64,000 nucleotides of DNA from an uncultured Acetatifactor sp. (lineage in GTDB: Bacteria; Bacillota; Clostridia; Lachnospirales; Lachnospiraceae). The notes under the pieces were generated by a model that saw only the letters and a program-made list of their open reading frames with translations, was not told the origin of the DNA and searched no databases. Positions within the stretch are counted from its first letter, which is position 1; the number at the start of each line of letters is the position of its first letter. The stretch is taken from positions 1 through 64,000 of the forward strand of contig CANREV010000008.1 of the NCBI GenBank assembly GCA_947629645.1. Direction: 5' to 3'. This document shows, piece after piece, positions 1 through 64,000 of this stretch. The translations under genes were made by a program, and so were the position numbers.

Positions 1-171
1 AAGCGGCAGAAGGAGGATACAGATACAGGCAGCTGCCGTACCAATCGCAGCCCTAAATGATTTCCTGTTTCTTCTTTCAGGTTTTCTCTCCAGTTCCACG
101 AGATCCAGATATTCGTCACTCACATAAAAGAACGCTTCATTCAGTCTCTTACATCTTACAAAATCATTCAT
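1..171 (-). CDS. N-terminal part of a putative anti-sigma/membrane protein, cut by the window edge (MNDFVRCKRLNEAFFYVSDEYLDLVELERKPERRNRKSFRAAIGTAAACICILLLPL...)
   Basis: Reverse-strand ATG at 171 overlaps the sigma-factor stop (ATGA); translation runs open to position 1 and enters a hydrophobic segment. Confidence 0.55.
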   Translation of the reverse strand, partial: MNDFVRCKRLNEAFFYVSDEYLDLVELERKPERRNRKSFRAAIGTAAACICILLLPL

Positions 172-716
172 AATGTAACACCTTCCTTTTCAAAAAAACA
201 ACGCAGGCTATTTCTGGTCTTTTCCAACAGGTATTTCACCCGCCGTTCGGGGAGCCCATACTGTTCTGCTAATTCTTTGATGGAATAAGCATAATAATAT
301 CTTGCGAGAAAGATAGCACAGGTTTTGCGATCCAACGTCTGCAGAAACTCATTTAATACTCTGCCAATCTCTTTGGCTTCCCAAATTGATTCCATATCAT
401 TTTGTCTGTCCGGAATACATTCGTCCAGTTCCACAAACAGCGCATTCCTTTTTCTGGCGTTTTTGTAGTCCAGCCTGTCAAAAGAAAGATTTCTGGTAAT
501 ACGGGATAAAAAATATTTTAAATTTCCCGGTTTGGTTGGAGGCATTGTGTTCCATGCAGCCATATATGTATCGTCTACTACTTCCTCTGTATCATCGAAA
601 TTACGCAGTATATGATAAGCCACCGTATTTAAGTAAACGCCGTATTTGTTCTCTGTCTCCTGAATCGCATTTTCCTGGCGCTCAAAGTACATTGTAATGA
701 TTTCCATATCTTCCAT
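168..716 (-). CDS. RNA polymerase sigma-70 family (ECF-type) sigma factor
   Basis: 182 aa; region 2 pattern (NTVAYHILRNFDDTEEVVDDTYMAAWNTMPP) and region 4 HTH (YSIKELAEQYGLPERRVKYLLEKTRNSLR). Confidence 0.85.
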   Translation of the reverse strand: MEDMEIITMYFERQENAIQETENKYGVYLNTVAYHILRNFDDTEEVVDDTYMAAWNTMPPTKPGNLKYFLSRITRNLSFDRLDYKNARKRNALFVELDECIPDRQNDMESIWEAKEIGRVLNEFLQTLDRKTCAIFLARYYYAYSIKELAEQYGLPERRVKYLLEKTRNSLRCFFEKEGVTL

Positions 717-1090
717 GGCCTTCTCCTTATAATAACAGCTCTATTGCCCTTACATCTATATAGTAGGAAAAAATCTGTTGTCGGACAACGCTTTTAAAAA
801 AATTTTTGACACTTAGCTTTATGTTGTTCAGGAGCTGACATTTTGAAAAAAAGAACCCAGCGGTTGCTGCTGTCCGAAAGAAGCGATTCCTCATACATCA
901 GCAGCTTTATCTACATTCCAGGCAGATTCTTCGTAACCTCCTTTTCCGTTTTCCAACATAAAAAGGGAGCTGCTGCTCCATAGATTACTCATCTATTTTG
1001 CAACAGCCCATCTTGGTGGTAATTTACAGATGTGGACAGATGCGGAAGATTCTCCGGCTTTGCTATGCGTTAAAATCTATGCAGATAAAG

Positions 1091-1507
1091 TTATTTCCAA
1101 TGCTTTAACTGCGAAAGTTGCAAATCAAACTGATTGCGTCTGGTTTCTTCATCTGCGTTATCCGGATTTGGCACATTCGCAACCAGAAAATCCAATAAAG
1201 ATTTCTTAGACTGATAGGCAAATTCCCCATCAGCATAGCACCATTTGCAATATTCCTCGTTATAGTTTCCATCTGGTTCTCGGCTAATCAGACCATCCTC
1301 ATTCAATGGCATTCCGCAGCACTGGCAAATAAGCCGCCGTGGAGAACCTAACAGCGTATTGATTGATACATCAAAAATCTGCGACAACAATTTTAATGTA
1401 TCTGTATTTGGCTGCGTTTCTCCTGTTTCCCAGCGGCTAACCGCCTGTCTGGTAACATGTATCTGTTCTGCCAATTCTTCCTGTGTAAGGTTATTTTTTT
1501 CACGCAA
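1091..1507 (-). CDS. XRE-family HTH regulator with C-terminal zinc-ribbon domain; reading frame extends in phase to at least 1534 (see finding on ACG start)
   Basis: HTH (LTQEELAEQIHVTRQAVSRWETGETQPNTDTLKLLSQIFDVSINTLLG) followed by CQCCGMPL...CKWCY. Confidence 0.8.
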   Translation of the reverse strand: MREKNNLTQEELAEQIHVTRQAVSRWETGETQPNTDTLKLLSQIFDVSINTLLGSPRRLICQCCGMPLNEDGLISREPDGNYNEEYCKWCYADGEFAYQSKKSLLDFLVANVPNPDNADEETRRNQFDLQLSQLKHWK

Positions 1508-1798
1508 ATTCCTGAGAATATCTCGTGTTTCCGTGTTTGCCCCTCCTAATGAATATGTTATTATTCATTATAAGTTCCTAACCTTATTCTAACAAGCAAC
1601 GCGCTGTTGCCTGGCGCACTTTTTACACTGCAAGCGGGCAAATTAACCGCAAAAGCGCACTTTTCAATTTTTCCTCGACCTTGTATCAAAGTCCGCAAAA
1701 TCATATCCTTGTTCCTGCAGATTTTGCTGCAAACAGAACATTTTGCCACATTGGCAGTAAAGAAATTTTTATTGTGTCAGTAAATTGTTTGTAACGGC

Positions 1799-2551
1799 CT
1801 ATTTTATTGCAACCGCGGTAAATTCCCCCGGCAGCTTTTCGTTTTCCCAGGATGGATGCTCGTCAAACCGTTTTAAGCAAAAGCCGTTTTGGATAATGGA
1901 ATTGATGATCTCACTGATGGTGTACTTCCTGTAACTGCATTTAGGCATCTGACTCCGAATCTCTTCATCAAAAAAACGGGCGTGTGCCATTTCTCCTTCA
2001 AAAATTTCTGTTGAAAAATAACTCATTGCGGGTTGTTCCAATTTTAAAGTGTCCGCTATTTTTGTAAACGGATGGAAATCGCTGCATATCATTTTCCCTC
2101 CCGATTTAAGGAGCGAATACATGATTTTCATAAATTCATTTATGTCGTGAAAATAATGAAGAATGCCGCCTTCCATAAATACAACATCGAAATAGCTTTC
2201 ATATTTCGCCATGTCGATTTCAAGTATGTCGCAAACTTCAAAACCGATGTTGACATGTGCCGCCTCTGCCACTTCTAAAGCATACCTTTTATTCTCCTCA
2301 GATATATCAAATATTGTTACTTCTGCGCCAAGCAATGCCAATGGTATTGCTTTCTTTCCACAAGACCCGCAGATATTGGCAACTTTTACCTGATCATAAC
2401 GATCAAAATAATTAGCATAACGCTTCAGCATCCCTATCGGATTTTCCAAATCTTTTTTTGCGCGATCTGCCGGCTCTCCCGATGTCTTTCTCCAAAACTC
2501 ATACGCGTTATATTCCCATGCCGTTTTGTTCTGTCTGCTATAATCTTTCAT
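1799..2551 (-). CDS. Class I SAM-dependent methyltransferase (start set at MKDYSRQNK; the ORF track extends to 2626)
   Basis: SAM-binding-like motif VANICGSCGKKAIPLALLGAEVTIFDIS and Rossmann methyltransferase pattern. Confidence 0.8.
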   Translation of the reverse strand: MKDYSRQNKTAWEYNAYEFWRKTSGEPADRAKKDLENPIGMLKRYANYFDRYDQVKVANICGSCGKKAIPLALLGAEVTIFDISEENKRYALEVAEAAHVNIGFEVCDILEIDMAKYESYFDVVFMEGGILHYFHDINEFMKIMYSLLKSGGKMICSDFHPFTKIADTLKLEQPAMSYFSTEIFEGEMAHARFFDEEIRSQMPKCSYRKYTISEIINSIIQNGFCLKRFDEHPSWENEKLPGEFTAVAIK

Positions 2552-2641
2552 CCAAAACAACCTCCCGTAACAACTTATACCCCAGTGACAGCATATACCG
2601 CAAAGGCACACTTTTAGCTTTCTCATTTTTTCTTCTGATTT

Positions 2642-2884
2642 TCATTTCTCTTTATGCACCGTAATAATTGTGTAGCTGGCGGCATTTACCGTAATGACGC
2701 ATCCATCAATCCGTACATACCAGTTCTTGCCCTGACGCTCTATGGCTGCACTCTTATTCATTATCCTTGTTCGGCACCATTCCACGGCATCACAATTGGT
2801 CAGTCCGAGATTTCTTTTTATCCGCTCCACACCCATTTCTGTAGTATGGAGTTTATCAATGTTCCTAATCAGCTCATTACTCAT
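2642..2884 (-). CDS. DUF3781-like small protein
   Basis: 80 aa; pattern LGL..CDAVEWCR..I....A.IERQGKNWYVRIDGCVITVNA.SYTIITVHK typical of the family as I recall it. Confidence 0.6.
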   Translation of the reverse strand: MSNELIRNIDKLHTTEMGVERIKRNLGLTNCDAVEWCRTRIMNKSAAIERQGKNWYVRIDGCVITVNAASYTIITVHKEK

Positions 2885-3054
2885 AATTCACACACCATAA
2901 TATATGATTCTATTATATAGATCGTTTCCTAAATCATAATATCTGCATCACGCCATACGGTATGGCATGAAATCAAAAAAACAACGGTTCATAATGTATA
3001 CGCCCATTTGCTCTCCAACGAGCAGGAATATCCAATAAAACATACTACATCAAG

Positions 3055-5115
3055 TCAGCTTCCAGCCCCTTCGGCAGCTTGAAACGAAAGCGCGGTTCCT
3101 TCCGGATAGCGGCGAATTTTATCGCTATATTCAAAATGTGTTAATATCACAATCAGCTCCTCCCCCTGAATGGCTACATCCGCGGAAAAAGCGTGCCCCA
3201 TATCGTCCACCCCCGTAAAGGATAATATCCCGGAATCACTATCATAGCTTCCGGCGGCATTGGAAACATACATTATTTTATAAAGTCCAAAAGAAACGGT
3301 ATATTTTCCGGCTCCGTCATAAGAAATGATCAGCTCGGAAACTTTATCCCTGTCACCTTCAGCGGCCTCGTACCTGTAATATGTGCCTACGGGAAATGTT
3401 TCCGGAGGGACTGTTTCTGACACATTACTTTCCGCGGACGTGGCTGGCGCGTATTCGGAAAAGTCATACCACAGGGCGTCTTCTTTTTGATCCTGTTTAC
3501 TCAGCGCAAGCCGGAAATCTTCCTCCACGGCAGGCTGATGATCCACCACAAACGTGTTTAATCCGCCCGCGCCGCCGCTGCCATAAGTCATTTTGTCTAT
3601 CGTATAGCCCGTTTCCGTAAATCCGGTTATGACGCAGATGCCGCTTTCTGCCGAACCTGTCATATCCGAACCATAGTAAGTGCCGTCCGTCTTTAAATTT
3701 ACAAAAGACCTGTAATTCGCGCGATAAGCATATATTTTTCCATCGATCTGATGCAGAATCAGATATCCCCCTGTATCGCCGGATACGCCATATACGGAAA
3801 GGACCGCTTCCATCGTCCCGTCACCCTCTAAATCCAGCACGGCAAAGGACCATATTTTCATATAATTGTCGTTGGCATCGAACAGGGCCGGAACCTCTTC
3901 AAGGGTTATTTTCTCCGGCGTTGCCAGTTCATCCGATACATAGAAAAAAGGGGCGGATTCCAAAAACGCCTCTATGACATATGTGTCATTTTGTATGCCC
4001 ATACCCGTCTGCGCGTCTCTGTCCGATTCCGTATCCGTCCGGGCGTCCACATCTGTCTGTCCTCCCGTACCCGCCTGTACTTCTCTGTCCGCCTGCGCGT
4101 CTCTGTCCGATTCCGTATCCGTCCGGGCATCCGCATTTTGTGTTTTCGTCTGTCCCGATGTAACGAAAAAAACTGCCAGAGCGGTAACGATCAAAACACA
4201 TACAACGGATATCCCGATCGTTGCTTTTCTTGTCTTCATGATGGCGGCGATCCTTTTTTCTATGGCATTTTTGCTAAAACCGCTGTAAAAGGAAGGCAAT
4301 CCGCTTTTTTTCGCTTCCATATCGATCAATACATTTGCGTACGCGGACCGTGAGGATATGCCGAAACGGCGGACTACGCTTTCATCACAGGCAAGTTCCA
4401 GATCTCTGTTGAGTAAAAAATACATCATCCACACAAACGGATTGAACCAGTGCACACACAAAGCGAATGTAAAAAGCAGTTTTGTCACGGTATCATACCG
4501 GCTGATATGAATATATTCATGCAGCAGAATGTATTCCAGACGGTCTGTGTCTTCCCAATCGGTCCCGGCAGGCATCAGGATAACAGGGCGCCAGACGCCG
4601 TATGTCAGAGGCGCGTCAATCTGATCCGACTGCCTGATGGAAATAGGGCGCTTTCGCCTGTGGGCTGCAAGCCATTCCCGCACAAAGCGGTTATGGACAG
4701 GCGCCGCTTCCCGGAATTTCCATAACCAGCGCAGATACAGCGCTGCGAAACAAGCTGCCAGAAACAGCATTCCCACGCACCAGATCAGAGGGTAAACGGG
4801 AAGCCTCTGCCCGGTTTGCGCACCCTCGGGATACCGCACGGGTCGCGGCCTGTCCGCTCCCTGCTCCCTCCGCGCTTCCGGAAACATGTTTTCCATAGGA
4901 GTTTCTGAAAACAGATCCACGGATGAATTTCCGCGCATCAGCGAATAAGCGCTGAGGGCGGAGGGAATGGAAAAGGGAATCAACAGTCTGAAAAGAGCCA
5001 TATACCATAAAATTAAAAACACCTTTTTAGGCAGTCTCCTGACGGTGGCAGCACGGACAACGATAATCGCCAGAATCAGAATTGCTCCGGAAAAACTCAT
5101 CTGCAATAAACTCAT
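3055..5115 (-). CDS. BlaR1/MecR1-type M56 metallopeptidase with a non-canonical C-terminal extracellular region
   Basis: Multiple TM segments, HExxH motif (LLHEYIHISRYDTVTKLL) and LACDESVV; downstream acidic repeat linker and non-penicillin-binding C-terminus. Confidence 0.85.
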   Translation of the reverse strand: MSLLQMSFSGAILILAIIVVRAATVRRLPKKVFLILWYMALFRLLIPFSIPSALSAYSLMRGNSSVDLFSETPMENMFPEARREQGADRPRPVRYPEGAQTGQRLPVYPLIWCVGMLFLAACFAALYLRWLWKFREAAPVHNRFVREWLAAHRRKRPISIRQSDQIDAPLTYGVWRPVILMPAGTDWEDTDRLEYILLHEYIHISRYDTVTKLLFTFALCVHWFNPFVWMMYFLLNRDLELACDESVVRRFGISSRSAYANVLIDMEAKKSGLPSFYSGFSKNAIEKRIAAIMKTRKATIGISVVCVLIVTALAVFFVTSGQTKTQNADARTDTESDRDAQADREVQAGTGGQTDVDARTDTESDRDAQTGMGIQNDTYVIEAFLESAPFFYVSDELATPEKITLEEVPALFDANDNYMKIWSFAVLDLEGDGTMEAVLSVYGVSGDTGGYLILHQIDGKIYAYRANYRSFVNLKTDGTYYGSDMTGSAESGICVITGFTETGYTIDKMTYGSGGAGGLNTFVVDHQPAVEEDFRLALSKQDQKEDALWYDFSEYAPATSAESNVSETVPPETFPVGTYYRYEAAEGDRDKVSELIISYDGAGKYTVSFGLYKIMYVSNAAGSYDSDSGILSFTGVDDMGHAFSADVAIQGEELIVILTHFEYSDKIRRYPEGTALSFQAAEGAGS
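4009..4128. repeat. Intragenic 84-bp-period duplication encoding DARTDTESDRDAQ twice
   Basis: ctgcgcgtctctgtccgattccgtatccgtccgggc at 4009-4044 and again at 4093-4128. Confidence 0.85.
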
Positions 5116-5179
5116 ATCTGTCTCCTTTCTCTCATGACGTCAGACCGCGATCGACAAAGCTTTCTTAAAACCTGACGCG

Positions 5180-5539
5180 TCATTTCATCTCATCGACCAT
5201 TTGCCTCAATCGCTCGATCTGTTCTGCAGAAAGTTTTTTTCTGTTTAAAAGAGCGGAAAACAAAAGATCCGCCGAACCATCGTAAATCTTGTTGATCAAT
5301 TCATTTGTTTCCGCTTCCTGGACTTCTTCCTTCGGAATCAGCGCATGACACATAAAATGCGGGTCGGAGCGCGTGATCGCGCCCTTTTTTATGCAGCGCT
5401 TAATCAGCGTATAGGTAGTGTTGACATTCCAGCCGTACCGTTCCGTCATCACTTCGGCAATGTGCCGCGCGGGACAGTCCCCCTCTTTCCAAAGCACGTC
5501 CATCACCTTTAACTCAGAATCAAAAAGCTTTATATCCAT
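5180..5539 (-). CDS. BlaI/MecI/CopY-family transcriptional repressor
   Basis: 119 aa winged helix: LFDSELKVMDVLWKEGDCPARHIAEVMTERYGWNVNTTYTLIKRCIKKGAI. Confidence 0.9.
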   Translation of the reverse strand: MDIKLFDSELKVMDVLWKEGDCPARHIAEVMTERYGWNVNTTYTLIKRCIKKGAITRSDPHFMCHALIPKEEVQEAETNELINKIYDGSADLLFSALLNRKKLSAEQIERLRQMVDEMK

Positions 5540-5552
5540 CCGTATTCCTCCA

Positions 5553-5597
5553 AAATAAGACTGGTGTATTATAAAGTATAATACTCCAGTCTTATTT
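5553..5597. promoter_or_regulatory. Near-perfect 21+3+21 inverted repeat upstream of blaI, candidate autoregulatory operator/promoter
   Basis: aaataagactggtgtattata-aag-tataatactccagtcttattt; arms match except one position; minus strand carries TATAAT and abuts the blaI RBS (GGAGG). Confidence 0.7.
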
Positions 5598-5626
5598 CGG
5601 TGTCAACGGGAAATTTTTCGGGTGTC

Positions 5627-6085
5627 TCAATGATTTTCCATGTATTCCTCCAGACATATCTGACTCTGATAGATCTCTTTTGCCGCCTCCATTCCCACAT
5701 ATCTGTAATGCCATGGTTCATACTCCGTGCCTGTAACCTGTTCCCTGCCCTTTGGATACCGTAAAATAAAACCGTACCTGTAAGCGTTTTCAGCAAGCCA
5801 CGCATACACGTCATCGTTCGCAGACCGACTCTGGTCCGCATTAATGTCAACCGCCATTCCGAGCTGATGTTCGCTGGTTCCCGGAACTGCCACCCATTCT
5901 TTCGCGGCCCCTACAGCCCCCCGCTCCAAATATCCTTCGTCCAGGTATCTTTGGATTCTTTCGTCAAGAATCGCCTGCTGGTCTTTAGCGGTCCGATACC
6001 CTTCACGGACAATCGGATAGATTCCTTCCGCCCTCATATCATCAAATATTTCCTGTAAATAAGGATAGATCCGGCTATACGCCAA
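5627..6085 (-). pseudogene. VanY-type M15 D,D-carboxypeptidase catalytic domain, 5'-truncated (no N-terminal anchor)
   Basis: Catalytic signatures SEHQLGMAVDIN and EPWHYRYVG; the only start is TTG immediately after an in-frame TGA; the RBS-preceded upstream ATGs read in other frames. Confidence 0.55.
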
Positions 6086-6216
6086 TCAGTACCCAAACGC
6101 TGATAAGCAGATATGGCGGCCAGAATTCCCCTCTGAAAAATCCGTATATATATCATAACCAGTCATTCCTCCCAAAAGATTAAAATTTTATTATTTTTCT
6201 CTGTTTTTCTGCACAC

Positions 6217-6266
6217 AAAAAAACGCATGGATCTGTAACCGGGTTACGGCTTTTCCATGCGTTTTT
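6217..6266 (-). terminator. Rho-independent terminator-like hairpin downstream of the DUF3592-like gene
   Basis: aaaaaacgcatgga ... tccatgcgttttt stem with inner gtaacc/ggttac; flanking A/T tracts make it plausible in both orientations. Confidence 0.7.
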
Positions 6267-6288
6267 GAGGCTGTGACGCCTATTTTAT

Positions 6289-6762
6289 TTAATATGATCC
6301 CGGACCGACCGTTGATTCTCCCTGTCCGTTTGCATAGACCACAATGGAATCCTGTTCCGCAAGATCTGGTTTATCCCACAGGAAACCGGTTTTATGATGA
6401 TAAACTTTCCCCTGATAAGTATAGCTATACAAGATCCTGTAAGGATAATTTCTTCCATATTTTGTGTATCGCTGCAAATATACTTTTTCTACCGTTCCAT
6501 TCACTCTGGTTCCGTCTGCGAGCAATTCTTCGCGCTTTCTCACCTTTGAAAGCACGATCGATTTCAAAATCCCCTGGGCAGCCAGAAAGGCAATACCGAC
6601 CATAACAAAAATAAGTCCCAGCACTTCTGATACCTGAACCGTTGAAGATGCCGTTGGACCTATGAGCCCGGCAAAAGTCAAAAATCCCATGGCGATAAAA
6701 GCAATACCTATCACAAAAAATATGATTTTCAGCAATTCTTCCGTATATCTCGGCCGCGTCAT
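6289..6762 (-). CDS. DUF3592-like membrane protein
   Basis: Two N-terminal TM helices, then VNGTVEKVYLQRYTKYGRNYPYRILYSYTYQGKVYHHKTGF. Confidence 0.55.
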   Translation of the reverse strand: MTRPRYTEELLKIIFFVIGIAFIAMGFLTFAGLIGPTASSTVQVSEVLGLIFVMVGIAFLAAQGILKSIVLSKVRKREELLADGTRVNGTVEKVYLQRYTKYGRNYPYRILYSYTYQGKVYHHKTGFLWDKPDLAEQDSIVVYANGQGESTVGPGSY

Positions 6763-6776
6763 ACAAATCCTCCTCC

Positions 6777-8015
6777 CTACTTATTCGCCATCAGCTTCAC
6801 CATGGCCCTGTTTAGCCCGTCCACCGTGAGTTTATACATGGGAAACATCTCCTTGATGGCCGTCTCCGCCTCCCTCCAGGGCGCCCGCCCCGGCGCCATC
6901 TTAGGATTCAGCCAGACTATCCTTTTATATTTCTTTTTCACAAGCTGCAGCCATTCATACCCCGACAGGCCGCCATTTGGCCCGCGGTAATTTCCGGTGT
7001 CGGAATACAGTTCCTCCGGCGCCATGGCCGCGTCCCCCACGATAATGACCTTGTAATCGCTGTCCAGATTGCGGAACATCCACTCCGTATCCACCCAGTC
7101 CCCGTTTTCACACTCCGGCGTCTTATACAGCTTGCTGTAAATACAGTTGTGGAAATAATACGCCTTTACGTCTTTGTAGTGATTGGATTTATGCACCGCC
7201 TGAAACAGATCGTTCAGCAGACTGCTAAAGGGAATCATGGTACCGCCGGAATCCATTAAAAGCAGCAGTTTTACCGCATTTTTGCGGGGTTTCTGCATCA
7301 CGATCTGCAGACAGCCGCCGTTGTTGCAGGTCTTATCCACCGTGCCGTTAATATCTAACTCTGTCTCCGGGATATCCAGTCTGCTGGAAAACTGCCTGAG
7401 CTTACGGAAAGCTAACTGAAACTGCCTGTTGTCCAGTACCCTGTCGTCCCGGAAATCGCGGTATTTCCTCGCGCCCACAACGGAAAAGGCGGACTGATAT
7501 CCGGTCTGTCCTCCGACCCGCACGCCGCCCACGTTTCCGCCCATATTGCCGAAAGAAGTCTTTCCCATGGTGCCGATCCAGAAGCTTCCGCCGTTGTGTT
7601 CCTCGTTCTGGTCTTTCAGGCGCTGCTTAAAGGTTTCTTCCACATCCTGCTTGTCGATCTGCAGATCCTCCATCTGGTTTAAATGGGCGCGGGCTTCCTC
7701 ATGAGCAAGCTCCAGCATATCGGACTTATCCAGCCAGCGCAGCATCTCCTGCCCTACTTCCGTCTCCTTGCGGGACGGCCTGAAACACTCGTCAAAAGCC
7801 ATATCATATTTATCAAAATCCGTCTCGCTCTTTACCAGGATCATCCGCGCCACATAATAAAATTGCGTCAAAGAGCTGCCGCATAATCCCTTATCCAGCG
7901 CCTCCTGCAATGTCAGAAACTCTCCCAGAGTCACATGCAGCCCGTTTTTTCTCAGCGTTTCAAAAAATTGTGTAAACATCCCCGTCTCTCCCGACCATTT
8001 CATAAAAGCTGCCAA
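6777..8015 (-). CDS. VWA (CoxE-like) domain-containing protein
   Basis: 412 aa; KLLLLMDSGGTM degenerate MIDAS-like motif; next to a MoxR ATPase. Confidence 0.75.
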   Translation of the reverse strand: MAAFMKWSGETGMFTQFFETLRKNGLHVTLGEFLTLQEALDKGLCGSSLTQFYYVARMILVKSETDFDKYDMAFDECFRPSRKETEVGQEMLRWLDKSDMLELAHEEARAHLNQMEDLQIDKQDVEETFKQRLKDQNEEHNGGSFWIGTMGKTSFGNMGGNVGGVRVGGQTGYQSAFSVVGARKYRDFRDDRVLDNRQFQLAFRKLRQFSSRLDIPETELDINGTVDKTCNNGGCLQIVMQKPRKNAVKLLLLMDSGGTMIPFSSLLNDLFQAVHKSNHYKDVKAYYFHNCIYSKLYKTPECENGDWVDTEWMFRNLDSDYKVIIVGDAAMAPEELYSDTGNYRGPNGGLSGYEWLQLVKKKYKRIVWLNPKMAPGRAPWREAETAIKEMFPMYKLTVDGLNRAMVKLMANK

Positions 8016-8106
8016 ACCCGCCTCACGCGGGCTATAACGGCCGTATCATTCCCGCCCGCGGCCAAAGGATTACCGATGCGCCGTCTTTTCGTCAGAACCA
8101 TACAGG

Positions 8107-8955
8107 TCACAGATCCGGCTCCCGCCGCACCAGCTCCAGATCCTCGTCCTTTTTGACCACGGTTCCCACAAAGGGCAGTTCCTTTCTGATCCTGTCCGCG
8201 GAAATGCCGCCGATCTGCAGAGCGTTGATCCAGTCGATCAGCTCGGAAGTACTGGGCTTCTTGCGGATATCCCGAATGGCACGGATATTGTAAAAAACTT
8301 CCATGGCGTTCTTTAACAGGTTGTCCTCCACATTCGGATAGTGCACACGCACGATCTCCTCCATCAGTTCCGGCCCCGGAAAGTCGATATAGTGGAAAAT
8401 ACAGCGGCGCAGGAACGCATCGGGCAGCTCTTTCTCCGCATTGGAAGTGATGATCACAATGGGTCGGTGCTTCGCTTTCACCGTGCGCTTCGTCTCATTG
8501 ATATAAAACTCCATCTGATCCAGCTCCCAGAGAAGGTCATTGGGGAATTCCAGATCCGCCTTATCGATCTCATCGATCAAAAGCACGACCTGTTCCTCGC
8601 TGTCGAAAGCTTCTCCCAGTTTTCCAAGCTTGATATAACGGGCAATGTCGCTTACGCCCTCCTCGCCGAACTGTCCGTCATACAGACGCTGGATGGTATC
8701 GTACACATACAGCCCCTCCTGCGCTTTTGTAGTGGATTTGATGTTCCAGACAAGAAGCCTTTTCCCAAGAGCCTTTGCCACGGCCTCTGCCAGCATTGTC
8801 TTTCCCGTGCCCGGTTCACCCTTGATCAACAGCGGCTTTTTCAGCGCAATGGCTATATTCACACTGGCCATCAGCTCATTGCTCGCCACATATTCGCCTG
8901 TTCCCTGAAATTCTTGGAGTTCCATCTTTACACGCACCTTTCCCTTGCTATTCAT
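8107..8955 (-). CDS. MoxR-family AAA+ ATPase
   Basis: Walker A GEPGTGKT, Walker B VVLLIDEIDKAD, sensor region TSNAEKELPDAFLRRC. Confidence 0.9.
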   Translation of the reverse strand: MNSKGKVRVKMELQEFQGTGEYVASNELMASVNIAIALKKPLLIKGEPGTGKTMLAEAVAKALGKRLLVWNIKSTTKAQEGLYVYDTIQRLYDGQFGEEGVSDIARYIKLGKLGEAFDSEEQVVLLIDEIDKADLEFPNDLLWELDQMEFYINETKRTVKAKHRPIVIITSNAEKELPDAFLRRCIFHYIDFPGPELMEEIVRVHYPNVEDNLLKNAMEVFYNIRAIRDIRKKPSTSELIDWINALQIGGISADRIRKELPFVGTVVKKDEDLELVRREPDL

Positions 8956-9126
8956 TCGTTTTCATGTTACCATATTTCTAATCCAAAATAAAGAAATATT
9001 TCTAAGAACCGCGCGGCATTTTCCACCGTCTTTTTTCCGGGGAAATTCTTTTGCGAAACGTATGGGAAAGCCATGCACAACCGTAAAACGAAAACAGGTC
9101 CGGCGGCCAGTAAGCGAGGTAACATC

Positions 9127-9984
9127 ATGATAAAAGACATGTTTGAAAACAAAAAAACCATTTCCTTTGAAGTATTTCCCCCCAAAAAGGACGGCGAGTT
9201 TGACGCCGCCTTTGAGGTGTTAGATTCCCTGGCACAGTTAAAGCCCGATTTCATCAGCGTCACATACGGCGCCGGCGGAAGCCGTTGCGGCAAGACCGTG
9301 GAGATCGCCTCCTACATCCAGAATAAACTGCATATTGACGCCATGGCCCACATGACCTGCGTGGGGACCAAAAAAGAACAGCTCCTTTCCGTCTATGAGG
9401 AACTGAAAAAAAACAATGTAAATCATGTGCTGGCGCTGCGGGGCGACCGCCCAAAGGATATGAGCGATGAACAGTTTGCTTCCCGCGACTTTATACACGC
9501 CAACGACATGATGGCCTTTTTGAAGGAACATACGGACCTGCATCTTGCGGGCGCGTGCTATCCTGAAAAGCACTTTGAAAGTTTCAGCATGGAATCCGAC
9601 TTAAACAACCTCAAAAGAAAGCAGGACGCCGGGGCGGAATTTCTGATCAGCCAGCTTTTCTTCGACAATGATTACTACTACAGCTTCCTGGAAAAGGCCC
9701 GGAAAAAAGGAATCACCATCCCTGTCTGCGCGGGGATCATGCCGATCACTACCGCAAAGCAGATCGGCACTACGGTGACGCTCTCCGGCTCCAGCATCCC
9801 TAAGGCGCTGGCGGATATTTTCGCCACCTACGCGGATAATCCCGAGGAGATGCGTAAGGCCGGTATCGACTACGCTATCCGCCAGATCCGCGACCTTCAG
9901 GAAAACGGCGTAAACGATGTCCACATCTACACCATGAACAAGCCAGAGACGGCCGCGGAGATCATGAAGAATATCTACCGATAG
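9127..9984 (+). CDS. metF: 5,10-methylenetetrahydrofolate reductase (start set at MIKDMFENKK; the ORF track starts at 9073)
   Basis: TISFEVFPPKKDGEF, SVTYGAGGS, HMTCVG, ALRGDRPKD motifs. Confidence 0.92.
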   Translation: MIKDMFENKKTISFEVFPPKKDGEFDAAFEVLDSLAQLKPDFISVTYGAGGSRCGKTVEIASYIQNKLHIDAMAHMTCVGTKKEQLLSVYEELKKNNVNHVLALRGDRPKDMSDEQFASRDFIHANDMMAFLKEHTDLHLAGACYPEKHFESFSMESDLNNLKRKQDAGAEFLISQLFFDNDYYYSFLEKARKKGITIPVCAGIMPITTAKQIGTTVTLSGSSIPKALADIFATYADNPEEMRKAGIDYAIRQIRDLQENGVNDVHIYTMNKPETAAEIMKNIYR

Positions 9985-10004
9985 ACAATGCACAAAACTT
10001 CCCT

Positions 10005-11141
10005 TTATTTCAGGATATAAAACTGGCTGTATAACAGCAGCCAGTTTGCCCGAAACCACTGCATAATCTGCCAATAGCCGCAGCCTCGCAGACCATACTC
10101 TTTGATCAGGTCAAATTTTGCCTGAAGGCTTCTCACATCTTCAAACCACACTTCATGCTCTGTCCCATTATCCACATAAGTAAAATAAGGGCTCTGCGCC
10201 AGCTCATTAAAGCGGATTTCCGCGCCCTGTTCCACTGCGATCCGCACCGCCTGAACATTGTTTATCGTGGCGGCCTTCGTCACCCCGCGCTCATAGGGCA
10301 GAGGCCAGTCGTAGCCGTAATTGGGAATGCCGAGATTGATCTTCTCTCCGGGGATCTGGGTCAAAGCATACTCCACTACACGGCGCACCTGATCGATGGG
10401 CGCCACCGCCATCGGCGGTCCGTAGGTATAGCCCCACTCGTAAGTCATCAGCAGAACATGATCCGCAGCCTCCCCCAGAGCCTGATAATCTTTGCCTTCA
10501 TAAAGCAATCCTTTCTGATCGGATGAGGTCTTTGGGGCAAGCGCCACGGAAGTGTGATATCCGTATGACCGCATAGTTTCAGCCACCTGACGCACAAAAG
10601 CCGTAAAGGCATCCCGATCCTTTGCAAGGATGTACTCAAAATCAATATCTACGCCCTGATATCCCTTCTCTTCCATGGTCCTTAAGAGATTGTCGATCAG
10701 ATTCTCCCGATACGCTTCCTCGTTGACCACCGAATGGATCAGCTGATTATTGAAGTTTCCGTCTGCGCCGAACGGCGTCAGCGTAAGGACAGGCCGGGTT
10801 CCGGACCGAAGGGCCAGTTCGATCATCCACATATCATCCCCATATTCCGGGGGAATCAGCTCCCCATCAGAAGTAAATCCGTAGGAAAAAACGGGAAGCT
10901 CTGACAGATAGGGAAGCGTCTGCTCCAATACCCACCGACTGATAAAGGGATAGGCGTAACCGCTGACCGATATGGCTCTTGACGCATTCCGCACATAATC
11001 GTTTATCAAAAGAGCCTGCCCAACGGCAAGCTCATAAGGGTACACCAACTGATTGTCATAAATGATCTGCTCCGCACCGACTCCGGTTTCTTCCGCTATC
11101 CTGTCTACCGTATCACCCGTTTTGACCACATATATTTCCAT
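10005..11141 (-). CDS. LysM + GH18 glycosidase (SleL/YaaH-like spore cortex-lytic type); start set at MEIYVVKTGD
   Basis: LysM EIYVVKTGDTVDRIAEETGVGAEQIIYDNQL; GH18 motif GVDIDFEYI. Confidence 0.85.
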   Translation of the reverse strand: MEIYVVKTGDTVDRIAEETGVGAEQIIYDNQLVYPYELAVGQALLINDYVRNASRAISVSGYAYPFISRWVLEQTLPYLSELPVFSYGFTSDGELIPPEYGDDMWMIELALRSGTRPVLTLTPFGADGNFNNQLIHSVVNEEAYRENLIDNLLRTMEEKGYQGVDIDFEYILAKDRDAFTAFVRQVAETMRSYGYHTSVALAPKTSSDQKGLLYEGKDYQALGEAADHVLLMTYEWGYTYGPPMAVAPIDQVRRVVEYALTQIPGEKINLGIPNYGYDWPLPYERGVTKAATINNVQAVRIAVEQGAEIRFNELAQSPYFTYVDNGTEHEVWFEDVRSLQAKFDLIKEYGLRGCGYWQIMQWFRANWLLLYSQFYILK

Positions 11142-11202
11142 GCTGCAAACTCCAAAAGCATCCTTACTTCCAACATATGTTAAAAGGACGCACTTCATGA
11201 GG

Positions 11203-11838
11203 TCACACGCCAACTTTTTTGCAAAGATCCTGGAGACAGCACCTGTCACAATAGGGGTGGGTTCTGGCGGTACATACGGCTCTTCCGTGGTCTACCAGGC
11301 GGTGGCAGAAATCGTTCCCCTCCTTTGGCGGAATGATCTTTTTCAGCGCCGCCTCCACTTTCGCCGGTTCCCTGATCCCATCCACAAGGCCCATGCGGTT
11401 TACCAGACGGATACAGTGCGTGTCTGTCACGATGGCAGGCTTTCCGAACATGTCCCCCATGATAAGGTTCGCGCTCTTTCGCCCCACTCCCGGCAGCGCC
11501 AGCAGCCTGTCAAAGTCATCCGGCACATTGCCGCCGTACTCATCCCGAAGCACCTTCATACAGGCGTTGATATCTCTTGCCTTGCTGCGTCCCAGCCCGC
11601 AGGGATGCACGATCTTTTCAATCTCTTCCACGGAAGCCTCCGCCAGCGCGTTGACATCGGGAAATACTTTATAAAGCTCTTCCACCACCACATTCACTCT
11701 GGCATCGGTACACTGTGCCGCCAGCCGGACGCTGACTAAAAGTTTCCACGCCTGATCATAGTCCAGGGTGCAGTCAGATTCCGGATACTCCTTTTTTAAT
11801 CTCTCTATGATTTCCAAAGCACGCTGTTTTTTCGTCAT
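11203..11838 (-). CDS. nth: Endonuclease III
   Basis: HhH region LPGVGRKSANLIMGDMFGKPAIVTDTH and terminal Fe-S Cys cluster CTARTHPYCDRCCLQDLC. Confidence 0.92.
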   Translation of the reverse strand: MTKKQRALEIIERLKKEYPESDCTLDYDQAWKLLVSVRLAAQCTDARVNVVVEELYKVFPDVNALAEASVEEIEKIVHPCGLGRSKARDINACMKVLRDEYGGNVPDDFDRLLALPGVGRKSANLIMGDMFGKPAIVTDTHCIRLVNRMGLVDGIREPAKVEAALKKIIPPKEGNDFCHRLVDHGRAVCTARTHPYCDRCCLQDLCKKVGV

Positions 11839-11889
11839 ATCCTCTCCGTTTTCCAGCGATCGGGTTAAGCGTTTCCGCGCCTTTTCCCG

Positions 11890-14604
11890 CTACGCTTTCC
11901 TGTAAGTACTCTCGTCCAGATCCGCCACCAGGGCCTGTGCCTCCTCCATGGTAGCGGGCAGTTTCTCCCGTATAAATTCCAGCGCCATGATCACATTCAG
12001 ACAAAACTGCGCCGTAAAATTAGTGGTAATCCAGGGAATTTCCTTTAACTGTTCCCGATTGCCGCAGTCCTGCAGATACACATGGCCAAAGCCCTCGTGC
12101 TCCGTCCCGTTGATCTGGGCGTGCAAAAGGATCTTCCATGTTCTCTGAGCCAGCGTCTCATCTTTTAAATACCAGGCTCCATACGCCGCGATACCCGCTG
12201 CCATAAAAGGCAGGCTGAACTCCCTGTCCATCACCAGGCCGCCCGATTCCCTGAGCTGTTCCTCCCGCGGCAGGTAATAAAATCTGCCAAGCTGCGCCAC
12301 CATTCTTTTCCAGTCCTCATCTTCCATCAGATCGCCCAGCTCCGTCCACACCTGGGGCGATCCCATACAGATCTGCAGATGACATCCGCCCGTAGTGCGT
12401 TCCCCGATATATCGCAGATGACAGGTTTCAGGATCAAACTCAAAGTCCGGCCCCGAAACAAGCCCCAGGGGCGTCCGGCTGATGTCTTCGATCCCCGTCC
12501 TTATTTTTTCCAGATAACGGGAATCGTTAAACCTCTCCCACCTGGTCATCCAGTTAGAACATAAAGAGGACCAGTCGGGTCCGCTTCTGGCGTGGCTGGG
12601 GTATACCATGTCCCTGGGATCGAAAAAGTCACCCAGCGGGTCTTTATTTAAAAAGCTCAGTTCATTATCCTTTAACTCTTCAAAGATATCTTCCAGCCGC
12701 CTGTCACCTGTCATGTAGTAGAAATACCTGTGATGAGATGCCATGGCTATGCGTGCCTCCTTACAGGGACAACCCCAGTGACGGACATTGTGCCTGGAAC
12801 CCAGCCCTTTATATCTGCCCATGTGATACACGTCTACCTCGGAAGCATGACGGGACAGTTTTTCCGCAAAGGTAAACACATCCTCCCTGCCTGTGCGCAT
12901 GAAATACAACCACAGCCACAAAGTGGGCACCAGCTCCGTATTGTCCCAGGCGTATCCGCCCACATCGTACTTCCACTGATGCCGCACGCCATCGTAGGTA
13001 TGCATAATGTCTCCGTAATTGAACATACCGTACCAGCCGCGCTGTTTTACTTCTTCCTTGTAAAAATCAAAGGCACGCTCCAGCTGTTCTTCCAGCCACC
13101 GCTCCATCTCTGTGTCTAAAGAGGGCAGGGACCAATACCCGAAAGCGCGCAGCTTATGATAATACTCCGGCAGTCCCGTATAGATCGGCGGTCTGTCCGC
13201 CTGCCGGGCAAACTGAAGCACTTCCTGATCTTCGGGGATCATTTCCTGGGAAAAACCGATCAGACACTCGCTGGTACAGGCGATACCGTAAGGCGTTGCC
13301 CCTTTATAATCGTATCCCTCATAGCAGACTTTGTTGTAGCCTCTGTCAGCATAATGTCTGAAATCCATAGGCGCTGCCGTGGGCGACCAGAACCAGAGCG
13401 TGCAGCGGGCACATTCCCCGTCCAGCCCTGAAACAGTGTAGCCGGAAGGATATTTCTCCCAAAAATCACGGATGCATACAAGCACGCTCCCCGCTTCCGA
13501 GCCAAAAGACAACGCGCCCCTGGTGCGCTGTCCGTGAAGACTGTCTATGTAGCAGCAGTTTCCAGGCTCCAGCTTCTTTCTCACCAGAAAATGGCTGGCA
13601 CTGTCCTGACAAATATCGTACACGCTCCAGTGAGGCGTCTCGGGAATCACCTGATCTACAATCTCCCGCTCCTGCTCTGTAAGACATAGTTTTTCTCCCC
13701 GCATCTGGTCCTCATAAAGCTTCCCCGGCACCCGCGGACGCCATGATGTCAGAGACGCCACTGTCTCATGAAACACACCGTGGTCTCCCTGAAACTTGAT
13801 ATGCCTGTTAAAAAGCTCGCCCGATACTGGGACATCAAAAGAAACGCCCAGACCCTTTAAGAAATCTTTATCCTCATCTCCGTCATAGAGAAAGGTATGG
13901 GTAAAGTGCAGCACGGGACTGTTCTGGTTGATCCTGATCCGGATGATAAAGGGGATTTTTTCTTCTCCATTTTTGTCCCGGTGGCTGCCAGTACATTTCA
14001 GGATACATTGGAGTGCTCCCTGTTCCTCCACTTCCACCTCTTTCACAATCCCCTCATAAGGTTTTGTGACTCTGGCTTCACAGCCCTCCAGCAAAACGGG
14101 GTTTTCCAGCTGCAGCACGGCTTTCGCCTGGGAAGCCGCCACGCCCTGCGGGGTGCGTACCTCGTCAAATAACAGACCGCTGCCTCTGGTCACCTGAACA
14201 CAAAATATGCCGTTGTTCACCTGTATCCGCTTTCCGTCATCTTTGAAAGACAAAGGCGCGGCGGACGTACTCTGAGATTCCCCGTCCAAAACAGGATCTG
14301 CGGGCAGCAAAACGCTGTCCGCCCCAAAGGATTCCGGCATCTTCTCCGGCACCGCTCCATCCTCCGGAAAGACTTCCATCTCCTCCCCCAGCAGAGCGCT
14401 GTCCGCGGTATGAGCCGTCCACTTTACCGAACCGTCCGGCCAGTAAGCCGTGACCCTCGACTGCAAAGGCACCTTCCGGCCCTCTTTGCTGATACACTTG
14501 TAAACTGTCTGCTCCCCGCATCTTCCCTTTTCCCACATACATCCAAAGGTAGTGTATCCCGACAGTGTCTCTTTGCGCAATCGTCTCAGTATCATTCCAT
14601 CCAA
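11890..14604 (-). CDS. YetA/PcRGLX-like (RIFT-barrel) putative exo-rhamnogalacturonan lyase-family protein
   Basis: 904 aa; N-terminus with YWPDGSVKWTAHTA pattern typical of the YetA family; neighbours GH2 and YesU-like genes. Confidence 0.65.
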   Translation of the reverse strand: MDGMILRRLRKETLSGYTTFGCMWEKGRCGEQTVYKCISKEGRKVPLQSRVTAYWPDGSVKWTAHTADSALLGEEMEVFPEDGAVPEKMPESFGADSVLLPADPVLDGESQSTSAAPLSFKDDGKRIQVNNGIFCVQVTRGSGLLFDEVRTPQGVAASQAKAVLQLENPVLLEGCEARVTKPYEGIVKEVEVEEQGALQCILKCTGSHRDKNGEEKIPFIIRIRINQNSPVLHFTHTFLYDGDEDKDFLKGLGVSFDVPVSGELFNRHIKFQGDHGVFHETVASLTSWRPRVPGKLYEDQMRGEKLCLTEQEREIVDQVIPETPHWSVYDICQDSASHFLVRKKLEPGNCCYIDSLHGQRTRGALSFGSEAGSVLVCIRDFWEKYPSGYTVSGLDGECARCTLWFWSPTAAPMDFRHYADRGYNKVCYEGYDYKGATPYGIACTSECLIGFSQEMIPEDQEVLQFARQADRPPIYTGLPEYYHKLRAFGYWSLPSLDTEMERWLEEQLERAFDFYKEEVKQRGWYGMFNYGDIMHTYDGVRHQWKYDVGGYAWDNTELVPTLWLWLYFMRTGREDVFTFAEKLSRHASEVDVYHMGRYKGLGSRHNVRHWGCPCKEARIAMASHHRYFYYMTGDRRLEDIFEELKDNELSFLNKDPLGDFFDPRDMVYPSHARSGPDWSSLCSNWMTRWERFNDSRYLEKIRTGIEDISRTPLGLVSGPDFEFDPETCHLRYIGERTTGGCHLQICMGSPQVWTELGDLMEDEDWKRMVAQLGRFYYLPREEQLRESGGLVMDREFSLPFMAAGIAAYGAWYLKDETLAQRTWKILLHAQINGTEHEGFGHVYLQDCGNREQLKEIPWITTNFTAQFCLNVIMALEFIREKLPATMEEAQALVADLDESTYRKA

Positions 14605-14622
14605 CCCCTTTTACACTATAAA

Positions 14623-17600
14623 TTAATTGTCGATCTCCTTCGTGGAAGATTTCTGCCCGGCCTCCCAGAATACCTGATCGGAAGCTGCCGCGGTTTCCCC
14701 GCAGATCACATGCAGCCCCGCCGCCTGCACCACGGCTTTCTTTTTCTGAAATACCTGAATCCAGCCTTCTCTGGTGCTTTTCCAGACGGTTTTATCCTGA
14801 CACCCGTAGCAGGAAAGCACCGTCACCCGTAAACATTTAGCGGTCACGGGCGCCTTGAAAGAAATTTTCTGGGACAGACTGGTATTTAACAACGTCCCGG
14901 ACCACGCCGATTTAAAACCGCCGGTCTGCTCATCCCGATATTCCACTCTGCAGTCTTTGAGGAAGCCCTCATGCGCTCTGTCCTTTTGTTCCGGCAGATA
15001 TAAAATTCCCTGAATTTCTATAGCCTGTTTTAAGACCAGCGTGATGGTGACTGGGAAGTCCTCTTTCTCGATCCGGGTAGATGTGTTGGGATTGGCGTCC
15101 GTCACCGCATCTCTCACCACCGCTGCATCCGAATCATACAGACATTCCTGAACCAGCCGCTCCATACGCTGCACGGGGAACAGCTTTTCCTCCACCGCTT
15201 CGCAGGAGATATCCTCCTTGGGCGCAAACTCTTCAGAAGACGCATACTGTAAAATTGCCTGCTTTAAACACCAGGCCGCCGGACGATCTTCAAAACTTCC
15301 CTCCAGATCGGCGGACACCACAAACAATCTGCCCTGTCCCACCTTCGCTTCCCACATAAGCCCTAGGGGAAGGCTTCTATTCCAGTCATCGATGGGCCGC
15401 ACCACAGGCTGCACATTTTCCATATCTTTTAGCCAGAATCCTCGGGCATGCTCCAAAATATCCTCCCACTGCCATCCGCCGTCTTTATCCGTGGGGAACA
15501 TCTGAAATACAGGATGATCCTCTCTGACCACAAGACCCAGATTTCTGACCCATGAGGGACCCATCTGCCCGTTCCAGAACACATTTTTGATGGAAAGTCC
15601 GGGGCAATCATAGGACAATTCAGACAGATGGGGCGCATAGACGACCCGCCCGCCCCGTCCAAGAGCAGCCTTTGCCTCCTGCCACTTTCTTGTATATAAC
15701 ACATCCGCCCCGTTTTTGTCCCGATTCTCCGACTCCGCAAACACTGTAAGCTGCCAGCTGTTTTTCACATCTCCCAAAGAAAGCTCCAGCAGAAACATGC
15801 CGCTCTTTTTCACCGCTCCAAAATCAATGGACAAGACGCCTGCCTGAACGCAGCTTCCACAGGGTATGTTCACATCCGGTATCTCTCCAAAAGCAAGGAT
15901 CCTGCCGCTTTCCTTTTCCGCAAGTTTCCACAGAATCGTTTCTCCCAAAATCGGCTTTTCTCCAAAATGGCTTACTTCCACCGACACCCGAGCTTTATCG
16001 GTGTTCTTCCAGACATAAGAAGGCAGCCGCGTCAACAGCACCGTATCCCCGCAAAAGCTTCTGAATTCCTCCGCGGCGGCATACCCTTTATTCTCCCAGA
16101 GAATATCCAGAAAACCTACCAGCGCCGTTCCCTGCCCCGCGTAGTCATGAAGATCAAGCAATTCAAATCCTTTCAGCTGGGGCGTCCTGAAATTCGCCTC
16201 CAATTCCTCCTTGTAGAGCCGCAGCTGGTTTCTTCCGGAACACCAGAGAAAATCCTTCGCGTAAGGCAGTACGCCGCTTTCGTCTGCAATCTCCCGAAAG
16301 ATCTCAAAATTGCGCGGGCGAAGGTATCCTTTCATTTTGTCTATGATCCCAAAGTCGGGGTAAGCGCACCACTGTCCCAGCTCATGACAGACCACCGGAA
16401 GCTTTGTCCCCTCCAGGGAAGGGCTGTGGTCCTTTCCCTTCCATCCGGCGGAATTACGGATGCTTCCGCCGGGGACGGGGCCATAGCCGGACCGATGGAA
16501 ATAAATAAAATCCGTGCCGGTGATATCCTTCGGCGCCGTGTCATAATGCCAGCCCGACTGAGCCGTATACAGCCTTCTGCCTCCATATCCCAGTTCTTCG
16601 TCAAAAGCCCTCGTCTCCTCCACCCAACGGCGCAATGGCTGATGCCATCTTCCGCCCGGTTCATTGGAGGGAGAGAAAAACGCAAACGAAGGATGATGCC
16701 CGAAAGCTCTTAAGATCCGCTCGGTTTCCTGTTTCAGCACATCCAGCATAGGAATATCCTCACAGAAAATATTCCACATACCGCACTCCACAAGCAAAAA
16801 GACGCCTGCCTCGTCCGCCGCCTGAAACGCCGCCTCGGGAGGACAGTAAGAATGGCAGCGTACAGCGTTCAACCCCCACTCCTTCACCGTCCGCATCCTG
16901 TTTTCCCACCATCCGGGATCGGTCTCGGGATATCCCGTCCGTGGATAATCCCCGCCGAAATGGGTGGCGCGGAAATAAATCGGTACGCCGTCCGCGTAAA
17001 AGTTTCCGTCTTTTACCTCCATACGTCTGGGGTGAGACATGACATACTCGTATTTTTGATCCTCCCTCTTTTGCAGTTCGCTCTCAGAAAGCAGCGCGAT
17101 CTCTCCCGCCATACCGTTCCATGTAGCCCCCAAAGCATCGGAGACGCCGTGGCCATCGGGACGGTAGGGATACTGCATGGAATTGTCCACACTCACCCGA
17201 AGCGTATGGGTCCCTGCGGACAGCCTGCCGCAGCCGATCTCATGAGCGGTGCAAAGGGAGATATCCTCCCCCACAAACAAATCATCTATCCACACTTTGG
17301 TATGCCATCGGGTCAGTTCAATCCGAAGCGCCCAATCCTCCAAAAGCTCTGTCTCTATCTCAAAGGTCCTCTCGTACACAGCCTCACCCACAAAATGTCT
17401 CACCGGCTGGCACAAAAAAGGCACTCTGCACTCTTTCCCGTTTCCTTTTATAAAAGGCTCCTGCTCATACCAGAAGGCATCGTGAAGCCCGCTGACCCAG
17501 GGCGTATCCACCGTCACAGGATTGCCGTACCCCGCATTCTGCAGACTGTCCGGCAGCATGATCTTTCCTGTCTGTACCCCGCTGTCCGCAGTCAGCCTGA

Positions 17601-17664
17601 TTTTCCATTCTCCCCGCAAATCAATATACATTGCCGCTCTCCTTCTCCCCTGAAATGACCGCAC
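14623..17664 (-). CDS. Glycoside hydrolase family 2 protein (beta-galactosidase/beta-glucuronidase-like)
   Basis: 1013 aa; jelly-roll GH2 N-terminus and FRATHFGGDYPRTGYPETDPGWWENRMRTVKEWGLNAVRCHSYCPPEAAFQAADEAGVFLLVE...FSPSNEPGG. Confidence 0.85.
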   Translation of the reverse strand: MRSFQGRRRAAMYIDLRGEWKIRLTADSGVQTGKIMLPDSLQNAGYGNPVTVDTPWVSGLHDAFWYEQEPFIKGNGKECRVPFLCQPVRHFVGEAVYERTFEIETELLEDWALRIELTRWHTKVWIDDLFVGEDISLCTAHEIGCGRLSAGTHTLRVSVDNSMQYPYRPDGHGVSDALGATWNGMAGEIALLSESELQKREDQKYEYVMSHPRRMEVKDGNFYADGVPIYFRATHFGGDYPRTGYPETDPGWWENRMRTVKEWGLNAVRCHSYCPPEAAFQAADEAGVFLLVECGMWNIFCEDIPMLDVLKQETERILRAFGHHPSFAFFSPSNEPGGRWHQPLRRWVEETRAFDEELGYGGRRLYTAQSGWHYDTAPKDITGTDFIYFHRSGYGPVPGGSIRNSAGWKGKDHSPSLEGTKLPVVCHELGQWCAYPDFGIIDKMKGYLRPRNFEIFREIADESGVLPYAKDFLWCSGRNQLRLYKEELEANFRTPQLKGFELLDLHDYAGQGTALVGFLDILWENKGYAAAEEFRSFCGDTVLLTRLPSYVWKNTDKARVSVEVSHFGEKPILGETILWKLAEKESGRILAFGEIPDVNIPCGSCVQAGVLSIDFGAVKKSGMFLLELSLGDVKNSWQLTVFAESENRDKNGADVLYTRKWQEAKAALGRGGRVVYAPHLSELSYDCPGLSIKNVFWNGQMGPSWVRNLGLVVREDHPVFQMFPTDKDGGWQWEDILEHARGFWLKDMENVQPVVRPIDDWNRSLPLGLMWEAKVGQGRLFVVSADLEGSFEDRPAAWCLKQAILQYASSEEFAPKEDISCEAVEEKLFPVQRMERLVQECLYDSDAAVVRDAVTDANPNTSTRIEKEDFPVTITLVLKQAIEIQGILYLPEQKDRAHEGFLKDCRVEYRDEQTGGFKSAWSGTLLNTSLSQKISFKAPVTAKCLRVTVLSCYGCQDKTVWKSTREGWIQVFQKKKAVVQAAGLHVICGETAAASDQVFWEAGQKSSTKEIDN

Positions 17665-17668
17665 CGGC

Positions 17669-18352
17669 CTACAGCGCGTAAACTTTTAAATTACTGTACT
17701 CCGCAATCAATGGCGCAAGCTGTCTGAAACCGATCTTTCCGCCCCGAAGCACAGGCCCGTAAGTCTCTCCATCATCCTCAAACCGAAAAACTTCCAATTC
17801 ATTGATTCTAAAGCTTACACTGTTTTTCTCCTTGCGCACTTCCATCCGATACGGTTCCTTCGCCTCATCCGCGTCAGGGATAGGATCTCCTCCCTGCGCC
17901 ACCAGATGAAAGCCATAACTTTTTCTCAGATTGCAAGTGTGAAAAGCTCTCTCATCCGGTTCTTTTCTGCGAAAATATGAAACATGAAAGGCGTTGATAT
18001 CGCCATGATGATACTGGGGATACTCCCCGGTCCTCTTTGTCAGTCCTTTGTCAAAAAGGTCCTCCCCGTTTCTTCCCTGGGCGCCAAAAAACAAAATACA
18101 AAGCCCCGGCTCCTGCACGGGAAGAAAATCCCATGTGATCAGTATGTCGGAGGGAAAATCCACGGGACACCACAACACATAATTCGCCTTCTGTCCGTTT
18201 TCGGCATCCAATGCGTTTTCCAGACGCATTCTGCCATTCGGAAAAGCAATTTTCGCCTTTCCCTCCAAAACAAAATCCTGAATGTCCGCCTCCCCGGCAA
18301 GCGGATTTTCATAAATCAGCTTCATCCGACTATCGTCCTCCTTTCCCTGCAC
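17669..18352 (-). CDS. DUF1961 (YesU-like) protein
   Basis: 227 aa; DVLWCPVDFPSDILITWDF-like concanavalin-type fold pattern, FFGAQGRNGEDLFD, NLRKSYGFHLVAQGGDPIPDADE. Confidence 0.75.
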   Translation of the reverse strand: MQGKEDDSRMKLIYENPLAGEADIQDFVLEGKAKIAFPNGRMRLENALDAENGQKANYVLWCPVDFPSDILITWDFLPVQEPGLCILFFGAQGRNGEDLFDKGLTKRTGEYPQYHHGDINAFHVSYFRRKEPDERAFHTCNLRKSYGFHLVAQGGDPIPDADEAKEPYRMEVRKEKNSVSFRINELEVFRFEDDGETYGPVLRGGKIGFRQLAPLIAEYSNLKVYAL

Positions 18353-18483
18353 TCCCTGCCATTTCCGGCATTTTTACCATTCCGCCCCCCGGCCGCCTGT
18401 TCATTCCTTTCATTTTCCAAAATTCCGGCTTTCTAATGCTTTCTAAAGGCATCGCTTTCCAGTGACATTTCACAGTACTCCTG

Positions 18484-20499
18484 TTATAGCGAAGCAAAAA
18501 GGCTGCCGATCTGAAATACCATTACCGCCGCAGCCCAGGCAAGAAAAAGCTGAAACACGATCATTTTCAGCGTAAAGCCCCAGGAACCGCTCTCCTTCTT
18601 TACCGTGGCCACGGTAGCCGCACAGGGCACATACAATAGGCAAAACAGCATCAGACAGTAAGCGTTCAATGGTCCGAAAGAGGGATTTATGCTGTGGATA
18701 TTTGCCACAATTGTCGCCATACCCGCTTCGGAACTTGCGTTAGATACGCCAAAGAGCACTGAAAAGCTGGTCACCACCACTTCCTTGGCGGATATGCCGG
18801 AAAGCAGCGCCACGCCGATCTGCCACATGCCAAGCCCCGCCGGCGCAAGCACAGGCACCAAAAACCTTCCGATCACGGCTCCGAAACTGTCCGCAGGATC
18901 CGACACCATACCGGAAACTCCGAAATTAAGCACAAACCATATCACTATGGAAGCCACAAAAATAGTGGTTCCCGCTTTGGTCAGATAATCCTTGAGCTTG
19001 GTCCACACATAGATGCGGATGGTCCTTGCATTGGGACGCTTGTACTCCGGCAGTTCGATCAGCAGGGAATCGTTGATCTTCCCCTTTTCCAGCTTGTTGA
19101 TGGTCTTTGCCGCCGCAATGGCTGTCACCATGCCGATGACATACAGGGAAAAAGCCACCGGCGCCGCCGCTTCGGGGAAAAACATCTCGGAGAACAAAAC
19201 ATAGATGGGAAGCCTTGCCGAACAGGACATGAAAGGCGTCACCAGCATGGTCTTTCGCCGATCCTGCTCCGTCTCCAGCGCCCTGGTAGCCATGATCGCG
19301 GGCACAGTGCAGCCAAAGCCTAGAATCATTGGCAGAAAAGCTTTTCCTGACAGCCCCACTTTCCCCATGACGGAATCCATCACATAGGCCACGCGGGACA
19401 TATACCCGCTGTCTTCCAGGAGAGCCAGCGCCAGAAATAAGATAAAGATGTTTGGCACAAACGTCAGGATACCGCCCACACCGGCGATAATCCCGTCTAC
19501 TACCAGAGATTCCAGAAAGGGAGCCACGCCCAGGCGCTCCAAAGCGGCAGCCGTTCCATCGGAGACGTAGGACAGCCCCGTCTCAAAAATTCCTTTCAGC
19601 GCGTCCCCCACCGTGAACGTCAAAAAGAATACCAAACACATGATGAGAAGAAATATGGGAATACCCGCCACAGGATGGGTCAGCGCTCTGTCGATCCGAT
19701 CCGTCAGCGCCGCTTTTTTCTCCTTATGAAACAGCGTTTCGGACACTACTTTCTCAATATAGGCATACTTGCATTGTATGATCTCTTTCTCATAACTTTT
19801 GTCCGCCACATTGACTATGGAAATGGGGTGTTCACGCTTTACTTCCTCATCGTCTTCCAGCAGCTTGATGGCATGCCAGCGCAGGGAAGAATGGCTGGGA
19901 TAATGAGCCTGCATCATGATTTCCAGCTTGGCAATTTTTTCCTCTATGAAGTCGGGATAATCCAGAATATACTCATCCGCTCCCTCCTCATAATGATGAA
20001 TCACCGCGTGAAGCAGAATATCCAGCCCGGTCCTCTTTGCCGCCGAGACCGGAACCACAGGAATATTGCCGAGCATTTCCGGCAGCCTGTGCATATCGAT
20101 CTCCATGCCTCTCTCTTTTACAATATCCATCATGTTCAGCGCAAGAACCACCGGCTTTCCCAGTTCCAGAAGCTGCAGCGTCAGATAGAGATTTCTCTCC
20201 AGCGAAGAGGCGTCCACCACGTTGATAATCACATCGATATCATCGTCCATGGCGCACTGTCTCGTCACTTTTTCCTCGATGGTATAACATGTCAGGGAAT
20301 AGATGCCGGGAGTATCTATGAGGGTAATCCTGGTATCCTCATAGACAGTCTCCCCCTCAAAGCGCTCCACCGTCACGCCGGGCCAGTTCGCCACTTTCAG
20401 TTTCGAGCCAGTGAGGGCGTTAAACAGCGTTGTCTTACCGCAGTTCGGATTGCCCACACAGGCCACGTTAATATGCTTTCTCTCCTGTTCCTTATTCAT
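18484..20499 (-). CDS. feoB: Ferrous iron transport GTPase/permease FeoB
   Basis: GNPNCGKTTLFNALTG, DTPGIYSL, gate regions; overlaps feoA. Confidence 0.95.
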   Translation of the reverse strand: MNKEQERKHINVACVGNPNCGKTTLFNALTGSKLKVANWPGVTVERFEGETVYEDTRITLIDTPGIYSLTCYTIEEKVTRQCAMDDDIDVIINVVDASSLERNLYLTLQLLELGKPVVLALNMMDIVKERGMEIDMHRLPEMLGNIPVVPVSAAKRTGLDILLHAVIHHYEEGADEYILDYPDFIEEKIAKLEIMMQAHYPSHSSLRWHAIKLLEDDEEVKREHPISIVNVADKSYEKEIIQCKYAYIEKVVSETLFHKEKKAALTDRIDRALTHPVAGIPIFLLIMCLVFFLTFTVGDALKGIFETGLSYVSDGTAAALERLGVAPFLESLVVDGIIAGVGGILTFVPNIFILFLALALLEDSGYMSRVAYVMDSVMGKVGLSGKAFLPMILGFGCTVPAIMATRALETEQDRRKTMLVTPFMSCSARLPIYVLFSEMFFPEAAAPVAFSLYVIGMVTAIAAAKTINKLEKGKINDSLLIELPEYKRPNARTIRIYVWTKLKDYLTKAGTTIFVASIVIWFVLNFGVSGMVSDPADSFGAVIGRFLVPVLAPAGLGMWQIGVALLSGISAKEVVVTSFSVLFGVSNASSEAGMATIVANIHSINPSFGPLNAYCLMLFCLLYVPCAATVATVKKESGSWGFTLKMIVFQLFLAWAAAVMVFQIGSLFASL

Positions 20500-20740
20500 A
20501 TTTTGCCTCCGTTTCCCTGACCTCGATATTGGAGGAAATATGTTTTCCGAGGGCAAGCCTTGTACCTCTTACCTTGATAATAAGAGCGCCCCTTTTCTTT
20601 CGGTTGAGCACATCCACAATCGTTCCGTCATTGAGCCCCAGCGCCTGTAATCTTCTGGTTATCTGTGGTTCCACATAAAGACCCGATACGCAGTATCTCG
20701 CTCCCTTTTTCGCTTCGTATAACGTCATAACAGTCTCCAT
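20492..20740 (-). CDS. feoA: FeoA-family protein
   Basis: 82 aa SH3-like; LQALGLNDGTIVDVLNRKKRGALIIKVRGTRLALGKHISSNI. Confidence 0.9.
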   Translation of the reverse strand: METVMTLYEAKKGARYCVSGLYVEPQITRRLQALGLNDGTIVDVLNRKKRGALIIKVRGTRLALGKHISSNIEVRETEAKYE

Positions 20741-20806
20741 TCCGAAGCCGTATGCGCTTCATTAAGACATTACATTCTCCCATACACTAATGCGCTGACT
20801 GGCGCA

Positions 20807-22054
20807 CTACTCTCTGACCTGGCCGTTTCCTACGATCAGATATTTGTAAGACGTCAGTTCTTTGAGTCCCATCGGCCCTCTGGCATGAAGTTTCTGCGTG
20901 CTGATGCCGATCTCCGCTCCAAAACCGAATTCAAACCCATCCGTAAACCGGGTGGAGACATTCCAGTAGACGCAGGCCGCATCGATCTCGTTCAGGAACT
21001 TCTCTGCCGCCTCCTTATCTTTTGTTACGATACATTCGGAATGTCTGGTGCCATAGCGATTGATGTGCCCGATGGCTTCCTCCAGGCTATCCACCGTCTT
21101 AATCGATAAAATATAATCCAGATATTCCGTGCCGTAATCTTCTTCCGTGGCCGTTTTGCAGTCCGCAAGGACCTCTCTTGCGCCCTCGTCTCCCCGCAGT
21201 TCCACATACTTAGGCGCAAGGATCTGTGCCAGCTTCGGCAGAAATTCCTTTCGCACGTTTTTGTGTACCACCAGGGATTCACAGGCATTACACACACCGA
21301 TCCTCTGGGTTTTTGCGTTGTAGACGATCTTTGCCGCCATATCCGTATCAGCGCTTTGATCCACATAGACATGGCAGTTGCCCGTGCCTGTCTCAATCAC
21401 CGGAATGGTACTGTTTTCCACCACACTGCGGATCAGCCCCGCGCTGCCTCTGGGGATTAAAAGATCCACATATTCTTTCATCTTCATAAACTCTACCGTA
21501 ACGCTCCGGTCCGTATCCTCGATCAACTGCAAAGCGTCCGATTGGATGCCGCACTCTTTGAGTGTCTCCCGAAGCACCTTAACGATAGCAAGATTCGATT
21601 GCAGCGCATCGCTGCCTCCCTTCAAAATCGACACATTACCCGCCTTAAAACACAGGGCGAAAGCATCCGCCGTCACATTGGGCCTTGCCTCGTAAATAAT
21701 ACCGATGACGCCGATAGGCACTCTCACCTTCTGTATATGCATACCGTTGGGGCGATCGAATTCTTCCAGTACTTCTCCGATACAATCGGGCAGTCCGGCC
21801 ACCTGACGCAGCCCTTCGGCCATCCCCCGGATCCGCTCCTGCGTCAGCCTGAGACGGTCCTGAAGGCTTTCCTTCATACCGTTTTTTTTCGCCAACTCCA
21901 TATCTTTTTCATTGGCCGCTAAAATTTCTTCGCTGCGGCGGCACAATGCGTCCGCTGCGGCGATAAGCGCCTTGTTCTTTTCTTCCGCGGACAATTTTCC
22001 CAACAATGTTCTGGCGGCTGCCGCCCGCCGACCCATATCCTGCAGATCTGTCAT
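20807..22054 (-). CDS. proA: Gamma-glutamyl phosphate reductase
   Basis: Aldehyde dehydrogenase-like; [42 protein letters not shown]. Confidence 0.95.
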
Positions 22055-22132
22055 ATCGTTCCCTCCTGAAACAAGTCTGTTGAAACCTTCTGATAAATTC
22101 CCTTATATCCATATCAGGCGAACATAGTTTCC

Positions 22133-22699
22133 CTATACGCAAATCACCTGATACGGCCTGATATCCGTTTCCTGCGCCGGTATTTTCTCCACCATCTGGC
22201 AAAGGTGCCCTACTCCGATCGATCTAAGCTGCAGAGCAGGCTTATCCGCCAGAAATCTGTCGTAAAAACCTTTTCCGTAACCGATGCGGTTGCGGTATCC
22301 GTCAAAAGCCACTCCCGGCATCAAAAGAAGCGTCTTGTCCGCTTCCTGTTCTCTGTATTGATACCGATCGGTATCGCCCCCGGGCTCCGGTATGCCCTGA
22401 TATCCCTTCACCAGTTGTGCCGGATCAAAAACGCGGTAAAAACTCAGATTTTCGCCTTCCACTCTGGGCAGATATACCTTTTTCCCCGCCGTTAAAGCTT
22501 CCCGGATGATTTCCCCGGTGCTGATCTCTGTGCCGTAACTGGCATAACAGAGCAGCGTGTCCGACAAATAGTACCATTGATGGCCTATAATACGCTCCGC
22601 AAGGAGAAACGCCGCCCGCTCTTTTTGCTCCTTGGTAAGAGCGTTCCGAATCTGTAACACTCTGCGGCGTATCTGGGCTTTTGTCTCCGTTTCCATCAC
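22133..22699 (-). CDS. 5-formyltetrahydrofolate cyclo-ligase
   Basis: LLMPGVAFDGYRNRIGYGKGFYDRFL signature. Confidence 0.9.
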   Translation of the reverse strand: MMETETKAQIRRRVLQIRNALTKEQKERAAFLLAERIIGHQWYYLSDTLLCYASYGTEISTGEIIREALTAGKKVYLPRVEGENLSFYRVFDPAQLVKGYQGIPEPGGDTDRYQYREQEADKTLLLMPGVAFDGYRNRIGYGKGFYDRFLADKPALQLRSIGVGHLCQMVEKIPAQETDIRPYQVICV

Positions 22700-22962
22700 T
22701 TTTTTTGCCTGTTTCCTTTTCGCTTGTCGCTTAGTTTCTCTATGGTGCCGTCAGGGCGCTCAATGACAATATTGTCAAGCTGGCCTCTCAAATTCGCGCG
22801 AATGCCTGCCACATATTCCTGACGCAGCGCCGCCTGTTCTTCCTTTTCCGTATCTGTCAGCCCCTCTCTCTGAGACTTGTGATAAAGCTCGTTGATACGG
22901 GCGATTCTCTCATCCATATTCATTTTACTGTCCCATTCCTTATCCGGTTTTCCTGTTTCCAT
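22696..22962 (-). CDS. DUF896 (YnzC/YneE-like) protein
   Basis: RIARINELYHKSQREGLTDTEKEEQAALRQEYV. Confidence 0.85.
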   Translation of the reverse strand: METGKPDKEWDSKMNMDERIARINELYHKSQREGLTDTEKEEQAALRQEYVAGIRANLRGQLDNIVIERPDGTIEKLSDKRKGNRQKK

Positions 22963-23009
22963 CCTTGTATGTCGGCTCTGATTTTCCTCTTTGCTCAGGA
23001 CTTCCCGGG

Positions 23010-23879
23010 TCAGGTTTTATGAAGATTATGTACAAATTCCGGCAGATCAAAACTCTCGTCTTTTTTTGCTAAAAAAAGCGTTCCCTCGTCCTCTCCTGCC
23101 AGTATCCTGTGGAGCACTCCGATGTCGCTGCTGTTCGCGATAACCATGTCTATTCCTGATTTGGTGGCAATCTTTGCCGCGATCAGTTTGGTATTCATAC
23201 CTCCGGTGCCCACATTGCTTCCGGTACTTTCCTTGCCCATCCCCATGTATTCGTCCGTCAGTTCATCCACCTGACGGATAAATCTGGCTTCCGGATTCTT
23301 TCTGGGATCATCTGTATACAGGCCGTCTATATCGGAAAGCAGGATCAGAAGATCCGCCTCCACCAGCGCCGCGACAATTGCAGACAGCGTATCGTTATCG
23401 CCGATCTCAATCTCGTAAGTAGCAACCGTGTCATTCTCATTCACCACAGGGATGGCGCCCATCTTTAACAACTGCGAAAATGTGTTGTGGGCGTTATAGC
23501 GGTTTAAGTTGTCTACAATGGTGTTCTTCGTCATCAGAATCTGCGCGGCGATCTGATTATACTCCGCAAACAGTCTCTGATACGTCATCATCAGCCTTGC
23601 CTGCCCTACCGAAGAACACGCCTGTTTCATAGCCATGGCCTCGGCCTGACTCCGGGTGTTAAAATCCTTGATTTTCATCACATTCTTGCCGGCGGCGATA
23701 GCGCCGGAAGTGACCAGCACCACATCCTTGCCCTGGTTTCTGATATCGCTTAGCTCCCGCACCAGCTTTTCCATGCGGATATAATCCATATCTCCCGTCT
23801 GCTTATGCGTCAGGGAGGAGGAACCTATCTTTACCACGATTCTGTTTTTATCCTGAATCAATTTCCGTAGATTGCTCAT
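23010..23879 (-). CDS. proB: Glutamate 5-kinase
   Basis: RIVVKIGSSSLTH, VLVTSGAIAAG, LSDIDGLYTDDPR, GTGGMNTKL. Confidence 0.95.
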   Translation of the reverse strand: MSNLRKLIQDKNRIVVKIGSSSLTHKQTGDMDYIRMEKLVRELSDIRNQGKDVVLVTSGAIAAGKNVMKIKDFNTRSQAEAMAMKQACSSVGQARLMMTYQRLFAEYNQIAAQILMTKNTIVDNLNRYNAHNTFSQLLKMGAIPVVNENDTVATYEIEIGDNDTLSAIVAALVEADLLILLSDIDGLYTDDPRKNPEARFIRQVDELTDEYMGMGKESTGSNVGTGGMNTKLIAAKIATKSGIDMVIANSSDIGVLHRILAGEDEGTLFLAKKDESFDLPEFVHNLHKT

Positions 23880-23987
23880 TCACCTTTGCCTTTCTTTCAT
23901 CATTCTACTTGATTTTATCTGCCCCGTCAATGTCTCAGCGGCACTTACACGGTATCAGCGTAACAGTTTAGCCAGAAGCTTAAACCG

Positions 23988-25643
23988 TCACGTATCGGAG
24001 TACGGCGCAAACTCTTTGGCGATGGCCTCCGCCGCCTTCAGCCCATCCATGGCGGCGGAAGTAATGCCTCCCGCATATCCTGCTCCCTCGCCGCAGGGAT
24101 ACAGTCCCCTGATCTGCGACTGCATGGTTTCATCCCTGCTGATGCGCACCGGAGAGGAAGTCCTGCTCTCCACGCCCGACAAAATGGCGTCCGCTCTGTC
24201 AAACCCTTTGATCTGTCTGCCAAAACTTTCCATTCCCTCGATAAAAGCCTGACTGCATTCCCGGGGAAGGATGCCGCTTAGATCCGCCCAGATATATTCC
24301 CCTTTGCATTGGGGCATGATCTCGCTGTCCGGCAGCGGGTCTGTTCCCTCCGGTTGTTCCGCGTGAAAATACGTTCCCGCTTTGGCAGTCTCCTCCACTG
24401 CGTTCCGAAAAGTTATGTAGCGCTGGACGGGGATCTTTCCCCCGCCGATCTCATAGGCGCGCTGTTCCAAAAGTCTCTGAAACTCCACTCCGGCCAAAGG
24501 ATGTCCGCCGCCGAAATCCTCCGGTGTCACCGACACGATGACGGCGCTGTTGGCATTGGTTCCTTCCCTGCCGCTGTAGCTCATACCGTTCACCGCCGTT
24601 TTCCCCTGTTCCGAAGAAGCGTTTACCACATAACCTCCCGGGCACATACAGAAAGAATAGACGCTCCTGCCATTGGAAGCTTTCGCCGTTACTTTGTAGC
24701 AGGCGGCGCCAAGTTCCCCGGGATCTTTTCTGCCGTACTGACTCTCATTGATCATGGTCTGGGGATGTTCCACCCGAAGCCCCACCGCGAAGGCTTTCGC
24801 CTCCATGGGAACTTTATTCTCATACAACATGGAAAAGGTATCTCTGGCGCTGTGTCCTATGGCCAGCACCAACTGACCGCACTCCAATTCTTCCCTATCG
24901 TTTATCACCACGCCAACGATTTTTCCGCTCTTGGTCCGTATCTTTGTCACCTGACTTTCAAAGCGCACTTCTCCGCCGAGTGCAAGAATCTCCTGCCGCA
25001 TACGGCGGACGATATCACACAGCACATCCGTGCCGATATGGGGCTTCGCCTCATAACAAATACTCTCCTTTGCGCCGAACTTCACAAAAAGCTCAAGAAT
25101 TTCCCTGTTCCGGCCATCTCTGTCCTTTACCAGCGTGTTTAATTTGCCATCGGAAAATGTTCCTGCCCCGCCCTCTCCAAACTGCACATTGGAGGAAGGG
25201 TCCAGTCTTCCGGTACGCCAGAAAGCTTCCACATCTTTCTGTCGTTTCTCCACACATTTCCCCCTCTCCAGCAGAATGGGCCGATAGCCGTGGCGCGCCA
25301 GATAATAGCCGCAAAACAGTCCCGCCGGTCCCATACCCACGATCACCGGCCTGTGGCGCAAAACTTTCACTCCGGCTTCCGGAAAGCGATATACCGCATC
25401 CTCCGCCTTGGAAAACTGCTGTTTTCCCCTCGCTCTCCGCAAGACCTTCTCTTCGCCTTTGACCGCCACATCCAGCGTATAACTGTAAAAGATATCCGGC
25501 TTTTTTCTGGCATCGACAGACTGACGAAGGATCCTCATCTTTTGAATGTCCTGCGCCTGTACCCCGAGAACATTTGCCGCCTTCCTTTTCAGATCCTGCG
25601 CGGTATGGTCCGTTTTTAATTTTAACTGATTGATCCGTATCAT
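23988..25643 (-). CDS. NAD(P)/FAD-dependent oxidoreductase
   Basis: VIVGMGPAGLFCGYYLARHGYRPILLERG dinucleotide fold; NVQFGEGGAGTFSDGKLNT. Confidence 0.85.
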   Translation of the reverse strand: MIRINQLKLKTDHTAQDLKRKAANVLGVQAQDIQKMRILRQSVDARKKPDIFYSYTLDVAVKGEEKVLRRARGKQQFSKAEDAVYRFPEAGVKVLRHRPVIVGMGPAGLFCGYYLARHGYRPILLERGKCVEKRQKDVEAFWRTGRLDPSSNVQFGEGGAGTFSDGKLNTLVKDRDGRNREILELFVKFGAKESICYEAKPHIGTDVLCDIVRRMRQEILALGGEVRFESQVTKIRTKSGKIVGVVINDREELECGQLVLAIGHSARDTFSMLYENKVPMEAKAFAVGLRVEHPQTMINESQYGRKDPGELGAACYKVTAKASNGRSVYSFCMCPGGYVVNASSEQGKTAVNGMSYSGREGTNANSAVIVSVTPEDFGGGHPLAGVEFQRLLEQRAYEIGGGKIPVQRYITFRNAVEETAKAGTYFHAEQPEGTDPLPDSEIMPQCKGEYIWADLSGILPRECSQAFIEGMESFGRQIKGFDRADAILSGVESRTSSPVRISRDETMQSQIRGLYPCGEGAGYAGGITSAAMDGLKAAEAIAKEFAPYSDT

Positions 25644-25667
25644 AATTAGCCTCTTATGTCAAAACTT

Positions 25668-26918
25668 TCAGCCGCACATTTCCCCTGACGATGCTTTCCC
25701 CGCCAGATGTCCGCTGCACCATGCCCAGTGCAGATTATACCCGCCGCATCTGCCGTCCACATCCAGGATCTCTCCGGCAAAGAATACGCCCTTTGCCCTC
25801 TTTGATTCCAGATTCCGCGTCACCTGATCCAGCGGAATCCCTCCGGCGCATGCCTGCGCGTTGTCATAAGAATAATGGCCGTTTACATGCAGACGCCACT
25901 CTCTGCACAGGCCGTATACCGCCGCGATTTTTTTTACATCCGCCAGCTGCGCCTGTTCCGTTGGTTTTAAACCCGCCAGCTTCATAAACTGCAGCATCAG
26001 CTTTTTGTGGAGAATCCCCGTAAAAAATTCCTCCGCCGTTCTGCCATCCAGCAAAAGCTTTCTGTCGTTTTGAAGGTGATCGTACTCCTCTCTGCCAAGA
26101 TCCGGCAGGAAATCTATGGTCACTTCCACTTCTTTCTGCCTGCGCAATATGTAATTCACCTGCCTGCTAAACTGAAAAACGGGAATTCCCGAAATACCGC
26201 GGTCTGTAAGCTGCAGTTCCCCCCTCTCGCTCGCAAGAAGCTTCCCCTGGTTCCAGACATGGATCTCTGCGTCCGCCCTCACTCCCGATACGGCTTTCAG
26301 ATAAGGCTCGCTGCAGGTAAGCTGCACCAGAGCGGGAACCGTTGGCAAAATAGTATGTCCTAACTGCCTGGCCAGTTCAAATCCGCTGCCATCGGAGCCG
26401 GTCTTTGGCGCCGCCTTTCCTCCGCAGGCGATCACGGCGCTGTCAAAATGAAAGGTACGTTTCCCGCTCTTTAAAGTGATGCCGCTTTCCTCAGGACCCG
26501 CATAGATCCGGTTCACTTTGCAGTCAGTCACCACCTCCACCCCCAATGAGGCGAGCTCGTAACGGAGTACATCTAATACCGCCGATGCCTGCTCGCAGGC
26601 AGGATAAAGACAGCCGTTTTTTTCTTTCAGCATCAGTCCCAATCCCTGAAAAAAGGAAACCGTATCCTCTTTTCCGAATCGTTCAAGGCAGCGTTTTAAA
26701 AACTGAGGCTGACCGGTGTAATAATCCTGCGCATCCAGTTTCAGATTCCCCAGATTGCACTTCCCGTTTCCCGTTGCGAGAATCTTTTTCCCCACACGGT
26801 CGTTTCCCTCCAGTATGGTAACCTTTGCCCCCTGTCTGGCGGCTGTGATGGCCGCAGTCATCCCTGCGGCTCCCCCGCCCACGATTCCCACCTTCTTTTC
26901 CATAACGCACCTCACCAA
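25668..26918 (-). CDS. HI0933-like / aminoacetone oxidase-family FAD-binding protein
   Basis: VGIVGGGAAGMTAAITAARQGAKVTILEGNDRVGKKILATGNGKCN; C-terminal GVFFAGEILDVDGRCGGYNLHWAW. Confidence 0.88.
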   Translation of the reverse strand: MVRCVMEKKVGIVGGGAAGMTAAITAARQGAKVTILEGNDRVGKKILATGNGKCNLGNLKLDAQDYYTGQPQFLKRCLERFGKEDTVSFFQGLGLMLKEKNGCLYPACEQASAVLDVLRYELASLGVEVVTDCKVNRIYAGPEESGITLKSGKRTFHFDSAVIACGGKAAPKTGSDGSGFELARQLGHTILPTVPALVQLTCSEPYLKAVSGVRADAEIHVWNQGKLLASERGELQLTDRGISGIPVFQFSRQVNYILRRQKEVEVTIDFLPDLGREEYDHLQNDRKLLLDGRTAEEFFTGILHKKLMLQFMKLAGLKPTEQAQLADVKKIAAVYGLCREWRLHVNGHYSYDNAQACAGGIPLDQVTRNLESKRAKGVFFAGEILDVDGRCGGYNLHWAWCSGHLAGKASSGEMCG

Positions 26919-26921
26919 CTT

Positions 26922-27644
26922 TTAACTGGAATAACTTTCCAGCAGATGATACAAACTTTCCTCATCCGGCACCCACATCATCTGAATGATATCCTGCTGC
27001 ACCTTCTCCGGCAAAGAAGACAGGGGGATATCCGTGTTGATATAAATGGTCTTCTTATCTTCCAGGTAGACCACCACCTCATTGTTATAAACCGCCAGAT
27101 AAAAGCTGGCGCTGGGCTGCACATAACGGTAATTCATCTGCACTACCACCCGCTCTCTGGAAAAGGAAAGAACCTCCAGACCGACAAATCCCCGCTCCTT
27201 CTCGGAAAGAGGCGGCGATGCTTCATACTGTTCCATCACTTCCAGAAACCGTCTCCGGTCCATGCCGATGTACTGGGCCGGAAGCCGCCAGGTCGTCTCC
27301 ACAACGGACTGATCCAGAATATTCGTCTCTTCCAGCACATATTTTGTATCTGCGGTCAACGTGTCGGAGGGGGTGGAGGCTTCCAGCGACGACTCCTGTC
27401 CCGGATCCGTCATATCCGCATCTTCATGCGAAGCAGAGCGGGCCTTGTAATCCAACATTTCATCCGGCACCGCCTCAGGGGATTCCATCATTTGATCTTC
27501 TGCGGATTCCTCATAGGGATCTCCCTGCGGGGCCTGTCCATTCGGATAAAAAAAATGGCTGGATACTACGCCAAAATAAAAACCGACTCCAAGCATTGCC
27601 ATAGGATATAAAAAAAATAAGCTGATACTTTTTACAAATTTCAT
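26922..27644 (-). CDS. Single-TM protein with possible BofC-like C-terminal domain
   Basis: N-terminal TM; LAVYNNEVVVYLEDKKTIYINTDIPLSSLPEKVQQDIIQMMWVPDEESLYHLLESY resembles BofC C-terminal domains by eye. Confidence 0.5.
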   Translation of the reverse strand: MKFVKSISLFFLYPMAMLGVGFYFGVVSSHFFYPNGQAPQGDPYEESAEDQMMESPEAVPDEMLDYKARSASHEDADMTDPGQESSLEASTPSDTLTADTKYVLEETNILDQSVVETTWRLPAQYIGMDRRRFLEVMEQYEASPPLSEKERGFVGLEVLSFSRERVVVQMNYRYVQPSASFYLAVYNNEVVVYLEDKKTIYINTDIPLSSLPEKVQQDIIQMMWVPDEESLYHLLESYSS

Positions 27645-27718
27645 ACTCGTCTCCTGATCTTTGCCATCAGTATCAGCCTTTTTTAATTATTTTATACTCT
27701 CACGCCTTATACTCTTAC

Positions 27719-29329
27719 TTACAAAACATGGAGCAGCTGTCCTAAAAAAGCAATCCATCTGCCGCCGGGGATGTAATCAAGTTCCTGTTCTCTGAAATTT
27801 CTTGCAAGCAGCAGAATCGCCCAATAGACCACAAAGGATACTGCCGCGCAGACAAGCAGCGCCGCAATATCGCCAAGGCGGGGACTAACCAGCCTGCACA
27901 AAAGAAGGCACAAAAGCCCCGATACGCAGGCGGCCCCCACAGGTATGATGTAATTCTGCACCCACAGGCTGCCTGTCCGAAGCTGTCTTGCGGTAATGAC
28001 TCCCATCAAAATGCAGGCCAGCGCCCAGCTTATGATCATTGCATAAACCAGCGCCAATATTCCCGCCCCCCACACTTTCAAAAACAAAAGCAGACTCAGC
28101 ACATATAAAAGATCAGAAATCAGAAAAGTGCCCAAAACCAGAAACTTCTTGCCTGTCAGCATCAAAAATCTGCTGAAATATGCGGTCAGCGCCGCACAGG
28201 GTATCACCAGTGAACCGAACCGCAATAGGTTTTCAGCAACGTTTCCATCTCCCCACACACCTGCCGCCTGTGATGCCGTCACTGCCAGAAAAACCGCAAA
28301 AAACAGAGAATTCACCACCGTAATATGGATCCCGCTCTGATAGACGGTCCTTGCGGCGCGCTGTTCCTCTTTTCGCAGAGAAATCACCGTCCTGCTGCAG
28401 ATCGGCAAAAACACACTCACCGCCACAAAAATACAGATCAGGCTGTAAGGCAGATATATCCCGAAATAAGCGCCGTAATCCCGAAACCCCGCCTCCTGGT
28501 CCGTCACATTTCCTCCATAAAGCAAAAATCCCGCAATGACAGGAAACAAAAGCAGCAGATTCAGGGCAAAACGGGGAGCCCTGTTTACCGTAAAACTTCT
28601 CACTGTGCCCGGAAAAGAGTCTACGGAACGCATTCCTTCCGGCTGCCGCGCTCTGTTCGCACGTCCGTTGATCTTATGGATTACGAGCAGAAACAGTATC
28701 ACAAACAACTCGCTCACATTGACTGCGATCACAGCCCCCGCGGCGGTATACATCGCCGCAAAATTTTCCTGTGCCAACAGTTTTCCGACTTTATCGCCGT
28801 AATTTCCCAAACCGCTGCAGAAGATCAGGCTGAATACCAGCACAAAGATCTGGCGCAGCATACAGGCTACCCCCACAGCAAAATCGGCTCCCTCACCCAG
28901 GCAAAACCCCATCAGCGCCTCGGATACGGAACGCAGCAGCATGATCGGCGCAAACAGCATAATCAGAAATACACTGTATTGCACGCGGAACAGATTTCTC
29001 CCGATGAAACCGGCGCTCAAAAAAAGGATACAACCTCCCAACAGGCCAAGCGCCAGCTGAAAGATCATAATGCTTTGGCGCATCTTAGCCGCATTCCGAT
29101 ACTGGCCCTTTACACCCCTGCTGCGCAAGAGCATCCCCAAAGTGTCCGCAGTACTTCCGCAGATCAAAGTCCACAAAAACGCAAAAGCCATGAGAGCGGC
29201 TGCCAGGTACGCCACTCCTTCCTCCCCCGTCTTCCCGCTTACGATCAGCACCGTGATCAAAGCGATAATATCGGCAAAACATTGTATCTTTCGTCTTTTC
29301 ACCTCATTTTGATTCATGTGAATCTCCAT
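27719..29329 (-). CDS. Polytopic polysaccharide flippase/MATE-like (MVF clan) membrane protein
   Basis: 536 aa with many TM helices and MOP-type layout. Confidence 0.6.
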   Translation of the reverse strand: MEIHMNQNEVKRRKIQCFADIIALITVLIVSGKTGEEGVAYLAAALMAFAFLWTLICGSTADTLGMLLRSRGVKGQYRNAAKMRQSIMIFQLALGLLGGCILFLSAGFIGRNLFRVQYSVFLIMLFAPIMLLRSVSEALMGFCLGEGADFAVGVACMLRQIFVLVFSLIFCSGLGNYGDKVGKLLAQENFAAMYTAAGAVIAVNVSELFVILFLLVIHKINGRANRARQPEGMRSVDSFPGTVRSFTVNRAPRFALNLLLLFPVIAGFLLYGGNVTDQEAGFRDYGAYFGIYLPYSLICIFVAVSVFLPICSRTVISLRKEEQRAARTVYQSGIHITVVNSLFFAVFLAVTASQAAGVWGDGNVAENLLRFGSLVIPCAALTAYFSRFLMLTGKKFLVLGTFLISDLLYVLSLLLFLKVWGAGILALVYAMIISWALACILMGVITARQLRTGSLWVQNYIIPVGAACVSGLLCLLLCRLVSPRLGDIAALLVCAAVSFVVYWAILLLARNFREQELDYIPGGRWIAFLGQLLHVL

Positions 29330-29331
29330 TC

Positions 29332-29835
29332 TTAAACATCTCTTGTAATTCCCAGTCCCGCCAGAATATCCTCCTGCTTCTGTTCCATGACTTTTGCCTC
29401 ATCGGGAGCCATATGGTCATAACCGCACAGATGCAGCATACTATGGGCAACCAGAAACGCGAATTCCCTTTTCAGGCTATGTCCGTAATTTTGAGCCTGC
29501 TCCCGCACTTTATCCGTGGAGATCATAATATCCCCCAGGATCAGTTCCCCCGTGTCAGGATCAAAACAGTCCGCCTCCGACATTGGCGGAATGTCAAATA
29601 CCCCCTGGGTCTCAAAATCCAGATTAGGAAAAGAAAGGACGTCCGTCTCTCTGTCAATTCCGCGGCATTTCCTGTTCAGTTCCCTGATCCCGCCGTTGTC
29701 GGTCAACACCACATTAACCTGTGTTTCATAGGGGCACCCCTCCGTTTCCAGCACCGCTTCACACACAATCTTCACCGTTTCTTCCACATCAAAGGGAAAC
29801 TCCTCCCCTGTCTCATTCTCAACGTAAAAAGTCAT
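29332..29835 (-). CDS. ybeY: Endoribonuclease YbeY (start set at MTFYVENETG; the ORF track extends to 29958)
   Basis: HSMLHLCGYDH zinc motif; TDVLSFP. Confidence 0.92.
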   Translation of the reverse strand: MTFYVENETGEEFPFDVEETVKIVCEAVLETEGCPYETQVNVVLTDNGGIRELNRKCRGIDRETDVLSFPNLDFETQGVFDIPPMSEADCFDPDTGELILGDIMISTDKVREQAQNYGHSLKREFAFLVAHSMLHLCGYDHMAPDEAKVMEQKQEDILAGLGITRDV

Positions 29836-31036
29836 AGTAGAGTTTCTCCTCCCTGAAAATCCGATGCATGATTTCAAACTCCCGCATGGAAATATCACAT
29901 TGCCAGAACCAGCCGTCTTCCGCCAGTTTCCGGAAAACAGAATCGACCAACGCTTCATAGTCCACCGGTTTATTCCCCTCCTGCCGCAAAAGCTTTGTCA
30001 CGGAAGAAACCACCAGATCCGCGCAGGACAGGATAGCCGTCTCCTTATGCTTCGGCGGCTTGCGGGAAAGATACTCCGTCAAAATTTCCCGTCCCCCGGG
30101 AGGAAACTTCTGCTCATTCATCAGTGCGGGCAGCTCCGCCCCCAGCCTGTGGTAATAGGCGGCACATTTGAGAATATCCGTATCCGCCCCGATCTTCTGG
30201 CCAATTAATTCGCAAAAATGGGCCGTGTGGATACAAAGAAAGTACTCATCCCTTGATCGCTCTTTAAACCGGACCAAAACGGGATTTTCCGTATCATTGA
30301 TCTCCAGGTAGTTCACACGATACCGGTAAATGACTGCGGAGGAGAACAGTTTCAGACATCCCAGCAGCAAAATACTGCTGATAATGATATTGGCCGCCGG
30401 AATCAGAAACATTTCCACATCCGGCTTGGCATTGGCGGGCAGCACTACAGCCGCGGTCTCGCACAGCAGCAGACAGAGGACAGATAAAAACAGGGGAATC
30501 CCGATCTTAAAATCATCTTCCAGATGACGAAACAACGTTACCGCAAAGCATCCGCTGACAAAGTATAAAACAAAATAAGGAAATCCGGCGCCGCTCATCA
30601 TCAGCGGAATCAACAAAAGCACGGAGGATGACAAAATTCCCGTACCCATATTACTAAACAGCGATGTCATCACGAAAACCGTCAGAAACGGCCATGCGCC
30701 AAAGGGCAGGAAACTGCAGATAAAAGCGATCCCAAGGCCAACACACATGCACAGCCAGAAACGGAAAGGGTGCTTTCCGTTATTGTAATCCAATTCTTCC
30801 CTGATATAAGCCTGACGCAGCTGAAAACCGGTGATTGCCAGTCCTGCCGCCGTCATAACCAGATCTGCCAGGAGCTCATAAGCGGAGATCTGCAAAACCC
30901 AGCCTGTCAACAATACGCCCGCACATCCAAACGCAATGACGCCAAACTCCGCCAAAAGCAGTAATATGCTTATTTTTTTTCTACCTTTTTCCATACTTTT
31001 CTCTGTTTCTGCTTTTTTCTTTTGCCTCGTAATCAT
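29819..31036 (-). CDS. YqfF/PgpH-position membrane protein with a degenerate HD domain
   Basis: Multiple TM helices then HD-like region in which AYYHDIG is AAYYHRLG; located exactly between phoH and ybeY. Confidence 0.7.
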   Translation of the reverse strand: MITRQKKKAETEKSMEKGRKKISILLLLAEFGVIAFGCAGVLLTGWVLQISAYELLADLVMTAAGLAITGFQLRQAYIREELDYNNGKHPFRFWLCMCVGLGIAFICSFLPFGAWPFLTVFVMTSLFSNMGTGILSSSVLLLIPLMMSGAGFPYFVLYFVSGCFAVTLFRHLEDDFKIGIPLFLSVLCLLLCETAAVVLPANAKPDVEMFLIPAANIIISSILLLGCLKLFSSAVIYRYRVNYLEINDTENPVLVRFKERSRDEYFLCIHTAHFCELIGQKIGADTDILKCAAYYHRLGAELPALMNEQKFPPGGREILTEYLSRKPPKHKETAILSCADLVVSSVTKLLRQEGNKPVDYEALVDSVFRKLAEDGWFWQCDISMREFEIMHRIFREEKLYYDFLR

Positions 31037-31976
31037 CGTAAGCTTTCACGATCTTTTGCACAAGCGGATGACGCACCACATCTTTGCTCGTCAGATTGCA
31101 AAAAGCGATGCCTTCGATCTTATTAAGCACCCTTGCTGCCACTTCCAGCCCCGATCTTGTGCCTGCGGGCAGATCTTTCTGGGTGGCATCGCCCGTCACA
31201 ATGACTTTAGACCCGAAACCGATCCTGGTTAAAAACATCTTCATCTGTGCCGGCGTGGTATTCTGCGCTTCGTCCAATATGATATAGGCGTTATCCAAAG
31301 TCCGTCCTCTCATGTATGCCAGCGGCACCACTTCGATCAGTCCTTTTTCCGCATTTTTCGCGTAATTTTCCGCACCCATGATCTGGTACAGCGCGTCATA
31401 GAGAGGCCTTAGGTAAGGATCCACCTTACTCTGCATATCTCCGGGGAGAAAGCCAAGCTTCTCGCCGGCTTCAATGGCGGGTCTGGTCAGAATAATCCGG
31501 CCCACCTCCTCGTTTTTAAAAGCGGTAACCGCCATGGCCATGGCAAGATAAGTCTTTCCCGTCCCCGCCGGTCCGATCCCGAATACGATCATATTTTTTC
31601 TGACCGCGTCCACATATTCCTTCTGACCCAGCGTCTTAGGTTTGATGGGTTTCCCGTTTATAGTGTGACAGATGCAATCGCTGTCAATTTCCGTTATCAC
31701 GCTTTCCTTCTCTTCCAGTCCCATAGTAATGGCGTAATCCACGCTCTGCTCCTCTATTTCATTTCCCCTGTCGGAAAGGATAGATAATTGCTGCAAAACA
31801 GCCACCGCTTTTTTTACCATAGGCTCCCGCCCCGTGACCGTAACGCCGCCGTTCCGGTTTACAATGGTCACGCCAAAGTCCCTCTCCAGCTTTTTGACAT
31901 AAGTATCCTGCATTCCGAAAATTCGCTGCATCTTTTCATAAGACATATCAAGTATGATCGAAAAAGAATCACTCAT
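30981..31976 (-). CDS. PhoH family P-loop ATPase
   Basis: GIGPAGTGKTYLAMA, ILDEAQNTTPAQMKMFLTRIGFGSKVIVTGDATQKDLP. Confidence 0.95.
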   Translation of the reverse strand: MSDSFSIILDMSYEKMQRIFGMQDTYVKKLERDFGVTIVNRNGGVTVTGREPMVKKAVAVLQQLSILSDRGNEIEEQSVDYAITMGLEEKESVITEIDSDCICHTINGKPIKPKTLGQKEYVDAVRKNMIVFGIGPAGTGKTYLAMAMAVTAFKNEEVGRIILTRPAIEAGEKLGFLPGDMQSKVDPYLRPLYDALYQIMGAENYAKNAEKGLIEVVPLAYMRGRTLDNAYIILDEAQNTTPAQMKMFLTRIGFGSKVIVTGDATQKDLPAGTRSGLEVAARVLNKIEGIAFCNLTSKDVVRHPLVQKIVKAYDDYEAKEKSRNREKYGKR

Positions 31977-33198
31977 CTGTCTCTGTTCCCAAATCTTCCA
32001 TTCCTATCCTGTTGATCTCAACGCTTGTGCCCGCGGGCTCCTGTATCCGCAGCTGACCGGATACTACCCAGGAGGCGTCAGTCGTATCTATTTTAACATT
32101 TTTTTCAATAATTTGAACCCCTTTTTCTTCTAAACTTTTAAGAAAAGCGGATATTTTTTCATTTAACAGCGTTTGCGCTTCCTCCACAGTATACGCATAC
32201 TCCACATTTTGATACTCTCTGTGGGTGTAACTGCCCGTATAAAAAGGAATGGAAAGTTTCTCGAACAATAGCGGCCTGCTCTCCCTGATGATACTGTCAT
32301 AAACCAGAAAGGGTCTGTCCTGAGGCAGTTTCCACTCTTTGGATCCCAATCTGATATAATAATGTTTCCGCTCTCTTCCCGTGTATTCCTTTTGGATATA
32401 GTCAAACGGCAGGCTATCCGAAAATTCCGTTGTATGCTCCAGTATTACATCCGCATCCGCATCCACGAATATGTATTTTCTGACAGTACCGTCATCATTG
32501 TAGACCGGCACTTTCCCCTCCACCAGGACCGATCCGGCTTCCACGGTATCTCCGGCCGCCACCATCGGTACGCCGCTTCGCACCATGATGGAGACCACCG
32601 TGCCGTCATATTGAGTCACCAGGTCGGTCCCCACCGTTTCCTTGCTGATCTGCGGCTCTGCAGGCACATCGTTTTCTTTGATCTCGATCTTTAATCTGGT
32701 GCCCTCAAGTTTTGCCGAAGCCCATGTCACCTGGGAAAACTGTCTCCTGATCTCCTTCTCCAACGTTTCGATATCCAGATCTCCTTTATGCATGCCTTCC
32801 GTCACCTGATTCGCCTTCAAAAAATCATTGAAGATGTCCTGCGTGATCTGATAATTTCCGGAAAGCTCTATCTTCCAGATATATCCGGAGGACCATATCC
32901 AGAAAGCTACCGCCAGAACAAGGCCTGTCAGAAACACTTTCCGCTTTAACAGCTTGGGCAGAAAAAAAGGCAGCCCATATCGCTGCAATACGGCTGCCTT
33001 TGTTCCCGTCTTCTTCACAATGGGGCGAATTTCAAAAAAACCCTTTAAAGTGATATTCATCTCATAGACATTGCCGTCTATAACAATGTCCCACAAAAGA
33101 ATACCCTTATTGCTGCACAGATTCATAAATCGCTCCGGCGAAAATCCCCAGACGCGTATTCTCAGATATCCTCTGATATATTTCAACAGTTCTATCAT
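31969..33198 (-). CDS. yqfD: Sporulation protein YqfD
   Basis: 409 aa; YIRGYLRIRVWGFSPERFMNLCSNKGILLWDI; synteny with yqfC/phoH. Confidence 0.9.
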   Translation of the reverse strand: MIELLKYIRGYLRIRVWGFSPERFMNLCSNKGILLWDIVIDGNVYEMNITLKGFFEIRPIVKKTGTKAAVLQRYGLPFFLPKLLKRKVFLTGLVLAVAFWIWSSGYIWKIELSGNYQITQDIFNDFLKANQVTEGMHKGDLDIETLEKEIRRQFSQVTWASAKLEGTRLKIEIKENDVPAEPQISKETVGTDLVTQYDGTVVSIMVRSGVPMVAAGDTVEAGSVLVEGKVPVYNDDGTVRKYIFVDADADVILEHTTEFSDSLPFDYIQKEYTGRERKHYYIRLGSKEWKLPQDRPFLVYDSIIRESRPLLFEKLSIPFYTGSYTHREYQNVEYAYTVEEAQTLLNEKISAFLKSLEEKGVQIIEKNVKIDTTDASWVVSGQLRIQEPAGTSVEINRIGMEDLGTETDE

Positions 33199-33221
33199 GG
33201 GCTTTCCTCTCCTACACTGTT

Positions 33222-33566
33222 TTAGAGGTAGCGGACGCAGCTGATGCAGCCGCTGATCTTCATATCCTCATTCGTATAATAGTCGATGGAAAGCCCTGCC
33301 CCCTCAAAACAGACCTGACAGGTCTTACCCTGCAGCAGTATCATCTGCTCCGTGTATTCCAGGATTCCCCGGTAATTTTCAATCCAGGCCTCCCTGTTTC
33401 CTGTCAGCGTCACCCTCAGGGCGCCCATACAGATGTCTTTCGGGAGCTTTAAAGAATCCACGATCACCTCCCGCTTCGGCGGGGAAGTGTTCTGCCTTTT
33501 ATTCAGGACATCGCCGTTATCGATTTTGGGGAATCTGTCACTGTTATTTTTGATTCTTCGCTTCAT
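33222..33566 (-). CDS. yqfC: YabP/YqfC-family sporulation protein
   Basis: LTGNREAWIENYRGILEYTEQMILLQGKTCQVCFEGAGLSIDYYTNEDMKISG. Confidence 0.85.
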   Translation of the reverse strand: MKRRIKNNSDRFPKIDNGDVLNKRQNTSPPKREVIVDSLKLPKDICMGALRVTLTGNREAWIENYRGILEYTEQMILLQGKTCQVCFEGAGLSIDYYTNEDMKISGCISCVRYL

Positions 33567-33595
33567 GTTCCCATTATATTATGGAACTCTGAAAA

Positions 33596-34900
33596 CTATA
33601 CTATGATTTCTTTGATAAAAGGCTTCTTTACCGGAGCGGTCCGTGTGATGGAACAAGCTGCAAGGAAGCGTTTTTCAGCCTCTTTGAGCTTCCCTTTGTC
33701 ATTCGCATGAATCACAGCCAGCGCCTCCCCTTTGCTGACGAAATCTCCTACTTTCTTTTGGAGCACAATCCCCACGGACAGATCGATCCTGCTCTCCTTG
33801 GTCTCTCTGCCGCCGCCTAAGATCAGGGAACAGATTCCCACTTCATCGCAGGCAATATGACCGATATATCCCTCCTGCGGCGAGGGAACCTGACAGACAA
33901 TAGAAGCCTTGGGCAATCTGTCGGTGTCGTAGACCGCCTCTTTATCGCCGCCCTGCGCCTCCACAAATTCTGCAAGTTTCTTTAAAGCGCTGCCGTCCGC
34001 TATGACTCTCTGAAGCTTCTCTTTTGCCTCCTCTGCATTACCCGCCGCCCCGCCGGCCATAAGCATCCGGCTTCCTAACGTCAGGCATAATTCCGTAAAA
34101 TCATCGGGGCCGTTTCCCCGTAACGTCTCGATGGCCTCTTTTACCTCCAGCGCGTTTCCCACCGCGAATCCCAGAGGCTGATCCATATCCGAGATCACGG
34201 CAATGGTGTTGCGTCCGGCGTTTTTCCCGATTTTGACCATCTCCCGGGCCAGCGCTTTCGCGTCCCGCTCCTCTTTCATAAAAGCGCCGCTTCCCGTCTT
34301 CACATCCAACACGATGGCGTCCGCTCCGGCAGCCAGCTTTTTACTCATAATGGAGCTGGCGATCAACGACATATTATCCACCGTTGCAGTCACATCGCGC
34401 AAAGCGTAAAGCTTTTTATCCGCAGGCGCAAGATCCGCCGTCTGTCCCATGATCGCCGCTCCCACCGTGTTGACGTTATGGATAAACTGCTCTGTAGTCA
34501 GCGCCGTGGAAAATCCCGGAAAGCTTTCCAGCTTGTCGATGGTCCCTCCGGTATGTCCCAGCCCCCGGCCGCTCATTTTCGCCACAGGGATGCCGCAGGA
34601 CGCCACCATGGGAATCAGCGCCAGGGAAGTCTTGTCTCCTACGCCGCCTGTGCTGTGCTTGTCTACCTTGATACCCTTGATCCGGCTTAAATCCAGCAGA
34701 TCGCCGCTTTTTGCCATGGCCATGGTCAGATCGCAGGTCTCCCGCTCTGACATTTTCTGAAAATAGATGGCCATCATCAGGGCAGAGACCTGATAATCCG
34801 GAATCTCCCCCTTTGTGTAGCCGTCAATAAAGAAATCAATCTCTTGCTTAGACAACTCCCCGCCATTTCTCTTTTTCATGATAATGTCATACATTCTCAT
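33596..34900 (-). CDS. pdp: Pyrimidine-nucleoside phosphorylase
   Basis: [49 protein letters not shown]. Confidence 0.93.
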
Positions 34901-34916
34901 TCGGCAAGGCCCTCCG

Positions 34917-35927
34917 CTATCTTTCCCAGGGAATGTCTAAAACTTCTTCCTTTTTATCCCTGAGCATCAGTTCTTTTACCGCCTGATCGGCGCTCTTTCC
35001 CTCAAAAAGCACCTGATTCACCTGCTCGATGATGGGCATCTGTACCTGATACTTCCGCGCCAGTTCCATAGCTGCCTTGGCGGAATAAACGCCCTCTACC
35101 ACCATCTGGACCTCAGACATGGCCTCCTCATAAGACTTTCCCTGTCCGATCAGGATGCCCGCTCTTCTGTTGCGGGAGTGCATACTGGCGCAGGTCACGA
35201 TCAGATCCCCGATCCCCGTCAATCCGCAGAACGTCTCAAACTTGCTGCCCATAGCAGTCCCCAGTCTGGCGATCTCCGCGATGCCTCTGGTGATCAGCGC
35301 GGCCTTGGTATTGTCCCCATATCCCAGCCCGTCCGCAATGCCTGCCGCCAGAGCCACCACATTCTTCAGGGAACCTCCCAGCTCCATCCCCAGCACATCA
35401 GGGCTGATGTAAACACGGAACACCTCGTTCATAAACAGATTTCTGATATACTCTGCCGTGGCTTTTGATCTGGCTCCGACCACAATGGAGGTAGGGATGC
35501 CGCGCCCAACTTCCTCCGCATGGGAAGGGCCGGACATGACAGCAACGTCAGCCTGGGGGATCTCCTGCTCTATGATTTGCGACAACGTCATCAGTGTATG
35601 TTCTTCGATTCCCTTGGCCACGTTCAGAATCTTTTGCCCCTGCGTCACATAGCCTGCAAGAAGGTGGGCAGTCTTTCTGGTATAAGAACTGGCTACCGAC
35701 ATCACAAGCAAATCTTTACCCTCCACTGCTTCTTTAGCGTCCGTGGTAAGCTCCACATCATCCGCCAGCCTGACGCCGGGAAGCATTTTGTGCTCATGCT
35801 TTTCTTTCAGCATCCCGATTTCCGCCTCTAACGCAGACCAGATTGTGATCTCATGTCCATTCTTATGTAGCAGTACTGCGATGGCAATGCCCCAGCTTCC
35901 CCCGCCAAAAATCGTTATTTTTGCCAT
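34917..35927 (-). CDS. gpsA: Glycerol-3-phosphate dehydrogenase [NAD(P)+]
   Basis: [64 protein letters not shown]. Confidence 0.95.
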
Positions 35928-35958
35928 ATTCCCTCTTTTCTGCGCCTCCGCGCACCTT

Positions 35959-36642
35959 TTATTTGCTTTCTTCCTGTTTTATTTCTTCCAGATCAACTTT
36001 GTTCTTTTTGGTCAGATAGGTCTTCCTTTCATTGCCATGAATCAAACGCACGATATTTTCCCTGTGTTTCCAGTATGCCATTACCGCCAGCGCGAAAGTA
36101 AGCGCGTACATTTCACAGAGCTGCGCCTGCGTCATGCCCTCAAAAACCCCCATTTGTCCGCAGATCACCATCTCAATAACCAAACCAACGTAAACCAATA
36201 GCGACCCCAGCGACACATAGTGGGTGGTGAAAAAGATTCCGAAAAAGATCGCTACCCCCATTACAATAAAATAAGGGTGAAACGCAAGGATCAGGCCCGC
36301 CGTTGCAGCGATCCCCTTTCCTCCCTTAAATCCCATGTAAAAAGGAAAGTTATGTCCAAGGATCGCTCCCGCGGCGGCATACAGACTGAGCAGATAGATG
36401 ATGTCAGGGTAAGAATTTCTAAAAAGCAGTCTGACCACCCAGATCGCCGCCATACATTTCAGGCAGTCTCCCAACAGTACGATCAGTCCCGCCTTGGTAC
36501 CCAAAACCCTTAAAGTGTTTGTAGTGCCTGCGTTTCCGCTGCCGTACTGGCGGATATCAATGCCATGTGCCTTTCCGTAAAAATATGCTGTCTGAAACAA
36601 TCCAAACGCATAACCGATCAACAAACAAACGATCCTTTCCAT
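35959..36642 (-). CDS. plsY: Glycerol-3-phosphate acyltransferase PlsY
   Basis: DIRQYGSGNAGTTNTLRVLGTKAG; GHNFPFYMGFKGGKGIAATAG. Confidence 0.93.
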   Translation of the reverse strand: MERIVCLLIGYAFGLFQTAYFYGKAHGIDIRQYGSGNAGTTNTLRVLGTKAGLIVLLGDCLKCMAAIWVVRLLFRNSYPDIIYLLSLYAAAGAILGHNFPFYMGFKGGKGIAATAGLILAFHPYFIVMGVAIFFGIFFTTHYVSLGSLLVYVGLVIEMVICGQMGVFEGMTQAQLCEMYALTFALAVMAYWKHRENIVRLIHGNERKTYLTKKNKVDLEEIKQEESK

Positions 36643-36644
36643 TC

Positions 36645-37982
36645 CTAATTCTTTTCCTTTCGTTCCCGTATGATAAATCGAAGGGGAGTCCCCTTAAAGC
36701 CAAAGGTCTCTCTGATCTGATTTTCTATATATCTGGTATAGGAGAAATGCATCAGGTCCTTGTCATTGACAAAGATCACAAAGGTCGGCGGTTTTACAGC
36801 TACCTGTGTGATATAATAGAGCCGCAGAATCTTCCCTTTGTCGGAGGGAGGCTGCTGCAAGGCTACCGCTTCCGACATGATCTCGTTCAGCACGCCTGTT
36901 GATACACGCATAGCATGGTTCTCACTCACCATGTCGATGGTCTGAAACAATTTAGGAAGACGCTGTCCCGTCAATGCAGACACAAACACAATCTCCGCAT
37001 AGGGCATGTAAGAAAGCGTGTTCCGCACTTTCTCCGTAAAACGATAAATCGTCTTGTCATTTTTCTCCAGCGCATCCCATTTGTTTACGGCAATGATCAC
37101 CGCCTTGCCCCTTTCGTGAGCAATGCCCGCAATCTTTGCGTCCTGCTCCGTTACGCCCTCCAGCGCATCGATCACAAGGACTACCACATCCGCCCGTTCG
37201 ACCGCGCTGACGGTACGGATGATCATGTATCGCTCCAGATCTTCCTTTACCTTATTCTTGCGGCGAAGTCCCGCCGTATCAATCAGCACATATTCTTTAT
37301 CCTGGTAAGTAATCTCCGTATCTACCGCGTCTCTGGTGGTTCCCGCGATATCTGAAACGATCAGGCGGTCCTCGCCTAACAGCTTATTGATCAAAGAGGA
37401 TTTCCCCACATTAGGTTTCCCTACGATAGCCACCCGGATCCTGTCATCGTCCTCCGCCGTAACCTCTGTATCCTTAAACTGGGAACAGACTGTCTCCAGC
37501 ATGTCTCCCAGACCCAGACGGTTGGTCGCTGACACAGGATGGGGCTCCCCCATGCCCAGCTGATAAAACTCATATACATCAGCCATATATTTATCGAAAT
37601 CGTCCACTTTGTTTACCACCAGCACCACCGGCTTATGGGACCGGCGCAGCATATCCGCCACCTTGGAATCGGCGTCCACCAGACCCTGCTTTACATCCAC
37701 AAGGAAAATGATAACGTCCGCCGTATCCATGGCAATCTGAGCCTGCGTGCGCATCTGGGACAGGATAATATCGTTGCTGTCCGGTTCGATGCCTCCCGTA
37801 TCGATCAGGGTAAAGGCTCTGTCCAGCCATGTGACATCCGCATAAATGCGGTCTCTGGTAATGCCGGGAGTATCCTTGACTATGGAAATCTTCTCCCCCG
37901 CCAGCGCATTGAATAATGTGGATTTCCCCACATTAGGCCTGCCTACCACAGCCACGATAGGTTTGTTTCTTTTATCTGCCAT
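36645..37982 (-). CDS. der: Ribosome biogenesis GTPase Der
   Basis: Two G domains: [16 protein letters not shown] and [19 protein letters not shown]. Confidence 0.96.
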
Positions 37983-38041
37983 TCCTTACCTCCGTCCAAA
38001 ATATGACAGTCAGACGCCCTGTATTTACAATCATCCAAAGG

Positions 38042-39436
38042 TCATTTCCCAGCGGGTCCGACACCTAAAATTACATCCACAAGATCATATCCGCTTGATT
38101 TTACAATATTCAAAGGGACTTGTAAAGCCTTTTCCACATCTCCCGTGCGGTAGTCGTCCAAAAATACATCCTCGCCGCTGCGCAGGATATTTTCCGGAAG
38201 AAGCAGCCTGCTCCCTAACTTTTTGCCTTTCAGCTGTGCCACCAGATCCTGTCCCGTGATCAGTCCCGATACAGTAATCTGCTCTCCAAAAAAATAGTTT
38301 GTGACAGGATAGACATACAGCTTTATACCGGGATATGATTCCATCAGGCGCTCCCCCATCCGCTTCAGATAAGGATAAGCAAGAAGTCCTGTGGCCAGAG
38401 ACATTTCCCCCCTGGGGGAATAGTCGGTAAAACCAGCCGCGCTTTTTCGTTTTTCCAACGCATCTTCAAATTCATTCATAAGCAGGCGCAGCATACCTAC
38501 ACCGTTTTCCAGCTGCAGATACCCGTCATAGCGTTCTTCTTCCGGCAGCTCCCTGCCTGCTAAAATATACCACTCATCGCTGGCGTGAACAAAGTGTATA
38601 CCGTATTTATCATAACATTCCTTCTGATATCTTTCAATCAGGTCAATCACATCCCCCGCTTCCTTCGGCGAAAAAGGTTTTAGCGGATATAGCCCTTCCC
38701 GGTATTTTGTAAGCCCCACCGGCACCACCGATACACTCTCCAGATTGGGAAGGTACTTCATCAGCTCCTCAATGCTGTATTCCAGTTCCTTTCCATCGTT
38801 TAACCCCTTGCAGAGAACGATCTGGCCGTTCATGCGGATTCCGCCCTCCATCAGCCTGTCCACTTTCTTCAAAGCCTCCCCCGCGAAGCGATTGTTCAGC
38901 ATCCGGCAGCGCAATTCGGGATTCATCGTCTGAAAAGAAATATTGATGGGAGAAAGATGATACCTGCAGATCCTGTCAATATCATGATCCGACAGATTCG
39001 TAAGTGTCACATAATTTCCCTGAAGGAAAGAAAGCCTTGCGTCATCATCTTTAAAATACAGCGTCTTTCGCATATTGGGCGGCATCTGGTCGATAAAACA
39101 GAATACGCACTTGTTATGGCAGCTCCGGTATTCATCCATCAGGCCATTCTCAAATTCAATCCCCGGATCTTCATCCAGCTCCTTGTCTATCTCAAGAAGC
39201 CACTGTTCCCCGTCAGGCTTCTCCACGAGTACCTCTATGTAAGTGTCCTGTATCAAAAACTGATAGTCAAAGATATCTTCTATTTCCGTGCCGTTAATGG
39301 CGAGCAGCCTGTCGCCCGCTTCTATCTCCATTTCCTCCGCGATACTGCCCGGAAGGACCGCCCGGATCACATGATCTTTTTGCATTTTGATTACCTTTCC
39401 CAAAGCAGACAGTCCCAAGATGTGGGTCTGCTGCAC
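38042..39436 (-). CDS. DUF512 protein (PDZ-like + radical-SAM-like)
   Basis: N-terminal PDZ-like segment; SCHNKCVFCFIDQMPPNMRKTLYFKDDDARLSFLQGNYVTLTNL. Confidence 0.88.
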   Translation of the reverse strand: MQQTHILGLSALGKVIKMQKDHVIRAVLPGSIAEEMEIEAGDRLLAINGTEIEDIFDYQFLIQDTYIEVLVEKPDGEQWLLEIDKELDEDPGIEFENGLMDEYRSCHNKCVFCFIDQMPPNMRKTLYFKDDDARLSFLQGNYVTLTNLSDHDIDRICRYHLSPINISFQTMNPELRCRMLNNRFAGEALKKVDRLMEGGIRMNGQIVLCKGLNDGKELEYSIEELMKYLPNLESVSVVPVGLTKYREGLYPLKPFSPKEAGDVIDLIERYQKECYDKYGIHFVHASDEWYILAGRELPEEERYDGYLQLENGVGMLRLLMNEFEDALEKRKSAAGFTDYSPRGEMSLATGLLAYPYLKRMGERLMESYPGIKLYVYPVTNYFFGEQITVSGLITGQDLVAQLKGKKLGSRLLLPENILRSGEDVFLDDYRTGDVEKALQVPLNIVKSSGYDLVDVILGVGPAGK

Positions 39437-39547
39437 ACTTTACCCGCTTTTCCCGCCATGTAACAGTTTTGTCCGCGCCATTTGTAAAGCCGCGCGCCGC
39501 AGGGTTAAGCCATTACCACGTTATACTTTAATTTAACCATAAATTTC

Positions 39548-39576
39548 TTGACGTGTCACTAGCATAATGATATAAA
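39548..39576 (+). promoter_or_regulatory. Sigma-A-type promoter for prs
   Basis: TTGACG - 17 nt - TATAAA, about 107 nt upstream of the prs ATG. Confidence 0.75.
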
Positions 39577-39682
39577 TTAAGTATCAATATATCTATTCAA
39601 CCTTGCGTTTTTAGTGCGTCAGCGCTGTCACCCGGATACTGCGGGGTGACATACCGAGGCCATATACATTCGGAGGATCATT

Positions 39683-40873
39683 ATGCCTAATTTACGAGAA
39701 TTGGAAAATGCCATGCCTGTGGCGCCTTTAAAAATAGTCGCCCTGCCTTCCGCGGCCAGGATGGGAGTCAGGATTAACAATTATCTGGTAGAATTTCGTA
39801 AGAACGTACACAACGATAAGGTAAAGAAAGATCCGGCATTCCACGGTTATATCGAAAGCAATTATCTGGTGGACTTTTCCACTCCCCGCTTTGGTTCCGG
39901 TGAGGCAAAAGCGATCTTCAAAGAATCTATCCGCGGCAAAGATCTTTTTTTACTGACGGATGTCTGCAATCACAGCATTACTTATGAGATGAACGGCTAC
40001 ACAAATCACATGTCGCCGGACGACCACTATCAGGATTTAAAGCGGGTGATCGCCGCCTGCAACGGCAAAGCGCACCGTATCAACGTGATCATGCCTTTCC
40101 TTTATGAGGGCAGACAGCACAAAAGGAGCGGCAGGGAATCTTTAGACTGCGCCTATGCATTGGAAGAACTGCGGGATATGGGGATCAGCAATTTTATCAC
40201 TTTTGACGCCCACGATCCCAGAGTGCAGAACGCCGCGCCGCTGAACGGTTTTGACAATTTTACCCCTCCCTATCAGTTCATCAAAGCGCTGTTAAACTCC
40301 GAAGAAGACCTGATCGTGGACAAGCAGCATCTCATTGTCATCAGTCCCGATGAGGGGGCTCTCGACCGCGCTATATACTTTTCTTCCGTCCTGGGCGTGG
40401 ATACCGGTATGTTTTACAAAAGAAGAGATTATTCCACCATCATCAACGGCAAAAACCCTATCGTTGCCCACGAATTCCTTGGCGACAATATCGACGGCAA
40501 AGACGTTATCATTATTGACGATATGATCTCTTCCGGCGGCAGTATGCTGGACACCGCAAAGCAGCTTAAGAAAATGAATGCACGCCGAGTATTCATCTGC
40601 TGTACTTTCGGGCTTTTTACCGATGGTCTGCAGGCTTTTGACAAGGCATACGAGCAGGGGTACTTCGACAAGGTCGTTACCACGGACCTGACTTACCTTC
40701 CCCCCGAACTTTACCGCAAACCTTACTTTATCGAAGCGGATATGAGCAAATTCATCGCCTCTTTGATCGATTTTATGAACCACGACATCTCCCTCACCAA
40801 CACTCTTGCTACCACGGAGAAAATTCAGGATATCGTAAAAGCATACAATCAAAGAACCGATGTGACGTTTTGA
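39683..40873 (+). CDS. prs: Ribose-phosphate pyrophosphokinase-family protein
   Basis: VIIIDDMISSGGSMLDTAKQLKKMNARRVFICCTFGLF PRPP-binding motif. Confidence 0.88.
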   Translation: MPNLRELENAMPVAPLKIVALPSAARMGVRINNYLVEFRKNVHNDKVKKDPAFHGYIESNYLVDFSTPRFGSGEAKAIFKESIRGKDLFLLTDVCNHSITYEMNGYTNHMSPDDHYQDLKRVIAACNGKAHRINVIMPFLYEGRQHKRSGRESLDCAYALEELRDMGISNFITFDAHDPRVQNAAPLNGFDNFTPPYQFIKALLNSEEDLIVDKQHLIVISPDEGALDRAIYFSSVLGVDTGMFYKRRDYSTIINGKNPIVAHEFLGDNIDGKDVIIIDDMISSGGSMLDTAKQLKKMNARRVFICCTFGLFTDGLQAFDKAYEQGYFDKVVTTDLTYLPPELYRKPYFIEADMSKFIASLIDFMNHDISLTNTLATTEKIQDIVKAYNQRTDVTF

Positions 40874-43605
40874 TCAACGGGTTCCCTGTACTCAGGGAAC
40901 TCCATCACGATCTTGAACAGATCGCCGTCCAAAAAAATCTGAAAACTGCCGCCCTGAACCTGTACCAGGCTCTGCGCGATAGACAGTCCCAGTCCCGACC
41001 CTTCTGTAGATCTGGAGGAATCTCCCCTGCTAAAACGTTCCGTCAGCTCTTCCGGCCGGATATTCATCTGCTGTCTGGATATATTCTTGACAGACACCTC
41101 CACAGTGCCTTCCTCCCCTGCCGTCAGATCCACATAAACGCGCGTACCTTCCATAGCATACTTACAGATATTGTTAAACAGGTTTTCCATCACCCGCCAC
41201 ATTCTGCGGCTGTCCGCATAGATATAAGCCGATACGCCATTCTCCCCAAAGATGACCTGCAGGCTTTTTTCCTCCAGCTTTTCAGAAAATTCCCCGATAC
41301 TCTGATTTATCAGCTCCGTAAGATTTAATTTTTCCCGATTCAGCACGATATTTCCCGATGAGATCTTGGATGCTTCCACCAGATCATCTGTCAGTTGTTT
41401 TAATCGGTTTGCTTTGCTGTCCAGGATGTCGATATAGCTCTTTGCAGGTTCCGTTTCTATTTTCAGACGCTTCAAAAGGTCCACATAGTTGATGATGGAA
41501 GTGAGAGGTGTCTTGATATCGTGAGAGACGTTAGTGATCAGATCCGTCTTTAACTGCTCATCCTTCATGCTTGTTTTCACAGCCTTACGTATTCCCTCAC
41601 CGATATTATTTACCGCATCCGCCATCTCTTTGCTGGAACCGTGAAGATTTTCCGTAGCAAGCTTAAACTCCACCTCGCCATCGCGGATCTTGTTGATTCC
41701 ATCGACAATCTCCGTCTGTTCCGCGCTCCGCTTGAACAACAGCATTCCCACTACCCCGTCAAAAATCACCACTCCGGACAAAATCAGCAAAACCAGCAAC
41801 GCCTCATACCGCAGATTGTAGATCGCAACCGCGCCGATCAGGTTGACCAATAGAAACATATTGTAGGGCAGCAATGTGCTGATAACGGAACTTCTGTTGC
41901 GGAATACAAAAACTACCGTATTGTGAACCATAACACAGAACCTGTGCAGGAAACTGTCGGACCACAGATTGCCATACCTTACTCTGCGAACCAGACTGTA
42001 CCAGACCAGGCTGACAGCTACGCTGACATAAACGCCATATAGCGCAAAGGCGCCGTAGCGGTAAAGCCGTGTGAGCTGGATCCCCCATATTTCGGAAGGA
42101 ATAACGCCGGCCTTTCCGGTCATTCCCGAAAGGATCCGGTATCCCCGGTATCCGCCATATCCCAATGCCAGCGAAAAAAGCAGTCCCGCTTCCGTCCATA
42201 TATGGTCAATACGGCTAAGCGCCGGAATCTTCTCTCCTTTCTGGCCCGTCTTAATGCCTGTGGTGGCAGTCAGATAGACGCCAAGGATAATCCAGACAAT
42301 CATCAGGCAGATGATTCCAGCCACGATCCTGCCGGCATTGGGAACAATCCTGTTATAGACCTTTCCCGCATTGTAAAAGGCATCCTCCTTCACTCCGTAA
42401 CTGGTATCGATCCCCAGCCAGATATGGGTAGTGTCGGGATATGCGTAATCGTAAACACTGATATATTCATCGATCTCATCCTCGCTCAGAACGGTGTTTC
42501 CCATAAACGCCAGACTGTCAGGATAATAGATCAGGTATCTTCTATATTCGGAGAAAAACTCTGTCACGGCGTTATCATCCGCGTGCTCCAGCTCAGAAAC
42601 ATTAGTATAAGTGCACATTCCCTCGTCCGTCATCATACGCACCATATACCTGATATTGGTACTGCCTGCTTTATATGCGCTATTGCACAACTGATAGCGC
42701 TGATAATTCAGGGTTAACTGATCAACAGCCTGCTCCACGTTGTTTTGAAGTTTCATATAATCGACCCAGTTATCGGCATAGGACAGCAGCTGCTTCTCTC
42801 CGTCCACCGTCTCATAGCGGCAGTTTAAGAGCGGGAAAAAGACCGAAAGACTTCCATCGTCTTCCCTCGACATAACGATATCATCAATTCCCTGCGTCAT
42901 AATATAGGAAAACACCATATCTTCCAGCTGTTCTTCCGTATATTTTTCAAATTCTTTCTGCAAAAGCTCACTGTCTGCCGCAGCGACAGAACGTTGTTCT
43001 AAAGTCTGGTCAGATTGCTCCATGCCTTCCACAGATATCTGAGGCGCAGGCTGGACGCTCTGAGTTTCCTCCTCATGGTCTACTTTGTGAAAGCCTGTGA
43101 AATAAAGCTGTCCATACTCGTCCAAAGCAAAATTTTCCACATGGATGACATTGCCAAAATAATTGACAAACTCAGACATACTCATGACGCGATTCGTATA
43201 TTCCACGCCGTATTTTCCCCACTTGATAAGATCGTCCAGCTCATAAACAACCGTCAGCGGGCACTGATTATCCTCGCCTGTCTTTGCCGCATACTCCGTC
43301 ACGTCTATACGCTTTGCGGGATCAAAGACGCCATCCGTCTCCAACTGACCTTTCAGCATCACAAGCTGGGTGATATCGGAAACCGCGTTGCGGAACAAGT
43401 CATGAAAAACCTCCGACTCTTCAAACTCCCGGCTGGTTCCAAAGGGAAAAATCTGATAGACCTGTCTGCCGTCAATAGATTCCACTTCAACGTAAGAATT
43501 CAGCATTACCCCCGCTATAGCCAGCAGAATGACTGCCGCAAGAAAATGATGCAGCAGTTGAATGCCGATTCTTTTTAATTTTGCCTTTTTCCCAGTGCTT
43601 ACCAT
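40849..43605 (-). CDS. Membrane sensor histidine kinase
   Basis: LITNVSHDIKTPLTSIINYVDLL H-box, GSGLGLSIAQSLV ATP-binding motif, N-terminal and central TM segments. Confidence 0.92.
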   Translation of the reverse strand: MVSTGKKAKLKRIGIQLLHHFLAAVILLAIAGVMLNSYVEVESIDGRQVYQIFPFGTSREFEESEVFHDLFRNAVSDITQLVMLKGQLETDGVFDPAKRIDVTEYAAKTGEDNQCPLTVVYELDDLIKWGKYGVEYTNRVMSMSEFVNYFGNVIHVENFALDEYGQLYFTGFHKVDHEEETQSVQPAPQISVEGMEQSDQTLEQRSVAAADSELLQKEFEKYTEEQLEDMVFSYIMTQGIDDIVMSREDDGSLSVFFPLLNCRYETVDGEKQLLSYADNWVDYMKLQNNVEQAVDQLTLNYQRYQLCNSAYKAGSTNIRYMVRMMTDEGMCTYTNVSELEHADDNAVTEFFSEYRRYLIYYPDSLAFMGNTVLSEDEIDEYISVYDYAYPDTTHIWLGIDTSYGVKEDAFYNAGKVYNRIVPNAGRIVAGIICLMIVWIILGVYLTATTGIKTGQKGEKIPALSRIDHIWTEAGLLFSLALGYGGYRGYRILSGMTGKAGVIPSEIWGIQLTRLYRYGAFALYGVYVSVAVSLVWYSLVRRVRYGNLWSDSFLHRFCVMVHNTVVFVFRNRSSVISTLLPYNMFLLVNLIGAVAIYNLRYEALLVLLILSGVVIFDGVVGMLLFKRSAEQTEIVDGINKIRDGEVEFKLATENLHGSSKEMADAVNNIGEGIRKAVKTSMKDEQLKTDLITNVSHDIKTPLTSIINYVDLLKRLKIETEPAKSYIDILDSKANRLKQLTDDLVEASKISSGNIVLNREKLNLTELINQSIGEFSEKLEEKSLQVIFGENGVSAYIYADSRRMWRVMENLFNNICKYAMEGTRVYVDLTAGEEGTVEVSVKNISRQQMNIRPEELTERFSRGDSSRSTEGSGLGLSIAQSLVQVQGGSFQIFLDGDLFKIVMEFPEYREPVDQNVTSVL

Positions 43606-43623
43606 TTGCAGACTGTTTCCTTT

Positions 43624-44316
43624 TTATTGTTTATCTATTTTATATCCAACGCCCCAGACTACTTTCAGGTATCTGGGCTCTTTGGGGTTGATCTCAATCT
43701 TTTCCCTGATATGTCTGATATGGACCGCTACTGTGTTATCCGCGCCGATGGCATCCTCGTTCCATATGCTCTCATAAATCTGGTCGATGGAAAAGACCCT
43801 GCCCTGATTTTTCATCAGCAAAAGCAGAATATTATATTCGATAGGCGTCATCTTTACCGGCTCATCGTCTACCGTCACCTGTTTTGTCTCGTCATTGATC
43901 ACCAGTCCCCCCACCTGATAGACTGACTTGCTGTCCGTATTCAGGCTTCCCAGCGAGGTGTAACGCCGCAGATTGGATTTTACCCTTGCCGCCAGCTCTA
44001 ATGGATTAAATGGTTTTGTAATATAGTCATCAGCGCCAATATTCAGCCCGAGAATCTTGTCCGTATCTTCAGACTTGGCGGACAAAATGATGATGGGGAT
44101 ACTGCTGTACTCCCTGATCTTCAAAGTGGCGCGGATGCCATCCAGCTTTGGCATCATGACATCCATAATCAGAAGCTGGATATCCTCTTTTTTCATGATC
44201 TCTATGGCCTGCGCCCCATCGTATGCCTTCAGGATACGATAACCGTCCTGGCTTAAATAGATCTCAATGGCATCCACGATCTCTTTATCATCATCACAAA
44301 CAAGTATATTTGCCAT
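43624..44316 (-). CDS. OmpR/VanR-family response regulator (start set at MANILVCDDD)
   Basis: ILVCDDDKEIVDAIEIYL, LLIMDVMMPKLDG, winged-helix C-terminus. Confidence 0.93.
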   Translation of the reverse strand: MANILVCDDDKEIVDAIEIYLSQDGYRILKAYDGAQAIEIMKKEDIQLLIMDVMMPKLDGIRATLKIREYSSIPIIILSAKSEDTDKILGLNIGADDYITKPFNPLELAARVKSNLRRYTSLGSLNTDSKSVYQVGGLVINDETKQVTVDDEPVKMTPIEYNILLLLMKNQGRVFSIDQIYESIWNEDAIGADNTVAVHIRHIREKIEINPKEPRYLKVVWGVGYKIDKQ

Positions 44317-44437
44317 AACCGCTTTCACTCTCCATCTTAACAATTATTCCGTTTAAAGAGAAACCTTAAAACATACTTTATTGAAACAAATCTTTTTTAA
44401 ATGTTTAAAGGGAATTTTATGAAGAATTCCTTAACAT

Positions 44438-45370
44438 TTATCCTTCCGGTTTCAACAGGAAAAATGCGCCAAAATTACCTCTGCGTCCCCCGCTGGCTCT
44501 GTGGGAAAAAAGATAATCACTGTTATGACAGGTGCAGATATCCGTGACAGAAATGTTCTGTCTTAAGATCCCCGCTTCCTCAAGGATCAACTGATTGGCG
44601 CGCCACAGGTCCAATTGATATTTCCCGCGCTCTCTTCCCTGTTCCAACACCAGTCCGCAATTCTCTCTGCCTTGAAACAGCCTTCTAAACTGCTCAGCCA
44701 CTTCCTCGCTGACTTCATAACATTTCTGACAGATAGACGGCCCCACTGCCGCGATCATTTCTGAAGGCCGGCTCCCGAAAGCTTTTCCCATGGCTTCCAC
44801 CATATGTCCTCCCATACGCTGCACGGTCCCTCTCCAGCCGGAGTGTGCAAGCCCGATAGCGCGATGCACCGGATCCAGCAAAAAGAGCGGCACACAATCC
44901 GCATAGTATGTCACCAGCGCGATCCCGCTTTCATCCGTGATCAGTCCGTCAATATCCTCATAATCTCTCGGCAGCGTAATACCTTTCCCGCAATCCGCGG
45001 CGGTGACGTGACGAATATTTACCGTATGGGTCTGGTGGGAGGCAACCATGTTCTCCGGCCTGCAGCCCAGTATCGCTCCGATCCGGCGGTAATTTTCCTG
45101 CACATGCTCCGGATCATCCCCTCTGGTAAAACTGAGGTTCATGGCAGCATAATCCCCCCGGCTCACGCCTCCAAGGCGAGTGGTGATCAGATGTTTCGTC
45201 AGTCCGCTTTTTTCCAGAGAAGGAAAGGTTAAATATTCCAGTTGCTGCCCGTCCGCTAACCTGATACCATTTTGCCGCAACACTCCGGCGCCATTTCCGC
45301 TCCTTTTGATTTGAAACATTTTTCCTCCATCAACGCTGTCTATACAGCCATGTGCCCCGCATTTTATCAA
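44438..45370 (-). CDS. pgeF: PgeF-type polyphenol oxidase (YfiH) family protein
   Basis: ASHQTHTVNIRHV, TYYADCVPLFLLDP, IGLAHSGWRGTV. Confidence 0.93.
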   Translation of the reverse strand: MIKCGAHGCIDSVDGGKMFQIKRSGNGAGVLRQNGIRLADGQQLEYLTFPSLEKSGLTKHLITTRLGGVSRGDYAAMNLSFTRGDDPEHVQENYRRIGAILGCRPENMVASHQTHTVNIRHVTAADCGKGITLPRDYEDIDGLITDESGIALVTYYADCVPLFLLDPVHRAIGLAHSGWRGTVQRMGGHMVEAMGKAFGSRPSEMIAAVGPSICQKCYEVSEEVAEQFRRLFQGRENCGLVLEQGRERGKYQLDLWRANQLILEEAGILRQNISVTDICTCHNSDYLFSHRASGGRRGNFGAFFLLKPEG

Positions 45371-45727
45371 CTATCGATAATGATGGCAAAATGCATTTTG
45401 AATCCATTCCAGTTCACTCTCCTGAATAGCCACCACATCGTATCTCACAGGACAGTCATCCCCGATGCGGTGCATGCAGCGATAGTGATCCGCCGTTCTG
45501 CAGATCCGGCGCTGTTTACGAATATCAACGGCCTCCGATGCGCTTCCCATCGTTTTTGCGCTGCGATATTTGACTTCCACAAACACCAGATAACCATTAT
45601 GATACCCTACAATATCAATCTCACCCTGTCTGGTGCGGTAATTGCGCGCCACAATGCGCATACCATGAGCCGCAAGGTACTCTGCCGCCTGTTCTTCCCC
45701 GCTGACTCCCGTCTCTCTTTGATTCAA
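45371..45727 (-). CDS. YraN family (UPF0102) nuclease-like protein
   Basis: GEEQAAEYLAAHGMRIVARNYRTRQGEIDIVGYHNGYLVFVEVKYRS. Confidence 0.93.
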   Translation of the reverse strand: MNQRETGVSGEEQAAEYLAAHGMRIVARNYRTRQGEIDIVGYHNGYLVFVEVKYRSAKTMGSASEAVDIRKQRRICRTADHYRCMHRIGDDCPVRYDVVAIQESELEWIQNAFCHHYR

Positions 45728-45731
45728 TAAA

Positions 45732-46031
45732 CTACCTCTTGATCTTACTCTTTAATTTATCCATAGAATCCACAAAAACCAAAATCTCCGCCACCACCTC
45801 ATACAGTTCCGGAGGTATCATTTCTCCGATATCCAATCTGGACAATGTTTCCGCCAGCTTGTCATCCCTGTGAACAGGCACGTTGCTTTCCTGAGCCCTC
45901 TCGATAATTCTCTCCGCCAGCGCGCCCCGGCCGCTGGCGATCACTCTGGGAGCGTCTTCCTCAGGATTATATTCCAGCGCTATCGCCTGTTTTATTTTTT
46001 CCTGTTTCTCATCCTGACCTGCCATTGCCAT
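45732..46031 (-). CDS. Orphan FlhB C-terminal-domain protein (YlqH-like)
   Basis: ALEYNPEEDAPRVIASGRGALAERIIERAQESNVPVHRDDKLAETLSRLDIGEMIPPELYEVVAEILVFV; no NPTH cleavage motif. Confidence 0.85.
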   Translation of the reverse strand: MAMAGQDEKQEKIKQAIALEYNPEEDAPRVIASGRGALAERIIERAQESNVPVHRDDKLAETLSRLDIGEMIPPELYEVVAEILVFVDSMDKLKSKIKR

Positions 46032-46045
46032 ACCACCTTATTTCA

Positions 46046-47857
46046 TCACGTTCTCACGTCAAACGCATATTGGGATAAAGCCACGCCTTTCTCCTTTTCT
46101 AAAAGCGGAGCCAATCCGCCGTTTGACGTACTTAGATCTTTTTCCCCTCTTGTCTCCATGGAGAAGCTTATGTCATATCCCCTTTTTTGCAGCCGGCTTG
46201 TAAGCAGATCCATGTGGGCTTCCAAAAAATCAAGCATCTCGTCATCGCACACATAGAATTTAGTGTTGACTTTATTATTCTGCATCGCCACATACACATC
46301 TACCGGCCCAAGATGTTCCATATCCAAATGAAGCAGGGCGCTGACTTTTCCATCTTTCTCCGCAAGATTTCTCTTATTGGTATAGACATAAAGATCCCCC
46401 TGCGCCCGGCCCTGCTGTAAACGAAGAGGCAGTTGGATATAAGTATACGTCTGATTGATCTGATGTAAGAAATCCACATTTTGAGACAAATTGGAGACAG
46501 CTTTGTATGCTTCGCTTCCATTCTGGCCCGCATTCTCCATAGTCTGCCTCAATCCCTTCAGCTGGCTTTCCAGTCGCCTGTAAAAGGATTCCACTTTATC
46601 AGGTTCGGCCACATCCTGCGGCCGGAGACTCCAGGCTTCACGCAGCGTATTTCCGGGCATCTCCCTGAATTCTTTCCGGGAAAGTAAAAGCCTTGTCACA
46701 TCACGCCCTTCAGATCCCCTCTCAGCCGCCTGTTCCAAAAGCCGTGACAGCACGGAGTAAACCCCCTCTCCTTTCGTCTCGCCGTTTTCAAACTGAAGAA
46801 TCTGCCTTGAAAGCTGTTCCGTTTCCTGAGAAGACAGCTCTGACAGAGACAGCGCCTGATGCAAAGTCTGCGCCAAAGACTCCCTGAGCTGCTTAGGGAT
46901 CTCGGGCATCTGCGTCTGTTCCGCCAAAGGCCGGGATACATCGGATACCGCATTCTCCGCCTGCTTTGGCTGATTGCCCTGCTCTAAAACCTCTTTCATC
47001 AGTATTGCTTCGTCCAAAACATGATCCGCGGAAAAACTCCCTTCTAAAATTTCCCCGCCGGATACATTCCCTGCCAGAGTTTCCCCCCGGAAAGCTTCTT
47101 CTGTCAGGGTTTCCTCTCCTGATGGGATCTCCTGGCTCAAAATTTCCTGATCCAAAACCGCCTGACCGGCCAGCTGCAAAAGTTCCCGGTACATCCCGGA
47201 CGCGCCTTCCAAATCTCCCTTTGCGACCAGCGCATCCAGCATATCGGGGATAAGGTCCATTACCGTCTCTATGCCCTGCGCAAGCTGATAATTTAAATTG
47301 CGGTACGCGATCATCTGATTGACATTTTCCTCATTCACCGAAAGGCCGAGTTTGTGGAGATTGATGATATCCGAAATCTCAGCATCCGGAAAAGCGTTAA
47401 TCTCCCGATACAGCTGCTGGATAGAACTTTTGTCAATAGGCAATCCCGCCTCCATCATCTGCTCCGTCATGGCAACGGAAGTCTCATTGGCAGAGATTCC
47501 CGCCATATCCAACGCTTTTAACACATTCACATCCGTGGCTACATTGGCGAACAGAGGGCTCAGGGTGAGGGAACTGCCGTTATTTTTAACCTCGAAGGTC
47601 ATATTCTTTCCAACTTCAATATTCAGATTCTGATCCAGCTTGGCATTCAGCACAAAATCATCTGCCAGCCGGATCTGAATATCTCCGCCATGTCGGGACA
47701 GGATTTCTCCCTGAAACGTCTGCCCCGGCACCAAGGATCTGATCTGACGGTTAAAAGCGGCCGCGCGGGAAGGCGAAAGGGAACCTGTCTTCTGATTTCT
47801 GCCAATGTCCTCACTCTTTGATTTCCCCGTAAAAATATCCGATAATCTCATTGACAT
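46046..47857 (-). CDS. YlqG-like protein with FliK-like C-terminus
   Basis: 603 aa between rnhB and the FlhB-like gene; GPVDVYVAMQNNKVNTKFYVCDDEMLDFLEAHMDLLTSRLQKRGYDISFS resembles FliK/hook-length C-termini. Confidence 0.65.
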   Translation of the reverse strand: MSMRLSDIFTGKSKSEDIGRNQKTGSLSPSRAAAFNRQIRSLVPGQTFQGEILSRHGGDIQIRLADDFVLNAKLDQNLNIEVGKNMTFEVKNNGSSLTLSPLFANVATDVNVLKALDMAGISANETSVAMTEQMMEAGLPIDKSSIQQLYREINAFPDAEISDIINLHKLGLSVNEENVNQMIAYRNLNYQLAQGIETVMDLIPDMLDALVAKGDLEGASGMYRELLQLAGQAVLDQEILSQEIPSGEETLTEEAFRGETLAGNVSGGEILEGSFSADHVLDEAILMKEVLEQGNQPKQAENAVSDVSRPLAEQTQMPEIPKQLRESLAQTLHQALSLSELSSQETEQLSRQILQFENGETKGEGVYSVLSRLLEQAAERGSEGRDVTRLLLSRKEFREMPGNTLREAWSLRPQDVAEPDKVESFYRRLESQLKGLRQTMENAGQNGSEAYKAVSNLSQNVDFLHQINQTYTYIQLPLRLQQGRAQGDLYVYTNKRNLAEKDGKVSALLHLDMEHLGPVDVYVAMQNNKVNTKFYVCDDEMLDFLEAHMDLLTSRLQKRGYDISFSMETRGEKDLSTSNGGLAPLLEKEKGVALSQYAFDVRT

Positions 47858-48621
47858 TAAACTCCAAAATTTTTGATAAAACTTCTGCGGTGTATAGGCG
47901 AAGGGCCATACTTTTTTAACGCTGCAATATGGGCCGCACTGCCATATCCCTTGTTATCCGCAAAACCATATTCCGGAAATACTTTGTCGTATTCCACCAT
48001 CAGGCGATCCCTGGTTACTTTGGCAATGATACTGGCTGCACCGATAGAAATGCTCTTGGCGTCTCCCTTGATGATAGGGATCTGAGGAATCGCCACCGCG
48101 GGGATCGTCACGGCATCGTTCAACAGAATATCCGGCCGGGGATCCAGTTTCCCGACAGCCTCTCTCATTGCCTCATATGTGGCCTGAAGGATATTGATCT
48201 CATCGATCCTCTCCGGTGTCGCGTAACCCACGGCACATGATACGGCCTGCTCCAGAATCACGCCGTAAAGCTCCTCTCTCTTTTTTTCGGATAGTTGCTT
48301 GGAATCATTTATATAAAGGATCCGGCAATCTTTAGGCAGGATCACTGCGCCGGCAACCACCGGTCCCGCCAGAGGGCCCCTGCCCGCTTCATCAATGCCA
48401 CAGATCAATTTATAATCCCCATATTTCTCCTCATAGAACCGAAGCCTTTCGATCCGCTGCTTTTCCTTCTCCAGGGCGGCAATCTTTTTCCCGGCCGTCT
48501 CCACCAGTCTTTGTACTCCCGTCCTCTCATCACCCTGATACGCTGCTATAAATTCAGGCAGCTCATCCACGGAAGCTGCCTGTAACTGCTTTTTGATCTC
48601 CACTATACTTTTCATATGCAT
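47857..48621 (-). CDS. rnhB: Ribonuclease HII (start set near MHMKSIVEIK; the ORF track extends to 48822)
   Basis: LICGIDEAGRGPLAGPVVAGAVILP; FADNKGYGSAAHIAALKKYGPSPIHRRSF. Confidence 0.95.
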   Translation of the reverse strand: MHMKSIVEIKKQLQAASVDELPEFIAAYQGDERTGVQRLVETAGKKIAALEKEKQRIERLRFYEEKYGDYKLICGIDEAGRGPLAGPVVAGAVILPKDCRILYINDSKQLSEKKREELYGVILEQAVSCAVGYATPERIDEINILQATYEAMREAVGKLDPRPDILLNDAVTIPAVAIPQIPIIKGDAKSISIGAASIIAKVTRDRLMVEYDKVFPEYGFADNKGYGSAAHIAALKKYGPSPIHRRSFIKNFGV

Positions 48622-48646
48622 CCTCCATACGCCCTCACCCGCAAAG

Positions 48647-49225
48647 CTATTTGACAAACCCCATACTCTGCTCCTGACACTTTGCCCGAAACCATACTTT
48701 TCCCAAAATGTCATTTTCATTGACAGGGCCGATATTGGCGGAACGACTATCCTCACTGTTTCCCGGATTATCGCCGATGCAGAAATACTGACCGCTCTCC
48801 AGCGTAAATTCATTTTCAGCAATTCCGGCTTCTAACAGTTTTACCGTAACCCAGGGACTTTGAATACCGTTTACATACATTACGCCGTCTTTCACTACCA
48901 GATGATCCCCCGGCACCGCGATGACCCGCTTGATGTAATAGTGGGAATTCTCGTTTCCGTTCGGCAAAAATACTACTACATCCCCTGCCTTAGGGGAGGA
49001 CAAAAGATAGAGGAAACGGTTCACATATACTTTTTGTCCATTATACAGCGCAGGCTCCATCGATACTCCCACAACATTAGTCGTCATGCCCAGAAAATAA
49101 TCCAATACCACAGCGATAAAAATTGCGGCGAGGATTCCAAAGAGCCAGTTGAGCACTTCTCTGACAGCTGCGGAACTAATCTTTTTCTTCTTTTTATAAA
49201 AACTTAATCCCTTTCTCCTTGACAT
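48647..49225 (-). CDS. lepB: Type I signal peptidase (copy 1)
   Basis: GVSMEPALYNGQKVYVNR and YYIKRVIAVPGDHLVVKDG; IGDNPGNSEDSR. Confidence 0.92.
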   Translation of the reverse strand: MSRRKGLSFYKKKKKISSAAVREVLNWLFGILAAIFIAVVLDYFLGMTTNVVGVSMEPALYNGQKVYVNRFLYLLSSPKAGDVVVFLPNGNENSHYYIKRVIAVPGDHLVVKDGVMYVNGIQSPWVTVKLLEAGIAENEFTLESGQYFCIGDNPGNSEDSRSANIGPVNENDILGKVWFRAKCQEQSMGFVK

Positions 49226-49295
49226 TTCACATTTCCCACAAATTACACTGTCCCGCAGACCCTATTACACACAACTGCAAACGCCTGGGACCTTT

Positions 49296-49841
49296 TCACT
49301 GATGTTTCAGGATGCCGACCTTGGACAATGGCCAGATACGGAGCCATGCCCGTCCTATAATATCTTTCCTGTGAATATTCCCCACAATTTCCATTCTGCT
49401 ATCGCTGCTGTTATTCCTGTTGTCTCCCATGACGAAATATTCATCCTCCCCCAGTTGGATCGGATCGATGGCAATTCCGATATGTTCCGGCTTTATGACC
49501 TCTCTGCCGTAGCTCTCCGTCAGAGCTTCCCCATCGATGTAAATGGTTCCGTCCTCACCGATCTGCACCGTTTCTCCCGGCATCCCAATGATCCTTTTTA
49601 TGTAATAAGTATTCTCCTGATACTGAAAAGGAAATACGATGATGTCAAACCGCTGCGGATCCTCGAAACGATAAGTGATCTTATCCACGATCAGATTATC
49701 CCCATCGCTTAACGTGGTCTCCATGGAAGCCCCGTCCACCTGCGTCCGCTGCCCCACAAAATTAATCAGCACATAAGTGATACACAGAACGGCCAACAGG
49801 TATAATAAAGTATTTATGATTTCTTTCATGACTTTATTCAT
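49296..49841 (-). CDS. lepB: Type I signal peptidase (copy 2; start set at MNKVMKEI, ATGA overlap with rbgA)
   Basis: GASMETTLSDGDNLIVDK, YYIKRIIGMPGETVQIG, MGDNRNNSSDSR. Confidence 0.92.
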   Translation of the reverse strand: MNKVMKEIINTLLYLLAVLCITYVLINFVGQRTQVDGASMETTLSDGDNLIVDKITYRFEDPQRFDIIVFPFQYQENTYYIKRIIGMPGETVQIGEDGTIYIDGEALTESYGREVIKPEHIGIAIDPIQLGEDEYFVMGDNRNNSSDSRMEIVGNIHRKDIIGRAWLRIWPLSKVGILKHQ

Positions 49842-50719
49842 TTGCTTTCTGACCTCTCTCCTTTTGGCGGACATTCTATTGTGATCCTGCCCAGTCTGCC
49901 GCTTCTGAAATCATCCAGGAGCAGAACGGCCGCTTTTTTCAGATCCAGATTCTCTCCCTTTAACATACATCCCCGCACTCTTGCAATCTCCTCCAGCATT
50001 TCCGGCATGCATTCTTTCCAGGTTACACCGTATCGCGCCTCCACAGCCGCAGAGTACGATCCTTTCAGAGCCTCCAAAAGATCGCAGGCAAGTTCTTCCA
50101 GAAGTATGATCTCATCGTTCATGGAACCGATAAAGGCCAGATGCATGCCAACCTGCTGATCCTCAAACTTAGGCCACAATATCCCCGGCGTATCCAAAAG
50201 TTCCAGATTTTTATTCAGCCGTATCCACTGCTTTCCCTTTGTGACGCCCGGCCTGTTCCCTGTTTTGGCGCATGCCTTTCCTGCGAAAGAATTGATAAAG
50301 GTAGACTTCCCCACATTGGGGATTCCCACTACCATGGCTCTGACGGGTCTGTTTACAATACCCCTTTTTTTGTCCCGTTCCAGCTTTTCTCTGCAGGCTT
50401 CCTGCACAAGATTCTGAATTCCTTTGATTCCGGCGCCGGACCTGGAATCAATCTCCTGCACATGGACTCCCTGTCCCTGAAGATAGTCCGTCCACAGCCT
50501 GTTACAGACAGGATCCGCCAGATCCGCCTTATTGAGAAGCACGATCCTCGATTTATTTTTCCCAAGTTCATCAATATCGGGATTACGGCTGCTGAAAGGG
50601 ATTCTGGCATCCGCCAGTTCTATGATAAGATCAATCAGCTTTATATTTTCCTGCATCATACGTTTTGCTTTTGTCATATGACCGGGATACCATTGATAGT
50701 TCATGTCGAGATTCTCCAT
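49838..50719 (-). CDS. rbgA: Ribosome biogenesis GTPase YlqF/RbgA
   Basis: YQWYPGHMTKAKRMM; circularly permuted GTPase motifs LNKADL, GIPNVGKSTFINSFAG. Confidence 0.93.
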   Translation of the reverse strand: MENLDMNYQWYPGHMTKAKRMMQENIKLIDLIIELADARIPFSSRNPDIDELGKNKSRIVLLNKADLADPVCNRLWTDYLQGQGVHVQEIDSRSGAGIKGIQNLVQEACREKLERDKKRGIVNRPVRAMVVGIPNVGKSTFINSFAGKACAKTGNRPGVTKGKQWIRLNKNLELLDTPGILWPKFEDQQVGMHLAFIGSMNDEIILLEELACDLLEALKGSYSAAVEARYGVTWKECMPEMLEEIARVRGCMLKGENLDLKKAAVLLLDDFRSGRLGRITIECPPKGERSESK

Positions 50720-50733
50720 TAAAAATAAAACAA

Positions 50734-50903
50734 GTTTCCTGTCCAGAATAAGGTCATTATATCATGACTGCTTCGCATTCATGATTTGATGGCCATTCGG
50801 CCGTTTCCTGTCCAGAATAAGGTCATTATATCATGACTGCTTCGCATTCATGATTTGATGGCCATTCGGCCGTTTCCTGTCCAGAATAAGGTCATTATAT
50901 CAT
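50734..50903. repeat. Tandem direct repeat, 69-bp unit x2 plus a 32-bp partial third copy
   Basis: gtttcctgtccagaataaggtcattatatcatgactgcttcgcattcatgatttgatggccattcggcc at 50734-50802 and 50803-50871; partial 50872-50903. Confidence 0.95.
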
Positions 50904-50911
50904 ACTTTGCC

Positions 50912-50947
50912 AAAATAGAAAAGGACAACTACAGAAGTAATTGTCCC
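50912..50947 (-). terminator. Hairpin with T-rich 3' tail on the minus strand (second terminator or attenuator)
   Basis: Minus strand GGGACAATTAC-TTCT-GTAGTTGTCC followed by TTTTCTATTTT. Confidence 0.5.
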
Positions 50948-51008
50948 TTCCGCAACGGTTCTGTCTTCGGCTTCGCGGTGTTGTATGGCTAAACTGCTGC
51001 GCCTGTGC

Positions 51009-51045
51009 AAAAAATCACCGGCATCCGCTCAGGATGCCGGTGATT
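51009..51045 (-). terminator. Rho-independent terminator of the sugar transporter operon
   Basis: Minus strand AATCACCGGCATCC-TGAGC-GGATGCCGGTGATT followed by TTTT; 14-bp perfect stem, 55 nt after the solute-binding protein stop. Confidence 0.9.
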
Positions 51046-51099
51046 GATTGAGATCGTCCTCAGACACTTCTCAAAAATAAAATCTTTTTGAATTACTTA

Positions 51100-52737
51100 T
51101 TACTGGTTTGCCTGATACTGCTCGTTGATCTCAGCGATAATGGTATCATAGCCCGCAGCTCTGATATCGTCCAGGCCTTTCTTAAATTCATCAAGGCTGA
51201 TAGCGCCGCAGATGTACTGAGTTCTGAGAGCAGAAGCCTGAGTATCCAGATCCGCACCACTTTCTGCATAAGCAGCAGAATTTACCTTGTAGGAAAGAGC
51301 GGGATCGATCTCAGCGTAAGGAAGAGCTGCTTCATATGCCGCATTCTGAGCGTCATCTCTCTCGGTGGTAACGGTAGCTACTGTGGTTGCCTCCGTAGAA
51401 GGAAGGAAGGTAAGCAGCTGGTTCAGACCCTGATAGTTAGCGGCAAGCGCGGTATCCTCAGCGTCAAGCTTAACAATTTTTCCCTGCTCGTCCAGCTCAT
51501 AGTTTACACCCTCCAGACCGTACTGAGTCAATACCAGCATCTCAGGGTCACTCAGCTTGTCAAGAACGGTCAAAGCCGCCTCGATCTTCTCGGGAGTGTC
51601 CAAAGTAGATGCGGACAGAGTGTAGAATCCGTTATAGCCTGCGGTTGCAAGAGTATGACCGTTGACTGCACCATAGAGTACCATGGAAGCGGCCTCGTCA
51701 GGGTTTACTACGGAAGGGGTAAAGGTATCCTCTGCTACGAAATAATTCCAGATCCTCTTACCGGAGTCCATAACATCGATGTATACGCCGTTCTCACCCT
51801 TCTTGCAGCCTTCAGACCAGCTGTCGGTAGGGATGGAAGGCCAATCCTGAGGCATCAGCTTCTCGTCATACAGCTTCTTGATGTACTCGACAGCCTCAAA
51901 GTACTCGTCCTGCATCCACACGGGAACAAGCTTTCCGTCTACCTCAGCCCAGCCGTTGCCGCATCCAAACCAGGTCTGGATGATATCGAAAGGACCTGTA
52001 TAGGATGTCATCTCCATGGGATATTCACAGAAGCCCTCATGCTTGTCATTGCCGTTCTTCATAGCTACCAGCATGTTATACACATCATCGGGAGTAGCGT
52101 TAGCGGGGAGCTCTACGCCCAGAGCCTCAGCCCAGTCCTGACGATAGCAGAGACCGTAACGACCTACCACACGGGTACGGGGCAGGGCGATCAGTTTGCC
52201 GTCTACGGTCAGGTTTGCGGCAACGTCCTTGGACATGCCGGACAGATTGGGATACTTTGCGCTGTCCCAGATGTAATCGTTCAGGTCAATGAATGCACCT
52301 GCTTTTGCCGCGTTTACAACGTCACCGGTCATGGTTCCGCCGTAAGACATGATCATAGGCATGGTGGAAGGGCTCGCATAATACAGAGAGTTCTTCTCGC
52401 TCAGCGCATCGTTCGCCACCCAGGTAAGATCCAGATCATGACCCACATAGTCCTCGATCTTCTGCATGATCTCCTCGGCGTAATCACCTACATTGTTGTT
52501 GCCGGCGTTCAAATCGATAACGCTCCACGTGATCGTCTGACGCGCTACGGTAGTCTCGCCGCCCTCGCTGCCGGTGCTGCTCTCACTGGAGCCGGCCGCA
52601 GACTGTCCGGCATTAGAGCTGTCCTGGGCGGAAGACTGTGAGCTGTCTCCCCCATTGCCTCCGCAGGCTGCCAGACCAAGGGTCATCGCGGAAGCCAGCG
52701 CCAGAGCCAAGACTCTGCTAATGGTTTTCTTTTTCAT
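51100..52737 (-). CDS. LplA-like extracellular solute-binding lipoprotein (CUT1 family)
   Basis: Lipobox LGLAACGG, Ser/Gly-rich linker, family-1 SBP architecture. Confidence 0.88.
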   Translation of the reverse strand: MKKKTISRVLALALASAMTLGLAACGGNGGDSSQSSAQDSSNAGQSAAGSSESSTGSEGGETTVARQTITWSVIDLNAGNNNVGDYAEEIMQKIEDYVGHDLDLTWVANDALSEKNSLYYASPSTMPMIMSYGGTMTGDVVNAAKAGAFIDLNDYIWDSAKYPNLSGMSKDVAANLTVDGKLIALPRTRVVGRYGLCYRQDWAEALGVELPANATPDDVYNMLVAMKNGNDKHEGFCEYPMEMTSYTGPFDIIQTWFGCGNGWAEVDGKLVPVWMQDEYFEAVEYIKKLYDEKLMPQDWPSIPTDSWSEGCKKGENGVYIDVMDSGKRIWNYFVAEDTFTPSVVNPDEAASMVLYGAVNGHTLATAGYNGFYTLSASTLDTPEKIEAALTVLDKLSDPEMLVLTQYGLEGVNYELDEQGKIVKLDAEDTALAANYQGLNQLLTFLPSTEATTVATVTTERDDAQNAAYEAALPYAEIDPALSYKVNSAAYAESGADLDTQASALRTQYICGAISLDEFKKGLDDIRAAGYDTIIAEINEQYQANQ

Positions 52738-52832
52738 TCTTTTCCTCCTTTAATTAATATGAAAATAGAAAATATATGATAACGGGAAAATCCCCGTAAT
52801 CAACTCTGTCCTGTAAAATTTCTAAAACAATG

Positions 52833-53744
52833 TCAGCCCTTTACCGCTCCGACCATAACGCCCTTTGTAAAGTACTTCTGCACAAAAGGATAAACGACCA
52901 GGATAGGCACCGTGGCGATAACGGTGCAGGCCATCTTCACCGCCTTGTCGGGCGGCGCGCCGAACATGTCATAATCCAGTATCTGGTTCTCTGCGATCTT
53001 GGATGTCTGCAGGATAATGGATCTCAGCTGAATCTGAATCGGGAACTTCTCCGCACTGGACAGATAAATCATGGCGTTGAAGTAATCATTCCAGAAGCCA
53101 ACGCCGTAGAACAGGGAAATAGAGGCGATAACGGGCTTGGACAGAGGCAGCGCCACCTTCGTAAAGATCTGCAGATCGTTGGCCCCATCCATATAGGAGG
53201 CCTCGTCCAGTTCCACCGGCAGACCCTGGAAAAATTTCTTAATGATAATCATATTAAAAGGACTGATCAGGCCCGGCAGAATCAGAGCCCACCAGCTGTC
53301 CAGCAGGCCATAGGCCTGGAACACCAGATAGGAAGGAATCATGCCGCCGCTGAACAGCATGGTAAAGATCACCATGTTCATCATCCAGTTGCGTCCCCTG
53401 AAATGGGACTTGGAAAGAGGATACGCAAAGGTCAGGGAAAACAGCATACAGCTGGCGGTGCCAAGGATCGTAAGGAGGACGGAATTCTTCAGTCCCCTCA
53501 GGATATTGGCTGTTTTGACAGCATACTGGTATGCGTTCAGTGACCACTCGCTGGGAATGATGAAGAACGCTTTTTCCGTCAGCTCCTTCTCCGTTGCAAA
53601 AGAGCCTGCGAACACATACAGGAAAGGAAGCACAGTGCTCAGGGCGATCAGGCCCAGCACAACATAAATAATCACGTCCACGATGCGGTCGCCGGTGCTC
53701 TTGCGTACCTTGGCGCCCTCTTTAACTTTATGTTCTTTAGCCAT
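52833..53744 (-). CDS. Carbohydrate ABC transporter permease (LplC/AraQ-like)
   Basis: EAA-like loop LDEASYMDGANDLQIFTKVALPLSKPVIA and 6 TM helices. Confidence 0.92.
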   Translation of the reverse strand: MAKEHKVKEGAKVRKSTGDRIVDVIIYVVLGLIALSTVLPFLYVFAGSFATEKELTEKAFFIIPSEWSLNAYQYAVKTANILRGLKNSVLLTILGTASCMLFSLTFAYPLSKSHFRGRNWMMNMVIFTMLFSGGMIPSYLVFQAYGLLDSWWALILPGLISPFNMIIIKKFFQGLPVELDEASYMDGANDLQIFTKVALPLSKPVIASISLFYGVGFWNDYFNAMIYLSSAEKFPIQIQLRSIILQTSKIAENQILDYDMFGAPPDKAVKMACTVIATVPILVVYPFVQKYFTKGVMVGAVKG

Positions 53745-53763
53745 GTGTCACATTCCCCCTCTC

Positions 53764-54741
53764 CTAATACAATCCGCTCTCGCCAAACAGCTTCGCCACC
53801 CTGTCTGCCAGGAGCACCATGATCATGCCCACCACAGACTTAAACATGCCTGCAGCCGAGGAGAAGGAATACATTCCGCTTCGGATACCCTTTGTGTATA
53901 TGTAGGTGTCGAACACTTCCGCCCTGGAAATATTCAGATCGTTGCGCATCATAAAGATCTGCTCATAGCCCGTGTTCAAAATGCCGCCCACACGCATGAT
54001 CAGCATCATCACGATAGTGCCTCTGATAGCAGGCAGCGTAATGTGCCACATCAGTCTCCAGCGTCCGGCTCCGTCCACTCTTGCCGCCTCATACAGTTCC
54101 TGGTCTACACTAGACAGCGCCGCCAGAAATACGATGGTGCCGTAACCGGTCTCTCGCCAGATATCCTGTCCTACGATCAGTCCCCAGAAAGCGGAGGCAT
54201 TCTGCAGGATATCAAAGCTCTTTCCTCCGGAGATGGCCTGATAAAGCAGATTGAAAACGCCATCGGATACGTTGAAGAGCTGGTAGGTCAGGCTGGTCAC
54301 GATAACCCATGACACGAAATGCGGGATGTATATCAGCGTCTGAACCACTCTCTTGTAACCGCTGTGTCTGACCTCATTCAAAAACAGCGATAGGATAATC
54401 GGCGCGGGGAAATACAATACCAGCTGCAGCAGACTGATACCCAGCGTATTGATTAACAGCTTCATAAAATCATTGTTGCTGAAGAACTTTCTGAACTGCC
54501 CAAGCCCCACCCATGGGCTGTCCCATATGCCGACAAAGGGCGAATATTCCTTGAAGGCAATCACCAGTCCGCCCATCGGAATGTAACGGAACATGATAAA
54601 ATAAATGAAACCCGGCAGGAACAGCAGATATAACCACTTGTGCTGCACGATATATTGCCAGGTACTCTTACGATGGGGCACGATTACCTGTCCGTTGGAA
54701 AGTCTGACCGCGCCCTTTTTTCCTTTGATTTTTTCTGCCAT
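53764..54741 (-). CDS. ABC transporter permease (LplB/UgpA-like)
   Basis: ELYEAARVDGAGRWRLMWHITLPAIRGTIVMMLI EAA motif; KHKWLYLLFLPGFIYFIMFRYIPMGG. Confidence 0.92.
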   Translation of the reverse strand: MAEKIKGKKGAVRLSNGQVIVPHRKSTWQYIVQHKWLYLLFLPGFIYFIMFRYIPMGGLVIAFKEYSPFVGIWDSPWVGLGQFRKFFSNNDFMKLLINTLGISLLQLVLYFPAPIILSLFLNEVRHSGYKRVVQTLIYIPHFVSWVIVTSLTYQLFNVSDGVFNLLYQAISGGKSFDILQNASAFWGLIVGQDIWRETGYGTIVFLAALSSVDQELYEAARVDGAGRWRLMWHITLPAIRGTIVMMLIMRVGGILNTGYEQIFMMRNDLNISRAEVFDTYIYTKGIRSGMYSFSSAAGMFKSVVGMIMVLLADRVAKLFGESGLY

Positions 54742-54902
54742 AAGAATCCCCTTTCTGAAGAAATACTTTACTATTAAATTTAATCACCCCGGCCTGATTA
54801 CGTCTACAATCATCTGATTACCTTGCCGCAAAGGCTTTAAGCACCCTGTGTCAGGCGTTCTTTTCCCCTGTTTTAATTTCATTTTCAGATGTCGCGCAGA
54901 TT

Positions 54903-54967
54903 AAAAAAACAAAAAATAATCATTTAATTTACCATTTCCCCTGTCGGTAAATCAAATGATTATTTTT
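54903..54967 (-). terminator. Strong rho-independent terminator of the AraC regulator gene
   Basis: 22-bp arms AAAAATAATCATTTGATTTACC / GGTAAATTAAATGATTATTTTT (one mismatch) followed by a T-rich tract on the minus strand. Confidence 0.88.
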
Positions 54968-54986
54968 GAAAAAATTCGTGAAATTA

Positions 54987-56813
54987 CTATATTTTCTCTT
55001 CCCGTTTCTGCTTTCGGTATTTTCCGGGTGTAGCGCCTGTACTCTTGCTAAAAAATCTGATAAAATTCTGAGCGTTTGTGTAATTCATTTCCACAGCGAT
55101 TTCCGACACGGTCATATTCGTCTCAACCAAAAGCCGTTTCGCTTCCTCCAGCTTGTATTTCTCCAGAAAATCGCTGAAAGTCTTTCCATTCTCCGCCTTG
55201 ATCAACTTCCAGATATATGTGGGATGCACACCCAAAAGCTCCGCGCACTCCTGCAGAGACAGATTCCCCCGCCTTGCCCTGATCAGATGCTCAATATCCT
55301 CCAGCATGGAGTAAGACTTCCTCTCCAACAGCCTTCCCCTGACCTCCAGAATAGGGTCAATCAGCCGATTTATCATATACCACTTCACCCTGTGGGGCTC
55401 CGGAACCTCCAACAGTTCCTCATAGACTCTGTAAAGGCCGTCCGGATACAGCGATTCCAGATCCACATTTACCTGCTGCGCCGCAAGCAGCAGAGCGTTT
55501 ATAAATCTTAAAAGGTACAGGGTCAGCCTGTCATAAGAATACCCCTCCTGCGCCAGATATCGGACAAAATCCTCCACCGCGCTGCAGCACTGCTCTCTCT
55601 CCATGTTTCTGACCCCTGTCTTCAGCCTTTCCTCGTAGGTATCGTCATAAAATGTGCTGGAGAACTCCAGACCAGGCTGCAGGAAAAAGCAACCGGGCAA
55701 ATTCGGCGCAAACGTCCCGGAACGCTTCCTTTCCTCAGAGTTGACAATCGCGTCAACACTCTCCCGATATGCCTTATAAAAGCAGGCAGGATCCCTCTGC
55801 CAGGCGCTGACACCCGCCAGAATCCGCAGTCCGCATACCGCTGCAGCGGTCCTGGAAAGCCCCTCATAATACTCTCTCACCTGTCCGGCCAGCTCCTCCT
55901 CATCACCTCCGGAAAAAACCGCAACGACAGAGCATCTGCCGCACACCGGCGGCAGACACGCTAACCTTCTTAGTTCCTCCGACATTTCCGTCAGAATCCT
56001 CTCACAGACAGCCGACTCATCGATTTCCTCCTGCCGCTGCTCATCCTTAAGATCCAAAACGACCACCATCACAGCATACAATCCGCCATCGGAGAGAACA
56101 TTTTTCACAAACGCATCACACTCTGCCCCATGGATTGCCTCTCCCCTGATCAGCCGCAGTTCAAAAATCTTCTGAAGTTCACTTTGCATTTGAAGCATAC
56201 TGTCTTGAAGGAGATAGTTGTTCTCCTCAAGCCTTTGAGCCGGACGGCACAGACCACAGACCATTGCTGTATATGCGATCCCCTCTGCCAGCACCAGCCC
56301 CAGAAGCCAAAATATCCTGACACGCACTCCTTCCCCGCTGCGGAAGGGATCACAAAATACCGCAAAGCTGTACTCGGACAGCCGGGATTCTCCCAGCGCA
56401 GCTACATAGGCTTCATTACCCCCCCCCCGGTATTGTTCAAGGTGTTCTCCCGCTTTCTCATTCCTCAAAAGTTCCAAAGCTGCCTGCTCCAGATCATCGT
56501 CCGTGGAAAAGACCGCACTGCCCTGTCCATCCATGACAACGAACTTTTCCCCAGAGCCCGCGTAACCGGCCAGCCATTGCTCCCATTCCTTCAGGCCGGT
56601 GTCACCTGACGCCGCCAGATATCCGTCCAGTCCCGCCGCCAGCCTCTCGGCGCTGCCATCGGCCGCCTCATAAGCGCTTTTCAGGCATTCAGAACGATAA
56701 TCCCTATAAAAGGCCACCACAAAAAACAGGGTGAGTATCCCCATAAGCCCTGTTACATAAATACATATTTTCCAACGGCACTTTTCTCTTTTATTTTCCA
56801 CACCGTTTCCCAT
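54987..56813 (-). CDS. Membrane-bound AraC-family regulator (YesN/YtdP-like one-component)
   Basis: Two TM segments flanking an extracellular domain; C-terminal HTH LSLQECAELLGVHPTYIWKLIKAENGKTFSDFLEKYKLEEAKRLLVETNMTVSEIAVEMNYTNAQNFIRFFSKSTGATPGKYRK. Confidence 0.9.
   Translation of the reverse strand: MGNGVENKREKCRWKICIYVTGLMGILTLFFVVAFYRDYRSECLKSAYEAADGSAERLAAGLDGYLAASGDTGLKEWEQWLAGYAGSGEKFVVMDGQGSAVFSTDDDLEQAALELLRNEKAGEHLEQYRGGGNEAYVAALGESRLSEYSFAVFCDPFRSGEGVRVRIFWLLGLVLAEGIAYTAMVCGLCRPAQRLEENNYLLQDSMLQMQSELQKIFELRLIRGEAIHGAECDAFVKNVLSDGGLYAVMVVVLDLKDEQRQEEIDESAVCERILTEMSEELRRLACLPPVCGRCSVVAVFSGGDEEELAGQVREYYEGLSRTAAAVCGLRILAGVSAWQRDPACFYKAYRESVDAIVNSEERKRSGTFAPNLPGCFFLQPGLEFSSTFYDDTYEERLKTGVRNMEREQCCSAVEDFVRYLAQEGYSYDRLTLYLLRFINALLLAAQQVNVDLESLYPDGLYRVYEELLEVPEPHRVKWYMINRLIDPILEVRGRLLERKSYSMLEDIEHLIRARRGNLSLQECAELLGVHPTYIWKLIKAENGKTFSDFLEKYKLEEAKRLLVETNMTVSEIAVEMNYTNAQNFIRFFSKSTGATPGKYRKQKREEKI
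56419..56428. repeat. C10/G10 homopolymer inside the AraC regulator coding sequence
   Basis: ttaccccccccccggta; coding strand CGG GGG GGG GGT (Arg-Gly-Gly-Gly). Confidence 0.9.
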
Positions 56814-56913
56814 ATCAATACTTCCCGTTTAAGGTTTTACTTATCCCTCTTACCCGACCGCTGCCGCAGATGATATTTCTGTCCCGAATCAGAATACAAA
56901 GCCGTCCATACAA

Positions 56914-56961
56914 CGCAACAATGGGTCAGACTCTCGTAAAGAGTTCTAACCCATTGTTGCG
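56914..56961. repeat. Intergenic imperfect palindrome between rplS and the AraC gene
   Basis: cgcaacaatgggtcagactct-cgtaa-agagttctaacccattgttgcg; no T-tract on either side. Confidence 0.8.
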
Positions 56962-57014
56962 AAACTAAATGATATTGGCGGCCGAACCGTTACTACTATA
57001 ATACAAAGCTGTTA

Positions 57015-57359
57015 TTATACCAACTCTTTAACTTTAGCTTTCTTACCCACACGGCCTCTCAGGTAATTCAGCTTGGCACGCCTTACTTTACCTTTTCTTA
57101 CAACCTCGATCTTCTCTACATTGGGAGAATGCAGCGGCCAGGTTCTCTCAACCCCAACGCCGTTAGAGTTTTTTCTGACGGTAAAGGTTTCCCGGTTGCT
57201 TCCGCCCTGTCTCTTCAGCACAATGCCTTCAAAAATCTGAATTCTTTCGCGGTTTCCCTCTTTGATCCTGGCATATACTTTAACAGTATCGCCAACGGAA
57301 AAATCATCAACGGATTCCTTTAACTGTTCTGCTTCGATTTCTCTGATAATATCACTCAT
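57015..57359 (-). CDS. rplS: 50S ribosomal protein L19 (start set at [12 protein letters not shown])
   Basis: [90 protein letters not shown]. Confidence 0.96.
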
Positions 57360-57473
57360 ATGAGCCTCCTTCATAAAATGGATGTTCTTAATACCTGACG
57401 TAACAGAGGACCATCTCGTTTTCATAACATTCAGATTTTACCATACAAATGGCGCAAATGCAAGCTTTTTATC

Positions 57474-58934
57474 TTAATTCCCCGATTTCTCGCAACAGTT
57501 CAGCCTTGCGGCCGGACTGTTGCATTTCTCCTGTTTTCCCTGTCCTTCTGCCAAATCAGGATTCCGCTCTATCCGCCACACCGCCTGACCAGAGCGGTAT
57601 AATCCCAGCTTTTCCTGAAGGGCGGAGGAACTGTCATTTCCAGTTATCACATGTCCGTAAGGCGTCCAGCCCTTTTCCAGCGTTCTGTTGATAACATAAG
57701 CTTCCAGCGAAGAAGCAATCCCCTGTCTGCGGTATGTTTCCTCCACGTACAAAAGTCCCAGACCGCCTTCTATGTGCGTACCTATAAAGCCCACCTGTCT
57801 CTCCCCGACAAAAGCGCCGTACATCGCGCCCTCTCGGATCCGTTCTTCCACATACTCTGCATCGTCATTGTCACAATGTCCTACAACATAATCCAGTTGT
57901 TCCAAAGTAAGTTTCCGGATCTCTTTACAGCGCACTGAGAGAGGGGTCCTGCGCGTATAGACCCACTGATAGCATTCGTTGCGAACAGCAAATTCACCAT
58001 CTTCACACAAAAGCTTTTTCCAAAATGCCTGGGAAGCCACATAGGAACGCGCTTCCTTCGGAGCCAGCGCAAGCAGTCTTTTCCCAGATTTCTCAGAGGA
58101 TGCGGAAACCATACAGGTACCGCATTTTTTGTCATACAGCAGGATCTCATCCCCCTCCCAGAAAAGGATTTCGGCCCTGCCCCTGCTCAGACTTTCTATC
58201 ATGTGGATATTGTCTCTTTTCGCCTTTAACAGTTTTTGGATCAGCCGCTGCTTTCGCTCGTACTTCGCGTATAAGTCCGGTCTGTTCTTTTCCGTCCGCT
58301 CTAAAGACTGCTCCAGCCGCCATTTAGCGATTTTTCGATGATCGCCCGAAAGAAGAACCTCGGGCACTTTTATGTTATGCCAGACTTCAGGGCGGGAATA
58401 CTGCGGATATTCCAGCAAGTCATTGAAAAAGCTCTCCTCCTCCGCGGAATTGTCGTTTCCCAGCACTCCCGGAATCAGCCTTGCGATGGCATCGATCATC
58501 ACCATGGCCGGCAGTTCCCCGCCAGTCAGAATGTAATCACCCAGCGAGATCCGATCTGTCACAATCTCCTCCAGCACCCGCTCGTCAATCCCTTCATAAT
58601 GTCCGCAAAGAAAGATCAGTTCATCCTCCCCTGCCAGTTCCTGCGCCCTGCTCTGGTTAAACGGCATACCCTGCGGAGTAACGTAGATCGTCCTGATGTT
58701 ATCGCCTCGGGCAACATCTTTCCAGGCATCAAAAACGGGCTGCGCCTGCATCAGCATTCCGGCGCCGCCTCCGTAAGGATAATCATCCACTTTCTTATGT
58801 TTGTCCAGCGTATAGTCCCTGATATTGACCGCATTCAGAGATATCAGCTCTTTTTGGGCCGCCCTGCCGATAATACTGGAAGTAAAAACACCTGTGATCA
58901 TCTCGGGGAACAAAGTCAAAACATGGATCTTCAT
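57474..58934 (-). CDS. trmD: tRNA (guanine37-N1)-methyltransferase TrmD fused to a C-terminal GNAT-type acetyltransferase domain
   Basis: Residues 1-~240 TrmD (GGGAGMLMQAQP, LCGHYEGIDERV, SLGDYILTGGELPAMVMID); residues ~245-465 GNAT-like with GLGLLYVEETYRRQGIASSLEAYVINRTLEKGWTPYGHVITGNDSSSALQEKLGL. Confidence 0.9.
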   Translation of the reverse strand: MKIHVLTLFPEMITGVFTSSIIGRAAQKELISLNAVNIRDYTLDKHKKVDDYPYGGGAGMLMQAQPVFDAWKDVARGDNIRTIYVTPQGMPFNQSRAQELAGEDELIFLCGHYEGIDERVLEEIVTDRISLGDYILTGGELPAMVMIDAIARLIPGVLGNDNSAEEESFFNDLLEYPQYSRPEVWHNIKVPEVLLSGDHRKIAKWRLEQSLERTEKNRPDLYAKYERKQRLIQKLLKAKRDNIHMIESLSRGRAEILFWEGDEILLYDKKCGTCMVSASSEKSGKRLLALAPKEARSYVASQAFWKKLLCEDGEFAVRNECYQWVYTRRTPLSVRCKEIRKLTLEQLDYVVGHCDNDDAEYVEERIREGAMYGAFVGERQVGFIGTHIEGGLGLLYVEETYRRQGIASSLEAYVINRTLEKGWTPYGHVITGNDSSSALQEKLGLYRSGQAVWRIERNPDLAEGQGKQEKCNSPAARLNCCEKSGN

Positions 58935-58958
58935 GATAATGCTACCTGTCCTGATTTT

Positions 58959-59477
58959 CTATCCTTTTTCGTCCAGCAATCCTTCCAGTATATGGACCCT
59001 GATGGTTCCCGCCTCAATATCCACACCCAGGATACACTGTTTGATGGCCGGAAGCAGCAATTCCCTGCCGTCATTTAAATCTATCACATAAACGTCATTG
59101 GCTCCTGTCTCCATGACCTCCCGAAGCATGCCGATCTCCTGCTGTGTCTCATCCAGCACCTTAAGCCCTATAAGGTCGGCAATAAAATATTCGTCTTTCC
59201 GCAGCCTGACCGCATTTTCTCTGGAAACAAACAGTGACTTCTGGCGAAACCGTTCCACATCATTGATATTGTCATAGCCTTTCAGCTTGAGAACAACAAA
59301 CTGTTTTACAAATTTCACACTCTCGATTTCCAGTTTAAGGCGCTCTTTTCCCGTATCCAGAATCACCTGTTTCAGCCGCTTAAAGCGATTCACATCGTCC
59401 GTAGTGGGATATACTTTCACTTCCCCCCGCACTCCGTGGGGAGAAGTGATGATCCCTACCTGAAAAAAATCCTCCAT
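58959..59477 (-). CDS. rimM: 16S rRNA processing protein RimM
   Basis: FFQVGIITSPHGVRGEVKVYPTTDD; FIADLIGLKVLDE; ELLLPAIKQCILGVDIEAGTIRVHILEGLL. Confidence 0.94.
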   Translation of the reverse strand: MEDFFQVGIITSPHGVRGEVKVYPTTDDVNRFKRLKQVILDTGKERLKLEIESVKFVKQFVVLKLKGYDNINDVERFRQKSLFVSRENAVRLRKDEYFIADLIGLKVLDETQQEIGMLREVMETGANDVYVIDLNDGRELLLPAIKQCILGVDIEAGTIRVHILEGLLDEKG

Positions 59478-59605
59478 ATCCTGTGCCTTTCGATCTTCTG
59501 TCCACTATTTTACCCCTAAGCCAAGGAAAGAGAAACACGCATCGCATGTTCCTCTTTCACAGGCCGTTTCGGCAGTTTATCCCCACGGGCAGCGTGCCGG
59601 ACGGG

Positions 59606-59833
59606 TCAAACGATCTCTACGTCTACTCTCTTGTTTTCCTTTGATGCCGCCGCTTTCACAACAGAACGGATAGCCTTGGCGATCCGCCCCTGTTTGCCGA
59701 TAACCTTACCCATATCAGATGCAGCTACATGAAGTTCGATGACTGTATTCCTACCCTCATTTTTCTCAGTTACAACGACTTCATCCGGATTATCAACAAG
59801 TGCTTTTGCAACTACTTCCACTAATTCCTTCAT
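59606..59833 (-). CDS. KH-domain RNA-binding protein (YlqC/KhpA-type)
   Basis: 75 aa; VAASDMGKVIGKQGRIAKAIRSVVKAAA. Confidence 0.92.
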   Translation of the reverse strand: MKELVEVVAKALVDNPDEVVVTEKNEGRNTVIELHVAASDMGKVIGKQGRIAKAIRSVVKAAASKENKRVDVEIV

Positions 59834-59857
59834 AAGCCACCTCCTAAGAATCTGAAC

Positions 59858-60103
59858 CTATTTCTCGATACCAGCCACCTTGAAAAGTTTGCTTACCTGC
59901 TCTGTAGGCTGCGCACCGTTTGCCAGCCATTTCTTTGCCAGTTCCTCGTTGATCTTAAAGGTGCTGGGATTCGTGCTGGGATCATAAGTTCCGATCTCCT
60001 CGATAAATTTGCCATCTCTGGGAGAACGGGAATCAGCTACGATGATTCTATAAAAAGGAGCCTTCTTCTGTCCCATTCTTCTCAATCTGATTTTTACTGC
60101 CAT
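59858..60103 (-). CDS. rpsP: 30S ribosomal protein S16 (start set at [11 protein letters not shown])
   Basis: [42 protein letters not shown]. Confidence 0.96.
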
Positions 60104-60208
60104 GTTTTTACCTCCGTCAATAAATGTAAATTTGATATATTTCAGGCTTTCGCCTCTGAAAAGGCCCATGATCCGGTCTGCGACCGGTTGACGGCCTGAT
60201 CATACTGT

Positions 60209-61579
60209 TTAAAAAGGGAACCTGCCGCCAAACCCTGTGGGGAAGCCGCCCATCATACCGCGGCCGCGCCTGCCGCCACCTCCGAATTGCTTCATCAGCT
60301 TCTGGCTCTGCTCAAACTGCTTGATAAAACGGTTCACCACCGCGATGTCAACTCCCGCCCCTTTGGCGATACGATGCTTTCTTTGAGGATTCAGAAGCTT
60401 AGGATCCCTTCTCTCCTCTTTGGTCATGGAAAGGACAATGGCTTCCATGTGCTTTAACTGTTTCTCATCCACCATGGAATTTAAGTCCGCGCCCTTGAGC
60501 CCCATATTGGGAAGCATGCTCAAAATGCCGGACAGACCGCCCATATTGCGCATCTGCTTCATGCTCTCCAGGTAGTCCTCAAAATCGAACTTGCCTTTCT
60601 TCATGCGCCCCGCCATCTCGCGGCCTTTTTCTTCATCTATATCAATACTTTCCTGTGCCTTTTCGATCAGGGAAAGCACATCTCCCATTCCCAGGATACG
60701 GTTGGCCATACGATCGGGGTAAAACTGCTCCATATCGGAAAGCTTTTCCCCCATGCCAACGTACAAAATAGGCTTACCTGTCACAGCCTTGATGGATAAC
60801 GCCGCACCGCCTCTGGTATCCCCATCCATCTTCGTCAGGACTACTCCATCGATCCCTACCTTGTCGTCAAATTCTTTCGCCACATTGACCGCATCCTGTC
60901 CGGTCATGGCGTCTACCACCAAAAGCGTCTGGTGCACGGAAACCTTCTCTTTGATCTCCTGAAGTTCCGCCATCATCTCCTGATCTACATGAAGACGGCC
61001 CGCAGTATCTAAAATGACTACGTTATGTCCGTTCTTTTCCGCAAAAGAGACGGCTTCTTTCGCAATCTCCGCAGGTTTGTGACCGGTTCCCATAGAGAAC
61101 ACGTCCACCTCCTGTTTTTTCCCGTTGATCTGCAGCTGTTCAATCGCCGCGGGACGATAGATATCACATGCTGCCAGCAGAGATTTCTTACCCTTCTGCT
61201 TCAGCTTTCCGGCAATCTTTGCCGTGGCCGTGGTCTTACCGGCGCCCTGAAGGCCTGCCATCATAATGACGGTGATCGCTTTTCCCGGCTGCATGGCGAT
61301 CTCAGTGGGCTCACTGCCCATAAGGGCTATCATTTCCTCATTGACGATCTTGATCACCATCTGTGCGGGATTCAGTCCGTTCATCACGTCCTGTCCGATA
61401 GCTCTCTCCTCCACTGAACTGATAAACTGCTTGACCACTTTGAAATTCACATCCGCTTCCAAAAGAGCCATCCTGACTTCCTTCAGGGCAGTTTTAACGT
61501 CTTCCTCCGTCAGCCGGCCCTTGCCGCGCAGATTTCTGAAAATATTTTGTAATTTATCTGTTAAGCTTTCAAATGCCAC
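60209..61579 (-). CDS. ffh: Signal recognition particle protein Ffh
   Basis: GLQGAGKTTATAKIAGKL, DTAGRLHVD, C-terminal Met-rich M domain. Confidence 0.96.
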   Translation of the reverse strand: MAFESLTDKLQNIFRNLRGKGRLTEEDVKTALKEVRMALLEADVNFKVVKQFISSVEERAIGQDVMNGLNPAQMVIKIVNEEMIALMGSEPTEIAMQPGKAITVIMMAGLQGAGKTTATAKIAGKLKQKGKKSLLAACDIYRPAAIEQLQINGKKQEVDVFSMGTGHKPAEIAKEAVSFAEKNGHNVVILDTAGRLHVDQEMMAELQEIKEKVSVHQTLLVVDAMTGQDAVNVAKEFDDKVGIDGVVLTKMDGDTRGGAALSIKAVTGKPILYVGMGEKLSDMEQFYPDRMANRILGMGDVLSLIEKAQESIDIDEEKGREMAGRMKKGKFDFEDYLESMKQMRNMGGLSGILSMLPNMGLKGADLNSMVDEKQLKHMEAIVLSMTKEERRDPKLLNPQRKHRIAKGAGVDIAVVNRFIKQFEQSQKLMKQFGGGGRRGRGMMGGFPTGFGGRFPF

Positions 61580-61656
61580 CTGTCATTCCTCACAAAATGA
61601 TTCTGTTTTAAAATTTCCTGTCAGGATACCGGAATCTCCCAAAACAATATCTAAAT

Positions 61657-62013
61657 TCACAATTCTTCCAGCAGTTTCCGGGATAAGTCCCTGATCTCGG
61701 ACAGATTTTCCATAACCCGTGCGCTGTCTGACCTTCCCTGTTCCGTCAACTGCGCTATCAGTCCGATCGTTGCCTTTGCTCTGGCAAAACGCTCCACCAG
61801 ATGAAGCTTCTCCTCATAACCCTGAAGGATCCTGTCGCATCTTTTGACCAGGTCATGTACGCCCTGCCTGCTGATACCCTGCTCCTGGGCGATCTCGCCG
61901 AGGGACATATCGTTGTATACCACATCTTCGTAAATCTTACGCTGATGCTCCGTCAGCAGTTCCCCATAAAAATCATACAACATGGTCTGCTCATAGATCT
62001 TATCCATTTCCAT
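61657..62013 (-). CDS. ylxM: YlxM-family DNA-binding protein
   Basis: LLTEHQRKIYEDVVYNDMSLGEIAQEQGISRQGVHDLVKRCDRILQGYEEKL; upstream of ffh. Confidence 0.92.
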   Translation of the reverse strand: MEMDKIYEQTMLYDFYGELLTEHQRKIYEDVVYNDMSLGEIAQEQGISRQGVHDLVKRCDRILQGYEEKLHLVERFARAKATIGLIAQLTEQGRSDSARVMENLSEIRDLSRKLLEEL

Positions 62014-62047
62014 TGGAAATCACCTGCAAAATTTCTCAACTTTGAGT

Positions 62048-62076
62048 ATATTACTACAGAAACAGATCGGTGTCAA
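62048..62076 (-). promoter_or_regulatory. Sigma-A-type promoter for the ylxM-ffh-rpsP operon
   Basis: Minus strand TTGACA - 17 nt - TAATAT, 34 nt upstream of the ylxM start. Confidence 0.75.
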
Positions 62077-62553
62077 GTATTTTTTCTTGTCACACATATG
62101 TTCGCGCTTCAGCATACTCTTACCGGCTTTGCTCACACTTTCTCTTTCCAGTTTGAGATAACTATACCATTCCGTCAGCCCGCGCCCGGCCGCACTGCAA
62201 AAGAAGTGTTATTACAATCAAACGGGAATACCTGTGGCGCTTGCTTTCTTCACTCTCTGCTTTTCAAACAAAAAGCGGCTACAAACTCTATGCTCATAAC
62301 CGCCTCTGCGCTGTGTTGTGATTCAGTTGTGATGGCAGGTGCTGCCAGTTCAATGAATGGGAAGTTGTATTATAATATCTTTCCTCAATGAGGGCAATAC
62401 GTTCCTTCAGAAGTGATCATTTTTCACGGTAAGGACATCTCATGGAGAACTTCAGAATTACAATGCACACAGGGAAAAACGCCCTGATATATTCGAGTTG
62501 TCTCCATAATGTAGTCAGTCAAAAAGCCGCGTTCTATCCAAAAAAGACCAAAC

Positions 62554-63012
62554 TCATCGTTCATGAAGCGGTGTATAAAGATACTTCTCATATTTCTCTA
62601 CAGCCTTCTGATGAATCGAGTTAGGGACGCCGACCTTATTGCCTGCTTCTCTTATTTTCCCATCCACGATTTCACAGACTGTATCATTGATCATGAACTG
62701 CCTGCTGACATCTACCCCCATCTGCTTCAGAAATTCCAGCATCATCTCCGGCGTTGCATACGCATACATCAGATCAGAAAAAGCCTGTTGGTCTCCAAAA
62801 TGGATCAGCGCCGATAATCCCCAGGAGAACTTTTCTGCCTGAACATTTCTTTCATGTGTATCATATTCCTCGCCCTCGACCTGGATATGATCTTCCTTCA
62901 CAAGGAACTTAAGTCCGTTTCCGAAGTCAAATTCGTCTCCCACGCCGATAGAAAGGCGGTTTGCTGCCGGATCATAGCCGGTTGCATTATGGGTTTTGAT
63001 CATATCCATCAT
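62554..63012 (-). CDS. Uncharacterised protein (possibly truncated; frame stays open upstream of the first ATG)
   Basis: 152 aa ORF; composition looks genuinely coding but no family recognised. Confidence 0.5.
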   Translation of the reverse strand: MMDMIKTHNATGYDPAANRLSIGVGDEFDFGNGLKFLVKEDHIQVEGEEYDTHERNVQAEKFSWGLSALIHFGDQQAFSDLMYAYATPEMMLEFLKQMGVDVSRQFMINDTVCEIVDGKIREAGNKVGVPNSIHQKAVEKYEKYLYTPLHER

Positions 63013-63085
63013 CTTTCGTATTCCGGCTTTATTTACCTTGTCAAAACCATTTAATGTATCGGAATCCTTTTCATCCAGTTCACCA

Positions 63086-63412
63086 TTAATTTTGCGCCTG
63101 TTGCTGCCAATAGGCTACAATTTTATCAATCATCTTTATACAATCCTGCTGTGCGGTAGCCTCATTATATGGCTGCATCTCACTATAGGTATGCCCGCAA
63201 GGTTCCATTTCGCCTTCTTCAAAACCGCCACATACTCCAAGAAGCCATTTCCCCAGCAAACCCGTTTTAAATTTAAAGATATAATAATTCATTTCTTTGT
63301 ACTCAAATTGTCCTGCACACTCCATTTTACCAGGCGCCTTTCCCAATTCTTGCGGATCTGATAACCACTCAAGCATATTTGTTTCAGCTACATTCAGTTG
63401 TTGTTGATTCAT
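63086..63412 (-). CDS. Uncharacterised small protein
   Basis: 108 aa ORF with plausible coding composition; no family recognised. Confidence 0.5.
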   Translation of the reverse strand: MNQQQLNVAETNMLEWLSDPQELGKAPGKMECAGQFEYKEMNYYIFKFKTGLLGKWLLGVCGGFEEGEMEPCGHTYSEMQPYNEATAQQDCIKMIDKIVAYWQQQAQN

Positions 63413-63487
63413 TGTTTTCCCCTTTCCATATCTTAAAGCTATTCTAAATGAAGTATCTTTTCTATCACAGCCAGATTATACTCCAAA

Positions 63488-64000
63488 CTACCCATACTTG
63501 CAACCAGGAGCAGCTTTATGATTGACCGCTCTTCCCCTCCTGTATTCGCGCGGCGTACATCCCGCTATTTCAGAGAACTTCACATTGAAGTATCCCGTTC
63601 CCGAAAATCCACACTTTCCGGCGATCTCGGTTATGCTCATATCGCTCTGGTCCAAAAGCTCCATGGCGCGGGAAATCCGATAGCGGATCAGATACTCAAA
63701 CGGTGTCTTGAGCGTTTCTGCCTTAAATACCCGCGAAAAATATTCTCTGCTCATGCAGGACTCCGATGCGATCTGTTCGAGCGTCAGCGGTTCGGCATAA
63801 TGCCTATGGATAAAGTCTATCGCCTGTCGAATACGTTCACGGTTAAGCCTGTCCGCGGATTTGGGCTGCCGGACCCGTTCGGCGCTAGTTACAAGCAGCT
63901 TCCAGATTCTCAGTAAATTCGATTTAATAGTAATCTCCGCGCCGGATTCGTCCGACTTTAAAAACAACTCCGGATGCTTTCCATGCAGCGGGTCCCGGTC
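63488..64000 (-). CDS. AraC-family transcriptional regulator, C-terminal part, cut by the window edge
   Basis: LTLEQIASESCMSREYFSRVFKAETLKTPFEYLIRYRISRAMELLDQSDMSITEIAGKCGFSGTGYFNVKFSEIAGCTPREYRRG; frame open to position 64000. Confidence 0.88.
   Translation of the reverse strand, partial: DRDPLHGKHPELFLKSDESGAEITIKSNLLRIWKLLVTSAERVRQPKSADRLNRERIRQAIDFIHRHYAEPLTLEQIASESCMSREYFSRVFKAETLKTPFEYLIRYRISRAMELLDQSDMSITEIAGKCGFSGTGYFNVKFSEIAGCTPREYRRGRAVNHKAAPGCKYG

Follow-up and report, generated by a model that had tools for sequence, protein, structure and literature searches.

A poly-G tract in a membrane AraC-family sensor-regulator as a candidate contingency locus within a genome-wide set of tracts in an Acetatifactor species

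The run of ten guanines in the coding sense of a membrane AraC-family regulator, located in a 64,000-nucleotide stretch of an uncultured Acetatifactor genome (the window), is best read as a translational contingency locus whose switching would toggle the adjacent sugar transporter, and as one member of a genome-wide poly-G set present in several species; we give this reading a probability of about 0.74. It is based on the tract itself, its reading frames and stops, an excess of long tracts over the genome, their placement in promoters, frameshifted sister genes, a homologous run in related regulators and a conserved gene order. The features of the window and of the rest of its genome (G000, 3.15 Mb) are collected in Table 1.

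Table 1. Features of the window (plain coordinates) and of other parts of G000 (contigs C, retrieved stretches L)
Feature	Location	Strand	Basis
Lipoprotein, presumed sugar-binding protein of the transporter	51100..52737	-	Position, conserved order; no Pfam match
ABC permease 2 (BPD_transp_1), sugar type	52833..53744	-	Pfam, conserved order
ABC permease 1 (BPD_transp_1), sugar type	53764..54741	-	Pfam, conserved order
22-bp inverted repeat with T-rich tail, terminator-like, between regulator and transporter genes	54912..54967	-	Repeat search
Membrane AraC-family sensor-regulator, 608 aa, in frame (ON)	54987..56813	-	ORF, domain search, model
AraC-type helix-turn-helix domain (HTH_18), residues 524-602	55008..55244	-	Pfam, structure search
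Second TM helix, residues ~166-188, lost in both OFF frames	56250..56318	-	Hydrophobic stretch; model helix from residue 167
Predicted extracellular sensor, residues ~36-164; tract in turn before strand 135-142	56322..56708	-	Family alignment, model
TAG reached at G9 after V-M-K-P-M (five codons)	56402..56404	-	Frame reading
TAA reached at G11 straight after the tract	56416..56418	-	Frame reading
Candidate switch, G10 homopolymer, codons 129-132 of the regulator	56419..56428	-	Sequence, run scan
First TM helix, residues ~15-34	56712..56771	-	Hydrophobic stretch in sequence; helix 4-72 in model
Single 486-aa frame joining TrmD (tRNA m1G methyltransferase) to a GNAT acetyltransferase domain at its C-terminus	57474..58934	-	
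Promoter-spacer tracts, spacers of 16 to 20 bases	C4, C24, C36, C37, C42, C56, C59, C74		
Promoter-spacer stretches other than L036 and L041	L032, L040, L043, L045, L046, L047		
TIR/TPR/DUF6273 protein directly behind a spacer G10	L047:2895-5738 (C74)		
Rhamnogalacturonan lyase (RGL11), 1742 aa; coding tract, predicted ON	L033:6497-11722 (C6)		
Nucleotidyltransferase-like protein; coding tract, predicted ON	C35		
TylF methyltransferase; coding tract, predicted ON	C40		
130-aa protein; coding tract, predicted ON	C47		
Second rhamnogalacturonan lyase (RGL11); predicted OFF, signal-peptide frame stops 3 codons past the tract, 1807 codons open in another frame	L031:6430-11961 (C1)		
LysM/DUF6273 surface protein; predicted OFF, 840 open codons beyond the tract	C20		
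FkbM methyltransferase; predicted OFF, 328 open codons beyond the tract	C35		
Giant flagellin, ~1650 codons; predicted OFF, G10 tract at 3279-3288	L038:2685-7632 (C30)		

The regulator possesses the C-terminal double helix-turn-helix domain characteristic of the AraC/XylS family. HTH_18 scores 68.8 bits against a Pfam cut-off of 33.6, and the structure search matches the C-terminal fold to the DNA-binding domains of YesN, AraT and AraC. The AlphaFold model (mean pLDDT 74.4, pTM 0.48) shows two long helices with further helices and a small sheet lying between them, and the residues encoded by the tract form a turn running into the sensor strand; the initial annotation had placed the tract in the extracellular sensor between the two TM helices, with which this predicted topology agrees. 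The sensor has no Cache match in Pfam and no sensor match among the structure matches listed, and the search of genome_contigs returned no named relatives of the regulator.

Reading of the sequence and a run scan of the window both find the tract as ten C on the forward strand, bearing out the position and the codon (near 130 of 608) first reported for it. In the coding sense, the G run extends from the second base of codon 129 to the second base of codon 132 (CGG GGG GGG GGT, R129 G130 G131 G132), and the second-longest G/C run in the window is 6. The ORF is intact at G10, which is the in-frame (ON) length, and a change of one base is predicted from the reading frame to truncate the product. 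As had been claimed for a slip in either direction, the stops reached at G9 and G11 confirm that both products end upstream of the second TM helix and without the HTH_18 DNA-binding domain. Ten G are long enough to slip, for which 7-8 or more are taken as sufficient; a cut-off of 7 or more is used in Campylobacter, and every poly-G/C tract of at least 8 in one C. jejuni strain shows variability (PMC6321876). A promoter created by the tract inside the regulator gene was also considered and rejected, as the flanks match poorly (5/12 mismatches) and no promoter is called there.

We infer that the regulator tract varies in length, that the regulator controls the transporter and that the cell benefits from the switch. 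Replication slippage would alter the length of G10 by one base. Cells with G10 would produce the full sensor-regulator and be able to induce the transporter, and those with G9 or G11 would produce a fragment of ~132-137 residues, lacking the second TM helix and the DNA-binding domain, with no induction. Switching of the sensor-regulator would in this way decide, for a fraction of the cells, whether the downstream sugar ABC transporter is on or off.

Both permeases score above the BPD_transp_1 cut-off and, together with the adjoining lipoprotein, have the layout of an Lpl-type transporter. The order of regulator, two permeases and lipoprotein is kept in seven other species (G012, G108, G111, G160, G103, G092 and G061), which supports the putative control of the adjacent transporter by the regulator. 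Because the regulator gene is followed by an inverted repeat with T-rich tails, the transporter probably has a promoter of its own, on which the regulator would act. The next gene along in G092 and G061 resembles the exo-beta-1,4-galactosidase BT4151, with a score under its curated cut-off. Given this neighbor and because two tract-bearing rhamnogalacturonan lyases are encoded elsewhere in G000, it is no more than a reasonable guess that the regulator-transporter pair serves the uptake of pectin side chains. B. subtilis YesS is a membrane or sensor-coupled AraC regulator of pectin or arabinan uptake, and we know of no homopolymer switch in regulators of the YesS or AraT type. YesS and the AraT of Geobacillus (PDB 6swi), another such regulator, resemble the present case in having an AraC DNA-binding domain and lying beside sugar ABC transporter genes.

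Over the whole of G000, pattern searches and retrieved stretches yield 22 G/C runs of length 7, 12 of 8, 6 of 9, 10 of 10, 2 of 11 and 1 of 12, a distribution with a second mode at 10. The 19 runs of 9-12 compare with ~2 expected by geometric extrapolation from runs of 5-6, which were counted in a 255-kb sample chosen around long tracts. Runs of 7 lie below the decay from 5-6 (22 vs ~63 predicted), despite the excess at 9 and above. In Campylobacter, tract lengths peak at 9 and 10 (PMC6321876) and are held there because G8 tends to gain bases and tracts of G11 or more tend to lose them (PMC8355987). The long tracts of G000 consist of eight in promoter spacers, nine in coding sequences and two without a clear gene (C11, C28), so that about seventeen candidate slippage switches are found in this genome, the regulator tract among them; the tracts are longer and more numerous than chance and lie at expression-controlling sites. 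Among 138 genomes of the genus, most have 0-3 runs of at least 9, and about a dozen have 10-27. The host is described as a sporulating clostridium because SpoIVA is present in the genome, together with its general gene content. Loss of mismatch repair was rejected as the cause of the tracts: mutS and mutL are present in G000, mutL occurs in almost every genome of the genus, and 8/8 genomes checked for mutS have it. Because these genes are present, slippage may proceed at a lower rate than in C. jejuni, which is without functional mismatch repair (PMC8355987).

The promoter-spacer tracts (8/19 long runs) lie between a TTGACA -35 hexamer and a TATAAT-like -10 of the form TA(N3)T, on the G strand, a placement shared by 0/1059 of the 4-7-base G/C runs in the 255-kb sample (Fisher 2e-15). 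C24 (L036) and C37 (L041) have perfect hexamers with spacers of 19 and 20 bases, exceeding the usual 17. The genes behind these tracts include a sortase (C4), an ABC transporter (C37) and lipoproteins or secreted proteins (C42, C56, C59). The TIR/TPR/DUF6273 protein of C74 is a possible switchable defense or signaling gene. Over the 138 genomes, the pattern has 40 matches in 24 genomes, and the reversed control has 0. A mobile element spreading the promoter tracts was considered and rejected, as the sequences flanking the hexamers are, by eye, different from locus to locus. In genome_contigs (257 Gb), the pattern occurs in at least 117 stretches from many phyla, against a rough chance estimate of ~45 for uniform random sequence, a comparison to which we attach no weight. 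The matches listed (L103-L182) include Treponema, Alphaproteobacteria, Saccharibacteria, Schaedlerella, Mediterraneibacter and others, some of which will be due to chance; the alphaproteobacterial isolate Emb289P3bin18 has at least four matches to the G9 form of the pattern, and several such in one genome look real.

All nine coding tracts of G000 have G on the coding strand; five are in frame, including the regulator, and four are frameshifted with long open second halves (328-1807 codons), such that ON and OFF states both appear to be present. Because the frames remain open so far past the frameshift, a switched-off state would fit these four genes better than an old pseudogene. In the C30 flagellin, for instance, Flagellin_N lies ahead of the tract, Flagellin_C ends the 1447 codons past it, and the gene would be in frame at G9. 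The two RGL11 lyases are giant cell-surface proteins with the tract just past the signal peptide, frameshifted in C1 and in frame in C6. By our own reading of retrieved stretches, G108 has about two ON and five OFF coding tracts, and G111 has 11 ON and four OFF. Their targets include a PMT-type mannosyltransferase, a LysM protein, acyltransferases, a fucosyltransferase and a sensor kinase. Contig C129 of G111 carries at 137-166 kb (L276, L275) a surface-glycan cluster with at least five coding tracts of poly-G, among them those of a FucT-like fucosyltransferase and of acyltransferases.

Homopolymers can also cause slippage at the RNA level. RNA-level slippage or programmed frameshifting would yield a fixed mixture of products from unchanged DNA, and the sister species G108 and G111, which have the same lengths at the shared tracts compared, would fit such a maintained length; this equality also weighs against the contingency reading. 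This explanation is very improbable, since it leaves the promoter-spacer tracts unexplained and the length at the regulator site differs between species, from G7 to G10.

The regulator family was assembled from genus searches with the sensor and linker, giving 16 copies in 15 genomes, one genome per species. At the aligned sensor hairpin, the run is G10 in G000, G9 in G111 and G108, G8 in G160, and G7 in G012, G061, G103, G140 and one G066 copy; the remaining seven copies have 2-4. Runs of G7-G10 thus occupy the same hairpin in 9/16 copies, eight of which lie outside G000 and carry G7-G9. All 16 copies are in frame, and no OFF state or length variant of the regulator was seen among them, with each species represented by one genome. 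The regulator nearest to that of G000 (G012, 69% identical) has G7 in a genome without long tracts, and those of G160, G108 and G111 form a group separate from G000 and G012, for which reason the hairpin run has probably been lengthened more than once.

Among the rivals, a constraint on the protein is the one that carries real weight, although we consider it unlikely. It supposes that the hairpin needs two or three glycines before the strand, that GGG is used by chance and that an occasional slip is a liability. Many members of the family indeed have a Gly-Gly hairpin, for which GGG GGG is a frequent coding, and all copies are in frame. Furthermore, synonymous codon shuffling within the regulator gene gives a longest run of at least 10 in 5.4% of trials, because Arg-Gly-Gly-Gly sits at the tract; taken singly, the regulator tract is moderately unusual, which is suggestive only, unlike the genome-wide set. 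However, of the ten copies that have a Gly-Gly pair at this position, nine encode it with the longest G run, even though only 31% of their Gly codons are GGG; as the copies are related, this count is not independent. In addition, constraint does not explain why regulator runs of at least 8 occur only in the four genomes with at least 11 long tracts (4/4 vs 0/11, p 7e-4, uncorrected for relatedness), nor does it explain the promoter-spacer and other coding tracts.

The same coincidence could follow from neutral expansion, in which a replication bias of some lineages lengthens G runs that the cell tolerates but does not exploit: long runs cluster in about a dozen genomes, and the regulator tract lengthens in the same ones. 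We regard it as quite improbable, because the placement is not neutral, in promoter spacers and with G on the coding strand throughout, and because the targets are flagellin, surface enzymes, glycan genes and lipoproteins. Homopolymers are also prone to errors of sequencing and assembly. As the source of this tract, error is highly improbable, in that the assembled length keeps the 608-codon frame, separately assembled relatives have in-frame G7-G9 at the same codons, and the excess of long runs is seen in many genomes of the genus. A slipped-strand contingency locus, as proposed in the initial annotation, is therefore the preferred reading, backed by the genome-wide G9-G12 excess, the placement in promoter spacers, the four frameshifted sister genes and the G7-G9 runs in the eight other copies.

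The best-known cases of simple-sequence phase variation are from host-adapted Gram-negatives, and in gut Gram-positives attention has mostly been on DNA inversions. Established examples of homopolymer switches in coding sequences and promoters come from Campylobacter, Bordetella and Bifidobacterium (PMC6321876, PMC1891110, PMC9187656) and from Neisseria (PMC5320596). The Campylobacter phasome shares with G000 coding-strand poly-G with most frequent lengths of 9-10, an ON state in about half of the coding tracts, flagella and surface-glycan targets, and both coding and intergenic tracts (PMC6321876, PMC8355987). Unlike Campylobacter, G000 has a large share of promoter-spacer tracts, a sporulating clostridial host and a sugar sensor-regulator as the focal target. 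In Bordetella, the C6/C7 tract of bvgS is likewise a homopolymer in a membrane sensor gene that truncates the product and switches a regulon, and C-stretches in fim promoters change transcription in the same genus; bvgS is, however, a sensor kinase with a short tract, whereas the present gene encodes an AraC-type one-protein sensor-regulator with a longer one (PMC1891110).

Among gut Gram-positives, a few bifidobacterial pilus loci have been studied for homopolymer switching (PMC9187656). In the commensal Bifidobacterium breve, an intragenic G-tract of 11-12 sets the frame of a sortase-dependent pilus, and deep sequencing found a mixture of lengths that shifted in mice; it differs from G000 in that the targets are pilus structural genes, in one or two clusters per genome, with no promoter-spacer set (PMC9187656). 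The Spy1336/Spy1337 locus of Streptococcus pyogenes is another case where homopolymer length governs both an AraC-family regulator and its target, but there the T-tract lies between genes and acts on transcription, whereas here the G-tract lies in the coding frame of the regulator (PMC7098570). A literature search covering mostly open-access papers turned up no poly-G phasome described for Lachnospiraceae or Clostridia. Going by this search, both a set of such size in a sporulating clostridial genus and the targeting of a sugar sensor-regulator would be new.

A wider proposal is put forward tentatively, at a little under even odds: that several species of a spore-forming clostridial genus, with mismatch-repair genes retained, run poly-G switches on the scale of Campylobacter. 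These would randomize flagellin, surface pectin lyases and glycan enzymes and, via spacer tracts, lipoproteins, a sortase and the TIR protein, and more than one lineage would have extended the glycine hairpin of a sugar sensor into a switch, with the sensor as the point where populations hedge their sugar uptake. If this is true, cultures and assemblies of such species would combine ON and OFF variants for flagellin, surface polysaccharide and pectin use. Genes annotated as pseudogenes would in some cases be switchable, and a single genome sequence would be insufficient to predict the response to diet.
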